This document shows positions 1 to 64,000 of a stretch of DNA of 64,000 nucleotides, one piece after another; position 1 is the first letter of the stretch; every line of letters starts with the position of its first letter. The stretch spans positions 155,117 to 219,116 of the forward strand of contig NHBG02000020.1 of the NCBI GenBank assembly GCA_002167855.2, read 5' to 3'. The notes under the pieces were generated by a model. That model was not told where the DNA came from. It saw only the letters and a program-made list of their open reading frames with translations, and did no database searches. The DNA comes from Gammaproteobacteria bacterium TMED1 (lineage in GTDB: Bacteria; Pseudomonadota; Gammaproteobacteria; Pseudomonadales; Azotimanducaceae). The translations under genes were made by a program, and so were the position numbers.

Positions 1-218
1 CCGACGCCTTAGGCTACTTTGAAAATGTTACTAAAGTTGAACCTAGCTTCGCTATTGGTTATGTTTTTGTGGCACGAAGTCTTGCTGAACTCGGTAGGTT
101 TGAGGAATCTAGAAAAGCGCAGTCAGAGGCACTGCAATACGGGGCAGAGCAATCAGAACTTGAACAGATAACTCGTCGTCTAAAGACGCTTGAACTTGAA
201 TCGGAGATTCTCCAATGA
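1..218 (+). CDS. C-terminal part of a TPR-like/tetratricopeptide protein (truncated by window start)
   Basis: Open frame from position 1 ending at TGA 216-218, overlapping (ATGA) the ATG of the next CDS; translation resembles a TPR helix (VARSLAELGRFEESRKAQSEALQYGAEQ). Confidence 0.6.
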   Translation, partial: DALGYFENVTKVEPSFAIGYVFVARSLAELGRFEESRKAQSEALQYGAEQSELEQITRRLKTLELESEILQ

Positions 219-1867
219 AATGGCCAATAGTTATTTCCGCTAGCCTTTTGATATCGGGTTGTGCGCCGTCTGAAATACCTTGGTTCAAAGAAGAGACCCA
301 GATTCGGGGAATTGATTTTGTACACCACTCTGGTTTTGACGGTCGTCCTCTAATGCCCGAGATGATGGGTGGTGGTGTCGCGCTTGTGGACCTTGATGGG
401 GATGATGATCTGGATCTATATCTAGTACAGAGCGGGCGTGTAGATGAGGTGCTTCCCTCAGAGTTTTCTGCAAACCAGCTATACCTTAACCGTGGCGATG
501 GCTATTTCGATCGACAAGAAAACTCTGGTGCCGAGGACAACGAAGGCTATGGTATGGGGGTGGCCGCAGGAGATTATGATAACGATGGCGATATCGATTT
601 GTATGTTACTAATCTTGGTGAGAATAAATTACTGCAAAATAATGGGGCAGGTCAATTTAGCAATGTTACAGACATCGCAGGGGTAGGTGATCAAAGTTGG
701 GGGACGGCAGCAACGTTCCTAGATTTGGATGCCGATGGTGACCTTGACCTCTTCGTTGTTAACTACCTCCACTGGTCAAAAAATATCGAGCAAGACTGCT
801 ATGGAAAAGCATTTTTCATAACCTACTGTGGCCCAACTGTATACGACGCACCAGCAATGGATACACTTTATCGTAATAATGGCGATGGAACCTTTACTGA
901 TATCACTAAAGAAGCCGGTATCAATGTTGCCTTTGGTAACGGGTTAGGAACCGTCGGAGCGGACTTTAATAAAGATGGCCTAATTGATCTTTTTGTCGCG
1001 AACGACACACTCGTTAATCAGCTCTGGATCAATCAGGGCGATCTCAAGTTTACCGAAGAATGTCTGCTCTGGAGCTGCGCAATGGACTCGAATGGTATTG
1101 CAAAGGCCGGAATGGGCGTAGCTTCTGCTGACGTCGATGATGATGCTGATCCTGATTTGCTGGTGGTTAACCTTGTTCGGCAAAGTGATTCTTTTTTTCG
1201 TAATGAAGGGAGCTACTTTTTTGATGCCACGAGTCTAATGGGCATCGTTCCGGTTAGTATGCGGCACACCCGATTTGGTGTCACCCTCACAGACTTAGAC
1301 AATGATAGTCGTCTTGATTTGTATGAGGTAAATGGCAAAGTGGAGATGCAAGAACCCGCAGAGGGCGATGGTTTTGCTGAGCCTAACGCCCTACTTAAAG
1401 GCGTATTAAAGGATGGCCGGGTAAGTTTTTCTGAAGTGAAGCCTCAAGGTGGAGTCTACCCTTCGCTAAAGCATACGAGTCGAGGTCTTGCTGTTGGTGA
1501 TGTAGATAATGATGGCAGTATCGATCTTTTAATTACTAACCGTGATGCTGCTCCATACCTTTTAATAAACACCATAGCTGATAAAAATAATTGGGTGCGA
1601 TTCAAGGTAATAACCAATAGTCGCGATGCATACGGCGCAACGGTATCGATAAAACTTGATGCTGTCCAAATGAATCGCGATGTACAGCCGTCTGCGAGCT
1701 ATCTCGCCTCGAGTGACCCCCGGGTTCATTTTGGCCTGGGGAAATCAACCTCCGTCAAAGATGTACGTGTCATTTGGCCAGGAGGGAACGAGGAAATATT
1801 TGGGGATTATGCGGCTGGGGAGACTTATAACTTAGTCCAAGGTTTAGGCGATTCAGTCTCCGAATAA
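215..1867 (+). CDS. CRTAC1-like FG-GAP/VCBS repeat lipoprotein with C-terminal ASPIC/UnbV domain
   Basis: Repeated DxDxDGxxDL motifs (DLDGDDDLDLYLV, DYDNDGDIDLYVTN, DLDADGDLDLFVVN etc.), N-terminal lipobox-like LLISGC, C-terminal VHFGLGKSTSVKDVRVIWPGG typical of ASPIC/UnbV. Confidence 0.88.
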   Translation: MKWPIVISASLLISGCAPSEIPWFKEETQIRGIDFVHHSGFDGRPLMPEMMGGGVALVDLDGDDDLDLYLVQSGRVDEVLPSEFSANQLYLNRGDGYFDRQENSGAEDNEGYGMGVAAGDYDNDGDIDLYVTNLGENKLLQNNGAGQFSNVTDIAGVGDQSWGTAATFLDLDADGDLDLFVVNYLHWSKNIEQDCYGKAFFITYCGPTVYDAPAMDTLYRNNGDGTFTDITKEAGINVAFGNGLGTVGADFNKDGLIDLFVANDTLVNQLWINQGDLKFTEECLLWSCAMDSNGIAKAGMGVASADVDDDADPDLLVVNLVRQSDSFFRNEGSYFFDATSLMGIVPVSMRHTRFGVTLTDLDNDSRLDLYEVNGKVEMQEPAEGDGFAEPNALLKGVLKDGRVSFSEVKPQGGVYPSLKHTSRGLAVGDVDNDGSIDLLITNRDAAPYLLINTIADKNNWVRFKVITNSRDAYGATVSIKLDAVQMNRDVQPSASYLASSDPRVHFGLGKSTSVKDVRVIWPGGNEEIFGDYAAGETYNLVQGLGDSVSE

Positions 1868-1868
1868 T

Positions 1869-2255
1869 CTAATAATTCCTTTTACGATCACCTTTAATTG
1901 AAAAATTAATCCAAATATCTCGGTCAGAGTAAATAACGCCGTTACATTCAGGTTCAAAAATTCGAACCTGAAGTAACCAATTACCATCGTCATACGGGGT
2001 CCCAGAAAAATCTTCACCATCAAAAATAATACCTGGAGGAATTTCCCCCTGCATGATCCTAGCCTTACCGAAACTCCAATCCCCATTGCACCTCGATGTT
2101 AGTCTTGACCGCAGATACTGACCCTCCCAACCATGGCCAGAAGTAAATCGAATTGAGCTCAAAAAAGAAAAACCCGGACCAGCATCTTCTAGGGGAACAG
2201 AACTTCCGCACCCAGAGCACAAAAGCACGAATAGTAGTATCGATATTCTCATAAA
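1869..2255 (-). CDS. small predicted lipoprotein
   Basis: Within ORF 1869..2330; internal start MRISILLFVLLCSGCGSS gives a signal peptide with lipobox. Confidence 0.5.
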   Translation of the reverse strand, partial: FMRISILLFVLLCSGCGSSVPLEDAGPGFSFLSSIRFTSGHGWEGQYLRSRLTSRCNGDWSFGKARIMQGEIPPGIIFDGEDFSGTPYDDGNWLLQVRIFEPECNGVIYSDRDIWINFSIKGDRKRNY

Positions 2256-2335
2256 TTGGCTCCTTCGAGTACAGGATAACGCTAATCTTGGACAAACCGG
2301 TGTATCAGGGCTGAGGAACAAGTTTTCCATCTAGA

Positions 2336-3541
2336 TTAAATAACACCTTTAGATCGCAATTTTTGTATCCCTATTTCATCGTAACCCAATTCCTGTAATA
2401 TTTCTTCTGCATGTTCACTGAGTCGCGGTGATCTTTTCGGCTCCACTTGAGGGACAGAAGAAATCTGGATTGGATGTTTAACTAAAAACGGCATAGTAAT
2501 CTCTGGATCGTTTGGTTTGACGAGCATTTCATTCTGAATCGCTTGCTCGTCGCCCACGATTTCTTCAACTTTCCCAACCCTATTTATGGGTATATCGTGG
2601 AGAGCGAAAATATCTAGCCACTCCGAAGAACTCCGCGTCATAAAGATTTTCTCGAGCGCTTCCCCAAACTCAACACGAACATCAAGCAGGTCCTCAAACT
2701 CACTTAGCTCAAAACGATACATTAAATCAGGCGCGTCCAATGCGATTACAAGGGCATCGAATTCATCCAGGCTACGAAGCATATTCAATTGCAGCCAACG
2801 ATCATCACTGCAACGATAAACTCGTAACTGGACACGTGGAGTATGCCTCTCTTCCCGAAAGAAATCGCCGTTGCCTCCACCGATCATAGCTTGGATAGTG
2901 GATCCATTTGACCAGATACCATTAGCCATTAAAGACGTATGAACCAATCCCCCCTCTCCTGTTCTTTCTCTCTGTAAAAGCGCAGTCACAATGCCCGAAT
3001 AGATTGCAAGACTTGTGGGGTGATCGCCCATACCGGCAAGTCCTTGGACTGGTCGGGAACCCTTATCCCGCATCAGGTCCATTTGTCCTCCTCGAGCCCA
3101 GTAGGCGAGCTGATCGAAGGCCTTACGGTCTCGTTCAGGGCCATGCTCACCGTAAGCACTTAAGGAGGCGTATACCATTTTAGGATTGATAAGCTTTAGA
3201 TCCTCGTAATTAAGACCTAACTTATCTCGCAAAGGAAATGGTTGATTTGTTATGAACACATCACATTCAGAGACTAATTGATGCATTACAGCCATTCCTT
3301 CCTCTGTCTTTAAATCAAGAGCAATACTGCGCTTATTCCTGCCATCCAATTGCCACATGTAGTCCTGTTTATCTTCGGGCAACCCTGAGATCGCTTCAAT
3401 CCTCCGCAACAAGTCCCCCTCTGGCGACTCAATCTTGATCACATCGGCGCCAAATTCGGCGAGAATCATTGCTGCAGCTGGGGCCGCAATAACCGTTGCC
3501 ACATCGAGCACCTTGAGGCCAGAAAATAAATAACTATCCAT
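2336..3541 (-). CDS. CaiB/BaiF family (family III) CoA-transferase
   Basis: LKVLDVATVIAAPAAAMILAEFGADVIKIESPEGDLLR is the classic N-terminus of family III CoA-transferases. Confidence 0.92.
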   Translation of the reverse strand: MDSYLFSGLKVLDVATVIAAPAAAMILAEFGADVIKIESPEGDLLRRIEAISGLPEDKQDYMWQLDGRNKRSIALDLKTEEGMAVMHQLVSECDVFITNQPFPLRDKLGLNYEDLKLINPKMVYASLSAYGEHGPERDRKAFDQLAYWARGGQMDLMRDKGSRPVQGLAGMGDHPTSLAIYSGIVTALLQRERTGEGGLVHTSLMANGIWSNGSTIQAMIGGGNGDFFREERHTPRVQLRVYRCSDDRWLQLNMLRSLDEFDALVIALDAPDLMYRFELSEFEDLLDVRVEFGEALEKIFMTRSSSEWLDIFALHDIPINRVGKVEEIVGDEQAIQNEMLVKPNDPEITMPFLVKHPIQISSVPQVEPKRSPRLSEHAEEILQELGYDEIGIQKLRSKGVI

Positions 3542-3652
3542 AAATTCTCCGAGAGAATATTGGAATTTAGAACGTTCCTGTCAGGATAACCTTTCCGCAA
3601 TCCCAGCCAGCACAGTTTCTTAAACCAATACCATAATAAACTTATAAGTTAT

Positions 3653-4300
3653 CTACTCCGACAATTCCCTTCGGATAGACGCTTTGATTATTTTTAGGGG
3701 AGCTGTCGGTCTCCCACTTCGGCTCCCACGACTCTCTAATGCATCAAGAGTTTTCTGCCCCGAAACCATTGAACCAAAAATAGTATGCTTACCATCCAAA
3801 TACTGGGTTGGTATAAAAGTAATGAAGAATTGACTGCCGTCGGTACCAGGCCCTGCATTCGCCATACTAAGCAATCCCGGCCGATCATGAGAAACGTCTT
3901 GGCTGAACTCCCCATCATACTTATAACCGGGCCCACCTCTACCCGTTCCAGTTGGATCCCCTCCTTGGGCCATAAAACTTGTAATTACACGATGAAAAAT
4001 AACGTCATCGTAAAAACCCAATTCTGTGAGATAAATAGTACTAGTTACGTGCATAGGAGCGGTCTCTGTAAATAACTTAAAACTCATTTTCCCCACATTG
4101 GTTTCAAGATCCCAGTAGTACTTGTCTTCAGGTTTGAATTTCATCAGCTCCGGTTTCGTTAAGGTCTGCTTCCATAACGGATTGGACTTATCAACTTTAG
4201 ATAGATGTTGATTATTCACAACCTGAGCAGCCGTAATCTCAGCATGAACCGTAATTCCAAGAGCGAGAACCGATACGGTCATCAAGTACGCAAGTTTCAT
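3653..4300 (-). CDS. periplasmic cyclophilin-type peptidyl-prolyl cis-trans isomerase
   Basis: VIFHRVITSFMAQGGDPTGTGRGGPGYKYDGEF and GSQFFITFIPTQYLDGKHTIFG motifs; signal peptide from MKLAYLM. Confidence 0.92.
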   Translation of the reverse strand: MKLAYLMTVSVLALGITVHAEITAAQVVNNQHLSKVDKSNPLWKQTLTKPELMKFKPEDKYYWDLETNVGKMSFKLFTETAPMHVTSTIYLTELGFYDDVIFHRVITSFMAQGGDPTGTGRGGPGYKYDGEFSQDVSHDRPGLLSMANAGPGTDGSQFFITFIPTQYLDGKHTIFGSMVSGQKTLDALESRGSRSGRPTAPLKIIKASIRRELSE

Positions 4301-4459
4301 TGATCTTCCTATGATTGAATTCATTATTTCGTGAAGTATAAGCAAAGAGACCACGTACGTCAGCGTTCTGGCGAATATTTGTAACGATTTGCCTCATCAC
4401 ATCTCATGATTCAAGGTCGTTGCCTATCAATTGGCTACGTTCAAGAATAAAATCCCAGC

Positions 4460-5485
4460 ATGCAAATTAAAACAGTACGCTGTCACAAAATTGATGAAGA
4501 CATTACCACGGTAACCCTGGATAAAGTTAACCTACCGCCACCCTCGGAAAATGAAGTTCAGGTTAAACTTAAAGCCTGCGCGGTAAACTTTACCGATATA
4601 TTGAAGATACAAGGGAAGTACCAGCGTAAACCACCACTACCTTTTGCACCGGGAGGCGAGGCTGCAGGCGATATTATTGCAGTAGGGTCTAACGTCAGTG
4701 GTATCACTTTAGGAGCTAAAGTGATTTTAGGTGGCGACTATGGTGGCTTTGCGGAGGCGATAAACGTTTCGGCGAGCACTGTCAAACCGATGCCACGATC
4801 TATGAGCTATGCTGCTGCCGCGTCTTTCCAAACTGCCTATATGACTGCTTGGGTCGCGCTTACCTGTCGAGGTCATCTCAAACCTGGGGAGAACCTTCTG
4901 GTCCACGGAGCAACAGGAGGAGTTGGCATGGCTGCTGTCGATCTAGGAAAACATCTTGGTGCAAATGTCATCGCCACAGGTGGTCGTGATGACAAACTCA
5001 CAATCGTAAAGACTCGAGGCGCAAATCACGTAATCAACTATACGATGCCCAATAACGAGATCGGTGGGTTTCGCGATGAAGTTAAGTCTCTTACTAACGG
5101 GAAGGGTGCCGATGTCATTTTTGACCCCGTGGGCGGTGGGGTATTCGATGAATCCATGCGCTGCATAAATACTGATGGTCGTCTACTCACGATTGGTTTC
5201 ACCAGCGGTCAATGGCCCCGTGCGGCGGTGAATCTCATTTTAATCAAGCAACTTTCTGTGATCGGAGTTCGTGCGGGAGAATATGGAAGGAAATATCCTG
5301 AGCAAGGGAAACAAAACACTCGTGCGGTTTATGAGCTTGCAGATACGGGACAAATTAAACCTTACGTGTGTAAGGCATTTCCGCTTACTGAAGCCGTATC
5401 CGCAATGCAGATGCTAGCGTCTAGAGAAGTGGTTGGTAAATGCGTGGTAACCATGAATGGATACAGTATGGCTTCGGTGGGCTAA
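4460..5485 (+). CDS. NADPH:quinone oxidoreductase / zinc-independent MDR family
   Basis: VNFTDILKIQGKY, GGEAAGDIIAVGSNV, LVHGATGGVGMAAVDLGKHLGANVIAT. Confidence 0.9.
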   Translation: MQIKTVRCHKIDEDITTVTLDKVNLPPPSENEVQVKLKACAVNFTDILKIQGKYQRKPPLPFAPGGEAAGDIIAVGSNVSGITLGAKVILGGDYGGFAEAINVSASTVKPMPRSMSYAAAASFQTAYMTAWVALTCRGHLKPGENLLVHGATGGVGMAAVDLGKHLGANVIATGGRDDKLTIVKTRGANHVINYTMPNNEIGGFRDEVKSLTNGKGADVIFDPVGGGVFDESMRCINTDGRLLTIGFTSGQWPRAAVNLILIKQLSVIGVRAGEYGRKYPEQGKQNTRAVYELADTGQIKPYVCKAFPLTEAVSAMQMLASREVVGKCVVTMNGYSMASVG

Positions 5486-5583
5486 TTCTTGAGTAAAGCA
5501 CTTACCGAAAAAATCTTAAGAATCGAATACTCGAGGGAATGAGAAAAAATCATAGTGTGCTAAGTTAACTAACCAAAAATTAT

Positions 5584-5606
5584 AAATATTCAAAAATCGA
5601 ATATTT
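5584..5606. repeat. AT-rich inverted repeat (8-bp arms AAATATTC/GAATATTT, 7-nt loop) 5' of the FAH-family gene
   Basis: Direct reading: AAATATTC-aaaaatc-GAATATTT, followed by a T run and ATG at 5623. Confidence 0.6.
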
Positions 5607-5622
5607 TTTATGGAAAAGTATT

Positions 5623-6486
5623 ATGCGTCTAGTCACATTTAGACAAAACGGAAAAACGAGAATAGGAATTCAAAAACACGAGGGCGTCATAGATCTCAGC
5701 ATCGCGGCGCCAAGTCTGCCTAAGAATATGCTGAGTTTTCTGCAGGCTGGTACTAGTGCCATGAAAGTCGTACAGGCGGTTGAGAACTCCAACATCCACT
5801 TCTCTATGGATGATGTCCGTCTACAGTGTCCTATTACCATTCCTCCTATGATATTGGCGATCGGCCTTAACTATCGTCTTCATGCCGAAGAAACAGGTTC
5901 TAATTTACCTAAGGTGCCTCTCGTCTTCACTAAACAACAAACTTGTGCAAATGGACCATTCGATGATATCTACGCACCACCGGAATCAGCTTTACTTGAC
6001 TACGAGGGGGAACTGGGAATCGTCATAGGAAAAAAATGTAGGCGTGTAAAAAAAGCAGATGCAGAAGACTATATTGCTGGCTATTGTATTGTTAACGACG
6101 TCAGTCTGAGAGATTGGCAAGCCCGCGGGGCACCTGCTTCATTCACGATGGGGAAATCATGGGATACTCATGGTCCGATGGGACCTGCTATCGTCACTAA
6201 AAACGAAGTCGGTGATCCACACCAATTGAATCTTAAAACATGGGTGAACGGAGAACTAAGGCAGAACTCCAGCACAAATGATCTAATTTTTAATTGCTTT
6301 GATATCATTGAATTTATTTCTACGGCGCTCACGCTGCAGCCTGGTACTGTGATACCCACAGGGACACCGAGTGGTGTTGCAGCCGGAATGGAAACGCCCG
6401 CCTGGCTCACTCCAGGCGATATCGTCAAGGTAGAAATAGAGAAATTAGGTTTTATAGAAAACAAGGTTGTTGCTGAGCCAATTTAA
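5623..6486 (+). CDS. fumarylacetoacetate hydrolase (FAH) family protein
   Basis: AIGLNYRLHAEETG, LDYEGELGIVIGKKCRRV, VIPTGTPSGVAAGM motifs. Confidence 0.92.
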   Translation: MRLVTFRQNGKTRIGIQKHEGVIDLSIAAPSLPKNMLSFLQAGTSAMKVVQAVENSNIHFSMDDVRLQCPITIPPMILAIGLNYRLHAEETGSNLPKVPLVFTKQQTCANGPFDDIYAPPESALLDYEGELGIVIGKKCRRVKKADAEDYIAGYCIVNDVSLRDWQARGAPASFTMGKSWDTHGPMGPAIVTKNEVGDPHQLNLKTWVNGELRQNSSTNDLIFNCFDIIEFISTALTLQPGTVIPTGTPSGVAAGMETPAWLTPGDIVKVEIEKLGFIENKVVAEPI

Positions 6487-7682
6487 CTGACACTCAGCAA
6501 TGCACTCTTCAATATAGATAACATCTCATCTAGCTCAGCATTGCTCACTGTCAATGCTGGCATGAAACGTAGAGCATTTGGTTTTGGGGCATTAATTAGC
6601 AAGCCCTTATCGAACGCGTTTGCTACGACAGCAGCACCTTGATCATGGGGCAGATCGACTGCGACCAGGAGTCCAGTCCCGCGGACGTTACTAAGACCCG
6701 TCTCCTTGGCAAGCTTTCGCAGCTTTTTCTTGAGGAAGTTCCCTCGCCTACGTGCTCTATCAGGAATATTCTTATCTAACATATGCTTTATCACGGTATA
6801 AGCGGCTGTCATAGCAAGAGGCTGACCTCCAAAAGTGCCTCCCTGATCACCCGCCTCAAAAACACAAACGTGATCTTTAGCCAAAAACGCTGCCACTGGA
6901 AAGCCACTTCCCAGGCCCTTACCCAGGGTCATTATGTCGGGCTCAACATTATAATTTTGATACCCGAATAGTTGACCAGTTCTACCAGCCCCAGTTTGAA
7001 CCTCATCCAGTATTAAAAGAATACCTTTCTCATCACAAAGTCTGCGTAGTCCTGACATAAATTCCTGACTCGCAACGTACACGCCGCCCTCCCCCTGAAT
7101 GGGTTCCATCATTATGGCGCAAGTGCGGTCCGAGACAGCGTCAACCACCGCATTGAGAGAATTAAAGTTCACATGAACAAAACCAGGAACTTTTGGTTCA
7201 AAAAGCTTGTGCCAAGCCTCCTTCCCAGAGGCAGACATAAGCCCAAGAGTCCTACCATGGAAACTATTATTTGCGGTAATAATTTCATAGGCTCCGTTTA
7301 AGTGTTCGGCACCGTACTTCCTCGCAAGCTTAATTGCGCCCTCATTAACTTCAGCACCACTGTTCCCAAACCAGATTTTGTCTAAACAGGAGTTTTTTAC
7401 TAATAAATCTGCGGCGGCAATCATCTGATCGTTAAGTAAAGCGGGGCTTCCATTAAGTAGCTCTTTCATCTGCTTATTGATCGCTCGAACCAGAACAGGG
7501 GGGCAATGACCCAACGAATTAACTGCCCAGCCCTGAATAAAATCTAAATAACGGTTCCCCTCTGCATCCCACAAATAACTGCCTTTCCCCCGAACCATAA
7601 CCTGTTCAGGCCGAGTCACGACATACATGATACTTTCAGTGGCGCTACTTAACATTTCTGGGGTGGACGCTAATTCAGACAT
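6483..7682 (-). CDS. argD: class III aminotransferase, acetylornithine aminotransferase-like
   Basis: YLDFIQGWAVNSLGHCPP, ILDEVQTGAGRTGQLFGYQ, TLGKGLGSGFPVAA, TFGGQPLAMTAA. Confidence 0.82.
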   Translation of the reverse strand: MSELASTPEMLSSATESIMYVVTRPEQVMVRGKGSYLWDAEGNRYLDFIQGWAVNSLGHCPPVLVRAINKQMKELLNGSPALLNDQMIAAADLLVKNSCLDKIWFGNSGAEVNEGAIKLARKYGAEHLNGAYEIITANNSFHGRTLGLMSASGKEAWHKLFEPKVPGFVHVNFNSLNAVVDAVSDRTCAIMMEPIQGEGGVYVASQEFMSGLRRLCDEKGILLILDEVQTGAGRTGQLFGYQNYNVEPDIMTLGKGLGSGFPVAAFLAKDHVCVFEAGDQGGTFGGQPLAMTAAYTVIKHMLDKNIPDRARRRGNFLKKKLRKLAKETGLSNVRGTGLLVAVDLPHDQGAAVVANAFDKGLLINAPKPNALRFMPALTVSNAELDEMLSILKSALLSVS

Positions 7683-7825
7683 TTTATCCTCACAAGTTTT
7701 AAAGCTAGCTGCGCAGAATACATAAAACGATCACAAAAACACACATAACACCTGATATTCCATAGCAACTGTTTGACGGCTAGTTTATTCTTGCTCACGA
7801 TGCGAAAAAAGTCACGAATGTAAAC

Positions 7826-9217
7826 ATGTATAAAACGAAATCCCTTGTTGCTTCCAGCCTAAAAAAAGAACCAGTCTCTGTCACACGTAAAATGGCGGCT
7901 GCGCTACCAGAATTGAGGCGTTTGGCCGCTGGAAAGGGCTTAAAAATTCATCATTTAGGTGCCGGTTACCCTCATCCCGAGGTGACCGACCCCTCCGGCT
8001 TTCTAATACATAAGACCCAGTATTTCAAACACCTCGACGCGAAACTCTCGCCCCAGGACCCAGATTCTACTCCAGAGCGCCTCCGGGAGTCATACGCTTA
8101 TACAGATACCCTTGGACCAGTGTCTGTACGAAAACATTTTGCTCGTATCTACGGTGCTGATTGGGGCTTTTCAATGCAACCAGAAAATCTGATTCCAACG
8201 ATAGGCGCAAGCGGAGGAATAAATCTCGTATGCTCACTGTTCGAACGTCCCGGTATTGAGATCGCGTACTTAACTGATGCACCAACGTACGCCGGTTTCA
8301 TTGCACGCGCGCAGTTAGCTAATCAGACTACCATCTACAGTGTAGATATGGATTCTGAAGGTCCTATTATTGAACAACTTATTTCGCAAATAAAAAGCGC
8401 TAGATCACAAGGGAAACTCGTGCCTTTCTATTACACTATTCCAGACGGCCACAATCCGGGCGGCTTTTCTTTCTCACAAAAGAGAAGACAGGAAATTCTG
8501 GAGGTCATGGATACCTATGGAATACTTATTTTAGAGGATGCTCCTTACGTTTATATCAGTTACGCAGAAGAGACCGAACGACCAAAACCTTTTGTTGCTT
8601 TGGAACCTAGCAGAACTATACATCTTTTCACAGGTTCAAAAATCGGTTTTCCGGGACCTCGCATAGGATTCCTTTATACCGAAGCATGCGCAGAAATTAG
8701 CGATAAGGAAGTCGTTCCTCTTCGGGACCTTCTTCTCACAGAATCGAGTTCTGATATCTTATTCCACAATCCCGAGGCACTTTATGCCTTTGAATCTATG
8801 TTACATGATGAAAACATGAAACCTCGGCAATCCCTTTGGTCGGTAGCGAAGCAAAAACAGACGGTATATAGTGAAAATCGCGAAATTATTATGGAAGGTC
8901 TTTCTAGTGGACTGGGCAAATTCCCTGAGCGCTATAGCTGGACAGTACCCCAAGCAGGATTCTTTACGGTATTCCGTTTCCATAATACAAGTATCAAAAC
9001 AAATGACGATTTCGTAAGGTGGCTTGTATCCGAACACGGTATCGTTGTTATCCCCATGTTCGATTTCTATCCCAAGGATGCTAAGTCAAGAAATCCTCAG
9101 GCGGGTTTGAGCGAGCTCAGATTATCCTTCTGTTTCACCGAAAGTTTCGGCGATAATCGGAGACGTGATCTCTCTGAGGCTATAAGTGCATTCTGTGATG
9201 CCGTACTAAGTATATGA
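7826..9217 (+). CDS. class I/II PLP-dependent aminotransferase (MocR catalytic-domain-like, no HTH)
   Basis: YTIPDGHNPGGFSFSQKRRQEILEV, ILEDAPYVYISY, FTGSKIGFPGPRIGFLY. Confidence 0.85.
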   Translation: MYKTKSLVASSLKKEPVSVTRKMAAALPELRRLAAGKGLKIHHLGAGYPHPEVTDPSGFLIHKTQYFKHLDAKLSPQDPDSTPERLRESYAYTDTLGPVSVRKHFARIYGADWGFSMQPENLIPTIGASGGINLVCSLFERPGIEIAYLTDAPTYAGFIARAQLANQTTIYSVDMDSEGPIIEQLISQIKSARSQGKLVPFYYTIPDGHNPGGFSFSQKRRQEILEVMDTYGILILEDAPYVYISYAEETERPKPFVALEPSRTIHLFTGSKIGFPGPRIGFLYTEACAEISDKEVVPLRDLLLTESSSDILFHNPEALYAFESMLHDENMKPRQSLWSVAKQKQTVYSENREIIMEGLSSGLGKFPERYSWTVPQAGFFTVFRFHNTSIKTNDDFVRWLVSEHGIVVIPMFDFYPKDAKSRNPQAGLSELRLSFCFTESFGDNRRRDLSEAISAFCDAVLSI

Positions 9218-9522
9218 AGAATCTCCAACTGGCAGCTACCTTCCATCGATTTCAGGGACTGTGATGCAGCTTTCTAATTTCCAATATTTTACGGGAGCTC
9301 ATCAACGTGACAAGGAAAGCTGAACGCAACGCGTCTGCGGTCCAATCGTTCTAAACGATTACCGGTGATACTCACACCCACTGATACGTTACTAGGTGCT
9401 AGATTTTTCCCAGTGCCAGAGATGTCGATAAGTCCGTGTATAAAGCGCTTCGCTCATACACTCCCCATCGATCATCCCAAGATTCCTAAGGCTGCACTAA
9501 CTTTTTGCTTGAGAGGCTTGGC

Positions 9523-9732
9523 CTACTCAGCTAGCACCACGTTTTCTGCTTGCGGGCCTTTCTGACCTTGCGTTACAGTAAACTCTACAGCCTGTCCCTC
9601 TGCGAGGGTTTTAAAGCCATCGCCAACAATCGCGCTGAAGTGCACAAACACATCAGGTCCGGATTCCTGAGAGATAAAGCCGTAGCCTTTAGATTCATTA
9701 AACCATTTAACGGTTCCTGTCGTTGTAGACAT
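9523..9732 (-). CDS. CspA-family cold shock protein
   Basis: [38 protein letters not shown]1/RNP2-like motifs, 69 aa. Confidence 0.97.
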
Positions 9733-9765
9733 ATTTACTTCCTGGTTCTTTCAAGTCATATTTAA

Positions 9766-9784
9766 TTCATCCATTGTGGATGAA
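9766..9784. repeat. 8-bp inverted repeat in the csp 5' leader (TTCATCCA-ttg-TGGATGAA)
   Basis: Perfect arms read directly, about 34 nt upstream of the csp start codon. Confidence 0.6.
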
Positions 9785-10108
9785 CGGTTTAGCTGAAATG
9801 TGCTAGTACTTATGTGAAACAGGATTAACCGGCGTGCATAAATATAGAGTACTTTCGAGCAAAGTCCAGTATAGGTGGCTTTTAATGGAATGAAAACCTT
9901 TAGTGCAGATACTTTGTCCCAAAAACATGCACTAAAAAGGCTATTTTTTCTAAAAAACCCCTATTTCCAAGGTAAACATAGTAACTTTTGACCCAGTAAA
10001 TTGGACACCTACATTTTTTTAACGGCATGTAATCGACCGCATTCACACACACTTTTCCTCTATTAAATATGAAAGGGCTGCGTTAAAAACGCAAAATTTT
10101 TGAACTTC

Positions 10109-10900
10109 CTACCAGCTGTTACGAAGTTCACGAAGCTTAAGAAATACCGTTTCGGGATCTGGATTGTCTTCAAGATCGGGGAAATCTTTTTTCATCTGCG
10201 TAATTAAAGAAGGACTTCGCAATCTAAAAAAAGTGTTTATTTCTTTCTCAACACCAAGACTGGAAACTAATGCTTTGTTAGGGTCTTGATCTCGTATCTC
10301 AGAGAGCAATACTTTCGCTTTTAAATTATCAGTCTCTCTTGCAAGGGTAAACTCGAGGTTATTAACCAAATAATCGTGGCCTGGATAGATTAAAGTATCT
10401 TCAGAGAGCTTAGCTAGTTGATTAACAAATGTCTCATACAACTGAACTGGATGCCCTCCCCCATGACAATTACCCGCACCTGCGTTGAATAGGGTGTCTC
10501 CTGAGAATAAAGCAGGTATATCCGTTTGTGACAACAGACAAACATGGGCCATAGTATGACCGGGCGTATCAAGTACCAATAGGTCTACAGATTTACCAAC
10601 TTTAACTACATCTCCGGCTTTTAAACCAACATCCATACCGCCTATATGTTTCTTCGCGTTTTCATGCGCTAAAAGCTTGGCACCAGTCGCCTCAATCATA
10701 TGGTGATTGCCACCCGTATGGTCACCATGCTCATGGGTATTCAAAATCTGGGTAATCCTCCAGCCCCTCTTTTCTGCGATATCAAGACACTTGCTATAAT
10801 CCAAAGGGTCAATAGCAAGCGCTTCTCCAGTATCTGGACACGCGATTACATAATTAAAGTTACGAAAAGAGTTTCCTGTCCAGATTTGCTCAACAATCAT
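10109..10900 (-). CDS. gloB: hydroxyacylglutathione hydrolase (glyoxalase II), metallo-beta-lactamase fold
   Basis: THEHGDHTGG zinc motif; LVLDTPGHTMAHVCLL; ALFSGDTLFNAGAGNCHGG. Confidence 0.9.
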   Translation of the reverse strand: MIVEQIWTGNSFRNFNYVIACPDTGEALAIDPLDYSKCLDIAEKRGWRITQILNTHEHGDHTGGNHHMIEATGAKLLAHENAKKHIGGMDVGLKAGDVVKVGKSVDLLVLDTPGHTMAHVCLLSQTDIPALFSGDTLFNAGAGNCHGGGHPVQLYETFVNQLAKLSEDTLIYPGHDYLVNNLEFTLARETDNLKAKVLLSEIRDQDPNKALVSSLGVEKEINTFFRLRSPSLITQMKKDFPDLEDNPDPETVFLKLRELRNSW

Positions 10901-10986
10901 GATATATTTCCAAAAAATATTAATGAATCATTTTTGGGACTTCTTAGCAAGACCATGTAGACACGCTCTAACATGAATGAACACCT

Positions 10987-12381
10987 ATGAAACGTATAGA
11001 GTCAGATATGCCAAAGCCAAACATTCTTTTTCTAATGACGGATCAGCAGCGCTGGGACACCATAGGCAAAGATGGTAAGTGGGTCCAAACTCCAAATATC
11101 GATGGGATAGCACAAAAAGGAACCCTATTCACTCAATGCATTACGAACAGCCCTGTTTGTGTTCCGGCAAGGCTCACCCTTGCCACTGGCAAGTATCCTC
11201 ACAACACCGGGGTCTGGACGCATCAAGAATATACGATGCCAGCAGATACTCAAAACTGGATGCGGGAAATTAAGCGGCGGGGGTATCGCACGAGTTTGTT
11301 TGGTAAAACCCATTTGCATCCCCATAAAGGTGATCTCAGGAAACAAGAGAATCTCCTGCACTCTTGGGGACTAGATGATGTGAATGAAACTAGCGGGCCA
11401 AGGGCAAGCACCCACGTGTTAAGTCACATGACGGCTCTGTGGGATCGTAAAGGATTGTTGGACCGTTACAAAGCTGATGTCAAAAACCGATTTTCGAATA
11501 AGGCATATACCGTCCGTCCATCGCCGCTACCTCTTGAGGATTACTACGATGTTTATGTGGCCCAGCAAGCAAAAAGATACCTACAAGCATACGACTGTAA
11601 AGCGCCCTGGTTTTGTTGGGTTAGCTTCGGTGGACCTCATGAGCCATGGGATACTCCAGAGCCCTACGCGAGCATGTACGACCCAAAATCAATGCCCAAA
11701 TCAACACCAAAATTTGTTACAAAAAGAAATAGACGTCCAAAAGGATTCTTGGATGAAATTATCGTAGGGAAATGGAGTCCAAATTTTGAACCTGGTGAAG
11801 TTAATGCGATGAGGGCCAATTACGCTGGAAACGTGACCTTAATTGACCACCAAATTGGCGAGATCCTTGAGGTTATCGAAGCCCGAGGTGAAATGGAGAA
11901 TACTATCATTGCATTTACCTCCGATCACGGCGAAATGAACGGTGACCACGGCCTCATTTACAAGATGAATTTTTTAGATGGATCGGTAAGAGTCCCTCTC
12001 ATTGTCAAAGTCCCAGGTTTCGAGGGAAACCGTACCAGCGATAGCATTGTGGAAAATAGCGATATTGGACCCACACTATTGGAACTTATTGGCGGGGAGA
12101 CCAACTATAAGCAATTTGCTAAATCTCTTTGCGGGACACTGAAAGGTAACGATCATCGAGAGGATGGTTTATCAGAAATAGTGGGGGAATTTATGTTAAT
12201 GAATGAGGAGTGGAAAATCGCATTAAATAAAGAAGGACACGCCTATCTACTATTTAATCGCGAGAATGATCCACACGAGCTTGAGAATCTTGCCGGGGAT
12301 GTTAGTCACCGATCAAAAGAGGTCGAATTAAGACATCGAATCCTCGAGAGAATTATCCAGAGTCAAAATGAGCTTAAATAA
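10987..12381 (+). CDS. arylsulfatase-family sulfatase (Cys-type)
   Basis: NILFLMTDQQRWDT; CVPARLTLATG matches CxPxR sulfatase signature; FTSDHGEMNGDHGL. Confidence 0.92.
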   Translation: MKRIESDMPKPNILFLMTDQQRWDTIGKDGKWVQTPNIDGIAQKGTLFTQCITNSPVCVPARLTLATGKYPHNTGVWTHQEYTMPADTQNWMREIKRRGYRTSLFGKTHLHPHKGDLRKQENLLHSWGLDDVNETSGPRASTHVLSHMTALWDRKGLLDRYKADVKNRFSNKAYTVRPSPLPLEDYYDVYVAQQAKRYLQAYDCKAPWFCWVSFGGPHEPWDTPEPYASMYDPKSMPKSTPKFVTKRNRRPKGFLDEIIVGKWSPNFEPGEVNAMRANYAGNVTLIDHQIGEILEVIEARGEMENTIIAFTSDHGEMNGDHGLIYKMNFLDGSVRVPLIVKVPGFEGNRTSDSIVENSDIGPTLLELIGGETNYKQFAKSLCGTLKGNDHREDGLSEIVGEFMLMNEEWKIALNKEGHAYLLFNRENDPHELENLAGDVSHRSKEVELRHRILERIIQSQNELK

Positions 12382-12500
12382 AAAAGATCTTAGAGACCGT
12401 CAATTGTTGTAAAACTAATGGTCAAAAAGCAAGTAAACATAGCTTGAGGCCTTAAGCTCGAGGTAGAATCTAGTCCGGCGCACTATTCAGGAGTACTCAA

Positions 12501-13511
12501 ATGGAAGCGATTAATCATGATCGTGTAACCGATTGGTTCCGGGATAACGTCCCGGATATCTCGTCTCCTCTTAAATTTGGATTAATTTCAGGAGGAAAAT
12601 CTAATCTTACATACCTCGTCGAAGATCATGAGGGTAGAACCTTTGTCCTGAGAAGACCACCTCTTGGACATGTGCTAGAGAGCGCACATGACATGCATCG
12701 TGAGTACAGAATTATCTCTTCCCTTTATGGCACCGATGTTCCAGTCGCTAAGACGTTCGGAATCTGCCAAGACAAGACCATAACTGGCACTGACTTCTTC
12801 GTCATGGACTGCGTTGAAGGAACCGTAGTACACAATGTAGACGCCTCAGAGACAATTTCAGAGAAGAATCGATATGCTTTTGGTAAGCACTTAGCAGAAG
12901 TGCTCGTAGCCCTTCATCTGATCGAACCAAATGACGTAGGGCTTGGTGATCTCGGTCGTCGTGAGGCCTATCTCGATCGTCAACTCAAGCGCTGGACTGG
13001 ACAATGGGAAGCAACGAAAACCCATTCAGAACCCGGTATGGACGAACTTTTAGCCTTGCTTCATGAACGCAAACCTCTCCAGATCGGTTCAGCCATTGTG
13101 CATGGTGATTATCGTGCGGGTAACTTAATGCATCAATCAGGCAAGGTGGTTGCCGTTTTTGATTGGGAACTCTGCACCTTGGGTGATCCGTTGGCTGACC
13201 TGGGCTACCTACTAAATTCTTGGCAGACACAAGACGAAATCGAGGAGATGAGCGGTCTAGCGCCTCCAACAGCAATAGGAGGTTTCCCATCAAGGGAGGA
13301 ACTCATGGGATGGTACGCTACAGGGACGGGACGAGATCTTTCAGATATCAACTACTATCGTGCATTCTCGCACTGGAGGACTGGTTGCATTATGCAGGGG
13401 GTTTATAAACGGTTTCTTGAGGGCGCCATGGGCGAACAGGAAATGGACCTTGAGGCCTATAGATCCGGCGTCGGTCGCGTCGCGAGCAGCGCCCTTGAGC
13501 TGATTACATAG
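12501..13511 (+). CDS. aminoglycoside phosphotransferase-like kinase (APH/ACAD10-like)
   Basis: SGGKSNLTYLVED, IVHGDYRAGNLM, AVFDWELCTLGDPLADLGYL. Confidence 0.9.
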   Translation: MEAINHDRVTDWFRDNVPDISSPLKFGLISGGKSNLTYLVEDHEGRTFVLRRPPLGHVLESAHDMHREYRIISSLYGTDVPVAKTFGICQDKTITGTDFFVMDCVEGTVVHNVDASETISEKNRYAFGKHLAEVLVALHLIEPNDVGLGDLGRREAYLDRQLKRWTGQWEATKTHSEPGMDELLALLHERKPLQIGSAIVHGDYRAGNLMHQSGKVVAVFDWELCTLGDPLADLGYLLNSWQTQDEIEEMSGLAPPTAIGGFPSREELMGWYATGTGRDLSDINYYRAFSHWRTGCIMQGVYKRFLEGAMGEQEMDLEAYRSGVGRVASSALELIT

Positions 13512-13574
13512 ATATTAGAATGGTTGCGTTCAGGTTTCGTCACTGGAATAAGAGAGCTGGATTACGTGTCGCAA

Positions 13575-15233
13575 TCAAGACAAGCCAGCTTCTTCTTGTG
13601 CTACCTGCGCAGCTGCCCATCGGTAATCTGCTTTGCCACTTGGATTCCTCATGATCTGATCTCTAAACACAAATGCTTTTGGAAATTTATAACGAGATAT
13701 ATGATTGCCGCATTCTTGCAGTAAACTTTTCTCAGAAACCTCAGCACCAAGACGAAGTTGTATCACTGCAACAACTTCTTGCCCCCAGCGATCAGATGAA
13801 CGACTAGTCACAACAACATCGTGGACATCAGGATGATACTTTAAAGCTTGCTCAACCTCTTCTGCAAAAATCTTTTCACCACCTGAATTGATTGTGACAG
13901 AATCTCGGCCATGAAGTTCAAGTGTATTGTCCTCAAGCAAACATACTCTATCTCCTGGCACCGAATACCTCATACCGTCAACAGTAACGAAAGTCTCTGC
14001 AGTCTTTTTCTTATCATCTAGGTACCCTAAGGGTATATGACCCGTCTGCGCCCACCAACCAAGACCATCATGTCCTGGCTCCAGTACTGAGGTCAAATCA
14101 TCACTCAAAACAGCATTACCCCCCTGTAAAGTGAACTTTCCAGTCTTCGCTCCTACTAAAGCATTGCTAACATGTTGAGCCTGCGTACCAGTCTCCGAGG
14201 AACCTGCAGCATCGATAATATTGATCTCGGGAAGAAGCTCGAGTAACTGAGTCTTTAAGTTCGCACTCGTAACCGCGCCACCAGTAATGATGTTTTGTAG
14301 CGAAGGCATTGGTCTCGGCTTCCTTACCAAAGCGTCTAAAATCGGTCGTCCAAACGCATCTCCAACAATCATAAGTGCATCAACTTTTTCCCTAATACAG
14401 GTGTCAACGATATCATCCCCGTCTAAACGCCTTACGTCATTCTGTATAACCACTGTACTACCGCTATGAAGAGCCTTTAGCGCTACCCAAGATCCTGCTC
14501 CATGCATAAATGGCGGTGATGCTAAGTATCGATGATAACCCCGCCTCGCTCGCTCCTGAAACTCCTGTAACGATTCTATGACTGTCCCTCTCGAAGTTTT
14601 TCCACCGAGAGCCGCTACCAACATGTCTGCCTGGCGCCAAATCACACCCTTTGGCATCCCTGTGGTTCCACCTGTATAAATCATGTAAAGGTCATCTGGT
14701 TTGTGGTCAATTGCTGGAAATCCATTTTTAGCAGTAGCTAAGATTTCCTCATAAGCTAGCGCCCTATCAAGCAGGGTGTCTTTCGATTCATCGTCGACCT
14801 CTATCAATAGAGATAGGGAGGGAACCTTACTTCGAATATTCTTTACTCGTTCTGACAGAGAGGAGTGATAAATAAGAACTTTCACGTGCGCATTATTAAG
14901 GAGATAGATGAGCTCTTCATCTACGTAACGAAAATTGATATTGAACGGTACAGTTCTGGACTTGTAGCAGGCAACAGTTGCTTCTAGATATTCATTCCCA
15001 TTGTAAAGATATAAACCCACATGGTCTTGCCCGCTCTGCCAATCCTCTAGTAAGTTACGCTCCTTATGACAGCCAAAGCCCTTGGATACTAGAACATTAG
15101 CGAGCTGATTTGTACGCTCATCAAATTCCCTGAAAGTAAAGCGTCGATCGCGGAATACAATAGCTTCGCGATCTGGAACGACCTCTGCAATCGCACTATT
15201 AAGCTCGGCGAGAGTTATTTCTGGCATCGACAT
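13575..15233 (-). CDS. acyl-CoA synthetase (AMP-binding)
   Basis: YMIYTGGTTGMPKGVIW; LELHGRDSVTINSGGEKIFAEEVEQAL; KADYRW C-terminal lysine region. Confidence 0.93.
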   Translation of the reverse strand: MSMPEITLAELNSAIAEVVPDREAIVFRDRRFTFREFDERTNQLANVLVSKGFGCHKERNLLEDWQSGQDHVGLYLYNGNEYLEATVACYKSRTVPFNINFRYVDEELIYLLNNAHVKVLIYHSSLSERVKNIRSKVPSLSLLIEVDDESKDTLLDRALAYEEILATAKNGFPAIDHKPDDLYMIYTGGTTGMPKGVIWRQADMLVAALGGKTSRGTVIESLQEFQERARRGYHRYLASPPFMHGAGSWVALKALHSGSTVVIQNDVRRLDGDDIVDTCIREKVDALMIVGDAFGRPILDALVRKPRPMPSLQNIITGGAVTSANLKTQLLELLPEINIIDAAGSSETGTQAQHVSNALVGAKTGKFTLQGGNAVLSDDLTSVLEPGHDGLGWWAQTGHIPLGYLDDKKKTAETFVTVDGMRYSVPGDRVCLLEDNTLELHGRDSVTINSGGEKIFAEEVEQALKYHPDVHDVVVTSRSSDRWGQEVVAVIQLRLGAEVSEKSLLQECGNHISRYKFPKAFVFRDQIMRNPSGKADYRWAAAQVAQEEAGLS

Positions 15234-15291
15234 GATTCTATAACCCCTCTTAAAGAACCACTTAAATTATCGTAGTAAACGGGTTGAATGA

Positions 15292-16158
15292 CTAGAGCCT
15301 TACGATGGGTTCTTTCACTCCCTTCACAGGGATATGAATTCTTATGACACACCCATCCGATTGCTTTGGATCTTTCAAATCAACTCTCGCTGAGGTGGTT
15401 ACAATTTGATCTAACTCTGACCCAATAAACGCTGGGCAGGTTGGCTGTTCTACCGGCAGCTGATAAGAACTAATAAGATCTCCGTGTGGTCCATAAACAT
15501 CTAAAGAGGATCCCCCCCAACGAGAATTCCAAAGATTTCCCTCAGCATCCACAACAGATCCATCGGGTTGACCTTCTGCATCCATCCGCAGGCCTACGTG
15601 AACTTCTCTCTCTCCTATGATCTCGCCGGTCGTAGGGTCAGTCGGCACCTTCCATATAATACGGCTCGGCGTATCGGTATAATAAGCTGTAGTACCGTCT
15701 GATGAAAAACAAATAGAGTTTGGAGTGACAATGCCTTCAACTAGAATGGATAAGTTTCCCCGAAAAAATCGATAAATGGCGCCAGGCCGTCCATTACCAT
15801 CTTTAGCCATTGTCCCAATCCAAAAAGCACCACTGGGATGCACTCGACCATCATTAGAACGCATGAGACGATCTTCTGGAAATTCCATTACGGTTTCAGT
15901 GGCGCCGCTTTCTAAATCTAAAACTCGAAAATCGATCTCAGAAGCGATCAAGACTTGTTTCTCGTCTAAAATACCCGCCGCTGAAGGTAAAACTGGGAGC
16001 TCAAACTTACGCGTTTCATCGCCAGCAAAACCTCTTTCATAAACAGCAGAGCCGTTTATATCGCACCAAACTAGACTCGACCGCAAATGATGAGTCAACG
16101 GCCCTTCGCCCAGAGATAGTTGCTCATTTGACCAAATCGACGTCTCGCATACCTTCAA
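15292..16158 (-). CDS. SMP-30/gluconolactonase/LRE family protein
   Basis: LGEGPLTHHLRSSLVWCDINGSAVYE; NDGRVHPSGAFWIGTM; GQPDGSVVDAEGNLWNSRWGG. Confidence 0.93.
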   Translation of the reverse strand: MKVCETSIWSNEQLSLGEGPLTHHLRSSLVWCDINGSAVYERGFAGDETRKFELPVLPSAAGILDEKQVLIASEIDFRVLDLESGATETVMEFPEDRLMRSNDGRVHPSGAFWIGTMAKDGNGRPGAIYRFFRGNLSILVEGIVTPNSICFSSDGTTAYYTDTPSRIIWKVPTDPTTGEIIGEREVHVGLRMDAEGQPDGSVVDAEGNLWNSRWGGSSLDVYGPHGDLISSYQLPVEQPTCPAFIGSELDQIVTTSARVDLKDPKQSDGCVIRIHIPVKGVKEPIVRL

Positions 16159-16171
16159 CGTTACTACCTCA

Positions 16172-16600
16172 TTACTTATTAAGTGTTGTTAAAAAGCGTT
16201 CTATCCCAGCCTGAGATACCTCTATATCTTGCTGGGGGGTTCCGGAGCTGGCCCCGATACCACCCACGCATTCGCCGTCAACTATCACAGGTAGTCCACC
16301 GCCAACAGTGCTCACTCTACCCCCATGCTCTGTATCGATTCCAAAAGCCAGATTTCCAGGCATATTCGCCGCATTGTACTCATGCGTCGCTTTTCTCGCT
16401 GCGCCAGCCGTAAAAGCTTTATCTTGGGCGACCACGATACTGTGGGCCTTACCCCCATTCATTCTCTCGAAGGCAATCAAATTACCGGAGTCATCCGTAA
16501 CCGCTATGCACATCGGCAAACCAATCTCTACGGACTTTTCTCTTGCCCCTTCGATCAAAATACGAGCATCTTCAATACTTAGTCTCTTTACCGAAATCAT
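16172..16600 (-). CDS. GlcG/HbpS-family heme-binding-like protein
   Basis: RILIEGAREKSVEIGLPMCIAVTDDSGNLIAFERMNG; GGLPVIVDGECVGGIGASSGTPQQD. Confidence 0.92.
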   Translation of the reverse strand: MISVKRLSIEDARILIEGAREKSVEIGLPMCIAVTDDSGNLIAFERMNGGKAHSIVVAQDKAFTAGAARKATHEYNAANMPGNLAFGIDTEHGGRVSTVGGGLPVIVDGECVGGIGASSGTPQQDIEVSQAGIERFLTTLNK

Positions 16601-16716
16601 TTCCTCTCCTTATTCGCTATCTCACTAACCACTTTGTTCTCGCAGGATACCATAAACCCCGGAGTTCATCTTATTAGAGCTTTTGAGCTTTTTGATTGGA
16701 ATAAGAATAGAATATA

Positions 16717-16734
16717 TGTACAATTAATTGTACA
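16717..16734. promoter_or_regulatory. putative YefM-YoeB operator: two TGTACA palindromes, 12 bp centre-to-centre
   Basis: TGTACA at 16717-16722 and 16729-16734, 27 bp upstream of the antitoxin ATG. Confidence 0.78.
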
Positions 16735-16760
16735 ATAAAACGCTTTGTAGGGTACCATTT

Positions 16761-17015
16761 ATGAGAATAGTTACATATTCAGAAGCCAGGAATAACCTCA
16801 AGAGAGTTCTGGATCAGGTAATAATAGACTCAGACTTTACGATCATATCAAGACGGAACGCTGATGATATGGCTGTGCTATCTCTGGAACAATTTAACGG
16901 TCTTATGGAGACAGTTAACCTCCTGAAATATCCAGTCAATGCCAGCCACTTAAACGAAGCGGTTAGCCAATATAATCAACGACAAACATTAGAAAACGGG
17001 CTTGTCGATGATTAA
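16761..17015 (+). CDS. yefM: YefM/Phd-family antitoxin
   Basis: MRIVTYSEARNNLKRVLDQVIIDSDFTIISRRNADDMAVLSLEQFNGLMETVNLL. Confidence 0.95.
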   Translation: MRIVTYSEARNNLKRVLDQVIIDSDFTIISRRNADDMAVLSLEQFNGLMETVNLLKYPVNASHLNEAVSQYNQRQTLENGLVDD

Positions 17016-17286
17016 AAGACTGATTTGGACTAAAACCGCCTGGTCAGATTATCAATACTGGCGCAATCACCACAGAAAGACTCACTATCGTATTAATGAA
17101 GTGGTAAAAGATACGATAAAATCCCCTTTTGACGGCCTTGGACAACCAGAAAAACTAATCGGAAGCCTAAATGGACTGTGGGCTCGCAAGATTGATGTTT
17201 CTAATCGTCTGGTCTACGCCCTTACAGAAGATCGTCTCACGATTATTTCTTGCAAACACCACTTAAAGCCTCGCATCGCGCTCTAG
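17008..17286 (+). CDS. yoeB: YoeB-family mRNA interferase toxin
   Basis: LIWTKTAWSDYQYW ... GLGQPEKLIGSLNGLWARKIDVSNRLVYAL ... IISCKHH; overlaps the antitoxin by 8 nt. Confidence 0.95.
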   Translation: MIKRLIWTKTAWSDYQYWRNHHRKTHYRINEVVKDTIKSPFDGLGQPEKLIGSLNGLWARKIDVSNRLVYALTEDRLTIISCKHHLKPRIAL

Positions 17287-17312
17287 TCACAAAAAAGTGA
17301 GAGTTAAATTGT

Positions 17313-18305
17313 TCAGAAGGTCAGAGTTACCTTAAGAGCATCCTCGTCACGCTCATGGGCCAGAATGAGAGCCTGATCAATAGATTCAAGTGGTAATCTA
17401 TGGCTTACCATGTTTGAAACATCTATTTCTCGACGCGCGATCCAATCAAGTGCTGTATAAAACGACTTCAAATCTTTTTCACTCTGCGCATCCACTACCC
17501 CATACATTTGAATCTGTTTCATAAAAAACTGCGCATAATTGAACGGCACATCTCTGTTAGTATCTGGTAATCCAAAAAAAACAACATTGCTGCGGTAGCC
17601 GGCAATATCAATAGCTTGCCTAATTGTTTCTTTGCGACCAACAGCCTCTATAACGATATCAGCACCTCGACCATCGGAAGAGTCTAATACGGCTTCGCGA
17701 ATGGCTTTACCATGAGGATCGCCTAGAACCGAAATATCTGCGCCAAAACCAGGTGATTGCTTTAATCTCGCCGGTGACAAATCAGAAACAATGACTTTCT
17801 CAGCTCCAAATTTCTTTGCTAGCCAGGCAAAAAACATACCTGCAGAGCCTTGGCCAAGAATCGCAACTGTTTTGCCGATAAAATCCATATTGCCACGTCT
17901 TAACGCAAATATAGTTGTGCCAAATTGCTGAGCCATGAGAAGATCCTCGTCCGGACCATTATAATCAGGAAGCTTAAGACACCAGGATGCAGGCAACGTC
18001 TGGTAATCAGCGAATCCCCTTTGGAAGCCTCCTCCCGGGATAGTAAGTACTCGCTCTCCAACTTGCACACTATCATCATACGACTCAACTACCTCACCTA
18101 CCCCCTCGTGGCCTGGCCAACCCGGAAGCCCTGGGAACTCTCTGGGCGCCCTTCTAGTAAAGAAGACCTGGTGCAAATCAGAACCACAAATCGCGGCCAT
18201 CTGATTTCTTACAACAACCTGGCCTTTTCTTGGCTCGTATAGATTTGCTTCCTCGCAAACCATCTTTTGAGGCTCGACTAGTCGAGCCGCTCGCATCTTT
18301 TCCAC
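17313..18305 (-). CDS. zinc-binding medium-chain alcohol dehydrogenase
   Basis: AAICGSDLHQVFF; GWPGHEGVGEVVE; VAILGQGSAGMFFAWLAKKFGAEKVI. Confidence 0.92.
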   Translation of the reverse strand: MEKMRAARLVEPQKMVCEEANLYEPRKGQVVVRNQMAAICGSDLHQVFFTRRAPREFPGLPGWPGHEGVGEVVESYDDSVQVGERVLTIPGGGFQRGFADYQTLPASWCLKLPDYNGPDEDLLMAQQFGTTIFALRRGNMDFIGKTVAILGQGSAGMFFAWLAKKFGAEKVIVSDLSPARLKQSPGFGADISVLGDPHGKAIREAVLDSSDGRGADIVIEAVGRKETIRQAIDIAGYRSNVVFFGLPDTNRDVPFNYAQFFMKQIQMYGVVDAQSEKDLKSFYTALDWIARREIDVSNMVSHRLPLESIDQALILAHERDEDALKVTLTF

Positions 18306-18371
18306 AACTTTTTCCTCAGATCACGCAAAGAGGATCAAAGAATAGCTGAATTAGGCAGCAAAATCGTGCCG

Positions 18372-19493
18372 TTAAAAGTAGTAACTCAAACCAAGGTACA
18401 CAATGTCTGGGTTTAGCCCATATTCGGAAGACTCTCTGTCACCTTGAAAATGGTAATAAGTAAAATTGGCATCTATGTTCTCTTTTACATTGTAGGCTGT
18501 AAATATTGATAAAAAAGACGAGTTATCGCTGGTGTTAAATATCCCTTGAAAACCCATCTTCCATAGGGGACCTAGCTGATAGGTTAAATTCGGTATCAGA
18601 TAGTTCTCTCCCCGAAACATTACCCCCACTGGAAGTCTGGCGCCCTGAAGATTCTCTTTTCCCTCCTGAATCTGGTCTAATTTTACACCGTTGTAGTGGT
18701 ACTCAATCTGGCCAAGAGCACGGTCTGAAAAAGCGTAATCTAAACCTGTGGACACTCTGATGTATTTTCTCTGACCGAAAACTTTTGCGGCCTCAACCCA
18801 GAACCCAAACTGCCCTAGAGCCGTTTCCATTCCAAAACCCAATAGGTTTTTCTCGGCAAATCTTAAAAGAGTAATTTGCCAATCCTTCCCTGCATAATTA
18901 TCGCTTAGCTGGAAGAATGCTGCTGATGCTTCCCTGGACTCTCCAAAAACAAACCCCAAATCAAATTCGCCTACGTCTCCAATAGGCGCTTGGTATCGTA
19001 TGGCGTCTACACCCATACGATATTCTTGATTGAATATTAAGACATCAAAGGGGACAAAAATATCGGTAGGATTAATGACGCGAGAGCTCCCAAAAGTGAT
19101 CGCCTGTCTACCTAGGGTCAAATCACCATGGGGTAATCGCAACTGAGCATTAAATCGATCCAAATTCTGAATCAGAATATGTCTCGATTCCGATTTTCTA
19201 AGACGCCGGGTGATGTCCTTAATTCTGAAATTATCTTTGCTTTGGATGAGACTTGAATACTGCTCAGGTACTTTTGTTGAGATAAAGGTGGGATTGAATT
19301 CATAGTGGAGTTCCCATGCCAAATTAGCTTTTTGGCCACTCCAAATAAACCGAAGATTATTTTGAGATTGATAGTTCCGGGGCGCTCCAGAAAACTTCTC
19401 CTGCGTAACTGCAACCGTTTTTATATGACCCGAAAGCTTAATATCCCCGAGACTAGATAAACTAACGCCAAATAGTAAAAGTGCCCTCACCAT
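18372..19493 (-). CDS. predicted outer-membrane beta-barrel (porin-like), last gene of the Lol-like ABC operon
   Basis: Signal peptide-like MVRALLLFGVSLSSLGD; LTLGRQAITFGSSRVINPTDIFVPFD typical of DUF1302/alginate-export-like barrels; C-terminal YLGLSYYF. Confidence 0.7.
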   Translation of the reverse strand: MVRALLLFGVSLSSLGDIKLSGHIKTVAVTQEKFSGAPRNYQSQNNLRFIWSGQKANLAWELHYEFNPTFISTKVPEQYSSLIQSKDNFRIKDITRRLRKSESRHILIQNLDRFNAQLRLPHGDLTLGRQAITFGSSRVINPTDIFVPFDVLIFNQEYRMGVDAIRYQAPIGDVGEFDLGFVFGESREASAAFFQLSDNYAGKDWQITLLRFAEKNLLGFGMETALGQFGFWVEAAKVFGQRKYIRVSTGLDYAFSDRALGQIEYHYNGVKLDQIQEGKENLQGARLPVGVMFRGENYLIPNLTYQLGPLWKMGFQGIFNTSDNSSFLSIFTAYNVKENIDANFTYYHFQGDRESSEYGLNPDIVYLGLSYYF

Positions 19494-19494
19494 G

Positions 19495-20181
19495 CTATTT
19501 GGTCTCGTCTTGCTCAACCTTACCATCATGCAAGTGAATTAGTCTGTTAGCACGATCCATAATTTTTTGGTCATGAGTAGAGAAGACGAATGTCATACCC
19601 TGATCTTCATTTAGCTCTCGCATAACATCGAGCAGCGCGGCCCCTGTGGCTGAATCAAGATTAGCGGTTGGCTCATCTGCCAAGATTATGTCTGGGCTAG
19701 AGGCCATCGCCCGAGCAACAGCGACTCTTTGCTGTTGTCCTCCCGATAGCTGGGCTGGACGTCGATCTCCAAGCCCCTCTAGCCCAACTAAAGACAACAC
19801 TTCACGCACTCTTTTATGACGTTTATTTACAGATACACCTTGCAGCAACATCACATATTCAATATTTTCCTCCGCTGACAGAACGGGTATCAGGTTGTAG
19901 GATTGAAATATAAATCCGATATGGTCTCTGCGAAAATCAGAGAGTTCTCGACCGGTCATCTCGGCAATATTAGCACCTGAGAGCCATATCCTCCCGGAAG
20001 TTGGGTTATCAAGACCCCCAACCAATTGGAGGAATGTTGTCTTTCCAGACCCAGAGGGACCGATGATAGCGGAAAATTCGCCTCGCTCTATTCGAATTGA
20101 AACATCATTAAGGGCCGAGACCCTAACCTCACCCTCTCCAAAGAATCGGTGGACGTGTTGAGTTTCAATGACGTAATTCAC
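19495..20181 (-). CDS. ABC transporter ATP-binding protein (LolD/MacB-type)
   Basis: [55 protein letters not shown]. Confidence 0.96.
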
Positions 20182-20189
20182 AAAGGCTC

Positions 20190-21407
20190 CTATAGCGACC
20201 GGCGCATTGATTCCACGGGCATGATACGCGCTGCAAAGATTGCGGGATAAATGGCCGAGAGTAACACAAGAATAATCACGCAGAGGGGTAGCAGTGTGAC
20301 TTGTTCTAAAGCCACCTTCGTGTGAATGCCTTGCAGGATAACTCCACTAAAGTCGTAGGTACCAAAAGGAATTCCGTGAATCGCAAACCATGAATTCGCA
20401 AAATATCCTAGGACACAACCCAAAATACAACTTATGATACCCAGAAGAACTGCTTCTAGAATAACCAAACTCATAAGCTCGGGCCCACTTGTTCCTATAG
20501 CCTTGGCAACGCCTAGCTCATACAGCCGCTCGTAAATAGACATAAATAATGAGTTAATAACCCCGAATGTTGCTACTAGAAACAATGTTACGCCTATGAT
20601 GACTGTCGCATAATTACTCATTCCAATGAGGGAAGCTATAGAGGGGTTATAATCTATCCAACTTAATGCCTCGATATCCCCTTTATTTGAATCCTGATAG
20701 AAGGAGTTGTCCAGATCCAACGCATTCTCAGGGTTATTGAAACGCACCACAATTTGGTGAATTCCCTTATCAAGTCCAATAAGACTCTGGGCTACCTTAA
20801 GATTTATAAAGCCCAAGCTATTATCCAACTCCGCCAGTCCAAACTCGAAGATACCGGAGACTCGAAACAGCTCCTGACTAATTTCGCCGTTCTCCACTTC
20901 TGCCGCTGAGATTACAATTCGGTCCCCTGGAGAAACCTCTAGTATATCCGACATTGACTTACCTATAAGGATCTCTCTTGGTGATCCTGATAAGTAAGCT
21001 CCCTCAATTATTGCCTTTTTCAGTTTACTTATGCCTAGCTCGCGATCTGCATCAACTCCATAGATTAAACCCCCAGTAATATTATAAGGGGAAGCAATCA
21101 TCCCACCTACAATAACTCTCGGCGCAAACGTCTGAATATCTTCGTTCAGAAGGATTTCGTTTATTATCGGAGCCGGGTCATCAATAAATTTCTTCTCATC
21201 CAACTCCTCCCAAAATCCCTTTTTATGTATTTGGGCCTCACCAGTTAGAGTCTGCGTAACACTACCAACCAACTTCTCCTGCATACCTTTGACCATACCG
21301 TCGGTTAGTATTAAGGAAACTAGTGAAAAACTAACGAGCATTACGGTCAGTAATGTCCGACGCGTATTACGGAATAAGTTTCGCCAAGCGAGTTTCACAA
21401 TTAACAT
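20190..21407 (-). CDS. FtsX-family ABC transporter permease (LolC/LolE-like)
   Basis: LAWRNLFRNTRRTLLTVMLV N-terminus, MacB-like periplasmic domain, C-terminal ELGVAKAIGTSGPELMSLVILEAVLLG. Confidence 0.92.
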   Translation of the reverse strand: MLIVKLAWRNLFRNTRRTLLTVMLVSFSLVSLILTDGMVKGMQEKLVGSVTQTLTGEAQIHKKGFWEELDEKKFIDDPAPIINEILLNEDIQTFAPRVIVGGMIASPYNITGGLIYGVDADRELGISKLKKAIIEGAYLSGSPREILIGKSMSDILEVSPGDRIVISAAEVENGEISQELFRVSGIFEFGLAELDNSLGFINLKVAQSLIGLDKGIHQIVVRFNNPENALDLDNSFYQDSNKGDIEALSWIDYNPSIASLIGMSNYATVIIGVTLFLVATFGVINSLFMSIYERLYELGVAKAIGTSGPELMSLVILEAVLLGIISCILGCVLGYFANSWFAIHGIPFGTYDFSGVILQGIHTKVALEQVTLLPLCVIILVLLSAIYPAIFAARIMPVESMRRSL

Positions 21408-21409
21408 AC

Positions 21410-22642
21410 TTAATAACTACTCATTGCCACTTTCGGGGTGATGGTGCAAGCTCTAAGACCCGGAATGATAGTTACGAGACATGCGAATCCGTAAATTATT
21501 AGTGCTGGAACAACAACAACGGTAACACTCACCGATCCTCTCAAATCATGAAAGTGTACGCCACCCATATCAATCGGCTCAGGTAATATGAAGCCTATTT
21601 GCGTCAGAAAAATTAGCATAGGAACCGCGAGGATAAGGCCAAATAAAATACTCAGCGTCGTCAGCAACATCGTTTCTATAAAAATCATCTTAAATATGTC
21701 ATTTGGACGGCTTCCTATAGCGATCAACACACCAAATTCTCGGGTCCTTTCTAGGACAGACATAAGCACAGTGTTAAGGACACCAATACATACAAGGAAA
21801 ATGATTATCGCTAATATAAAGTAATTTCCTTGTTGATCAGCTCGCATTGATTTATAAAAACTGGACTCAACCACCTGCCATGGCGAAACGGTCAAGTCAG
21901 CATTCAACAGATCGATCCTTTTTTGAAGGGTATTTGCGAGGGAGATACTTTTACTGGCATCGGTCGCTAACAATACATACTCATGGACTTCATTGGGGAT
22001 ACTAAGAAAGTTCTGGGCCACCTCTAAGGGTAAGTAAACTACCTCGTTTTCGAAAGATGACTTAGTCCCAACTATGGCAACCACTTCGAAAAGATCATTC
22101 GCAATTGACCCATTAGCACCTTGCGAGATTAATACGATCTCATCCCCAACTCCAATATCGAGGGAAACTGATATACCCACGCCAATCATTACTTTAGCGA
22201 GACCACTCCCGGTTGGCTCTTGATCAAAATATATCCCCGACCCCACTTTTTCCTCGATTCTGGATGCTTTAGATTCTAGAAGTGGATCGACCCCAATTAC
22301 CGAAACAACAGACGTCTCGCTTCCGGCATATGCCAGAGCTGGCGCAAAAATTCTGGGAGCAAAGGTTTTAATTCTGGATTCGTTTTCAATTAAAGCTTCG
22401 ATAGTATCAGGCTGGCTGATTGTTTTATAAATCTTTGGTTTTTCGTGATAATCACCAGAGTGAATTTGGATATGGCCAGTGTGATCACGCGTGAAAAAAT
22501 CAATCGCGTTCTCATAAGTACCCTCAGTCAGGGAAAATGAGAAAACACTCAGGACAAAACCGCCAGTGATACTTAGACCAGTAAGTAATGATCTACGTTT
22601 CTGTCGCAAAATATTACGAAGCGCTAACTTTAGTAACATCAA
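21410..22642 (-). CDS. FtsX-family ABC transporter permease (LolC/LolE-like)
   Basis: LALRNILRQKRRSLLTGLSI; REFGVLIAIGSRPNDIFKMIFIETMLL. Confidence 0.92.
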   Translation of the reverse strand: MMLLKLALRNILRQKRRSLLTGLSITGGFVLSVFSFSLTEGTYENAIDFFTRDHTGHIQIHSGDYHEKPKIYKTISQPDTIEALIENESRIKTFAPRIFAPALAYAGSETSVVSVIGVDPLLESKASRIEEKVGSGIYFDQEPTGSGLAKVMIGVGISVSLDIGVGDEIVLISQGANGSIANDLFEVVAIVGTKSSFENEVVYLPLEVAQNFLSIPNEVHEYVLLATDASKSISLANTLQKRIDLLNADLTVSPWQVVESSFYKSMRADQQGNYFILAIIIFLVCIGVLNTVLMSVLERTREFGVLIAIGSRPNDIFKMIFIETMLLTTLSILFGLILAVPMLIFLTQIGFILPEPIDMGGVHFHDLRGSVSVTVVVVPALIIYGFACLVTIIPGLRACTITPKVAMSSY

Positions 22643-23376
22643 AAGCGGGTGGTGAGATTCCGACGAGTAAAAATATTTTTTTCGACATCGGACGGTTCGA
22701 AATTGAGACTTGTATATTCCACAATCGTCTTATACCCTGGCTTATTGATTGGAGTGACAGAGATCCTCGAAGGTAGAAACGTTCCCTCAAATTCTTTCGT
22801 CTCACTAAACTCCATGCGACGTATTTTCCTGTCCCTTTCATCATAAAAAATCTGTTCCTTAGGGAGCATTGCTTTACGATTGACAATGTAATCAATTTTT
22901 GCCCAAACCGTGACGGTATCTGACTTAGGAAGTAGAGTAATAACATATTCAGATTCGGTTATCTTCATTGACACGTCATAAGCATCAATTAGTTCTGTTT
23001 CTCGAAGAAGGTCGTCGTTAGTGACGTCACTACCCATCCAAGAACCCATCATCATCGAGGGCGGGACCTTAATTACCTTGTTTATTTTTGGAAAATAGTT
23101 CCACATCTCCTGTTCCCTCTTCAAGGTGGAGATCCCAGATTCCTTTTTCGGTTCAAGTATTCGATATAGAGCATAATCTTGCCCTAATGATGCACTACTC
23201 ATCTTGAGAGTGCGCTTGTGACGCGGGGTGATTACTGTCATTGTTAAGGTAGCACGTGAGGCGACACCTCGATACAGAAACTCCATATCCTCGATTATTT
23301 TCTGTGCTTCCTTAGAGGAATCATCAGCAAAAGCTATTGGACAAATTAAGATAAGCAAGAGCAACCAATAAGGCAT
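22639..23376 (-). CDS. LolA-like outer membrane lipoprotein-sorting protein
   Basis: Signal peptide; RATLTMTVITPRHKRTLKM, RILEPKKESGISTLKREQEMWNYFPKINKVIKVPPSMMMGSWMGSDVTNDDL typical of this family; 4-nt overlap with the next gene. Confidence 0.88.
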   Translation of the reverse strand: MPYWLLLLILICPIAFADDSSKEAQKIIEDMEFLYRGVASRATLTMTVITPRHKRTLKMSSASLGQDYALYRILEPKKESGISTLKREQEMWNYFPKINKVIKVPPSMMMGSWMGSDVTNDDLLRETELIDAYDVSMKITESEYVITLLPKSDTVTVWAKIDYIVNRKAMLPKEQIFYDERDRKIRRMEFSETKEFEGTFLPSRISVTPINKPGYKTIVEYTSLNFEPSDVEKNIFTRRNLTTRF

Positions 23377-23467
23377 TTACTTTCCTGATCACGCGGAGTG
23401 GTAGATTATAGCAGAGCAAACTATTAGGATCTTTAGTTTAAGCATGGCTCAACATGAGAGATCAACA

Positions 23468-24400
23468 ATGAAGTTTGGGGTACAGGTCAATCTTTACCGG
23501 GTTCCGTGGCAAGATATCGTCGCATCAGTGCGCACCATGGAAGAAGGCCTTTGGAATAGTATCTGGTTTGCTGATCATCATATACCGCCTGGAGGAGGTG
23601 GCGATGATATTGAAGAATCAAAGAATGCTTTTGAAGGTCTAACCACTATCGCTGCGGTTGCCGGCATGACAAAAAGATTACAGTTAGGAAATTTAGTCCT
23701 GGGTAACACCTATCGTAATCCTGCCCATACGGCGTTAATCGCAGGAACCATAGGTGCAATAAGTCATGGACGATTTACCTTGGGTATCGGAGCAGGGTGG
23801 TATGAACGGGAACATGAGGCCTATGGTTGGCATTTCCCGATAATGAAAGAACGGCAAGATCGATTCGAAGAGGCATGCGAATTAATTCGGCTGTTATTTC
23901 ACCGCCAAGAACCGGTAGATTTCCAAGGAAAGTATTATCAGTTACAGCACGCACAGATCTCTCCCGCAAATTATGAAAGTAGTAAACCAATCCCTATCTT
24001 GGTCGGTGGTACTGGCCCGAAGCGCACATTGCGCACTTTAGCTAGATATGGGGATGTAATGAATTTGGACGGCTGGGAAGGGGGTGGCCTTGAACTTGAA
24101 TACTATAAGTTTAAATCGAGGGTTCTCGAACGGCATTGTGAACAATGCGGTAGAGATCCGAAAGAAATCAGGAGGACTATAACTATGCCGTGCTTAATCA
24201 CCGATGATAAGGCCCGATCAGAAGCAATGATTGCCGAGTATGGAAATGGCACGGTAGCAGGGCCAGTACAATACGTAATCGATCGTATCGGTGGGTTCAA
24301 AGACGCGGGCGTAGACGAGATAATGTTTGGCTATTTACCGACCGGGAATTGTGACGTTTTAGAGCTCTTTGAAAAAGAAATTATAAAGGCGTTTCTCTAG
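23468..24400 (+). CDS. LLM-class (luciferase-like) flavin/F420-dependent oxidoreductase
   Basis: MKFGVQVNLYRVPW; TKRLQLGNLVLGNTYRNPAHTALIAGTIGAISHGRFTLGIGAGWYEREH; PIPILVGGTGPKRTLRTLARYGD. Confidence 0.93.
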   Translation: MKFGVQVNLYRVPWQDIVASVRTMEEGLWNSIWFADHHIPPGGGGDDIEESKNAFEGLTTIAAVAGMTKRLQLGNLVLGNTYRNPAHTALIAGTIGAISHGRFTLGIGAGWYEREHEAYGWHFPIMKERQDRFEEACELIRLLFHRQEPVDFQGKYYQLQHAQISPANYESSKPIPILVGGTGPKRTLRTLARYGDVMNLDGWEGGGLELEYYKFKSRVLERHCEQCGRDPKEIRRTITMPCLITDDKARSEAMIAEYGNGTVAGPVQYVIDRIGGFKDAGVDEIMFGYLPTGNCDVLELFEKEIIKAFL

Positions 24401-24499
24401 ATCGGCATAACATTAACTACACACAAATGCATACGGACCACCGGCCAACCATCCAGTGATCCTGTATGACTTTTTTAAACTATTTTCCTTTGCCGTCGG

Positions 24500-25162
24500 T
24501 TAAATTGAAATTCCGTAGGCTGCTACAAAGGTCGTCTTTGGTTCCGTTCCCGTGTAGTCGATCCAAGTACTCATCGTAAAGGAAATATTATCATTGTAAG
24601 AATAGGTTATATCTAGGTGGGTAGCATCGGTATCATCGCCGAAATCGTGATCGCCGATCGCGAAGCTAAAATCTCCGGCAGCGAGCGAGGCGTTGATGTA
24701 GCTATAATCTTCTGAAGCCGCATATCCGCCCGTGTCACCAGCGATGTTATCATAATAACTAATGCTAACTGGACCATATCCCAGTGTCAGAATTAACTCC
24801 ACAAAGTCTCCAATATCACCGTCAGTTTCAGAATACTGCCCGGTAGGATACAAGTAGTTAGTAACATTAATGTCGTAACTTAAATCCCCTATCTCACCGC
24901 CAAACCCAGCGAATAAGTCGAATTCTGTCCCAGCACCCGTATCGCCTGAAGAAATCCAAAGGCCAGCGTAAGCGCCGCCTTCGCTAAAGGAAATATCAGC
25001 CATCGCAGCTGGCGTCCCTGACCCCAGGTCGTAACCTCTCCACAAATACGAGGTGGCAACCGCTGCAGAAGCAGAAATCTCTGCATTAGCTGCTGGAATT
25101 ATCGTGCCTACACTCAGCAAAATGGTGAGTGCTCCGGCAAGAATTTTTTTTGAGAAAGTCAT
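24500..25162 (-). CDS. TorF-family putative porin
   Basis: Signal peptide ending AANAEIS; SYLWRGYDLGSGTPAAMADISFSEGGAYAGLWIS characteristic of this family. Confidence 0.87.
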   Translation of the reverse strand: MTFSKKILAGALTILLSVGTIIPAANAEISASAAVATSYLWRGYDLGSGTPAAMADISFSEGGAYAGLWISSGDTGAGTEFDLFAGFGGEIGDLSYDINVTNYLYPTGQYSETDGDIGDFVELILTLGYGPVSISYYDNIAGDTGGYAASEDYSYINASLAAGDFSFAIGDHDFGDDTDATHLDITYSYNDNISFTMSTWIDYTGTEPKTTFVAAYGISI

Positions 25163-25662
25163 ATTTTGCTCCATGATGAACTTCGTGTATTTAGTTCTGG
25201 ACTCCACAGATAGGGTGACCAGAATGAGCGATAAGAAGCATTATCCGGGCCACTTTTATAATTTCTATAAAAATCAGGTATTTAATTATTTAGCGCGTTA
25301 TCGCTAGACGAAGAAGAAGGGAAGATAGCACCACTTTAGTGCGTTTTGCGCCAAATTGGGTCGATACTATCTGTCGAAATAAATGGCCCATCCACGCAAA
25401 TCCTTGTGTTATCTGAAGCATAGCGCGCCTAGTATCGGTATTCATTTAAGCTAGAATCTTTTCTTTGTCTTTGTTTGACAATTTTTTATGACAATTGATG
25501 AAAGTCTTCCTGGATCAATAATAAACACATTATGGGTTAATAAATAACAGTAGCGTATAGCATCTTAAGGGGTTAAAAATTTACCACTCACAAAGAATAA
25601 AATGCAGGATACTGCTACCTCGCCTTGAAATGATATGATAAGTGGAATTATGGAAAAACCAA

Positions 25663-26679
25663 ATGCTTTCGTATACTGCTCAAAAACTTTTACTCCTTCT
25701 GAAACCTGAGACAGCTCACAATATTTCTCTGAGCTTTCTCAACCGGAGCGCCGATACACCTTTAGAGTGGCTTTACAAACAAAAATTAACTGACAATCCC
25801 GTGAAAGTGATGGGACTCAATTTTCCCAATCGGGTGGGACTAGCCGCCGGCTTCGATAAAGATGGGGAAGCAATTGATGCTTTCAATGCTATGGGCTTTG
25901 GTCATGTTGAAGTGGGCACAGTAACTCCGCGAGCCCAACCTGGCAACCCATTCCCCAGACTTTTTAGGATTAAATCACAAGGTGCAATCATTAATCGAAT
26001 GGGTTTCAACAACCTAGGTGTTGAGAACCTAAAGAAAAATCTTCTTAGTAGAAGGTCCACAGGTCTTGTTGGGGTAAATATAGGTAAAAATAGAGATACT
26101 CCAATAGAGAAAGCTAAGTTCGATTATCTCCATTGCATGGATACCATTTACAACTACGCAGACTACATCACAGTAAATATATCATCACCGAATACAGCAA
26201 AGCTTCGCACATTGCAGTTTGGAGAATCTCTAGAAGAGCTGCTTCACAGCCTAAAGCTGAAGCAAGAGACCCTGTCTAATCGTACCGATCGTTATGTCCC
26301 TCTCGCATTAAAAATATCACCAGATTTGACGAGAGAAGAAGTTAAATCAGTTGCCAATGCATTAGCGTCGTACAACATAGATGGCGTCGTTGCAACGAAT
26401 ACTACTTTGGATCGAACAAACCTTTCGACTGTTAAATATGCATCTGAAGCGGGAGGCCTAAGCGGAGCACCCCTGACAGAAAAAGCGACTTTGGTCATCA
26501 AGTTACTTAAGCAGCATCTGAGAGATAACATTCCCATCATCGCGGTAGGTGGGATCATGAGTGCTAGGGATGCTCAGAATAAATTTGCCGCTGGAGCTAA
26601 ACTGATCCAAATATACAGCGGATTGGTAATGAAAGGCCCTGGATTAATAAAAGAAATCAACGAGCGCATTTATCGATGA
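25663..26679 (+). CDS. pyrD: dihydroorotate dehydrogenase (quinone, class 2)
   Basis: LNFPNRVGLAAGFDKDGEAIDAFNAMGFGHVEVGTVTPRAQPGNPFPRLFR; INRMGFNNLG; VNISSPNTAKLR. Confidence 0.97.
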   Translation: MLSYTAQKLLLLLKPETAHNISLSFLNRSADTPLEWLYKQKLTDNPVKVMGLNFPNRVGLAAGFDKDGEAIDAFNAMGFGHVEVGTVTPRAQPGNPFPRLFRIKSQGAIINRMGFNNLGVENLKKNLLSRRSTGLVGVNIGKNRDTPIEKAKFDYLHCMDTIYNYADYITVNISSPNTAKLRTLQFGESLEELLHSLKLKQETLSNRTDRYVPLALKISPDLTREEVKSVANALASYNIDGVVATNTTLDRTNLSTVKYASEAGGLSGAPLTEKATLVIKLLKQHLRDNIPIIAVGGIMSARDAQNKFAAGAKLIQIYSGLVMKGPGLIKEINERIYR

Positions 26680-27202
26680 TCAAGGTTGGGCAAAGTTTAA
26701 CATTCATAACTTCGGTATTTTAAGCTCCTGAAGTTATAACATAGTAGGAATCTGGATCTTGGACTATTTCCAATTCGCTCATCTGTTCTCTGAGGGTTCT
26801 TGTTTGCACTGGTCTTCTGTGATGCTTAGCTCTGTTGCACTTGCTTCTTCAAGACAGACCTTATTCAAGACAGTCATTGTTATTAGTACAGCATCACAGA
26901 AAAATACCGATTTAAAAACGTTCGAGACGATATCAAGGATGACTACAACAAGTCCACCAAGGGTGTTTTTAGCGAAATCCTGGGCACAAAACTTGTTTTA
27001 GTCATAACCCCTATTTAGAGGGCCTGATCAAACAAATAACGACTAATAGTTGTGGCAGTACCAATAATCCCCGAGGCAATGGGATCAGGATCGGCATTCT
27101 CTTACCTACAGCTCTTAAGTTTGGCTTAATTGTACCTCACAAGGAACACTCTCGGCGTATGATATGAGTACCAATCATACCAAACACTCTCAAACCCAGA
27201 AA

Positions 27203-27955
27203 TTACCAGTACCCCTCTTCGGAAAACCGTATCCATGGCTCATGCTCTCCAATCCCGAATCCAGTTATCATTCCATTCTTTTGGCGCTGAAGAAACTCGG
27301 GAAAATCGTGAAGGGGAGTAATTCGATCGATAGCTTCCAGCCATGGTCTATTATCGTAGGGAACGTTGCAATGTCTGAATACACCATCCTCGAATAATCC
27401 ATAACAAGCGGCTTGTCTTCCGCATCTATTTTGACCAACGCTCCCCGGATTGATGAATTCTTGACCATTTACAGTTCTCCGAAACTGTATATGCGAGTGG
27501 CCGAAAAGCACATAGCGGCAGTCACTGCCACCTCCTAACTCAACGAACTTATCGTCTGGCGTGTTAGGCACAAGGTGCCGCACCCCGCCTGAGAGATAAC
27601 CATGACGAAGCAGCATGGGAATTCCGTCTTGTTCGTACTCCCCTTCGGGTTGAAACGTCTTCATGTAGTCATAGCCTGCTTGGTCAAAATGATCCAAAAT
27701 CCATTTATTATATGCCAGCCAATGCGGCGGCCACTCATCAAATAATGAGGGTTCAACGACTTCATAATCATGATTGCCAAATATATTGATACCTTGAGGC
27801 ATATTCTTCATAAGCTCAATCGTCTCATTGGCCTGTGGACCAGGGAGTACCGCGTCGCCAAGAAATATGGTTCGATCAGCATCCCCATCTTTGTTTAAGA
27901 CGGCTTGAAGAGCTTCAGCATTACCATGAATATCCGCGATTACTAATATTTTCAT
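27203..27955 (-). CDS. metallophosphoesterase (YfcE/calcineurin-like)
   Basis: MKILVIADIHGNAEALQAVL; TIFLGDAVLPGPQ; IFGNHDYEV; VLFGHSHIQF; FINPGSVGQNR. Confidence 0.93.
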   Translation of the reverse strand: MKILVIADIHGNAEALQAVLNKDGDADRTIFLGDAVLPGPQANETIELMKNMPQGINIFGNHDYEVVEPSLFDEWPPHWLAYNKWILDHFDQAGYDYMKTFQPEGEYEQDGIPMLLRHGYLSGGVRHLVPNTPDDKFVELGGGSDCRYVLFGHSHIQFRRTVNGQEFINPGSVGQNRCGRQAACYGLFEDGVFRHCNVPYDNRPWLEAIDRITPLHDFPEFLQRQKNGMITGFGIGEHEPWIRFSEEGYW

Positions 27956-28307
27956 AAACTGCTCCTTTACTTCACCACTGGTTCTGATCAAAAAATTGGC
28001 CTGAGACTTTTCTAGATCTATCGGCACGCATACATCAGCCTTTGAATAAGCACACTCCCTTAAAGATTAATCAATTAGACAGTTCGTAATTCGCTTTTAC
28101 AGTACTTTTTGGACCACTTTAGAGGCTAGTAAAGACAAGATAGAATTAAGCAAGGATACTCTTATTTCTATGATTCAGAAAGCACCTGGTAGGGAAACTA
28201 ACGGCGCTCACTAATTTGCTAAATTTCATGTAAACTATCAGGGTTAGATTCCAAGACGTTATTGTGATTTACCGAGCCTTAAGAGCATAGAGGGAGCAAA
28301 GAATCGT

Positions 28308-29165
28308 ATGAGATATGAAGCACCAACCACAACGCAAGAAGCAGCAAATCTGATAGCCAGAGAAAAAGGGGAAGCTTTCGTTCTCGCAGGCGGAACAGAT
28401 CTTCTCGTAAGAATGAAAACTGGACTAAGTGATCCTACTCTCGTAGTCGATATCAAACATATTCCAGCCATGCAAGATGTCAAGACCACGGACTCAGGTA
28501 CCAAAATCGGAGCGGCAGTCTCAGGCTCGCGTCTGAACGCTAACAAAAAATTAAAAAAAGCTTGGCCCGGGATCGTCGAAGCTGCCAATCTTATTGGCTC
28601 AGATCAGATTCAGGGGAGAGCAACAATGGTAGGGAACCTTTGCAATGCCTCACCTGCAGCAGACAGCGTCCCTGCTATGATAGCCGCGGGGGCAAAGGCC
28701 GTGGTTGTCGGTCCCAAGAAAAGGCGGACAGTGCCGGTAGAAAAAATCGCAACAGGTCCTGGGAAAACATCGCTCGCCAAGGGCGAAATCGTTGAATCGA
28801 TTAACCTTCCCAAGAGAACAGGAAAAGCTGGAGATGCCTATCTCAGATTCATTCCACGGACAGAGATGGATATCGCAGTGGTGAGCGCTGGCGTAAACTT
28901 GACGCTGGAGCGGGGTTTAGTGAAGACTGCCCGGGTTTGCCTGGGCGCAGTAGGTCCGACCGCTGTTCTTGTTCAGAAAGCCGCTAAAGCCATCATCGGC
29001 AGCAAATTAGACGAGGAGTCGTTAGATAAAATGGCCGAAGCATGCTCCGCTGCGTGTACTCCAATAAGCGATAAACGTGGTACAGTCGAGTATCGAACCA
29101 AGGTAGCTGGTGTATTAGCGAAAAGAGCTGCGAAGATCGCTTTTAAACGAGCAGGAGGCAAATAA
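28308..29165 (+). CDS. xanthine dehydrogenase family FAD-binding subunit (CoxM-like)
   Basis: AFVLAGGTDLLVRMKTGL; GRATMVGNLCNASPAADS. Confidence 0.94.
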   Translation: MRYEAPTTTQEAANLIAREKGEAFVLAGGTDLLVRMKTGLSDPTLVVDIKHIPAMQDVKTTDSGTKIGAAVSGSRLNANKKLKKAWPGIVEAANLIGSDQIQGRATMVGNLCNASPAADSVPAMIAAGAKAVVVGPKKRRTVPVEKIATGPGKTSLAKGEIVESINLPKRTGKAGDAYLRFIPRTEMDIAVVSAGVNLTLERGLVKTARVCLGAVGPTAVLVQKAAKAIIGSKLDEESLDKMAEACSAACTPISDKRGTVEYRTKVAGVLAKRAAKIAFKRAGGK

Positions 29166-29644
29166 TGACTGGTACATTAGTTAATACAACTGTTAATGGC
29201 GACGCGGTCCAATTCGCTTGTCCAACCGATGAATCCCTAATGGACTCTTTAAGAGACCGCGTTGGTCTGACTGGAGTGAAGGAGGGATGTGGAACTGGTG
29301 ATTGCGGCGCCTGCAGTATTACTTTAGATGGAGAACTGGTTTGTTCTTGTCTTGTTTTGGGCGTAGAGGCAAATGGTCGAAACATTGGCACAGTGGAAGG
29401 ACTTGCAGACGGTGATAAGCTCCACCCCTTACAGGAACAATTTATTAACCACGCGGCGCTGCAATGTGGCATTTGCACGCCCGGATTCCTTGTTGCAGCT
29501 AAGGCGCTCCTTGATAAGAATAAGAATCCGACAGAAGAAGAAATTCGGTACGCATTAGCTGGGAATCTTTGCCGGTGCACCGGCTATGACAAGATTGTGA
29601 GGGCTGTCCAGGCGGCATCAAAAGACCTCAGAAAAAAGAAGTAA
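29165..29644 (+). CDS. xanthine dehydrogenase family 2Fe-2S subunit (CoxS-like)
   Basis: EGCGTGDCGACS and QCGICTPGF/GNLCRCTGYDKIV iron-sulfur motifs. Confidence 0.97.
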   Translation: MTGTLVNTTVNGDAVQFACPTDESLMDSLRDRVGLTGVKEGCGTGDCGACSITLDGELVCSCLVLGVEANGRNIGTVEGLADGDKLHPLQEQFINHAALQCGICTPGFLVAAKALLDKNKNPTEEEIRYALAGNLCRCTGYDKIVRAVQAASKDLRKKK

Positions 29645-29676
29645 ACCCCAAATTATATGTATAGGAATCGTCCGAT

Positions 29677-31932
29677 ATGACACACGATCAAAGTTTTACA
29701 AATCAAAAATTCAAGTTGGTGGGTAGCCGCGTCAATCGTCCAGATGGCGTCGATAAGGTAACAGGAAGAGCAAAGTATGGAGCAGATGCCTCGGCTCCGG
29801 GACAACTGGTCGCGTTATTTTTGAGGTCTCCCCATGCACACGCAAAAATTAAGAAATTGGATACCTCAAAGGCAGAAAAGTTAGCAGGTGTTAAAGCAGT
29901 GATCACCAGTGCCGATCTCCCAGACCACACAGCCGGTGCACAGCTAGATGTCCTCGAGAACTGCATGGCCCGTGACCGAGTGCTTTACGATGGCCATGCA
30001 GTAGCAGCTGTAGCAGCGATCGATAAGGAAACTGCAAAGAAAGCTCTAAAACTTATTAAAGTAAGCTATGGAAAACTTCCACACGTAACGGATGTTGATG
30101 AAGCCATGAGGCCTGGTGCGCCTTTGGTAAGGGAGGATATATTTACTAGGGGTGTCGATCCAAAACCAACTGAACCTTCAAACGTATGCAAAGTATCAAC
30201 ATTTGGTCACGGTGATATTGAGGCAGGCTTTGATGAAGCTGACGTAATAATCGAAAAAAGTTTCAAAACGGAGCAAACACACCAGGGCTATATAGAACCT
30301 CATGCCTGTCTTGCCTCAGTAGGACCAGATGGTAACGGCGAACTATGGGTAACAACTCAGGGACATTACACCTACAGAACGGTATGTGCAGCGCTACTAG
30401 GGATGGATATGGCGAAACTCAAGGTTACATCGTCTGAGATCGGTGGTGGCTTTGGAGGCAAAACACACGTTTGGATCGAGCCAATTGCATTAGCATTATC
30501 ACGGAAAGCAAATCGTCCAGTAAAGGCGGTAATGACTCGAGACGAAGTTTTCAAGGCAAGCGGCCCTACATGCTCAACCTCTATGGATATAAAGATAGGC
30601 GCAAAGAAAGACGGCACCATTACGGCTGGTTCAGCCCATATCCGATATCAGGATGGCGCTTTTCGTGGCCAATGGGGACAACTTGGAGCTATGACTGCTT
30701 TTGCCTGCTACGATCTAAAGAACGTTCAGTCGGTTGGGTATGATGTCTTGGTCAATCGACCCAAAGTGGCAGCTTATCGAGCCCCATCGGCACCAATGGC
30801 AGCTTTCGGAGTGGAGAGCACGATGGATCTCGTGGCAGAAGCAATAGAAATGGATCCTGTCACCTTGCGGATTAAAAATGCAGCGAAAGAAGGCACACGA
30901 GCTTCCTATGGGCCAACTTATGGGCCCATCGGTATTGGCCCAACTCTAGAGGCAGCAAAGAATCATCCGCATATGAGAGCTAAACTGAAGAAAAATCAAG
31001 GTAGAGGTATGGCTTGTGGTTTTTGGTTCAACTTTGGCGGCCAAACCTGCACGGATATTAACATCAGCGCGGACGGTACGGTTAACCTAACGCTTGGAAC
31101 AGTTGATGTGGGCGGATCTCGAGCATCTATGTCGCTTATTTGTGCGGAGGAGCTTGGTATCCCTTACGATCAAGTAAAAGCAAACATCGCAGACACCTCC
31201 TCGCTGGGACACAACGATACTACAGAAGGTAGTCGTGGAACTTTCTCCTCAGGAATGGCGACGATTTTTGCGGCGCGGGAAGCAATTGAGGAGATGAAAG
31301 AACGGGCAGCTCAGACATGGGATATTCCTGTGGAAGAAGTCGAATGGGTAGAAGGTGAAGCTAGAGCCATAGGACAGAAGAATGATAACTTGCCCCCCCT
31401 TACTCTGAAAGATATAGCCGCCCGTGCAGCAGCAACAGGTGGGCCTATTGCTGGGCATAATGAAGTTGTTGCCGATGGAGCCGGAGTTTCTTTCGCCAGT
31501 CATATCTGTGATGTCGAGGTTGACCCTGAGACTGGTGGAACAAGGATAATTCGGTACACCGTGATTCAAGATGCCGGTAAGGCGATCAATCCAGATTATG
31601 TAGAAGGACAATTCCAGGGGGGGGCTGCCCAAGGCATCGGTTGGGCACTCAACGAGGAATATATATATGGTGATGATGGGAGACTACAAAATGCAGGTTT
31701 CCTTGACTATCGTATTCCAGTTTGTTCCGACCTACCGTTTATCGACACAGAGATACTGGAGATTCCTAACCCAAACCATCCTTATGGGATCCGAGGTGTT
31801 GGTGAAACTTCAATTGTGCCGCCATTAGCAGCGATAGGGAATGCAGTTTCTAACGCTGCGGGTGTTCGTATGACGCACGTTCCGATGTCTCCGCCACGTA
31901 TACTTAAGGCGATTGAGGAAGCCGAGGCATGA
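29677..31932 (+). CDS. xanthine dehydrogenase family molybdopterin-binding subunit (CoxL-like)
   Basis: GRAKYGADASAPGQLVALFLRSPHAHAKI; GGGFGGKTHVWIEPIALALSRKANRPVK; AYRAPSAPMAAFGVES; GVGETSIVPP. Confidence 0.96.
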   Translation: MTHDQSFTNQKFKLVGSRVNRPDGVDKVTGRAKYGADASAPGQLVALFLRSPHAHAKIKKLDTSKAEKLAGVKAVITSADLPDHTAGAQLDVLENCMARDRVLYDGHAVAAVAAIDKETAKKALKLIKVSYGKLPHVTDVDEAMRPGAPLVREDIFTRGVDPKPTEPSNVCKVSTFGHGDIEAGFDEADVIIEKSFKTEQTHQGYIEPHACLASVGPDGNGELWVTTQGHYTYRTVCAALLGMDMAKLKVTSSEIGGGFGGKTHVWIEPIALALSRKANRPVKAVMTRDEVFKASGPTCSTSMDIKIGAKKDGTITAGSAHIRYQDGAFRGQWGQLGAMTAFACYDLKNVQSVGYDVLVNRPKVAAYRAPSAPMAAFGVESTMDLVAEAIEMDPVTLRIKNAAKEGTRASYGPTYGPIGIGPTLEAAKNHPHMRAKLKKNQGRGMACGFWFNFGGQTCTDINISADGTVNLTLGTVDVGGSRASMSLICAEELGIPYDQVKANIADTSSLGHNDTTEGSRGTFSSGMATIFAAREAIEEMKERAAQTWDIPVEEVEWVEGEARAIGQKNDNLPPLTLKDIAARAAATGGPIAGHNEVVADGAGVSFASHICDVEVDPETGGTRIIRYTVIQDAGKAINPDYVEGQFQGGAAQGIGWALNEEYIYGDDGRLQNAGFLDYRIPVCSDLPFIDTEILEIPNPNHPYGIRGVGETSIVPPLAAIGNAVSNAAGVRMTHVPMSPPRILKAIEEAEA

Positions 31933-31950
31933 CAATAGGTTGGCCAGCCC

Positions 31951-31979
31951 ATCTTAGAAGTCTTCCCGATTTCTAAGAT
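31951..31979. repeat. 9-bp inverted repeat (ATCTTAGAA/TTCTAAGAT, 11-nt loop)
   Basis: Direct reading of perfect arms between the CoxL-like gene and the MoaD-like gene. Confidence 0.65.
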
Positions 31980-32026
31980 CGGCTTAGCATCCGATTAACC
32001 ATAGCTGGAGCTATTAAAAGATAACG

Positions 32027-32269
32027 ATGCAAGTCAACCTAACAGGCTCATTGCGATCCTCCGCTAACGGGGAAGCAGTAGTCGAGATCAGCGCTAGCAC
32101 AATTCGTGAATTGCTTAGTAAGCTTCTAGAAACCTACCCCGGAATGGAAGAACATATGGAACTTGGGATTGCTGTGTCAATTGACGGGGAGATATACCGG
32201 GATAGCCCCTCGAAAAAGCTGCCTGCAGGATCAGAAATCTTTCTTCTCCCGCGCCTTCAAGGAGGCTGA
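32027..32269 (+). CDS. MoaD/ThiS-family ubiquitin-like sulfur-carrier protein
   Basis: 80 aa, beta-grasp pattern with C-terminal EIFLLPRLQGG ending in GG. Confidence 0.88.
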   Translation: MQVNLTGSLRSSANGEAVVEISASTIRELLSKLLETYPGMEEHMELGIAVSIDGEIYRDSPSKKLPAGSEIFLLPRLQGG

Positions 32270-32280
32270 TGGGGCTTTTT

Positions 32281-32299
32281 CGCCTTTCAAGCAAAGGCG
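32281..32299. repeat. 7-bp stem hairpin (CGCCTTT-caagc-AAAGGCG), possible terminator or attenuator
   Basis: Direct reading, 11 nt after the MoaD-like stop codon. Confidence 0.55.
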
Positions 32300-32347
32300 T
32301 GATTTAATCATGGAAATGTTACCCGCTCAATAGTAGGAGGAGTGATA

Positions 32348-33397
32348 GTGAAAAAAAAGGTAGTTGCTCAGTTCCCACGCCAAGCCAATCCGGAAGAACT
32401 TCGATTACGGTATGCGGCCGAACTAGAGGCGCTGGATGCTATTGCAGACATTGTAGAAGTCGACAGTAGCTCTGAAGAGTCCTTTATCGAAGGGGCTCGT
32501 GATGCCGATGCCCTACTGACATCTTGGGGACTTCGAATTTCCAGAAAGATTATCGAATCACTAGACCAATGCGTAATTATTGGGGTTGGTAGCGTTGGAG
32601 TTGACATGGTAGATGTTGATGCTGCTACTGAGCATGGTATTGTCGTTACTAATACGCCTGATATCTTTATCGAGGAGGTCGCCGACCACGCAATGGCTCT
32701 CCTTCTCGGTTCTTATCGGCAACTAAAAATTCAGGAAGGCTTTATTCAGGAAGGAAAGTGGTATTCAGGTCGACCAAGCTTGACTCCCACTCCTCGACTC
32801 ATAGGCCAAACGCTAGGTCTTCTTGCTTATGGAAACGTCGCAAAAGCGACCGCCCGTCGAGCTAAATCATTTGGATTAAACATCATCGCTCATGACCCTT
32901 ACGTTTCAGAAACCAAGATGACGAATGATGGGGTTGAGCCGGTGACCTTTTCAGAACTCCTGGCCCGCTCTGACTACTTATCTCTCCACTGCCTCCTGAA
33001 TGACGAAACTCGCCACATAATGAGTGCTAAAGCATTCAGCCAAATGAAAGATACTGCCTATCTTATCAACACCTGTAGGGGGGGTGTTGTAGATGAAGAA
33101 GCTCTAATCTCGGCCCTACTTAATGGTGAGATTGCTGGAGCTGGCCTCGATGTCTTAGAACAAGAACCAATTGATATGGCAAATCCACTACTAGCGATGG
33201 ATAACGTAATGCTCACCCCACACGTGGCCTCTGCGACAAGCCGAATGCGTCCCGCCACGAGATATCGAGCTGCAAGAGAAATTTCGCTTGCCTTACGGGG
33301 GAAGTGGCCGATGAGCCCAGTAAATCCAACTGTAATGCCAAGAGTGCAATTAGAGCGGTGGCAGCCGTACCCAATGGATAGAGGTCCCAACCGATAA
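32348..33397 (+). CDS. D-2-hydroxyacid dehydrogenase (CtBP/phosphoglycerate dehydrogenase-like)
   Basis: GVGSVGVDMVDVDAATEHGIVVTNTPDIFIEEVADHAMALLL; INTCRGGVVDEEALISAL; LTPHVASAT. Start codon uncertain (32342 also possible). Confidence 0.92.
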   Translation: MKKKVVAQFPRQANPEELRLRYAAELEALDAIADIVEVDSSSEESFIEGARDADALLTSWGLRISRKIIESLDQCVIIGVGSVGVDMVDVDAATEHGIVVTNTPDIFIEEVADHAMALLLGSYRQLKIQEGFIQEGKWYSGRPSLTPTPRLIGQTLGLLAYGNVAKATARRAKSFGLNIIAHDPYVSETKMTNDGVEPVTFSELLARSDYLSLHCLLNDETRHIMSAKAFSQMKDTAYLINTCRGGVVDEEALISALLNGEIAGAGLDVLEQEPIDMANPLLAMDNVMLTPHVASATSRMRPATRYRAAREISLALRGKWPMSPVNPTVMPRVQLERWQPYPMDRGPNR

Positions 33398-33428
33398 AGA
33401 GGGAGTAATGCATCCCAACGGATCCTGC

Positions 33429-34415
33429 TTAATCAATGCTTTTACCTAAAGCTCGAGCTTCTGCCTCATAGGGCGCATAAGAATTCTTCAAGACAGCAGA
33501 ATTTAATATACACTCTGCAACGAGATCTTTTCCGTCAAAGATAGATGTTCGCAGCCAATGCGACTCTACTCTTCTACTCTCAGAAACAGCAATGACCTCT
33601 CTTTCCAAACGATATGGTTGATTTACGAACAGCGGTCCTTTTATCAGTTTGATCTCTTGGTCCGCGAACAATCCCACTGCAGGACCCTTTACCGGTATTT
33701 CATTTCGACGAGAAGTATAATGAGTCAACACACTTATCATCTCTATGGGTATTATTGCTCGACCCCATGGAGAAGCATCGGCATCGCTGTACCAATCGCA
33801 ATTTTCAGTGATGGACTGAAGCTTTTGGTTTAAAGAAAACGGGTACATATCACCCATAACCTGATCAAACCCCATTACAACTGGATCTTCTTCTACAATC
33901 TTTTGCCCCACCTTAACATCGGCATGAATAATCAAGTTTTCAACTGGTCTAAGCTTCGCTAATCGAACGTCGAGTTCAGAATCTGGGTATTTAGGGCCGA
34001 TACTCGCTGTGCCTTCTAAGACCGGCGTCCCATCCCGCTTTTCTGCCCATATCTTACAAATTGCTTCACCCGGACAAACGAAAGCGCGAACTTCCTCACC
34101 TTCAACGACCATATTCTGATAGTGAGCACTTATGCAGCCTCGCTCAAACCAGACATTACCGAAAACCTCATATAGTAACGGTACAAACTGACTAAAATGA
34201 GTAGGCCCCTCAATTGGCGCACCACGAAGTCCCAGGTCCTTTGCCATGACATCATCGTGAACAGAAAGATGCCCCTCGTAAACTTGTTCCGCCAGCATTT
34301 GCCGAGGGTGCCGGAAAGCTCCACAAAGAAAAGACTTTTGAGTAAATGGGGTCATATCAATTTTTTCATCTCCACGAAGATCAGAAAAATACCATAGGCA
34401 ATGCTTCAGAGCCAT
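33429..34415 (-). CDS. hotdog-fold (MaoC-like) protein
   Basis: VHDDVMAKDLGLRGAPIEGPTHFSQFVPLLYEVFG resembles MaoC/FAS1-type dehydratase N-terminal domains; precise function unclear. Confidence 0.55.
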   Translation of the reverse strand: MALKHCLWYFSDLRGDEKIDMTPFTQKSFLCGAFRHPRQMLAEQVYEGHLSVHDDVMAKDLGLRGAPIEGPTHFSQFVPLLYEVFGNVWFERGCISAHYQNMVVEGEEVRAFVCPGEAICKIWAEKRDGTPVLEGTASIGPKYPDSELDVRLAKLRPVENLIIHADVKVGQKIVEEDPVVMGFDQVMGDMYPFSLNQKLQSITENCDWYSDADASPWGRAIIPIEMISVLTHYTSRRNEIPVKGPAVGLFADQEIKLIKGPLFVNQPYRLEREVIAVSESRRVESHWLRTSIFDGKDLVAECILNSAVLKNSYAPYEAEARALGKSID

Positions 34416-34560
34416 TAAATCTCCAAATTTAGTTAAATTTCCATGAAGTTTTAACTAGTTAGCACTCAGTAAATGCGTAATCATGATTTATGAACTATAA
34501 TTTTCCTTGGTGAACTCTAGCAGTAGTTATGTGGCAATAGGCTGCTCAATATTTAAATTT

Positions 34561-34581
34561 TATTTACCCTGGGGGTAAATA
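34561..34581. repeat. 9-bp perfect inverted repeat (TATTTACCC-tgg-GGGTAAATA) upstream of icd
   Basis: Direct reading; 49 nt upstream of the icd ATG at 34630. Confidence 0.7.
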
Positions 34582-34629
34582 AAAGCAAGCACGGTTGTCT
34601 GTAAGACACCCAAAGTAAAAAGGTTGGTT

Positions 34630-36852
34630 ATGACAGAAACTCCGAAAATCATCTATACGGAAACGGATGAAGCTCCAAGACTCGCTACATTTTCCTTTCT
34701 CCCCATTATAAAATTATTCAGTGATGCTGCAGGTGTGGAAGTTGAGACTCGAGATATCTCCCTGGCGGGACGCATCATTGCAGAATTTCCTGAGCTTTTA
34801 ACTGCGGATCAACGTATAAAAGACGACCTCGCAGAACTCGGGGAACTGTCCAAAAAACCAGAAGCGAATATAATAAAGCTACCCAACATAAGTGCATCAA
34901 ACCCACAGATGCATGAGAGCATCAGAGAACTTCAGAATAAGGGCTATAACCTGCCCAACTATCCCGAGGAACCCCAAACTAAATCCGAAAGAGAAATAAA
35001 AGCGCGATACGACAAGGTGAAAGGTAGCGCCGTAAATCCAGTACTCCGAGAGGGGAATTCGGATCGACGAGCCGCTCGTGCGGTTAAAAATTATGCCAAG
35101 AAACATCCCCACTCTATGGGAACATGGTCTGCGAACTCAAAATCGCATGTTGCTCATATGACCAATGGAGATTTCTACGAGAGTGAGAGATCAACCATTA
35201 TGGCACAAGATGATGTTTTGAAAATTGAGTTCGTCGGAGAGGAAAGTATTGTGCTGGCAAGTGACTTGCCTGTGGAAGTGGACGAAATTGTAGATGCTTC
35301 TTTTATGAGTAAAGAGGCCCTCTGTAAATTTCTCGCTGAAGAAATAGCCTCGACGGAAGATGGCGTCTTATTCTCTCTGCACTTGAAAGCTACAATGATG
35401 AAGGTTTCAGATCCAATCATGTTCGGTCATGCCGTGCGAACTTATTACAAATCGGCTTTCGAAAAAAACGCAGCTATTTTCGAAGAGCTCGGGGTCGACG
35501 CCAATAACGGGATCGGCGATGCTTATGAAAAAATCGAAGGTCTGAGTACAGAACAACAAAAACAAATTTATCAAGACCTAGATCAATGTCTAAGTGATGG
35601 ACCTGATCTTGCTATGGTTAACTCAGATAAAGGTATTACGAATCTGCATGTCCCAAGCGATATTATTATAGATGCATCTATGCCCGCGGCAATTCGCGAG
35701 TCGGGAAAAATGTGGGGGCCAGATGGAGAGCTTCACGACATGAAAGCTGTGATTCCAGATAGGTGTTATGCTCTTGTTTACGATGAGACCATTAAGCATT
35801 GCATAGTCAACGGAGCCTTTGATCCTACGACGATGGGCTCGACCTCAAATATTGGACTCATGGCGCAGAAAGCAGAAGAATATGGATCCCATGAAACCAC
35901 TTTTGAGGCGCCGAAAGATGGAATCATCCGAGTCGTTGACAGTTCCAACAAAACGCTTATTGAGCATTCCGTTCAAGAAGGCGATATTTGGAGAATGTGC
36001 AGAGTAAAAGACAATCCCATTAAAGATTGGGTCAAATTAGCAGTAAATCGGGCAAAAGTTACGGGTTCCCCTATTATCTTCTGGCTAGATGAAAACCGAA
36101 GCCACGATAAGATTTTAATCGATAAGGTTAAAAGGTACCTGCCAACTCATGATCTGACCGGTATTGAATATCAAATTATGGCGCCTGCCGCTGCCACTGC
36201 TTTCTCCTTGGAAAGAATGAGAAGATCAGAGGATACTATTTCGGTTACCGGTAACGTTCTTCGAGATTACTTAACAGACCTTTTTCCGATTCTAGAACTT
36301 GGAACGAGCGCAAAAATGTTATCTATCGTACCTTTAATTAATGGTGGTGGTCTTTTTGAAACTGGTGCTGGAGGGTCAGCTCCTAAACATGTTCAACAAT
36401 TCGAAACTGAGGGACATCTGCGTTGGGATTCGTTGGGCGAGTTCCTCGCACTAGGTGCTTCTCTGGAACATCTCTCTGAGTCATTCAATAACAAGCCTGC
36501 TAAGATTCTAGCGGACACGCTGAATGAGGCGATCGAGAAGTTTCTGGAGGAGAATAAATCTCCATCCAGAAGGGTGAATGAATTGGATAACAGAGGGAGT
36601 CACTACTACCTTGCTACTTACTGGGCAGAAGCTGTAGCGGCTCAGAATCAAGATCCAAGTCTCAAGGCGCGATTCGATAGCTTAGCAAACAAACTAATCA
36701 CCAATGAAGATAAAATTTTGGCCGAATTAATAGATGCTCAAGGAGCACCCGCAAATATTGGCGGGTATTATCGTCCCGATCCAGAACTGGCCGATGCGGC
36801 TCTGCGCCCTTCTAAATCACTGAATGAGATCATTGACTCTTTCAATAACTAA
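34630..36852 (+). CDS. icd: monomeric NADP-dependent isocitrate dehydrogenase
   Basis: [45 protein letters not shown]; 741 aa; [38 protein letters not shown]. Confidence 0.98.
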
Positions 36853-36958
36853 GCACCATGATAGAAGAGTGTTTTAAGAATTACTGGCTATCGTTGTTCA
36901 TGGTTTGTTATCCTTTTCTAGCGCTTAATCAAAAACATGCAAGTGAAGGGAGAAAGAA

Positions 36959-37732
36959 ATGGGAGGCACCGAGGCCACAAGGTATGAGATTAAAAATGGA
37001 GCAGCTTGGATAACGCTCGACCGCCCAGAAAATCGAAATGCACTGTCTGCTGTCCTTGTAACCGAGCTCTATGATCATTTAGTCAAATCTAACGAAAATG
37101 ATGAGGTGCGCTGCATCGTACTTACTGGAACAGATCCAGCTTTTTGCGCAGGGGCTGACCTAAAAAATCCACCAGGATCAGAAATCACAGGCGGAAGGAG
37201 CATACCCTATCCAGAGGTACTCAGCTATATCATCAATAGCGATAAACCAGTTATCGCCGCGGTGAACGGGGCGGCATTTGCAGGAGGGCTAGGACTAATC
37301 GGTGCAGCGGATATAGTCATCATTGCGGAAGAAACCATTTGCAGTTTTAGCGAAGTTAGAATTGGAGTGATCCCCGCAAATATTTCTGTCGTATGTCTTC
37401 CGAAACTCGGAATACACCACGGTATGAAATTAATGCTAACCGGGGAGCGGTTCACTGGTAGCCGAGCGGTGGAGGTAGGTCTGGCGCATCGAGCCGTGCC
37501 TCGCAATGCTCTTCACGCTGCAGTGCAAGAGGAAGTGGATATGATAAATCTCGGAGGCCCCAATGCAATAATCGAAACTAAGAAGTTAGTGCGTAGGAAG
37601 GCAAAAGCATCATTAGAAGAGGATTTTGAGGAGTGCGCAGAGTGGAGTTTAAGGATGTTCCAATCTATCGAGGGCGCGGAAGGCATGGCTGCTTTCCGGG
37701 AAAAGCGCAAAGCTTCTTGGGTTCAAGAGTAA
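36959..37732 (+). CDS. enoyl-CoA hydratase/isomerase family protein
   Basis: AAWITLDRPENRNALSAVLVTELYDHL; GTDPAFCAGADLK; KPVIAAVNGAAFAGGLGLIGAADIVI. Confidence 0.95.
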   Translation: MGGTEATRYEIKNGAAWITLDRPENRNALSAVLVTELYDHLVKSNENDEVRCIVLTGTDPAFCAGADLKNPPGSEITGGRSIPYPEVLSYIINSDKPVIAAVNGAAFAGGLGLIGAADIVIIAEETICSFSEVRIGVIPANISVVCLPKLGIHHGMKLMLTGERFTGSRAVEVGLAHRAVPRNALHAAVQEEVDMINLGGPNAIIETKKLVRRKAKASLEEDFEECAEWSLRMFQSIEGAEGMAAFREKRKASWVQE

Positions 37733-37760
37733 TCCCCCAACCATTTTTGAGGGCAGAGAT

Positions 37761-38249
37761 TTGCCTCGTTACAGTCGTATAGAAATTAGAAAACAAGCGC
37801 TCAACTTTTCCGTGGGGCACTTTACCATTTTCAGTGAAAAGGAACGTGAGAACCTTCACGGACACAACTTTCAGGTCGAATGCGAGATAACCGCGCCTGT
37901 GGGCGAAGACGGACTTGTATTCGATTACGGAATCATTAAGAAGATTTTAAGGGAACTATGCGATGAACTCGATGAGCACGTTATTCTACCCTCTAAATCT
38001 CCTCATCTTAGATTAGAAAAACAGGGGGAATATACTGCAGCGATCTTTCATAATGAACGACTGCTATTCCTTGAAAAGGATTTAATCATCCTACCGATCG
38101 CCAATACTACTGTGGAGGAGTTTTCGTATTACTTTTTAAATTTATTGACTGACCGCAGGGAATTAAGCAATAAAGGAATTATTGAGATTACGGTGAAGGT
38201 ATCATCAAGTCCAGGGCAGAGCGGTTGCGCCACATGGAAACTAGCATGA
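37761..38249 (+). CDS. 6-pyruvoyl-tetrahydropterin synthase family protein (PTPS/QueD-like), catalytic Cys replaced
   Basis: SVGHFTIFSEKERENLHGHNFQVECEI: zinc His motif HGH with ExxHGH instead of CxxxHGH. TTG start inferred. Confidence 0.85.
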   Translation: MPRYSRIEIRKQALNFSVGHFTIFSEKERENLHGHNFQVECEITAPVGEDGLVFDYGIIKKILRELCDELDEHVILPSKSPHLRLEKQGEYTAAIFHNERLLFLEKDLIILPIANTTVEEFSYYFLNLLTDRRELSNKGIIEITVKVSSSPGQSGCATWKLA

Positions 38250-38947
38250 GGACTCTCGTGATCACAGGCGCCAGCAAGGGTATTGGTTTAGCAACCGCAA
38301 GCCTATTCTGTGATGCCGGATACGACGTATTTAATTTTTCACGCACGAAATGTCCAGACTCAAGAGTAATTAGCTATGCCATTGACCTAGGTGATTCAGA
38401 AGCCGAAGAGCACATAAGAGAAAGTCTCGACGAGACAGTCGAAGAAGAAACTGAAGTCTGTCTCGTTCATAACGCGGCAGCAATGGTTGTAGATAATGCC
38501 CGAGAGGCTAATCCAGATGTACTTTCTAAGGTGTTAAGAATAAACGTAATCGCGCCAGTAATTTTCAATCAGCATCTGATTAAGAAAATGAAGCCGGGTT
38601 CTTCGATTATATATATTGGGTCAACGCTATCAGAAAAAGGGGTACCCAATTCTTTTAGCTATGTCACGAGCAAGCATGCAGTGCTAGGATTGACGAGATC
38701 AACCTGCCAAGATTTGGTGGGGATGGAGATCCATACATGTTGTGTTTGCCCAGGGTTCACCGATACGGAAATGCTTAGAGCCCACGTCTCTAATGATAAA
38801 GAAATTCTTTCCAGTTTATCTTCTCTGTCTACATTTGGACGCTTAATTGATCCCAAAGAAATCGCAGATACGGTTCTCTTTGCCGCCAAAAACCCAGTAT
38901 TAAACGGTGCAATAATGCACGCTAATCTTGGACAAATTGAGTCATAA
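38246..38947 (+). CDS. short-chain dehydrogenase/reductase (sepiapterin reductase/FolM-like context)
   Basis: MRTLVITGASKGIGLATASLF; LVHNAAAMV; SFSYVTSKHAVLG; ATGA overlap with the PTPS stop codon. Confidence 0.9.
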   Translation: MRTLVITGASKGIGLATASLFCDAGYDVFNFSRTKCPDSRVISYAIDLGDSEAEEHIRESLDETVEEETEVCLVHNAAAMVVDNAREANPDVLSKVLRINVIAPVIFNQHLIKKMKPGSSIIYIGSTLSEKGVPNSFSYVTSKHAVLGLTRSTCQDLVGMEIHTCCVCPGFTDTEMLRAHVSNDKEILSSLSSLSTFGRLIDPKEIADTVLFAAKNPVLNGAIMHANLGQIES

Positions 38948-38971
38948 ATAAGGCAGCAGGGGACAAATTTC

Positions 38972-39730
38972 TTGGAAATTACTGAAGAAATAAGAGAAAG
39001 AAGGGAAAGAGTGTTTCTCGTATTAGCCGGCCTTTTCTTGTGCGCTATGACAATGTTAAATATTTTGGGGATAACCCGATTTGTGCAACTTGGACCAATG
39101 AGTCTGGCAATAGGAGTACTACCTTATCCTTTAACTTTTCTATGCACGGACTTGATCAGTGAAATTTACGGTAGAGCTCGTGCGAATTTCTTAGTGACGG
39201 TAGGGTTATTTCTTAACGGTTTCATTATCGCAACACTGTGGATTGCAAATAAAGTACCCTCAGTAGCTGAACAGACTCAACCACCTTGGCAAGTAATTGA
39301 ATTGGCTGAAGCCATAGCGCTTCCCACTGGAGCAAGTGTAGAGGGCTCTGTGGAACTATTCACGCTTATTTATGCAACAACTTCGGGAGCAGTGCTCGCA
39401 TCAATGATGGCTTACCTAGCAGCACAATATTGCGATGTTTATATGTTTCACTTTTGGAAAAAGTTAACGAAAGGGAAACATCTTTGGCTAAGGAACAACG
39501 GCAGCACAATAGTTAGTCAAGGGGTCGATTCCTTTATGGTAATTACAGTCACTTTCGGAGCACAATTTTTAGCAGGCGCTATTAGTGCCAGCGCGATGCT
39601 TGTACTGATGGCCCACAACTACCTGTTCAAACTTTGCGTTGCTCTAGCAGACACGCCTTTGTTTTATATGGGTGTATATTATCTGAAGCGGTATCTCAAG
39701 ATAACAGATAGCGATTTGAACGCAACCTAG
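38972..39730 (+). CDS. yhhQ: YhhQ-family (queuosine precursor/VUT-type) transporter
   Basis: LFLCAMTMLNILGITRFVQLGPMSLAIGVLPYPLTFLCTDLISEIYGRARANFLV typical of the YhhQ family. Confidence 0.9.
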   Translation: MEITEEIRERRERVFLVLAGLFLCAMTMLNILGITRFVQLGPMSLAIGVLPYPLTFLCTDLISEIYGRARANFLVTVGLFLNGFIIATLWIANKVPSVAEQTQPPWQVIELAEAIALPTGASVEGSVELFTLIYATTSGAVLASMMAYLAAQYCDVYMFHFWKKLTKGKHLWLRNNGSTIVSQGVDSFMVITVTFGAQFLAGAISASAMLVLMAHNYLFKLCVALADTPLFYMGVYYLKRYLKITDSDLNAT

Positions 39731-39850
39731 CTCGTAGGCAATCAAAGGAAGTTGAAGCGGCAGTTAAACTTTTGGAATTAATATATCATGGCTTCCCTAA
39801 ATGGATAGTTAATAGTATGCTGTAATTATCGTTTTTTCTGAATTACTTTT

Positions 39851-41719
39851 TTGAGCGCCACACCCCTTGATGCTGCCCAGAATCAGACTGCAGCACCTTC
39901 GTTTAATTTCGAGCCCATAAATGTAGAGGCTCGCTTTGATAGTCCGCGCGCGGCAATTGATTCCGATAGATCAAAAAACTGGTTCAAGAGAGTCTTCCCC
40001 ATACTCTGGGTGAATAAATGGGCCTTCTCTATCGGCATAACCATGACTGTACTGACGATGTTGGTTAGTGTTGCTCTACCCGCACTGACAGGTCAAATTA
40101 TTGATGCGTTACCTAACGCGATAATCGAAAACCAGCCTGATCACTTCTTACTTCTAGTAATTATAATGATAAGTCTAACTGTTCTGCGATTTATCTTCGG
40201 TTTCCTTGGAACTTATCAGATGAGTCGAGTTTCCAATCAGTTAGAAGCTGACCTCCGCTCGGTTATTTATAATCATCTTGTAACGCTCTCCTTTTCGTTC
40301 TATGACAATATCCAGACGGGACAGGTAATTTCTCGAGCCAATAGTGATATCAAAGCCATCCAAATGTTCTTAATGATGTCACCGATGCTCCTCACTTCTG
40401 TACTTAGTTTCATATTTGCAGCCGCCTACATGCTATCCGTAAGCTTTACCCTGACGCTAGCGGCATTAGTCACAACCCCGGTCGTATACGTTCTAAGCAT
40501 GAAGCTTCGAGCCATAATGTTTCCTTTATCATGGCTAACGCAAGCCCATCAAGCGGACGTTGCAGTAATCGTAGATGAAAATATAAATGGTCAACGTATC
40601 GTTAAATCCTTTGCTCAGGAACAGAGCCAACTAACTCTTCTTGGGAAGGCTGCAAAAAAACTTCAGTGGGTGCAAGTACGCGCTATCGATATCTCTTCCA
40701 TTTTTAATCCCGTAATAGAGCATCTAACAGTTGTTGGGCAGGTTTTAGTCTGGGTATATGGTGGTTGGTTAGTCATACAGGGGGAAGTGCAACTTGGTGC
40801 TTTGGTCGCATTTAATATGTATCTTATGATTATCCAAGCACCCTTTCGCTTCCTCGGCCTGCTTTTACAAATGGAACAGCGTGCAAAAGCATCCGCGGGA
40901 AGAATATTCGAAATTCTTGATGAACAACCGGAAATCACTGACCGAGCTAATATATCCTCACTAAAAAGCCCCCAGGGGTATCTTGAGTTTGATGATGTTC
41001 ATTTTGCTTATAAGAACGATCCAGTCTTAACCGGTCTTGATTTCAAAGTGGAATCTGGCGAAACCATAGCAATCGTTGGTCGCACCGGCTCAGGAAAATC
41101 TACAGTTGTAAGATTGCTCTCTCGCTTTTACGAAATGTCTAGCGGAAGTATAAAGATCGATGGTATCGACATCCGTGACCTTGCTTTAAAGAACCTCCAT
41201 TTTCATGTGGGACAGGTGCTAGATGAGCCTTTTCTATTCTCGATAAGCATTAGAGATAACATAGCCTATGGAAAGCCAAACGCCTCCATGGCAGAAATTA
41301 TAAGTGCCGCAAAAGCTGCTCAGGCGCATGATTTCATAAAAAATATGGAAAAAGGTTACGACACTGTCGTGGGTGAACGAGGCTATACTCTCTCAGGCGG
41401 ACAAAGACAAAGATTAGGTATTGCGCGCGCACTGCTGGTTAATCCACCGATATTGGTTCTAGATGATGCAACCAGTGCTATTGATGTGAAGGTTGAATCC
41501 GATATACACGAAGCACTAGTAAACCTGATGGCTAATCGAACTACTATACTCATAGCACATCGACTCTCGACTATTGGCCTCGCGAATCGAGTCGTTTTAC
41601 TTGACGAAGGGAAAGCCATCGCCACTGGCACACACCAAAAGTTACTTGAGACTGTACCAAGATACAGCGAGATATTATCGCAGCAAAATCGTATGCCAGA
41701 ACGCGAGCCCAGATCATGA
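39851..41719 (+). CDS. ABC exporter half-transporter (TMD-NBD), Walker B Asp variant
   Basis: IVGRTGSGKSTVVRLL; LSGGQRQRLGIARALL; ILVLDDATSAID. TTG start. Confidence 0.95.
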   Translation: MSATPLDAAQNQTAAPSFNFEPINVEARFDSPRAAIDSDRSKNWFKRVFPILWVNKWAFSIGITMTVLTMLVSVALPALTGQIIDALPNAIIENQPDHFLLLVIIMISLTVLRFIFGFLGTYQMSRVSNQLEADLRSVIYNHLVTLSFSFYDNIQTGQVISRANSDIKAIQMFLMMSPMLLTSVLSFIFAAAYMLSVSFTLTLAALVTTPVVYVLSMKLRAIMFPLSWLTQAHQADVAVIVDENINGQRIVKSFAQEQSQLTLLGKAAKKLQWVQVRAIDISSIFNPVIEHLTVVGQVLVWVYGGWLVIQGEVQLGALVAFNMYLMIIQAPFRFLGLLLQMEQRAKASAGRIFEILDEQPEITDRANISSLKSPQGYLEFDDVHFAYKNDPVLTGLDFKVESGETIAIVGRTGSGKSTVVRLLSRFYEMSSGSIKIDGIDIRDLALKNLHFHVGQVLDEPFLFSISIRDNIAYGKPNASMAEIISAAKAAQAHDFIKNMEKGYDTVVGERGYTLSGGQRQRLGIARALLVNPPILVLDDATSAIDVKVESDIHEALVNLMANRTTILIAHRLSTIGLANRVVLLDEGKAIATGTHQKLLETVPRYSEILSQQNRMPEREPRS

Positions 41720-43638
41720 AAGGATTTGGTTCCAAACACGCCTCAGCAGCCGGGCTTCCATTCGCTGGTATCCCTCCAGAAATGGTCGAAAAAACAAATG
41801 CATTAATGGAGGATGAACCTGATTTTAATGATCTCCAATTGACATTCAGCCATCGGGCGGGCGAAGAGCAAACGTTTTCGCTGATTAATTTTCTCTCGCC
41901 ATACAAATATCGTATGTTGGGGGCTTTAGGTCTCGTAGGCATGACTGAAGCACTGCTCCTTTTGGGCCCTTATCTAGTAAAGGTAGCTATCGATGACGCA
42001 ATCATACCGAAGGATTTCGATGTATTGATCTGGGTGGCAGCCGCCTGGATTTTATCATTATTTGTTGCTGGCTTCGTAAGCGGTTTTCGTCAACGATACG
42101 TGGGCAGGCTTGGCCAGCTGCTGATGTACGAATTACGCATCCGAGTCTTTGCTCATCTTCAGCGATTATCGCTCGATTTTTTTACTAAAGAAAAAGCTGG
42201 GCGCCTGATGGCTAGGATGACTAGTGATATCGAGGCTTTATCAAACCTATTACAAAATGGTCTTGTCAATCTCGTAGCTCAGACGCTATCTCTGCTGTTC
42301 ATAATAGGAATACTCCTATCATTTAATATCAAACTCACTCTTATTCTCCTTGTCATCGCAGCACCAGTGATGCTGGTGATGACTGTATGGTTTAAAACCG
42401 TTTCTGCTAAGGGATACGCGAATGTGCGTAACCGTATCGCTGATGTACTGGCTGATCTTCAGGAAAGTCTTGCCGGAATGCGACTAGTAATTTCGTTCAA
42501 TAGAATGAAACACAATATAATTAGTCATAGAAATCGCGTGGGCGATTACCGTGACGCAAATAATTACACCGCAAGAGTCTCTGCTACCTACTCTTCTGCT
42601 ACGATGTTCGTTGACTCGGCTACCACCATTATTATTTTAGCAGTTGGCTACCTTATCTTAGTTGACATTAACCCAACACTTGATCCTCAAGGCGCCTTCA
42701 CCGTTGGCGCCCTTGTAGCTTTTGCCAATATGGTGTCCAGGTTTTTTAAGCCAATCAACTCACTTGTAGGACTTTACAATGAGTTTCAGTCTGGTAATGC
42801 CGCAGTAATCAAACTACGTGAACTGTTGGGTACACCCCCGTCCGTTCAGGAGAAAAGCGATCCTATCGAGATCGAAGATATGCACGGTGATATTAAGATC
42901 CGAAATGTAAGCTTCAGGTATGATGCGAATGAGCCGGTGCTAAAGAACTTATCTCTTCATATTGAGGCAGGCAAAAGTATTTCCTTTGTTGGACCAACCG
43001 GTGCAGGCAAATCAACGCTAGCTAAACTTATCGCTCGTTTCTACGACCCTAATGAAGGCAGTATTCTGATTGATGACTACAATCTTAAGGACCTCAGTAT
43101 TAAGTCTCTACACAAGCAACTGGGAGTGGTTCCTCAAGAACCTTTTCTATTCCATGGGTCAATAAAAGATAATATTAGATTTTCCAATATGGATGCTTCT
43201 AGCGATGATATTATGCAAGCCTGTAGAGCAGTTGGTATAGAAGACCTCATAGAGCGGCTACCACAAGGACTTGATACGCCTTGCCATGAACGAGGATCCT
43301 CACTGTCTTCGGGTGAGCGTCAGCTCCTAGCTCTAGCCAGAGCCTTCTTAAGCAAACCTCGTGTCCTCATTCTTGACGAAGCTACTTCCAATATCGATCA
43401 ACAAAGTGAATCAAAAATTGAACAAGCTCTTGATAATCTGCTTGAGGGGAGAACAGCAATCATAATCGCTCATCGCCTCGCTACAGCAATGCGTGCAAAC
43501 ATCATTGCCGTGGTGAAAGATCAAGGAATCGTTGAAATGGGTTCGCATACGGAACTCATCGACAGGCGTGGTTATTACGCGGAGATGCATAAAACCTGGA
43601 TGCAACAAAACGCAGGAACTAATTTAGGCCAACAGTAG
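41716..43638 (+). CDS. ABC exporter half-transporter (TMD-NBD), degenerate signature motif
   Basis: FVGPTGAGKSTLAKLI; LSSGERQLLALARAFL; VLILDEATSNID; 4-nt overlap with preceding gene. Confidence 0.95.
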   Translation: MKGFGSKHASAAGLPFAGIPPEMVEKTNALMEDEPDFNDLQLTFSHRAGEEQTFSLINFLSPYKYRMLGALGLVGMTEALLLLGPYLVKVAIDDAIIPKDFDVLIWVAAAWILSLFVAGFVSGFRQRYVGRLGQLLMYELRIRVFAHLQRLSLDFFTKEKAGRLMARMTSDIEALSNLLQNGLVNLVAQTLSLLFIIGILLSFNIKLTLILLVIAAPVMLVMTVWFKTVSAKGYANVRNRIADVLADLQESLAGMRLVISFNRMKHNIISHRNRVGDYRDANNYTARVSATYSSATMFVDSATTIIILAVGYLILVDINPTLDPQGAFTVGALVAFANMVSRFFKPINSLVGLYNEFQSGNAAVIKLRELLGTPPSVQEKSDPIEIEDMHGDIKIRNVSFRYDANEPVLKNLSLHIEAGKSISFVGPTGAGKSTLAKLIARFYDPNEGSILIDDYNLKDLSIKSLHKQLGVVPQEPFLFHGSIKDNIRFSNMDASSDDIMQACRAVGIEDLIERLPQGLDTPCHERGSSLSSGERQLLALARAFLSKPRVLILDEATSNIDQQSESKIEQALDNLLEGRTAIIIAHRLATAMRANIIAVVKDQGIVEMGSHTELIDRRGYYAEMHKTWMQQNAGTNLGQQ

Positions 43639-43765
43639 CTTGCTTAATGGGCGTGTCGCACCTTCTCTAAAAAACTGGCTAGCGTCTTAGACAAGGATGT
43701 CTGTTTCTAGGATAAAAAGTGCCATGGTATACTACTAGTATTTTAAGAGAGGAATTACTAGCGCA

Positions 43766-45445
43766 ATGACCGAGCAAAAAAATAAACGCCAATATTCTTC
43801 TCTCGTTGTTGACGGTGTAGAGAAAGCAGCAGCACGTTCAATGCTATATGCTGTTGGCTTCTCTGAGGAAGACTTCAAAAAACCTCAGATTGGAATCGCC
43901 TCTACTTGGAGTAATCTCACCCCTTGTAACATGCATATCAATACACTTGCGGATGCCGCGGCTATTGGCGCTGATGAATCTGGTGGTAAGTCTGTAACAT
44001 TCAATACAATTACCGTATCCGATGGAATTTCCATGGGGTCACCTGGGATGAGATACTCGCTGGTATCTCGAGAAGTCATCGCCGATTCCATAGAAACCGT
44101 CGTTGGTGCAGAAGGATTTGATGGGTTCGTAGCAATCGGAGGCTGCGACAAAAATATGCCTGGTTGCGCAATGGCCATTGCACGATTAGATCGACCCGCA
44201 GTATTTGTCTACGGTGGCACAATCCAACTGGGCAAGGAAAGAAGAGATATCATTTCAGTCTTTGAAGCAGTAGGTCAATATGCAGCGGGTAATATCGACG
44301 AACTCAAGCTGAAGGAGATCGAGTCTACAGCTATTCCGGGACCGGGTTCTTGTGGAGGAATGTATACGGCAAATACTATGGCATCTGCAATCGAAGCCTT
44401 AGGTTTATCGCTTCCGAATTCATCTGCTCAGGAGGCAGTATCAAACACTAAACGAGTTGACAGTCACGCAGCAGGGCAAGCTGTCGTTAAGCTTGTTGAG
44501 GCAGGGATTAAACCCTCAGATATCTTATCTAGAGAATCTTTCGAAAACGCAATTACCGTTGTGATTGCTCTTGAGGGTTCAACAAATGCTGTACTGCACC
44601 TACTTGCAATTGCTCACGCAGCGAAAATACCACTTACCATAGACGACTTTTCAAAAATTGGGTCAAGAGTCCCTGTACTGGCTGATATGAGGCCTGCAGG
44701 AAAGTATGCCATGAGCGAACTTATCCAAATCGGCGGGATTCAACCCTTAATGAAGACCCTGCTAGATGAAGGTCTATTGCATGGCGGCTGTCTAACAGTT
44801 ACTGGAAATACGCTTGCAGAAAATCTCGCGGGTGTTCCTGCCTATCCAGATGGTCAAAAAGTTATAAGACCCCTGTCTGAACCAATTAAAAAAGATAGTC
44901 ATCTTGTAATTCTTAAAGGGAACCTAGCACCTGAAGGCTCAGTAGCGAAAATAACCGGTCATGAGGGTTTAAGGTTTGTAGGAAGAGCTCGTTGCTTTGC
45001 GGGAGAAGAAGCAGCTCTGGAAGCAATCCTAAAAGGCGTTGTGGTATCCGGTGATGTTGTAGTAGTGCGTTATGAAGGACCCAGAGGGGGTCCTGGAATG
45101 AGAGAAATGCTATCACCCACGAGCGCCATAATGGGCCGAGGTTTATCTCAGGACGTTGCCCTAATAACCGATGGTAGATTTTCTGGTGGCTCGCACGGAT
45201 TTGTAATCGGCCATATTACCCCTGAAGCTTTCGACGGAGGGCCGTTAGCCCTGGTAGAGGATGGAGATAAGATCACTATCGATGCCGAGAGAAGTACGAT
45301 ATCTGTTGATTTATCAGACGATGCATTAGCTCAACGAAGGTCTAAATGGAAAAAACCAGCACCTTATGCAGAGCGCGGAATACTTGCTAAATACGCGCGC
45401 CTTGTAAGTTCAGCCTCCCTTGGAGCGGTAACGGATAGCGATTGA
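43766..45445 (+). CDS. ilvD: dihydroxy-acid dehydratase
   Basis: [62 protein letters not shown]. Confidence 0.98.
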
Positions 45446-45471
45446 GCTCGCCTAAAAGGCCCACTCTCATT

Positions 45472-46206
45472 TCATAGCATCCCACCAGTTTTAGGTGCCG
45501 GTCTAGCCCGCTGATTATATAGCATCTCGGCTAGTCGCTTCTTTTCGTTCTCACTCGCGTCCGGCACTTGTTTAGGCATGGCATTACCTGCCTCCATACC
45601 TAATTTTACCGCTGGCCTTTCCCCTATTTCTTCAAACCAGCGTTTGAAGTATTTAAATTCATCAATATCCTGTCCTTGAGCTTTCCACCCAACAGTCCAC
45701 GGGTAGCAGATCATATCGGCAATCGTATATTCTTCCCCACAAATATAACGTTGGTTATACAATTGGTTGTTCAAAATGCCATAGACTCGATTTACTTCGT
45801 CAGTGAACCTGGTGATCCCATAACTCAAATCACCTTTGCCCTCTGCCCGACGAAAATGTCCACACTCGCCTGTCTTTGGTCCCTGATTAGCCATTTGCCA
45901 AACAACCCACTGAATAACGTCGTACCGACCTCTCAAATTTTGGGGTAGGAATTTACCCGTTTTCTCTGCTAGATATAACATAATAGCGCCCGACTCGAAT
46001 ATTGATATAGCTCCATCTCCATCAGCGGGATCATGATCAACTAAGGCTGGCATTCGGTTATTAGGGCAAATACGTAAAAATTCTTCTTTAAACTGATCCC
46101 CTCTACCGATGTTACATGGGATAAGTTTGTACTCGAGTCCACATTCCTCCATCTGAATAGTGACTTTTTTTCCATTTGGTGTTGGCCAAAAATGAAGGTC
46201 TAGCAT
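45472..46206 (-). CDS. yfcG: glutathione S-transferase family / GSH-dependent disulfide-bond oxidoreductase-like
   Basis: MLDLHFWPTPNGKKVTIQMEECGLEYKLIPCNIGRGDQFKEEFLRICPNNRMPALVDHD; ESGAIMLYLAEKTGKFLP. Confidence 0.88.
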   Translation of the reverse strand: MLDLHFWPTPNGKKVTIQMEECGLEYKLIPCNIGRGDQFKEEFLRICPNNRMPALVDHDPADGDGAISIFESGAIMLYLAEKTGKFLPQNLRGRYDVIQWVVWQMANQGPKTGECGHFRRAEGKGDLSYGITRFTDEVNRVYGILNNQLYNQRYICGEEYTIADMICYPWTVGWKAQGQDIDEFKYFKRWFEEIGERPAVKLGMEAGNAMPKQVPDASENEKKRLAEMLYNQRARPAPKTGGML

Positions 46207-46498
46207 GAGTGATTCCTTACCTTATATTAAAAATTGTTGCTAGCAGAACAATAGAGTAACTACTCGCTGCTAGAACCCAAGCCCATCTATATATCTCTCC
46301 CTTAAGGATATAATTATAGGCATTTTCCACCATAACAACTATGGAACTCAGTCAATTGAATATTACTGCCTTACTGCTTTAGATAATTGACTCATTAGTC
46401 GATGGTTTCGCATTTGAAGGTTTAACCTCTCTTCTTCATCAATACTTTGATACGCGAGTCGACCAACACACTAGACTATATTTTTGGGACACCTAATC

Positions 46499-47542
46499 CT
46501 AAACTTGGTAGTTAGCAGCTATTTCTCGACGAGGATCGAGGGCATCGCGGACTGCTTCACCAATAAAAATCAATAGCGTTAGCATCAAACCCAAAGTAAA
46601 AAATCCGGTAAGCCCAAGCCATGGGGAATGGATATTAGCTTTTCCTTGAGCCAAAAGTTCCCCGAGAGAAGGGGATCCTAATGGTAAACCAAAGCCGAGA
46701 AAATCGAGAGCTGTTAACATCGTAACAGCACCACTAAGTATAAACGGGAGGAATGTTAATGTTGCCACCATCGCATTTGGTAATACGTGCCTGAGGATGA
46801 CTGCCGAATCTGAAACGCCTAAAGAACGAGCCGCACGCACATACTCGAAGTTGCGAGTTCTTAATACCTCCGCACGAACTACCCCAACCAATGGCATCCA
46901 ACTAAACAATGTCAATATTCCTAGCAACCAAAATACATTGGGCTTAACGACGCTGGCCAGTATTATCAAAATCAGCAAAATGGGTAGGCCAGTCCATATC
47001 TCAACGAGCCGTTGTCCGAAAAGATCCACGTAGCCCCCAAAATATCCCTGCACTGCGCCTATTGCCACGCCGATTATCGAGCTCAAGATCGTAAGAGAAA
47101 TCCCAAATAATACTGAAAGCCGAAAGCCGTAAATAAGTCTTGCTAGCGTATCCTTGCCAGCATCATCAGTTCCCAACCAGTGCCTTAAAGAAGGTGGTGC
47201 CGGTGCAGCGCTCTCCATATATAGATCTGAACTTTGATAACTGAAAGGTATTGGAGGCATAATTAACCAGCCGCCTTTTTCGATTACTAGCTCTCTTATA
47301 AACGGATCTTTGTACATAGGCTCAATTGGTAACTCGCCACCTAACTCTTGCTCAGTAGAATCAAACAGCACAGGCATATAAAACTGACCTTCGAGATACA
47401 TAATAACTGGCTTGTCATTGGCAATAAATTCAGCAAACAGGGAGATACCGAAAAGAAAGGAAAATAGAATGAACGAGTAATATCCACGCTTGTTACTTTT
47501 AAACTGATGCAAGCGACGTTGGTTTAGTGGAGACACCATCAA
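46499..47542 (-). CDS. yejE: microcin C/oligopeptide ABC transporter permease YejE
   Basis: [44 protein letters not shown] resembles E. coli Yej[22 protein letters not shown]. Confidence 0.93.
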
Positions 47543-48630
47543 CCCCTGGTTTCAAAATCAATACGAGGATCTACAAGAACATATACCAGATCGCCAACGA
47601 GTTGCATAAAAAGCGCAATTAGAGTTAGCACAAAAATCGTACCAAAAAGTATGGGATAATCGCGCTTAATAACCGCTTCATATCCAAGTAAGCCCATCCC
47701 ATCGAGAGAAAAAATAACTTCGATGAGCAATGATCCTGTAAAAAAGATACCTATAAATGCTGAGGGGAACCCAGCGATCACAATCAGCATTGCATTCCGG
47801 AAAATGTGTCCATATAAAACCCTCCGTTCGGAAATTCCCTTTGCTCTCGCTGTCAATACAAACTGCTTGCTAATTTCCTCAAGGAACGAGTTCTTTGTAA
47901 GCATAGTGAGAGTTGCAAATCCTCCGATGGTAAGTGCTGAAACCGGAAGAACTAGATGCCAAAGATAATCTAAAACTTTTTCGGTCCAACTTAATTCACC
48001 CCAATTGTCAGAAACTAAACCTCGGAGTGGAAAGAGGTCAAAATAATTCCCACCGGCGAACAAAACTATAAGTAGAATTGCGAATAAAAACCCTGGAATT
48101 GCGTATCCCACAAAAATAATACTCGAAGTCCAAAAATCAAAACTTGATCCATCCCGAACTGCCTTCGCGATTCCCAGGGGTATAGAAACACTGTAGATCA
48201 GTAATAAGGACCACAAACCGAGTGATATCGAGACAGGCAGCCTCTCGGCCACTAATTCTAATACCGGCCTATCCTGAAAATAACTCACCCCAAAATCAAG
48301 CTTCATATAATTAATTACCATATTAAAAAAACGTTCGTGAGGAGGCTTGTCAAAACCAAATTGCCTTTCTAGAGCAGCTATCAAATCGGGATCAAGTCCA
48401 TAGCTGGCTATAGTCCTACTAGATCCACCAATATCTATTTGAGCGCTCGCTCCAGCATCACCACCACCTGAGATACTGGAAGTAGTTGACATGCCGCCCG
48501 TCGTAATTTCCGCAACTATCTGCTCTACAGGACCGCCTGGAGCAAACTGAACTATAATAAAGTTGATTAAGATAATGCCAAACAATGTAGGGAATATAAG
48601 TAAAACTCTCTTAATTACGTATGCGGCCAT
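47539..48630 (-). CDS. yejB: microcin C/oligopeptide ABC transporter permease YejB
   Basis: [42 protein letters not shown] resembles YejB; DPP-type permease motif. Confidence 0.93.
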
Positions 48631-48681
48631 TAATCAAGCAACCTTGGATCTATTATGTCGATTCATTTTGACCATCCCCCA

Positions 48682-50082
48682 CTACTTCGCCGGTAACGCC
48701 GTATCTTTCAAACGCGTTAAAGATCGCTCGATACGTCTATCGATCGTGTGATTAACCCATTGCGACGAAATAATTGCTACTACACCGGTAGTGATTACCG
48801 TACCTATAAAGATACCCATATAACCAAAAAAATAGTTACCAACCAAAATAATTGGGAGTTTTATAATAATCATTCTTAAAAGAGAGAGCACTAAGGGTGG
48901 CATCGGTTTTCCCAGAGCATTAAAGCAATGGGTGGCATTAAAAATGACTCCCATCAAACCGACTGCTAAAGGTCCTACTCGCAAATAATCATAGGCTGCA
49001 GACTGGACCAATGGATCATCGTTAATAATACCAACGAAGTAATGTCCGAAAACCACTAGTATCAAATACGACAGAATTCCCCAACCAATAACAAAAACAT
49101 TAGCAGTACGCATCGCGACTTTGACACGATCATACAGTCTAGCGCCCCAATTTTGCCCAACTATAGGAGAGAGACTGATCGAAACTGCAAAAATTACCAT
49201 TATTGTCATGAATTCAATTCGCATTGCGACCCCAAATCCAGCAACAACAGCTGTTCCGTGGCCTGCTAACAATCGAGTAATGACTGCCATTGACACCGGT
49301 ACTATTAAATTTGCCGCGATAGCAGGCAACCCTACGTGCAGCATATCGCCCACCGATCGTTTAAATCCTTTCAACCCGAGTAGCATCATTTTGTCGCGTA
49401 ACGCGAAAAAATAAAAAAATACTAAAATTTCAAGGAATCGAGCAATGACAAAACTCAAGGCTGCGCCTTGAAGTCCCATCTCTGGGAAAGGTCCGACCCC
49501 GAAAATAAATAATGGTGCAAAACCTATATGGAGTAATGCACCAAGTGCTGAGAGATAACCTGGGCTGACCGCATCACCCGTCGATCTCATCAAAGTTATA
49601 CCCACATTCGTCATAGCGAAGATAGGCATACCAAGAAGCCAGATTGTCATATAGGAAACAACGAGTGGAAGAACTTGCTCACTTGCACCTAACACAATAA
49701 AGATCGGTGTCAAAAAGAAATATGCGACGGCCCCGATTAAACTTGAAAGAACAGTTACTAGCAGGAGACAATGGGTGCTAAGCCTTTTTACTCTATGGGT
49801 ATCGCCACCCCCGATAGTGCGAGCCGCCACCGATCCGGCCCCAACAGAAAGACCAAAAGCCACAGACTGCAAGATCATTACTACCGGGAAAGTAAAACTA
49901 ATAGCAGCCAGCTCATTCGTACCTACCATACCGATGTAAATAGTCTCAACCAAGGTTGCAACGTTATAAGAAATCATCGACAACATGAGGAAACCAGTGA
50001 GACGAACAATGTGCCTCGTTATCGGACCAACTGTTAAATCATTATCGCTCGATCCTTCATTGGTTCCGTCAGTTTTTTTCAT
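48682..50082 (-). CDS. MATE family efflux transporter
   Basis: Twelve-TM hydrophobic pattern; LVETIYIGMVGTNELAAISFTFPV; start ATG at 50082 chosen because the longer ORF enters the tRNA. Confidence 0.93.
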   Translation of the reverse strand: MKKTDGTNEGSSDNDLTVGPITRHIVRLTGFLMLSMISYNVATLVETIYIGMVGTNELAAISFTFPVVMILQSVAFGLSVGAGSVAARTIGGGDTHRVKRLSTHCLLLVTVLSSLIGAVAYFFLTPIFIVLGASEQVLPLVVSYMTIWLLGMPIFAMTNVGITLMRSTGDAVSPGYLSALGALLHIGFAPLFIFGVGPFPEMGLQGAALSFVIARFLEILVFFYFFALRDKMMLLGLKGFKRSVGDMLHVGLPAIAANLIVPVSMAVITRLLAGHGTAVVAGFGVAMRIEFMTIMVIFAVSISLSPIVGQNWGARLYDRVKVAMRTANVFVIGWGILSYLILVVFGHYFVGIINDDPLVQSAAYDYLRVGPLAVGLMGVIFNATHCFNALGKPMPPLVLSLLRMIIIKLPIILVGNYFFGYMGIFIGTVITTGVVAIISSQWVNHTIDRRIERSLTRLKDTALPAK

Positions 50083-50112
50083 GGCTCTTTGATTTAAAGG
50101 GAATACAGGGGT

Positions 50113-50189
50113 TGGCCCGCCCAGAGAGATTCGAACTCCCGACACCCAGGTTCGAAGCCTGGTGCTCTATCCAGCTGAGCTATGGGCGG
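50113..50189 (-). tRNA. tRNA-Arg (anticodon UCG)
   Basis: Minus strand CCGCCCATAGCTCAGCTGGATAGAGCACCAGGCTTCGAACCTGGGTGTCGGGAGTTCGAATCTCTCTGGGCGGGCCA; anticodon loop CTTCGAA, TTCGAAT T-loop, 7-bp acceptor stem, encoded CCA. Confidence 0.97.
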
Positions 50190-50254
50190 AGACACAATTC
50201 CCCTATTGTAGCGACAAATTCTCTATGATGCAGAAAAGTGTTTGTAAAATTATT

Positions 50255-51637
50255 CTAGTATTGAGAGCAAAATGAATAAATCGTCGCATTGCGAAAAATA
50301 AACTGAAGCCTCCCATTCTTCGAATCATGAGCATCCGTTTTTGTCTGCCAGATTATGGGCTCATCCGTAACACTCTGAGTGATAACCTGACTCTCGCAAA
50401 CTATTGTTCTATCGTCATTTAACAATCGCACAATAAGCTCTCCATCTTGTTGGACATCAGCTGATACCTTGAACTGATCTCCATTCAATACTGGCGTTGT
50501 GGTAATTAACGCCAGCTCTTTATCTGCGCTGTAACCTGCAAAGCCGTCTGGTCGTATAGTTGCCAAGCAGAGAAATCCATTTCGCCAACCCGTATGAAGT
50601 CCATCACTAGCCCCATAAAAAATTCGAATCTCATCTTCTAAGAACACTGGATTCGCTGCTGTATAGATGCAACCCCAGTCATAATCAAATTCATTACCTT
50701 CGTTAGCTATAAAAGGTATCCCAGGTAAGACTCTATGCCACTTCTTCGTATCTGGACTCCAAGTGAGCTCTGCCCAAACGCGATCAGTATCCTGGTCATG
50801 AATCGCAATGATTCCTAGGTACAAGCCCGCATGCTGAAAAATCGGCATCGAGTAAAGTTGTTTAGAGGTATCTAGACCTTCTAATACGATTTCCGTTTTT
50901 TCCCAGTTCTCGAAATCTTGGCTAGAAGTCCTCGCAACTTGGCGTACGTGCTTTTCGCTGGTTTTTCCCCATTGGCGGGTAATGCCAACATATTTTCCGA
51001 TATCATCAGACCACAAAGCATTGTTGTGAGTATCGCCTGCGCTATCCGCCTCTGGGCAAGCAATCGCGGGAGCCCAGTGAATGCCATCTTTCGAGTAAGC
51101 GATAGATAAAATGTTTGACTTAAGAAGTGCCTTGTATCGTCGATTGGGATCCGACTCGTGTGCATCTTTGAATACTCCGGTCCCATGAGGACCTCTCCAT
51201 ACTTTTTCTGTCTCATCCTCTCGCCAAACTTCACCCCGCCACAAGATATTATTTGCGGTAGTTCCTTCGAACTCGACAATTCCCAACTCCGGCTTTTCCC
51301 AGACAATTCCATCAGCCGAGGTTGCATAACAAAGCGCCATCTCCCGATTCTTTGGTGCCCAATATTTTTGTCGACGCTCTTCCAGACTCATCCCTAAAGC
51401 TGAGTTATCAACAATGAAAGGGCTGTACCAGCATTTATATAAATTTTCCTCTTTATCGTATATTACGTTGGCATAGAGGTTATCAAAACGAGCCTCCCAC
51501 GGTTTATCTTCTCCGAATAACGGATTACTCCCGTGTTTCTCCACAATTCCAAGCGTTAGTTTGGTTTTTTCTGTATCTTCAATGATACGATTATCAAGCA
51601 AAAGATATCTTTGCTCATTTGGAAGCTCTGACTTCAT
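50255..51637 (-). CDS. glycosyl hydrolase-like beta-propeller protein (GH32/43-like)
   Basis: YDKEENLYKCWYSPF, YATSADGIVWEKPELGIVEF, YSKDGIHWAP repeats, typical of sucrase/arabinanase-like propellers. Confidence 0.7.
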   Translation of the reverse strand: MKSELPNEQRYLLLDNRIIEDTEKTKLTLGIVEKHGSNPLFGEDKPWEARFDNLYANVIYDKEENLYKCWYSPFIVDNSALGMSLEERRQKYWAPKNREMALCYATSADGIVWEKPELGIVEFEGTTANNILWRGEVWREDETEKVWRGPHGTGVFKDAHESDPNRRYKALLKSNILSIAYSKDGIHWAPAIACPEADSAGDTHNNALWSDDIGKYVGITRQWGKTSEKHVRQVARTSSQDFENWEKTEIVLEGLDTSKQLYSMPIFQHAGLYLGIIAIHDQDTDRVWAELTWSPDTKKWHRVLPGIPFIANEGNEFDYDWGCIYTAANPVFLEDEIRIFYGASDGLHTGWRNGFLCLATIRPDGFAGYSADKELALITTTPVLNGDQFKVSADVQQDGELIVRLLNDDRTIVCESQVITQSVTDEPIIWQTKTDAHDSKNGRLQFIFRNATIYSFCSQY

Positions 51638-51758
51638 AGTGGTTCAGCCTGCAGAAATGATAGTGATAATAATCCCGTAAATGCAGGAAGAATGCCATTA
51701 CTCCTAGTGCTTTATATCTAACTTTGAGAAACTCTCACTAAGAAAAGAGGAGCGTTCG

Positions 51759-52673
51759 TTGAATACTGAAAACTGGTCAGGACTAATAGCAGCAACTTTC
51801 ACGCCAATGAAGGATAATGGCGAACTCAATATCTCTGCGATTCCATCAATAGTAAACCAATTAGTGGCTGAAGGGGTAGCAGGACTTTATGTTTGTGGAG
51901 GAACCGGTGAAGGAATTTCATTAACAAACAATGAACGAATGATCGTAGCAGAGGCTTATATTAAGGCTGCTAATGGTAAAGTTCCTGTCTTTATCCATGT
52001 TGGTCAAGATAGCGTCTTTGCCGCTCGTGAACTGGCTAAACACGCGCTGGCAAATGGTGCAGATGGAATTTCAGCTATGACTCCTACTTATTTTAAACCG
52101 AACTCAACTAGGGCTTTGATTGATAGCTTAAAAGTGATTACTGAAGCAGCCCCTGATTTACCATTCATCTATTACCATTTTCCAGCAAAGTCGATGCTAC
52201 AACTAAACCTTGATGAATTTGTCGAGATGGCGGGCGACCAATTGCCATCTATGTATGCCATCAAATTTACTGACTCCAAAGTGTATGATCTTCAATCGAT
52301 ACTCCATGTATCAAATGGCAAGCTCAAAGTCTTCTTTGGTACGGATGAAATGCTCCTGACGGGACTTTTGGCAGGAGCCTCCGGTGCCATAGGAAGCACT
52401 TATAACTTTGCACTCCCACTTTACCTAAAACTGATCGAGGCCTGGAAAGATAATGACTTGGTCAAGGCCCAGTATTTGCAGAATCTTTCGGTTACCATGG
52501 TAAAAACATTTGCACCTTTTGGCGGTATTGAAGGACAAAAAGCAATAATGAGTATGGTAGGAATGGAATGTGGCCCAACTCGATTACCATTAAATATACT
52601 TTCAATATCCGAAATTGAACAGCTAAGACAACAACTCGAAGAAATTGGCTTCTTCCGCTGGGCCAGATCTTAG
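51759..52673 (+). CDS. dihydrodipicolinate synthase/N-acetylneuraminate lyase family
   Basis: LYVCGGTGEGISLTNNERMIVAE; IYYHFPAKSMLQL; YAIKFTDSKVYDL (Schiff-base Lys). Confidence 0.93.
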   Translation: MNTENWSGLIAATFTPMKDNGELNISAIPSIVNQLVAEGVAGLYVCGGTGEGISLTNNERMIVAEAYIKAANGKVPVFIHVGQDSVFAARELAKHALANGADGISAMTPTYFKPNSTRALIDSLKVITEAAPDLPFIYYHFPAKSMLQLNLDEFVEMAGDQLPSMYAIKFTDSKVYDLQSILHVSNGKLKVFFGTDEMLLTGLLAGASGAIGSTYNFALPLYLKLIEAWKDNDLVKAQYLQNLSVTMVKTFAPFGGIEGQKAIMSMVGMECGPTRLPLNILSISEIEQLRQQLEEIGFFRWARS

Positions 52674-52886
52674 AATAGATTTACTTGCTCACATTACCTA
52701 ACGATCTTTACAAGCTTGAGCCACTATACTAATTAAAAATATCGTACTAGGTAGAAAATGGCGTTTATATTAATCTTCAAAACTCCAAACGATACTTAAT
52801 GGTGGATGATTTCCTCAAAAAACAGTAACGTTTGGCTCTAGTACAGCCAACTTCAACTTATATCACTATTATTTTAGGACGTACGA

Positions 52887-53678
52887 ATGATAGAAAACAT
52901 TTTCTCCATGGCAGGGAAAGTCTGCGTAATCACAGGTGGATCAACCGGGCTTGGCAGCTACATGGCACAAGGGTTTTTAGAAGCAGGCGCGTCGAGAGTT
53001 TATATAACCGCCCGTTCAGAAGATACACTAGTAAAAAAAGCAAAAGAGCTTTCTGCGGTGGCAGAAGGTGAGTGTATTCCTATCATTGGCGATCTGAGTT
53101 CGATAGAGGGTGTCGAGGCATTAGCAGCGAGTCTGCAACAAAAGGAGAAACACCTCGATGTTCTAGTAAATAATGCCGGCATTGGAACCGGTGGGCCATT
53201 CAGTGAACTGAAGCCAGAAACCTGGGATATGACGATGGATCTGAATCTTAAATCCCCAGTTTTTCTTACTCAAAAACTACGCGATTTGCTTAGTTGTAAG
53301 GCAACATCAGAGGACCCCTCGCGCGTAATATTTATAGCCTCGGTCGCGGCAAGTTATTCGATAGAAGGGGTATTGGCCTACTCAACGAGTAAAAACGCTG
53401 TCGAACACGTAGTACCGACCCTCGCACTCGCTCTTTGCGAGGAGAATATACTAGTTAATGCCGTCTCTCCTGGACGTTTTTTCTCGGAAATGACCCGTGG
53501 CGCATGGCAAGATGCCGAATCAGAAAGATATCAAGCAGAATTAGCACGCATCCCAGCCCATCGCTACGGTGATATTAAGGATATCGCTGGTGTTGCCATC
53601 ATGCTCTGTAGTCGTGCTGGCTCGTATTTTACTGGCGAAGTACTCAATCTTGATGGAGGCCACAGATTGAGGCATTAA
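52887..53678 (+). CDS. SDR family oxidoreductase
   Basis: GKVCVITGGSTGLGSYMAQGFLEAGASRVYI; VLVNNAGIGTGG; YSTSKNAVEHV. Confidence 0.95.
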   Translation: MIENIFSMAGKVCVITGGSTGLGSYMAQGFLEAGASRVYITARSEDTLVKKAKELSAVAEGECIPIIGDLSSIEGVEALAASLQQKEKHLDVLVNNAGIGTGGPFSELKPETWDMTMDLNLKSPVFLTQKLRDLLSCKATSEDPSRVIFIASVAASYSIEGVLAYSTSKNAVEHVVPTLALALCEENILVNAVSPGRFFSEMTRGAWQDAESERYQAELARIPAHRYGDIKDIAGVAIMLCSRAGSYFTGEVLNLDGGHRLRH

Positions 53679-53758
53679 TATAAAGTTAAGATATGGCTGA
53701 GCATTATCGAATAGCCGGAATGATAAAAGCGAAAAAATAGGAGAGGTAGATAGAGGAA

Positions 53759-54256
53759 ATGGAAAAACTTATCAGCGGGGATATCTTTCCCGATATTAGC
53801 CTCAACATTGCATCCGGTGAACCCTTGAAGCTACCGAGAGATCTTGATGCGCCACTTACGATTATGCTTTTTTATCGGGGATATTGGTGACCATACTGCA
53901 TCCGTCAACTAAACGGATATAACGAGCGCCGTGACGCGTTCGCAGATCAAGGAGCTACCATTGTTGCCGCAGTTGCTGACAGTAGGGAAAACACGCTGAA
54001 AGTAGCCGATACAGTTGACTTCCCAATTGCTTATGGAGTAACCAAAGAGCAAGCTGAGATATTAGGGTCTTGGTGGAGCGCGATAGGACCAATGGAATTC
54101 ATACAACCCAGCGAATTCGTTTTAGCATATGACGGTAAAGTAATTGCCGCTACTTATAGCCATGGTCCGATCGGCCGGATGGATCCCACGGAAACCTTGA
54201 CCTACCTATCCCGCGATGCATTCGACTCCTTGCGCGAGGACTATAATAAAGATTGA
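53759..54256 (+). CDS. candidate selenoprotein: peroxiredoxin-like (redoxin/AhpC-TSA-type) protein with in-frame UGA (Sec44) in a UxxC motif
   Basis: ATG 53759 to TGA 54254-54256, one in-frame TGA at 53888-53890. Translation: MEKLISGDIFPDISLNIASGEPLKLPRDLDAPLTIMLFYRGYW-U-PYCIRQLNGYNERRDAFADQGATIVAAVADSRENTLKVADTVDFPIAYGVTKEQAEILGSWWSAIGPMEFIQPSEFVLAYDGKVIAATYSHGPIGRMDPTETLTYLSRDAFDSLREDYNKD. Homologous families have RGxWCPYC here. Confidence 0.85.
53900..53918 (+). promoter_or_regulatory. putative bacterial SECIS hairpin
   Basis: ATCCGT-caactaa-ACGGAT perfect 6-bp stem, 7-nt loop beginning 15 nt after the UGA. Confidence 0.6.
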
Positions 54257-54282
54257 GCCCTGCCTCTTTTTCGACCCTAAGT

Positions 54283-55026
54283 TTACACTAAGCGCACAAC
54301 CGTGCGCGCAAATTCGTGAGATTCGCCAACGCGGGAGCGATCTGATGAGGTCATGTCAATACCGGTCAGCCTATCTCTAGTTCCAGCAGGAGCTTGAACA
54401 AATCGAATGCTTGTTTCCTCGAGAGTAATTGAACAGTCGCTACTCACTTCCTTTCCCAGCAGCTGGGCAAAACGGACCGCGACACCATCAGGATCAGCGG
54501 AAGAAATCTCTACCGCCGAAATACCTGATACCACATCCGTTCGCCTATGCCATTTCCATGCGGCGCCTGCCCAAGCCCAATCATCCCAGTCATCGACCCA
54601 ATCAAGAGAAGTAAGTGGACCGCGTGTATCGCTCGGATGTAAATGCAGAGCACCGACATTTATCCCATGTCGAACTGCGACCTCCATATCCCAGGCAATC
54701 CTGATATTCAGAGCGTCGACCCGGGCGCGAGCCTTTTCTAAATCGTCGACTTGAAGGATGAGCATATATCCTGCGGGGCCACCTTGTTTTTGAAGAAATT
54801 TTGTCGTTGGTGCTTCCGGCCGCTCCGGCTGCAATATTTCTAAGAATGAATCTCCAACGGGGAAAACGCCGTTGTACATCCAAATCGGCGGGCCAGGCTT
54901 ATCTCGGTGCGCGGCTGTGATATCCAAAACCTGCTCAACTTGTCTTTCCACAGGCCTAATGTCTGGTACGCACAAAGCAATTTGCCGAATACGAATTTTA
55001 TCTGGGGCGGGAGGGAGCTGACTCAT
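54283..55026 (-). CDS. VOC/glyoxalase-like domain protein
   Basis: IRQIALCVPDIRPVERQVEQVLDI; FLEILQPERPEAPTTKFLQKQGGPAGYMLILQVDDLEKARARVDAL. Confidence 0.8.
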   Translation of the reverse strand: MSQLPPAPDKIRIRQIALCVPDIRPVERQVEQVLDITAAHRDKPGPPIWMYNGVFPVGDSFLEILQPERPEAPTTKFLQKQGGPAGYMLILQVDDLEKARARVDALNIRIAWDMEVAVRHGINVGALHLHPSDTRGPLTSLDWVDDWDDWAWAGAAWKWHRRTDVVSGISAVEISSADPDGVAVRFAQLLGKEVSSDCSITLEETSIRFVQAPAGTRDRLTGIDMTSSDRSRVGESHEFARTVVRLV

Positions 55027-55195
55027 TTAACTAACCTTTCACACAAAACATTGATACTACACCAGAAGAAAGCACTAATGGGATATCAATTTAGAGTTAA
55101 TGGGGTCAGAAAACGGGCCGAAAACAACAAAACACATTTACTTTTTACCATAGCGCTGTAATCATCGCTACGAATTCAACGCTAACATTAGAAAT

Positions 55196-56152
55196 ATGAA
55201 CGAAGAAGAAAAATATCTTTTTGATTTACGAGGCTACCTTGTTGTAAAGAATGCTCTTACTCAAGAACAGGTGAAGGACTTATCAGAAATTGTTGATGAA
55301 AAGGTCAATGGCCTAGAGCATCACACAGGTGGTCGAAAAAAAAGGCATCATCAGCGCGGATCAGATCGAACTTGGTTCGCAAATGACGACGATATGGCAT
55401 GGTCCTCCCCTGCCTTGCTTGACTGGGGAGGCCCCTTTATCGATCTCATTGATATTCCTACTATTGCGCCTTACCTAGAAACTTTACTCGGCATTAACTA
55501 CCGGCTAGACCATGACTATATGCTCATTTCAAATAAGGAGTCTAGTCATCCTTTATTTCTGCATGGCGGGGGTCAAGGTGCTGGGGGTACATTAGATCTC
55601 GTAGGCCCAACGGATGGGGGCCAATGCTATTATCGGTACAGCAACGGCCGCTTTTTTAATGGTCTAATTGCAGTCGCATTCGAATTAAATACAGTTTCAC
55701 CTGGAGATGGTGGCTTCGCATGCATACCAGGAAGCCATAAGTCGAATGTCGAGGTGCCCGAAACTTGCAAACCCAGGCCACCATTCGAAAAGAGAGCAAC
55801 CGGATTGCCTGGTCTTGCTGCATGCGAAATCCCTGATTTTGTTGATCGCGTTACTGCATCCGCGGGTGATGCCATCATCTTTACTGAAGCCTGTCAGCAT
55901 GGGACGGTACCATGGAATACAGAGAGCGATAGAGAGCGGCGGACCCTTTTTTATAAGTACTGTCCGCATGCAGTTGCCTGGAGTCCCTGCTACTACAACT
56001 CGGACCACTATGAGGGGCTTACCGAACATCAAATCAATATTTTGATGCCACCAAGCGCTTTTGGTCCTAGTGATCGCACGAGTATCATATGGAAAAAAGC
56101 GCAAGCTGAGCAGGCGGAGCTGATGCGCTTGAGAGCAAAAGGGAACGAATAG
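55196..56152 (+). CDS. phytanoyl-CoA dioxygenase family protein
   Basis: FDLRGYLVVKNALTQEQVKDL; GDGGFACIPGSHKSN; AGDAIIFTEACQHGTVPW (Fe/2OG-binding pattern). Confidence 0.9.
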   Translation: MNEEEKYLFDLRGYLVVKNALTQEQVKDLSEIVDEKVNGLEHHTGGRKKRHHQRGSDRTWFANDDDMAWSSPALLDWGGPFIDLIDIPTIAPYLETLLGINYRLDHDYMLISNKESSHPLFLHGGGQGAGGTLDLVGPTDGGQCYYRYSNGRFFNGLIAVAFELNTVSPGDGGFACIPGSHKSNVEVPETCKPRPPFEKRATGLPGLAACEIPDFVDRVTASAGDAIIFTEACQHGTVPWNTESDRERRTLFYKYCPHAVAWSPCYYNSDHYEGLTEHQINILMPPSAFGPSDRTSIIWKKAQAEQAELMRLRAKGNE

Positions 56153-56205
56153 ACTTTCAGTAAGCTAGGTAAGCCTGAAGCCGTTAGCCAAATAGTCTTA
56201 GTTGA

Positions 56206-56273
56206 AGCTAAGATCTTGTATGATAGAAAAGCACGGGGCTTTTCGTCTAAATGATATTTCTAGGATCTTAGCT
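56206..56273. repeat. nested inverted repeats, possible structured RNA or terminator
   Basis: Outer arms AGCTAAGATC (56206-56215)/GATCTTAGCT (56264-56273); inner arms GAAAAGC (56226-56232)/GCTTTTC (56238-56244). Confidence 0.65.
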
Positions 56274-56385
56274 GATGAGATCTTTACTTTTTTTCTCGAT
56301 CACGCATAAGCTCCGAGCAAAAAAGACATCGATAATTCAGTTGAAAAACCGTTAAGCTAAGTAAATTGGGGTTACATGAGGTTTT

Positions 56386-56862
56386 ATGATGCGCTGGGCA
56401 TCAGGTTTTCTTGCTTTTGGTATTGCCTATTCACTATTTGTTGGTGCCATTTTCTGGAAGGATTGGCCGTCTATCGAAAACCCACATCTCTTCGGTAATC
56501 TTGAGAATAAACTCTCCCAGAATTCGAGGAACGATGTGGTTAAAATCATTAAAGCATCGGAGTCAAAACCTCACACGAATCCTTATCAGATCAAGTTTCA
56601 ATCGTTTGAGATAGACAGCGCGTTGATGACTGAGATAATTATAGCGAATGGAGACAGCATAATCTTAGATGGTCGTACTAACGAGTATAGAGCACATGAA
56701 ATAGCCAAGGAATATTTGGCTTTACTCACAGCCCATGTGCACTACAAGGTTGCAGAACATAAGTTCGAGTTGGTGGTAACAATATTTATACCACTCATAC
56801 TTTTGGCAGGCTTCGCCTGGATATCGAGAACTATTTGGAATGTGCTTTCAAAAATCGATTAA
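56386..56862 (+). CDS. hypothetical protein with two predicted TM segments
   Basis: ORF with plausible ATG; N-terminal and C-terminal hydrophobic segments (FGIAYSLFVGAIFW, VVTIFIPLILLAGFAWI). Confidence 0.6.
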   Translation: MMRWASGFLAFGIAYSLFVGAIFWKDWPSIENPHLFGNLENKLSQNSRNDVVKIIKASESKPHTNPYQIKFQSFEIDSALMTEIIIANGDSIILDGRTNEYRAHEIAKEYLALLTAHVHYKVAEHKFELVVTIFIPLILLAGFAWISRTIWNVLSKID

Positions 56863-56949
56863 TTAAGACTTCAGATTTAAGCGCCCCAAAAATACCTGAC
56901 ATAGAAAGAGCAAATAGCTAAGTTACTCTTGTACAAAGTGGTACTTAAC

Positions 56950-57045
56950 CTTGTGACTGGAAGCAGTCAAGAGCACGAAGGCGCGAATACCGCAAGTATT
57001 GCCAGGAAACGAGTTGCTAGAGGAAAAGGAATAATATATTCCTTT
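56950..57045. repeat. cluster of three hairpins in a convergent intergenic region
   Basis: CTTgtGACTG-gaag-CAGTCAAG (56950-56971); AATAC-cgcaa-GTATT (56986-57000); AAAGGAATA-ata-TATTCCTTT (57025-57045). Confidence 0.6.
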
Positions 57046-57105
57046 AGATAGTCACATACTTTCTTTTATTAAAACGACTACTCACGAAAATCTTTTTTCA
57101 GAAAA

Positions 57106-57954
57106 TCATCCCAAGAATGATGGCATTGCTGGCTCTTTAAGCTTCCTGGAAGCGAGTTGACCCTGACTAGCAAGTTCAATCCGAGTCACTTTCACACCCT
57201 CTCGAGGAAGAAGCTCCACAAAAGCAGCGGTCATTTCCGGTGTTCCTTGGTTGATATTGGGTGAGCCAGGATAGGCCGCCAGAGTATCTCCGTGCTTCAT
57301 TTCACTAAATACGTGCACATGGCCCAATGCGAGGTAATCAAGACCACTTGCTTCAATCTGCTCCGCAGTTATCAGCGAGGAATAGATGTCAGCACCTCGA
57401 TTTATATAGTAGCCGTGTGCTAGCCCGATAAACCAGGCACCACTTTCTTTTTTAGGTACTCTTTCTAGTGGCCTGTTATCGGGATGATGATTCACAATAC
57501 CTTTACCCCAAACCTTAATCCCGAGTTCAGGAAAATCGATAACTGCACCCGCTGGATCTCTGATGAAATGAATATGATCTCCTGCTGTTTCAGGCTCATA
57601 TCGGTGATAAATAGAATATTCAGCCAGACAATCATGATTACCCGTTATCATGACAACAGGACATCGAACTCGGGCCAGCTGTTCTGTCGCAAATTCAAGG
57701 CAACGATCTTTCACTCGGTTGTGGTCGAACAAATCCCCTGCGAGCAAGAAAAGATCAACATTGAGCTCAATAGACTTATCGACAGCATCTATTAGCCCTC
57801 GCTGCGCAAAACTCTCGTCTCCTTTCCCTCCTAGATAGTCATCAAGGTGGATATCAGAGGTGTGCAGGATACGGCAGTAATTCAATGACAAAAAATTTCC
57901 CTCAAATATTATAGGCTTACGGAAAGTGTAGGCACTGAAGGACTCAGAGGTCAA
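57106..57954 (-). CDS. SbcD-like calcineurin-type metallophosphoesterase
   Basis: ILHTSDIHLDDYLGG; LFLLAGDLFDHNRV; MITGNHDCL; LALGHVHVFSEM; YPGSPNINQGT. Confidence 0.9.
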   Translation of the reverse strand: MTSESFSAYTFRKPIIFEGNFLSLNYCRILHTSDIHLDDYLGGKGDESFAQRGLIDAVDKSIELNVDLFLLAGDLFDHNRVKDRCLEFATEQLARVRCPVVMITGNHDCLAEYSIYHRYEPETAGDHIHFIRDPAGAVIDFPELGIKVWGKGIVNHHPDNRPLERVPKKESGAWFIGLAHGYYINRGADIYSSLITAEQIEASGLDYLALGHVHVFSEMKHGDTLAAYPGSPNINQGTPEMTAAFVELLPREGVKVTRIELASQGQLASRKLKEPAMPSFLG

Positions 57955-57957
57955 CTA

Positions 57958-58548
57958 TTAAGAGGGAACTGTTTCGTCCTCGTATTTCCAAAAAGACCTA
58001 CTATTTGACGAAAATTGTTTGCGCAAAAATGCCATTTGATCTCCCAGAATACGACCACTATGGGAGAGTGCCAAATACTCGGCATGATTGGGGCAATATG
58101 GTAAAGCCAACAACTCCAAATTACATTCCTTAGTTAGAGAGTTACCTTTACGAGCATTACAACGCTTACAAGCGGTTACGACATTTGCCCAGGAATCTTG
58201 CCCACCACGAGAAATAGGATAGACATGGTCTCTACTCAATTGTGAATCTTGGTAGTAGTTACCGCAGTATAAGCAAGTATTATGGTCGCGCCGAAAAAGA
58301 GCCTTATTCGTAAGCGGGGGGTCTAGCCTACTCTTTGTATAAATCTTCCCCTTACACGCGATAATACTGTTTAGAAAGATAACTGTCTGCTCTCCAGTTT
58401 TCCTGGAGTGCCCACCCCTCACTCTCATGAGCTCATTACCATAGGTCCAACTTACAAGCTCTCTAGCATGAAGACATACCGCTTCTTGCCAATTCAGCCA
58501 GTCTATTGGCAGCCCTGCACTATTAAGTCTGAGAATACTAACGCCCAT
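57958..58548 (-). CDS. HNH endonuclease
   Basis: CLYCGNYYQDSQLSRDHVYPISRGGQDSWANVVTACKRCNARKGN: HNH motif with CxxC zinc ligands. Confidence 0.93.
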   Translation of the reverse strand: MGVSILRLNSAGLPIDWLNWQEAVCLHARELVSWTYGNELMRVRGGHSRKTGEQTVIFLNSIIACKGKIYTKSRLDPPLTNKALFRRDHNTCLYCGNYYQDSQLSRDHVYPISRGGQDSWANVVTACKRCNARKGNSLTKECNLELLALPYCPNHAEYLALSHSGRILGDQMAFLRKQFSSNSRSFWKYEDETVPS

Positions 58549-58676
58549 GAAATGTAAACTTTATTGACCGTTACCAAAAAAATATATTAATCATGTCTCT
58601 CGAATTATCAACCATTCACCGATAACATTCGGAGAAGATTACTAATCAATTAATACGTGTTGTCGAAAAAGCAAAC

Positions 58677-59417
58677 ATGAAAAACAGAGACAGTTCAAAA
58701 GTAGATAAAGTTTACGCAAAGCCTATTAGCGAGTTACAAGACTTCGAATTCAATTCCCAAGTTGCTGTCGTTTTTCAAGATATGCTCGAACGATCTATCC
58801 CAGGGTATTTCGTCATGTTAGAGCTAACTAAATTGTTGACTGAGCGATTTGCTAAACCAAATACCAATATCTATGACTTAGGTTGCTCATTGGGGGAGAC
58901 AATAAAACACGTACATGCATCGTTACCAAACAATTGCCAAGTTATTGGCGTAGAAAAATCTCTACCTATGGTAGAACAATGCAAAGCTAATCTAGAATCG
59001 GTACAAAACAAATCAAATATCGCAATTCGCCATGAAGACCTGCTTGATACCAAGATCGAAAATGCGTCCTTGGTAATAATGAATCTCACCCTGCAGTTTA
59101 TACCCCTTGAAGATAGAGATGCAGTACTTAAAAAAATTGCAAACGGCTTAACGGATGACGGTCTCCTCCTTCTTTACGAGAAAGTAACCTTTGAAGATGC
59201 CGATGAACAATTACTGCTTGATAGGCTGTACTTTGACTTCAAACTTGCTAACGGCTATAGCAAACTTGAAATTGCCCAAAAGCGTGAAGCTTTAGAAAAT
59301 GTTTTAATTCCAGATACGATTCCTGAACTCAAGAGACGAACCAAACGAAGTGGGTTTCGAAAAACTGAAGTGATTTCTCAATACCTTAACTTCGTTGGTC
59401 TGATTGCAGTGAAATGA
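58677..59417 (+). CDS. cmoA: carboxy-S-adenosyl-L-methionine synthase
   Basis: VAVVFQDMLERSIPGYFVMLELTKLLTERF; IYDLGCSLGETIKHV; immediately upstream of cmoB. Confidence 0.95.
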   Translation: MKNRDSSKVDKVYAKPISELQDFEFNSQVAVVFQDMLERSIPGYFVMLELTKLLTERFAKPNTNIYDLGCSLGETIKHVHASLPNNCQVIGVEKSLPMVEQCKANLESVQNKSNIAIRHEDLLDTKIENASLVIMNLTLQFIPLEDRDAVLKKIANGLTDDGLLLLYEKVTFEDADEQLLLDRLYFDFKLANGYSKLEIAQKREALENVLIPDTIPELKRRTKRSGFRKTEVISQYLNFVGLIAVK

Positions 59418-59462
59418 CTCTCAACTATGGCGCTCAATGACAGTTAGAACCTACTGATACTT

Positions 59463-60419
59463 ATGTCTTTAGACAAACTCTTTTTACCTCGTCCTCCCCT
59501 TATTACGGAAGAGAATTTTCATTCCCTCAAGGTTTCGCTGAAGAACCATTTTAAGCCCCATGGGAAAGACTTATTTTGGGAAAAAGCTTTGCTTAATATA
59601 CCCACTCTCTCGAACTCGGACGCTATTTTTTTGGAAGACGTGGTCAAAGTAAGTGGTAGTGATCCCATAAATGATAACCAGCTAAGAAACTCGCTAAAAG
59701 AGCTTATGCCATGGCGTAAGGGACCTTTTCATCTTCTCGGAATAGATATTGATGCTGAGTGGAGATCTGATCTCAAATGGCAAAGATTAGTCAGGCATAT
59801 TGCGCCACTAAAAGATCGAAAAGTACTCGATATTGGATGTGGAAATGGCTACTACCTATTTCGAATGCTTGGAGAAGGGGCGCGATATGCGTTAGGTGTT
59901 GATCCCACCCGCCTGTTTTACTATCAATTTAGAGCCTTGCAAAAACTCTTTCCTGCCAACAGTGCGTTTTACTTACCACTGCGCTCTGAGCAATTGCCAG
60001 AATTTAACAGCTTCGATTCAGTCTTTTCTATGGGTGTTCTCTATCATCGTCGTTCTGCAGAGGAGCATTTACGTGAGCTGATTGGGTTTCTTCGACCAGG
60101 AGGAGAATTGATTCTGGAAACGCTCATAGTGCCGGGAGACTCGTCAAAAGTTCTTTTCCCCATTGATCGTTACGCGAGCATGGCGAACGTATGGTCCATA
60201 CCAAGTAGCGCCGCGATAAAAACCTGGTTACAAGCTTTAGGAATGAAAGAGGTGAGAACGGTCGATATCACCCAAACCAGCATCCATGAGCAACGACGAA
60301 CAGAATGGATGCAATTTCTTTCTCTTGAAGATTTCCTCGACCCTACGAATACAGACTTGACCATTGAACAATATCCCGCTCCGACAAGAGCAATCTTATT
60401 GTCAACCAAGCCAGGCTAA
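59463..60419 (+). CDS. cmoB: tRNA U34 carboxymethyltransferase
   Basis: LMPWRKGPFHLLGIDIDAEWRSDLKWQRLVRHIAPLKDRKVLDIGCGNGYYLFRMLGEGARYALGVDPTRLFYYQFRAL. Confidence 0.97.
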   Translation: MSLDKLFLPRPPLITEENFHSLKVSLKNHFKPHGKDLFWEKALLNIPTLSNSDAIFLEDVVKVSGSDPINDNQLRNSLKELMPWRKGPFHLLGIDIDAEWRSDLKWQRLVRHIAPLKDRKVLDIGCGNGYYLFRMLGEGARYALGVDPTRLFYYQFRALQKLFPANSAFYLPLRSEQLPEFNSFDSVFSMGVLYHRRSAEEHLRELIGFLRPGGELILETLIVPGDSSKVLFPIDRYASMANVWSIPSSAAIKTWLQALGMKEVRTVDITQTSIHEQRRTEWMQFLSLEDFLDPTNTDLTIEQYPAPTRAILLSTKPG

Positions 60420-60475
60420 CACTGAGACCACATGATGTCAGTCAATCTAAAGCTAATGCTAGATGACGAATAAGC

Positions 60476-61132
60476 TTAGAAAGGTACTTGGCTAGAAAAT
60501 GACATTGGCTTTTGAGTTGTAGGATGTTGAAAAATTATCTTAGCCGCATGGAGTTGAAGTCTATTGGATAGCTGTCGCGCCTCTTCGTGTGCGTAAAGAT
60601 CACAACCAAGTATTGGGTGACCAACGGCTGCAAGATGAATACGCAACTGGTGGCTGCGACCAGTGAGAGGGGTGAGGAGAAGTTCCGAGTGTCCTCCATG
60701 AACTCTCAATAGTTCATAACGAGTGCACGCTGGCTTACCTCCGAGTGAGTCTATCACTTGTTTTGGACGATTCACTGGATCAGGCCTAATACCCAAAGAT
60801 ATTTCGCCCTTTGGCTGCTTGAACACCCCAAATGCCGTCGCTGCGTATTCTTTCAGAACTTCTCTCTCTCGAAACTTTCGGTTGAGTTCGCGTGTTGCTT
60901 CTTTTGATAGCGATAGGACCAAAAGTCCAGAGGTATCGAGGTCAAGTCTGTGGACCACTGTTGCAGTTCGATACATTGGCAAAACACGGGTTAATACAGA
61001 GTCCTTCACGATACGGCCTGGAACTGTTAGCAGGCCTGAGGGCTTCTCTAAAACTAAAATATCGTCATCGACATACTTAGTAATAATGTCTTCTTCACAA
61101 GGATCGGGAACATGCTCAGTGTAACGAATCAA
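60476..61132 (-). CDS. RluA-family pseudouridine synthase
   Basis: ILVLEKPSGLLTVPG; VVHRLDLDTSGLLVLSLSKEA; GRSHQLRIHLAAVGHPILGCDLYA. Confidence 0.95.
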   Translation of the reverse strand: MIRYTEHVPDPCEEDIITKYVDDDILVLEKPSGLLTVPGRIVKDSVLTRVLPMYRTATVVHRLDLDTSGLLVLSLSKEATRELNRKFREREVLKEYAATAFGVFKQPKGEISLGIRPDPVNRPKQVIDSLGGKPACTRYELLRVHGGHSELLLTPLTGRSHQLRIHLAAVGHPILGCDLYAHEEARQLSNRLQLHAAKIIFQHPTTQKPMSFSSQVPF

Positions 61133-61240
61133 TGATCCATCCTTTTCTCATGGCAAGTCGTCAATGAAACAAGGAAATAATAATATTAAAGCCACCCTTT
61201 TCGGAGCCACTAATTTAGCACCATAATACTAATGGTAAGC

Positions 61241-61915
61241 TCAGAGTGACTGCAAAGATTCCTCGCTTACCTGGTGTCTTACCACCTGCCCTCCTTCCAT
61301 AAATATGATCTCCTCTGCAATGTTAGTCGCAAGATCTGCCAATCTTTCTATATTATTGGAGATCGTCAAATAGGATATTGCAGTGGTCACAATTTTTGGA
61401 TCCGCCTCCATCGCGTTCTGCAGGACACGGTAATTTCGGGAATGCAAGGCGTCGACTTCATCATCCATATCCACTACCTCTTGGGCTCGCTCTACATCCC
61501 TCAGCTTCAGCGCTTCGAGAGATTTTTCCACCATATTTCTGCAAATGGCACCCATGGTATTGAAATCTAGATCCAAAACTAAACGATCCAAATCAGAAAG
61601 GAAATTTATTCGCTCTGCAATGTTTAGTGCCTGGTCCCCCATTCGCTCTAAATCGTTGTTTACCTTAAGTGCAACGATAATAAATCGTAAATCAAACGCT
61701 ACTGGCTGATGAAGAGCCAAGATTTTCAGGCAGTCTTCCTCAATATCGACTTCCATCTCATTGATAATAGACTCGTTATCAAAAATTTCTGCAGTCAACG
61801 TTTTATCGAAAGTTTCTATACACCGGATGCACCGATTTGTTGATTCAATAATGAGCCCACCTAACTCATCGATTCTGTTCTCTAGTCGCAAGAGATCTCT
61901 ATCTAGATGTTTCAT
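61241..61915 (-). CDS. phoU: phosphate signaling complex protein PhoU
   Basis: Two PhoU helical repeats; FDLRFIIVALKVNNDLERMGDQALNIAERI; downstream of pstB. Confidence 0.96.
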   Translation of the reverse strand: MKHLDRDLLRLENRIDELGGLIIESTNRCIRCIETFDKTLTAEIFDNESIINEMEVDIEEDCLKILALHQPVAFDLRFIIVALKVNNDLERMGDQALNIAERINFLSDLDRLVLDLDFNTMGAICRNMVEKSLEALKLRDVERAQEVVDMDDEVDALHSRNYRVLQNAMEADPKIVTTAISYLTISNNIERLADLATNIAEEIIFMEGGQVVRHQVSEESLQSL

Positions 61916-61921
61916 AAACCC

Positions 61922-62689
61922 CTACCCAAACCTTCCGGTTACATATTCTTCGGTTCGCTGATTTTCCGGCCTAGTAAAAACCTGATCAGTATCTCCAAAC
62001 TCCACCAAAACACCATTCTCTAAAAACGCGGTATACTCGGAGACTCTCGCTGCTTGCTGCATATTGTGCGTTACAATAACTATCGTATACTCCCGTTTGA
62101 GTTCAAACAACAGGTCTTCAATTCTCGACGTTGATACCGGATCTAGAGCGGAGCAAGGCTCATCCATGAGGATAACTTCAGGTTTCATCGCGAGCGCTCG
62201 AGCGATACAAAGTCGTTGTTGCTGCCCTCCGGATAGGTTCAAGGCAGAATCCTGTAGCCGGTCCTTTACCTCATCCCAAAGCGCGGCCTGCTGCAGTGCG
62301 GTCACTACTCTCTCTTCAATATCCCCGGACAAGCCGTTGATGGTTGGACCCCATGCCACATTTCTGAATATCGATTTAGGGAAAGGATTTGGTTTTTGAA
62401 AGACCATACCGATGCGCAGCCGCACCTCGACTGGATCGACCCCGGATTCATAAAGATCCTGGCCGCTTAGCATAATATTACCGCTTTGCTCGACGTTTTC
62501 TATAAAATCATTCATGCGATTGAGCGATCTGAGCAAAGTGCTTTTCCCACAACCAGAGGGACCAATAATTGCGGTTATTGTCTTTTCAAGAATCGGCATC
62601 GAGACGTTTCTCACTGCCAGTTCGCTACCATAACTTATGGAGACATTTTGAATATCTAATACTGTAGACTTTTGTTCGTTTGTTTCCAT
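61922..62689 (-). CDS. pstB: phosphate ABC transporter ATP-binding protein
   Basis: [80 protein letters not shown]. Confidence 0.98.
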
Positions 62690-62746
62690 TTTTTTTCCTA
62701 GTCATCATCGCAAAGGATTTTGCTCTTTGCTCAAGATGTCAATAGC

Positions 62747-63607
62747 TTACATTTTGGATCTAGTCCCTCGATAACGGATATAGACCGCGATTGAGTTCAT
62801 TATTAGTAACACCCCGAGTAAAACAATAATTCCTGCTGATGCTAATTCATGGAATTCTAACTGCGGTCTTGCTGTCCAATTAAATATCTGAATTGGCAAA
62901 GCAGTAAACTCATCCATGGGTCCCTCTGGGATAAAAGCGATATAAGTTAACGCTCCCATCATTATTAGCGGCGCTGTCTCTCCAATCGCTCTGGATAGTG
63001 CCAAAATAACACCCGTCAATACGCCCGGTATAGCGCTTGGTAAAACGTGGTGTCTTATAACTTGCCAAGGCGTTGCTCCAACAGCGTAAGCGGCCTGTCG
63101 GAGGGATTGCGGTACTGCTTTAATCGATTCTTTAGACGCTATGATAATGACTGGAAGAATTAGTAAGCTCATAGTTAATGCCCCAGCAACGACACTGCGC
63201 TCAAGGTGAAAAAAGCGAACAAATAGTGCGAGGCCCAAAATACCATAAACAATTGAAGGTACTCCTGCTAGATTAGCAATGTTAAGCTCAATGAATCGGG
63301 TGACCTTGCCGGGCTTTGCGTACTCCTCCAAATAGATAGCAGCCAGTACTCCAGTTGGTATCGCAAATAATGCTGTCAAACCGACCAGCCAGAGCGTTCC
63401 AAAAAATGCAGATTTGATGCCTGCTCTTTCTGGAAAGCGGGAGGGAAAACTATCCATAAATTGCATATCAAGCCAAGGCAACCCCATAACCGTCACCTGA
63501 TAGATCAAAATACCCAGAATTAACACTGCGAAACCGGTAACAGCTATACACGTCCAGCGGAATATCTTTGCGAGAAGGTGTCTTCCATTGAGATTGTTAT
63601 CTTTCAT
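62747..63607 (-). CDS. pstA: phosphate ABC transporter permease PstA
   Basis: [65 protein letters not shown]. Confidence 0.97.
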
Positions 63608-63999
63608 TCATACGTCTCTTTGAAGCGACGCATAACCGAACTGGCCGTGAGATTAAGGAACAGCGTAAGGGTGAATAGCACCGCAGCTACGGCAAAAAGC
63701 GTCTTATAGGTTAACGTGCCGGCAGGCGTGTCACCAAGCGACACTTGGACGATATACGCAGTCATCGTCTGGATACTCTCGAGCGGATTCAATGTAAAGT
63801 TTGGCGTCGCCCCTGCTGCCAAGGTAACCGCCATGGTCTCACCAATTGCTCGTGAAATGGCCAAAACAAACGACGCAAAGATTCCGGACAGTGCTGCAGG
63901 CAAGACAATACGTATCGTAACTTCGAAGGAGGTGGCTCCTAGAGAGTAGGCTCCCTCTCTTAGACTATCGGGTACTGACTGCAGCGCATCATCGCACAT
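63604..63999 (-). CDS. pstC: phosphate ABC transporter permease PstC (C-terminal part, truncated by window end)
   Basis: [56 protein letters not shown]. Confidence 0.95.
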
Positions 64000-64000
64000 A

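Follow-up and report, generated by a model that had tools for sequence, protein, structure and literature searches.

A COG0720 protein without the active-site Cys, its SDR partner and a YhhQ-type transporter: a possible pterin side-chain route in Gammaproteobacteria and Myxococcota

The source genome of Gammaproteobacteria bacterium TMED1 (G000; 2.16 Mb in 25 contigs, 96.5% complete) carries, within the 64,000 nucleotides analysed here (the window), three genes that lie head to tail on the + strand at 37761-39730. They encode a PTPS-family protein, an SDR oxidoreductase and a COG1738/YhhQ protein. The features of the locus are as follows:

36959-37732, + strand: crotonase-family protein upstream of the PTPS gene (PF00378)
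37761-38249, + strand: PTPS-family (COG0720) ORF of 162 aa with a TTG start and ExxHGH, without the active-site Cys (PF01242)
37845-37865, + strand: codons R29-E30-N-L-H33-G-H35; R29, E30, H33 and H35 are invariant in 101 loci
37971-37976, + strand: codons D71-E72, Asp-Glu where other COG0720 proteins have Asp-His; E72 in 96/101 loci
38205-38207, + strand: codon S149, at the place of the presumed pterin-anchoring Glu; Ser in 98/101 loci
38246-38249, + strand: ATGA overlap of the PTPS stop and the SDR start, read from the sequence
38246-38947, + strand: partner SDR oxidoreductase of 233 aa with TGASKGIG and YVTSK motifs (PF13561/PF00106)
38972-39730, + strand: COG1738/YhhQ-type queuosine precursor transporter of 252 aa (PF02592, 157.5 bits; TIGR00697)

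The outline drawn by the first-pass annotation holds. PF01242 recognises the PTPS ORF with 58 bits (cut-off 22.4), and the ATG of the SDR (38246-38248) runs into the TGA that closes the PTPS ORF (38247-38249), which confirms the translational coupling proposed for these two genes. The product encoded 3′ of the SDR is indeed of the YhhQ type by PF02592 and by the NCBIfam model TIGR00697 ‘queuosine precursor transporter’ (120.6 bits, cut-off 50.95). The crotonase neighbour is conserved within the genus only and probably lies outside the cassette. A 328-aa ORF on the − strand (window 33429-34415) is conserved in close relatives and has no Pfam match. No preQ1 or other riboswitch was detected before the cassette: Rfam gave no hit there in the window at E values up to 1, and none in 12 related loci at the gathering threshold. 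A plasmid collection contained no match to the locus.

The PTPS-family protein had first drawn attention through its motif SEKERENLHGH, in which the Cys of CxxxHGH is missing, and this reading is borne out: Arg29 (codon 37845-37847) occupies the Cys place, Glu30 (codon 37848-37850) is the Glu of ExxHGH, and H33 and H35 are two zinc His. Across the alignment of 101 loci, the zinc ligands H20, H33 and H35 are invariant, as are R29, E30, N115, E119 and Q153. At the position of E72, Plasmodium PTPS-III and all QueD proteins aligned have His; at that of S149, Plasmodium (VSESP) and QueD (ETCT) have a Glu, taken here to be the pterin-ring anchor of PTPS and other T-fold enzymes. The subgroup signature accordingly combines an invariant RExLHGHN with a near-invariant DE and S-[SG]-P-G-Q. 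A compensating Cys elsewhere, named earlier as a possible refutation, did not emerge: only C67 is well conserved (near-invariant), and it sets nothing apart, being shared with the Plasmodium enzymes. The AlphaFold2 (AF2) model reaches a pLDDT of 95.5 as a monomer, while the active site of the PTPS fold lies between subunits. Judged by these residues, the subfamily keeps the predicted zinc site and a catalytic-type Glu; the Cys, the Asp-His histidine and the Glu that usually anchors the pterin are all missing.

Among solved proteins, Plasmodium PTPS-III enzymes come closest, both by sequence search (E 6.8e-22) and by Foldseek on the AF2 model (top matches at TM 0.89-0.91; E 5e-18 at TM 0.89), with QueD and mammalian PTPS far behind in either search. 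In a tree, the family falls on the Plasmodium side, away from QueD (support 95/88); the family itself is weakly supported (64/71), and the branches are long. In the Plasmodium motif FRETLHGH, Glu38 takes the place of the catalytic Cys as base on dihydroneopterin triphosphate, and the enzyme yields 6-hydroxymethyl-dihydropterin besides its normal product (PMC2229834). With these enzymes (PDB 1y13, 2a0s), the bacterial protein shares fold, length, inserts, RExLHGHN, the three zinc His and the Glu replacing Cys. The rest of the Plasmodium active site is absent—the Asp-His pair of LDHH and the Glu of VSESP give way to D71-E72 in LDE and S149 in VSSSP or VSSGP—and on the bacterial side an obligate SDR partner and a FolB are present. 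The PTPS-III pattern noted at first sight therefore stands as far as nearest sequence and fold are concerned, but not at these two additional active-site positions.

Other members of COG0720 fit less well. QueD/PTPS-I (6-carboxytetrahydropterin synthase) has the fold and the zinc site in common with our protein, whereas the QueD signature (CxxxHGH, Asp-His, anchor Glu) is not found, TIGR03367 scores 51.7 bits, under its cut-off of 89.25, and the gene is kept in QueC-less genomes. The PTPS-II/BH4 synthase motif, CxxxxxHGH (PMC5041015), is missing as well, no Cys occurring at positions 26-32 before HGH in the 101 loci. The FGPAQ signature of PTPS-IV (PMC5445326), a group linked to FolE2 and F420 (PMC5445326, PMC5041015), is itself absent, though the S-[SG]-P-G-Q with which the family ends is similar to it; going by these signatures, taken without alignment, PTPS-IV may be another group that lacks the anchor Glu. 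PTPS-IV and PTPS-V are uncharacterised or unpublished subgroups, and PTPS-IV was compared by its published signature. The sequence comparisons, made with Plasmodium PTPS-III, QueD and mammalian PTPS, set the protein apart within COG0720 as a member of its own subfamily, akin to PTPS-III.

This subfamily is far from rare. It occurs in 63/73 searched genomes of the window's family as well as in scattered families of the order, and the locus extends across several gammaproteobacterial lineages and into the Myxococcota. Named relatives are mostly MAGs of marine Gammaproteobacteria/Pseudomonadales, with isolates from Zhongshania, Aestuariicella, Thiobaca, Marichromatium, Pseudoxanthomonas and Nannocystis. 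The same SDR is linked to the PTPS gene in 64 of the 80 distinct named loci (in 50 of these directly behind it in the same orientation), and YhhQ in 41 of the 80, always together with the SDR; recurring in several lineages, such linkage is more than chance. Moreover, the gene order is not fixed (PTPS-SDR-YhhQ, PTPS-YhhQ-SDR or divergent), and this speaks for function over simple inheritance of an order. A common third partner was discarded, as the remaining flanks vary (crotonase, DUF924, TPR protein, RND pump, PrkA, MFS) and were judged local. In purple sulfur Chromatiaceae (L075, L083, L130 and others), a second SDR replaces YhhQ behind PTPS-SDR, these second SDRs being 70-76% identical to one another. 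A single case of SDR-YhhQ kept without PTPS was found, in the single-contig genome G044 (L204).

The SDR is the obligate partner of the PTPS protein by co-occurrence: an ortholog (at least 45% identity) was found in 10/10 PTPS carriers against 1/25 non-carriers (Fisher p = 6e-8, kinship ignored), and in one of the carriers (G101) it is present even though unlinked. Pteridine reductases are recognised by TGX3RXG plus YX3K (PMC13259868). The first-pass suggestion of a pteridine reductase is not upheld here: Y139/K143 supply YX3K, but TGASKGIG is TGX3GXG, with Gly at the Arg place. No pteridine-reductase model appears among the best 25 models for the protein, and its top database matches are generic reductases. 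It is not the sole dihydrofolate reductase either, FolA being found in 37/38 genomes. The cassette shares with FolX-FolM (the monapterin route) and PTR1/PruA a two-step logic in which a change to the dihydropterin side chain is followed by an SDR; it differs in that FolX belongs to the FolB family, unlike PTPS, and in that its SDR is without the TGX3RXG of the PTR1, PruA and FolM pteridine reductases.

Gene neighbourhoods in distant lineages provide a further clue. Nannocystis has folE-queD-PTPS-SDR in a single string, its queD being canonical, and Thermomonas (Xanthomonadaceae) has tsaD-folB-another SDR-PTPS-methyltransferase with ATGA overlaps; folB sits at a similar place in Pseudoxanthomonas and one more genome. 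At two further loci, a pteridine reductase lies divergent to a methyltransferase gene, which is followed by PTPS, and NF006598 scores these reductases at 358 and 365 bits (cut-off 288). That PTPS has folE-queD, folB or a genuine pteridine reductase as neighbours in these distant relatives points to a pterin branch, with the proviso that these neighbours come from few lineages and that most loci share just SDR and YhhQ. Together with the queuosine-type transporter, they lend support to the link to both pterin and queuosine metabolism that had been proposed for the cassette. Another YhhQ-pterin neighbourhood, this one without PTPS, lies at a contig start in G076 (L206): behind a different YhhQ come an ORF with no annotation (HAD-like on visual inspection only), folB and an SDR whose best-matching model, below cut-off, is that of the dihydropteridine/dihydrofolate reductase TmpR.

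As for the transporter, it shares with E. coli YhhQ (COG1738/QPTR) a TIGR00697 score over cut-off and a host with a salvage genotype, whereas the E. coli-type model PRK11212 gives only 33.8 bits (cut-off 252); it is probably a queuosine-precursor importer. The source genome has Tgt, QueA and QueF, and QueC is absent (best PF06508 match 28 bits, against mostly 230-280 for true QueC in relatives), absence calls in this study being made from MAGs with single HMM searches. A close relative, G005, likewise has Tgt and QueF without QueC, and because of this genotype both most likely import preQ0. G005 and G013 have no COG1738 protein besides the YhhQ of the cassette; the source genome has a second one. 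A queuosine-salvage locus, another of the initial suggestions, thus fits the transporter and leaves the PTPS protein unexplained.

Canonical QueD was found in 0/37 genomes of the window's family, where QueC is usually present and in several cases has QueE beside it. Adjacent QueC and QueE without a detectable canonical QueD are seen in G009, G011, G012, G017, G008, G016 and G076 (L171-L177), in which another enzyme may supply 6-carboxy-tetrahydropterin; the last of these, G076 (99% complete), is devoid of COG0720 proteins, so another QueD substitute probably exists. In G078, G081 and G077 (L181, L182 and L183), a tandem PTPS protein of ~290 aa, often the sole COG0720 protein where QueC is present, has Asp-His in its first half and NCQR[IM][AI]HGH plus FEG in its second, so that a single active site seems divided between the two domains.

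Which reaction might the cassette serve? Were the protein a working PTPS-III, it would convert dihydroneopterin triphosphate to 6-hydroxymethyl-dihydropterin for folate and bypass FolB. ExxHGH and the Plasmodium-like fold speak for this, as do four PTPS carriers that gave no FolB match (G001, G013, G019 and G021, of which G013 and G019 are QueC-less and have the cassette); in some such lineages, a FolB role may apply. We nevertheless consider it unlikely. The expectation for PTPS-III is occurrence where FolB is missing, but FolB is found in most PTPS-carrying relatives and is intact in the source genome, as one complete 125-codon gene behind tsaD and overlapping it. This leaves the FolB replacement initially envisaged unsupported in the source genome; FolE and FolA are present as well, which disposes of a missing FolE. 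With FolB still in the genome, the cassette is unneeded as a substitute for the ordinary folate enzyme. In Xanthomonadaceae, folB and PTPS even share a gene string; in addition, the Asp-His pair and the anchor Glu are unconserved, and a folate bypass would not need the obligate SDR. A far smaller chance still goes to a tetrahydropterin cofactor for phenylalanine hydroxylase, with PTPS and SDR doing the work of FolX and FolM: the pair does follow the logic of tetrahydrobiopterin synthesis, and the single PF02152 protein (FolB) in the source genome and most relatives leaves no FolX, but PF00351 is absent from the source genome and all six congeners, all of them PTPS carriers, which contradicts a cofactor for an aromatic-amino-acid hydroxylase throughout the genus.

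On the queuosine side, a replacement of QueD making 6-carboxy-tetrahydropterin for preQ0 synthesis would account for PTPS being the sole COG0720 protein of QueC-carrying (often QueE-carrying) genomes in the window's family. We regard it as quite unlikely, given the missing Cys, His and anchor Glu, the coexistence of PTPS with canonical QueD in Nannocystis, G075, G082, G084 and G089, and the QueD substitute hinted at by the QueC-QueE genome without COG0720. PTPS is also retained in four QueC-less genomes (G000, G005, G013 and G019), and a comparison of two of these shows that purifying selection on the gene is strong (pN 0.09; synonymous sites saturated). Equally improbable, in our estimate, is salvage or remodelling of a 7-deazaguanine (queuine or a derivative), whereby YhhQ would import the base, the PTPS-fold protein hold and cleave or isomerise it, and the SDR oxidise or reduce its side chain. 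The constant company of SDR with YhhQ, and Tgt and QueF without QueC in G000, G005 and G013, fit this; many PTPS-SDR loci without YhhQ (Chromatiaceae, Zhongshania, Nannocystis), QueC in most carriers, pterin genes as neighbours elsewhere and the missing anchor Glu that reads a guanine-type edge do not. Since PTPS persists without QueC and without an aromatic-amino-acid hydroxylase, neither preQ0 synthesis nor that cofactor is its common job: the cassette is independent of FolB loss, QueC and aromatic hydroxylases.

The explanation we favour, tentatively and as somewhat short of probable, is that the PTPS subfamily and its dedicated SDR form an uncharacterised pterin side-chain route, with YhhQ importing queuosine precursors alongside. 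Acting on a pteridine of the dihydroneopterin type, or on a near relative, the zinc-Glu site would open, isomerise or shorten the hydroxylated side chain; reduction of the carbonyl so formed would then fall to the SDR and give a reduced pterin that is neither the folate intermediate nor preQ0. YhhQ would bring in preQ0/preQ1, and its attachment to the pair might reflect a pteridine/deazaguanine pool or regulation that the two routes share. The Plasmodium-like fold, the invariant Glu30 with three zinc His, SDR co-occurrence, pterin neighbours and purifying selection all count for this route; the narrow range of lineages with such neighbours and the generic matches of the SDR count against it. 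Moreover, the absent anchor Glu means that a pterin substrate is not assured, and the genus is devoid of aromatic-amino-acid hydroxylases, which leaves a reduced pterin without an identified known consumer. With rather more reserve, one can imagine that a PTPS protein that keeps zinc and a Glu base but none of the three classic catalytic/binding residues, paired with a dedicated SDR, acts on a substrate outside the known pterin intermediates and gives an undescribed reduced pteridine or remodelled deazaguanine bases.

COG0720 is a textbook example of over-annotated paralogs. Under automatic annotation the subgroup would pass as QueD or PTPS, under the ExxHGH rule as a FolB bypass; the data oppose both here, a warning that ExxHGH by itself is insufficient to identify PTPS-III function. 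Widespread, sharply delimited and tied to an obligate SDR partner, the subgroup is to be told from QueD and PTPS-III. If the more reserved reading, with a substrate outside the known pterin intermediates, is true, it would represent a new enzymatic route in many marine and phototrophic Proteobacteria and Myxococcota. The subgroup also raises a testable question: what PTPS and SDR jointly produce, and why a queuosine-precursor importer sits alongside.
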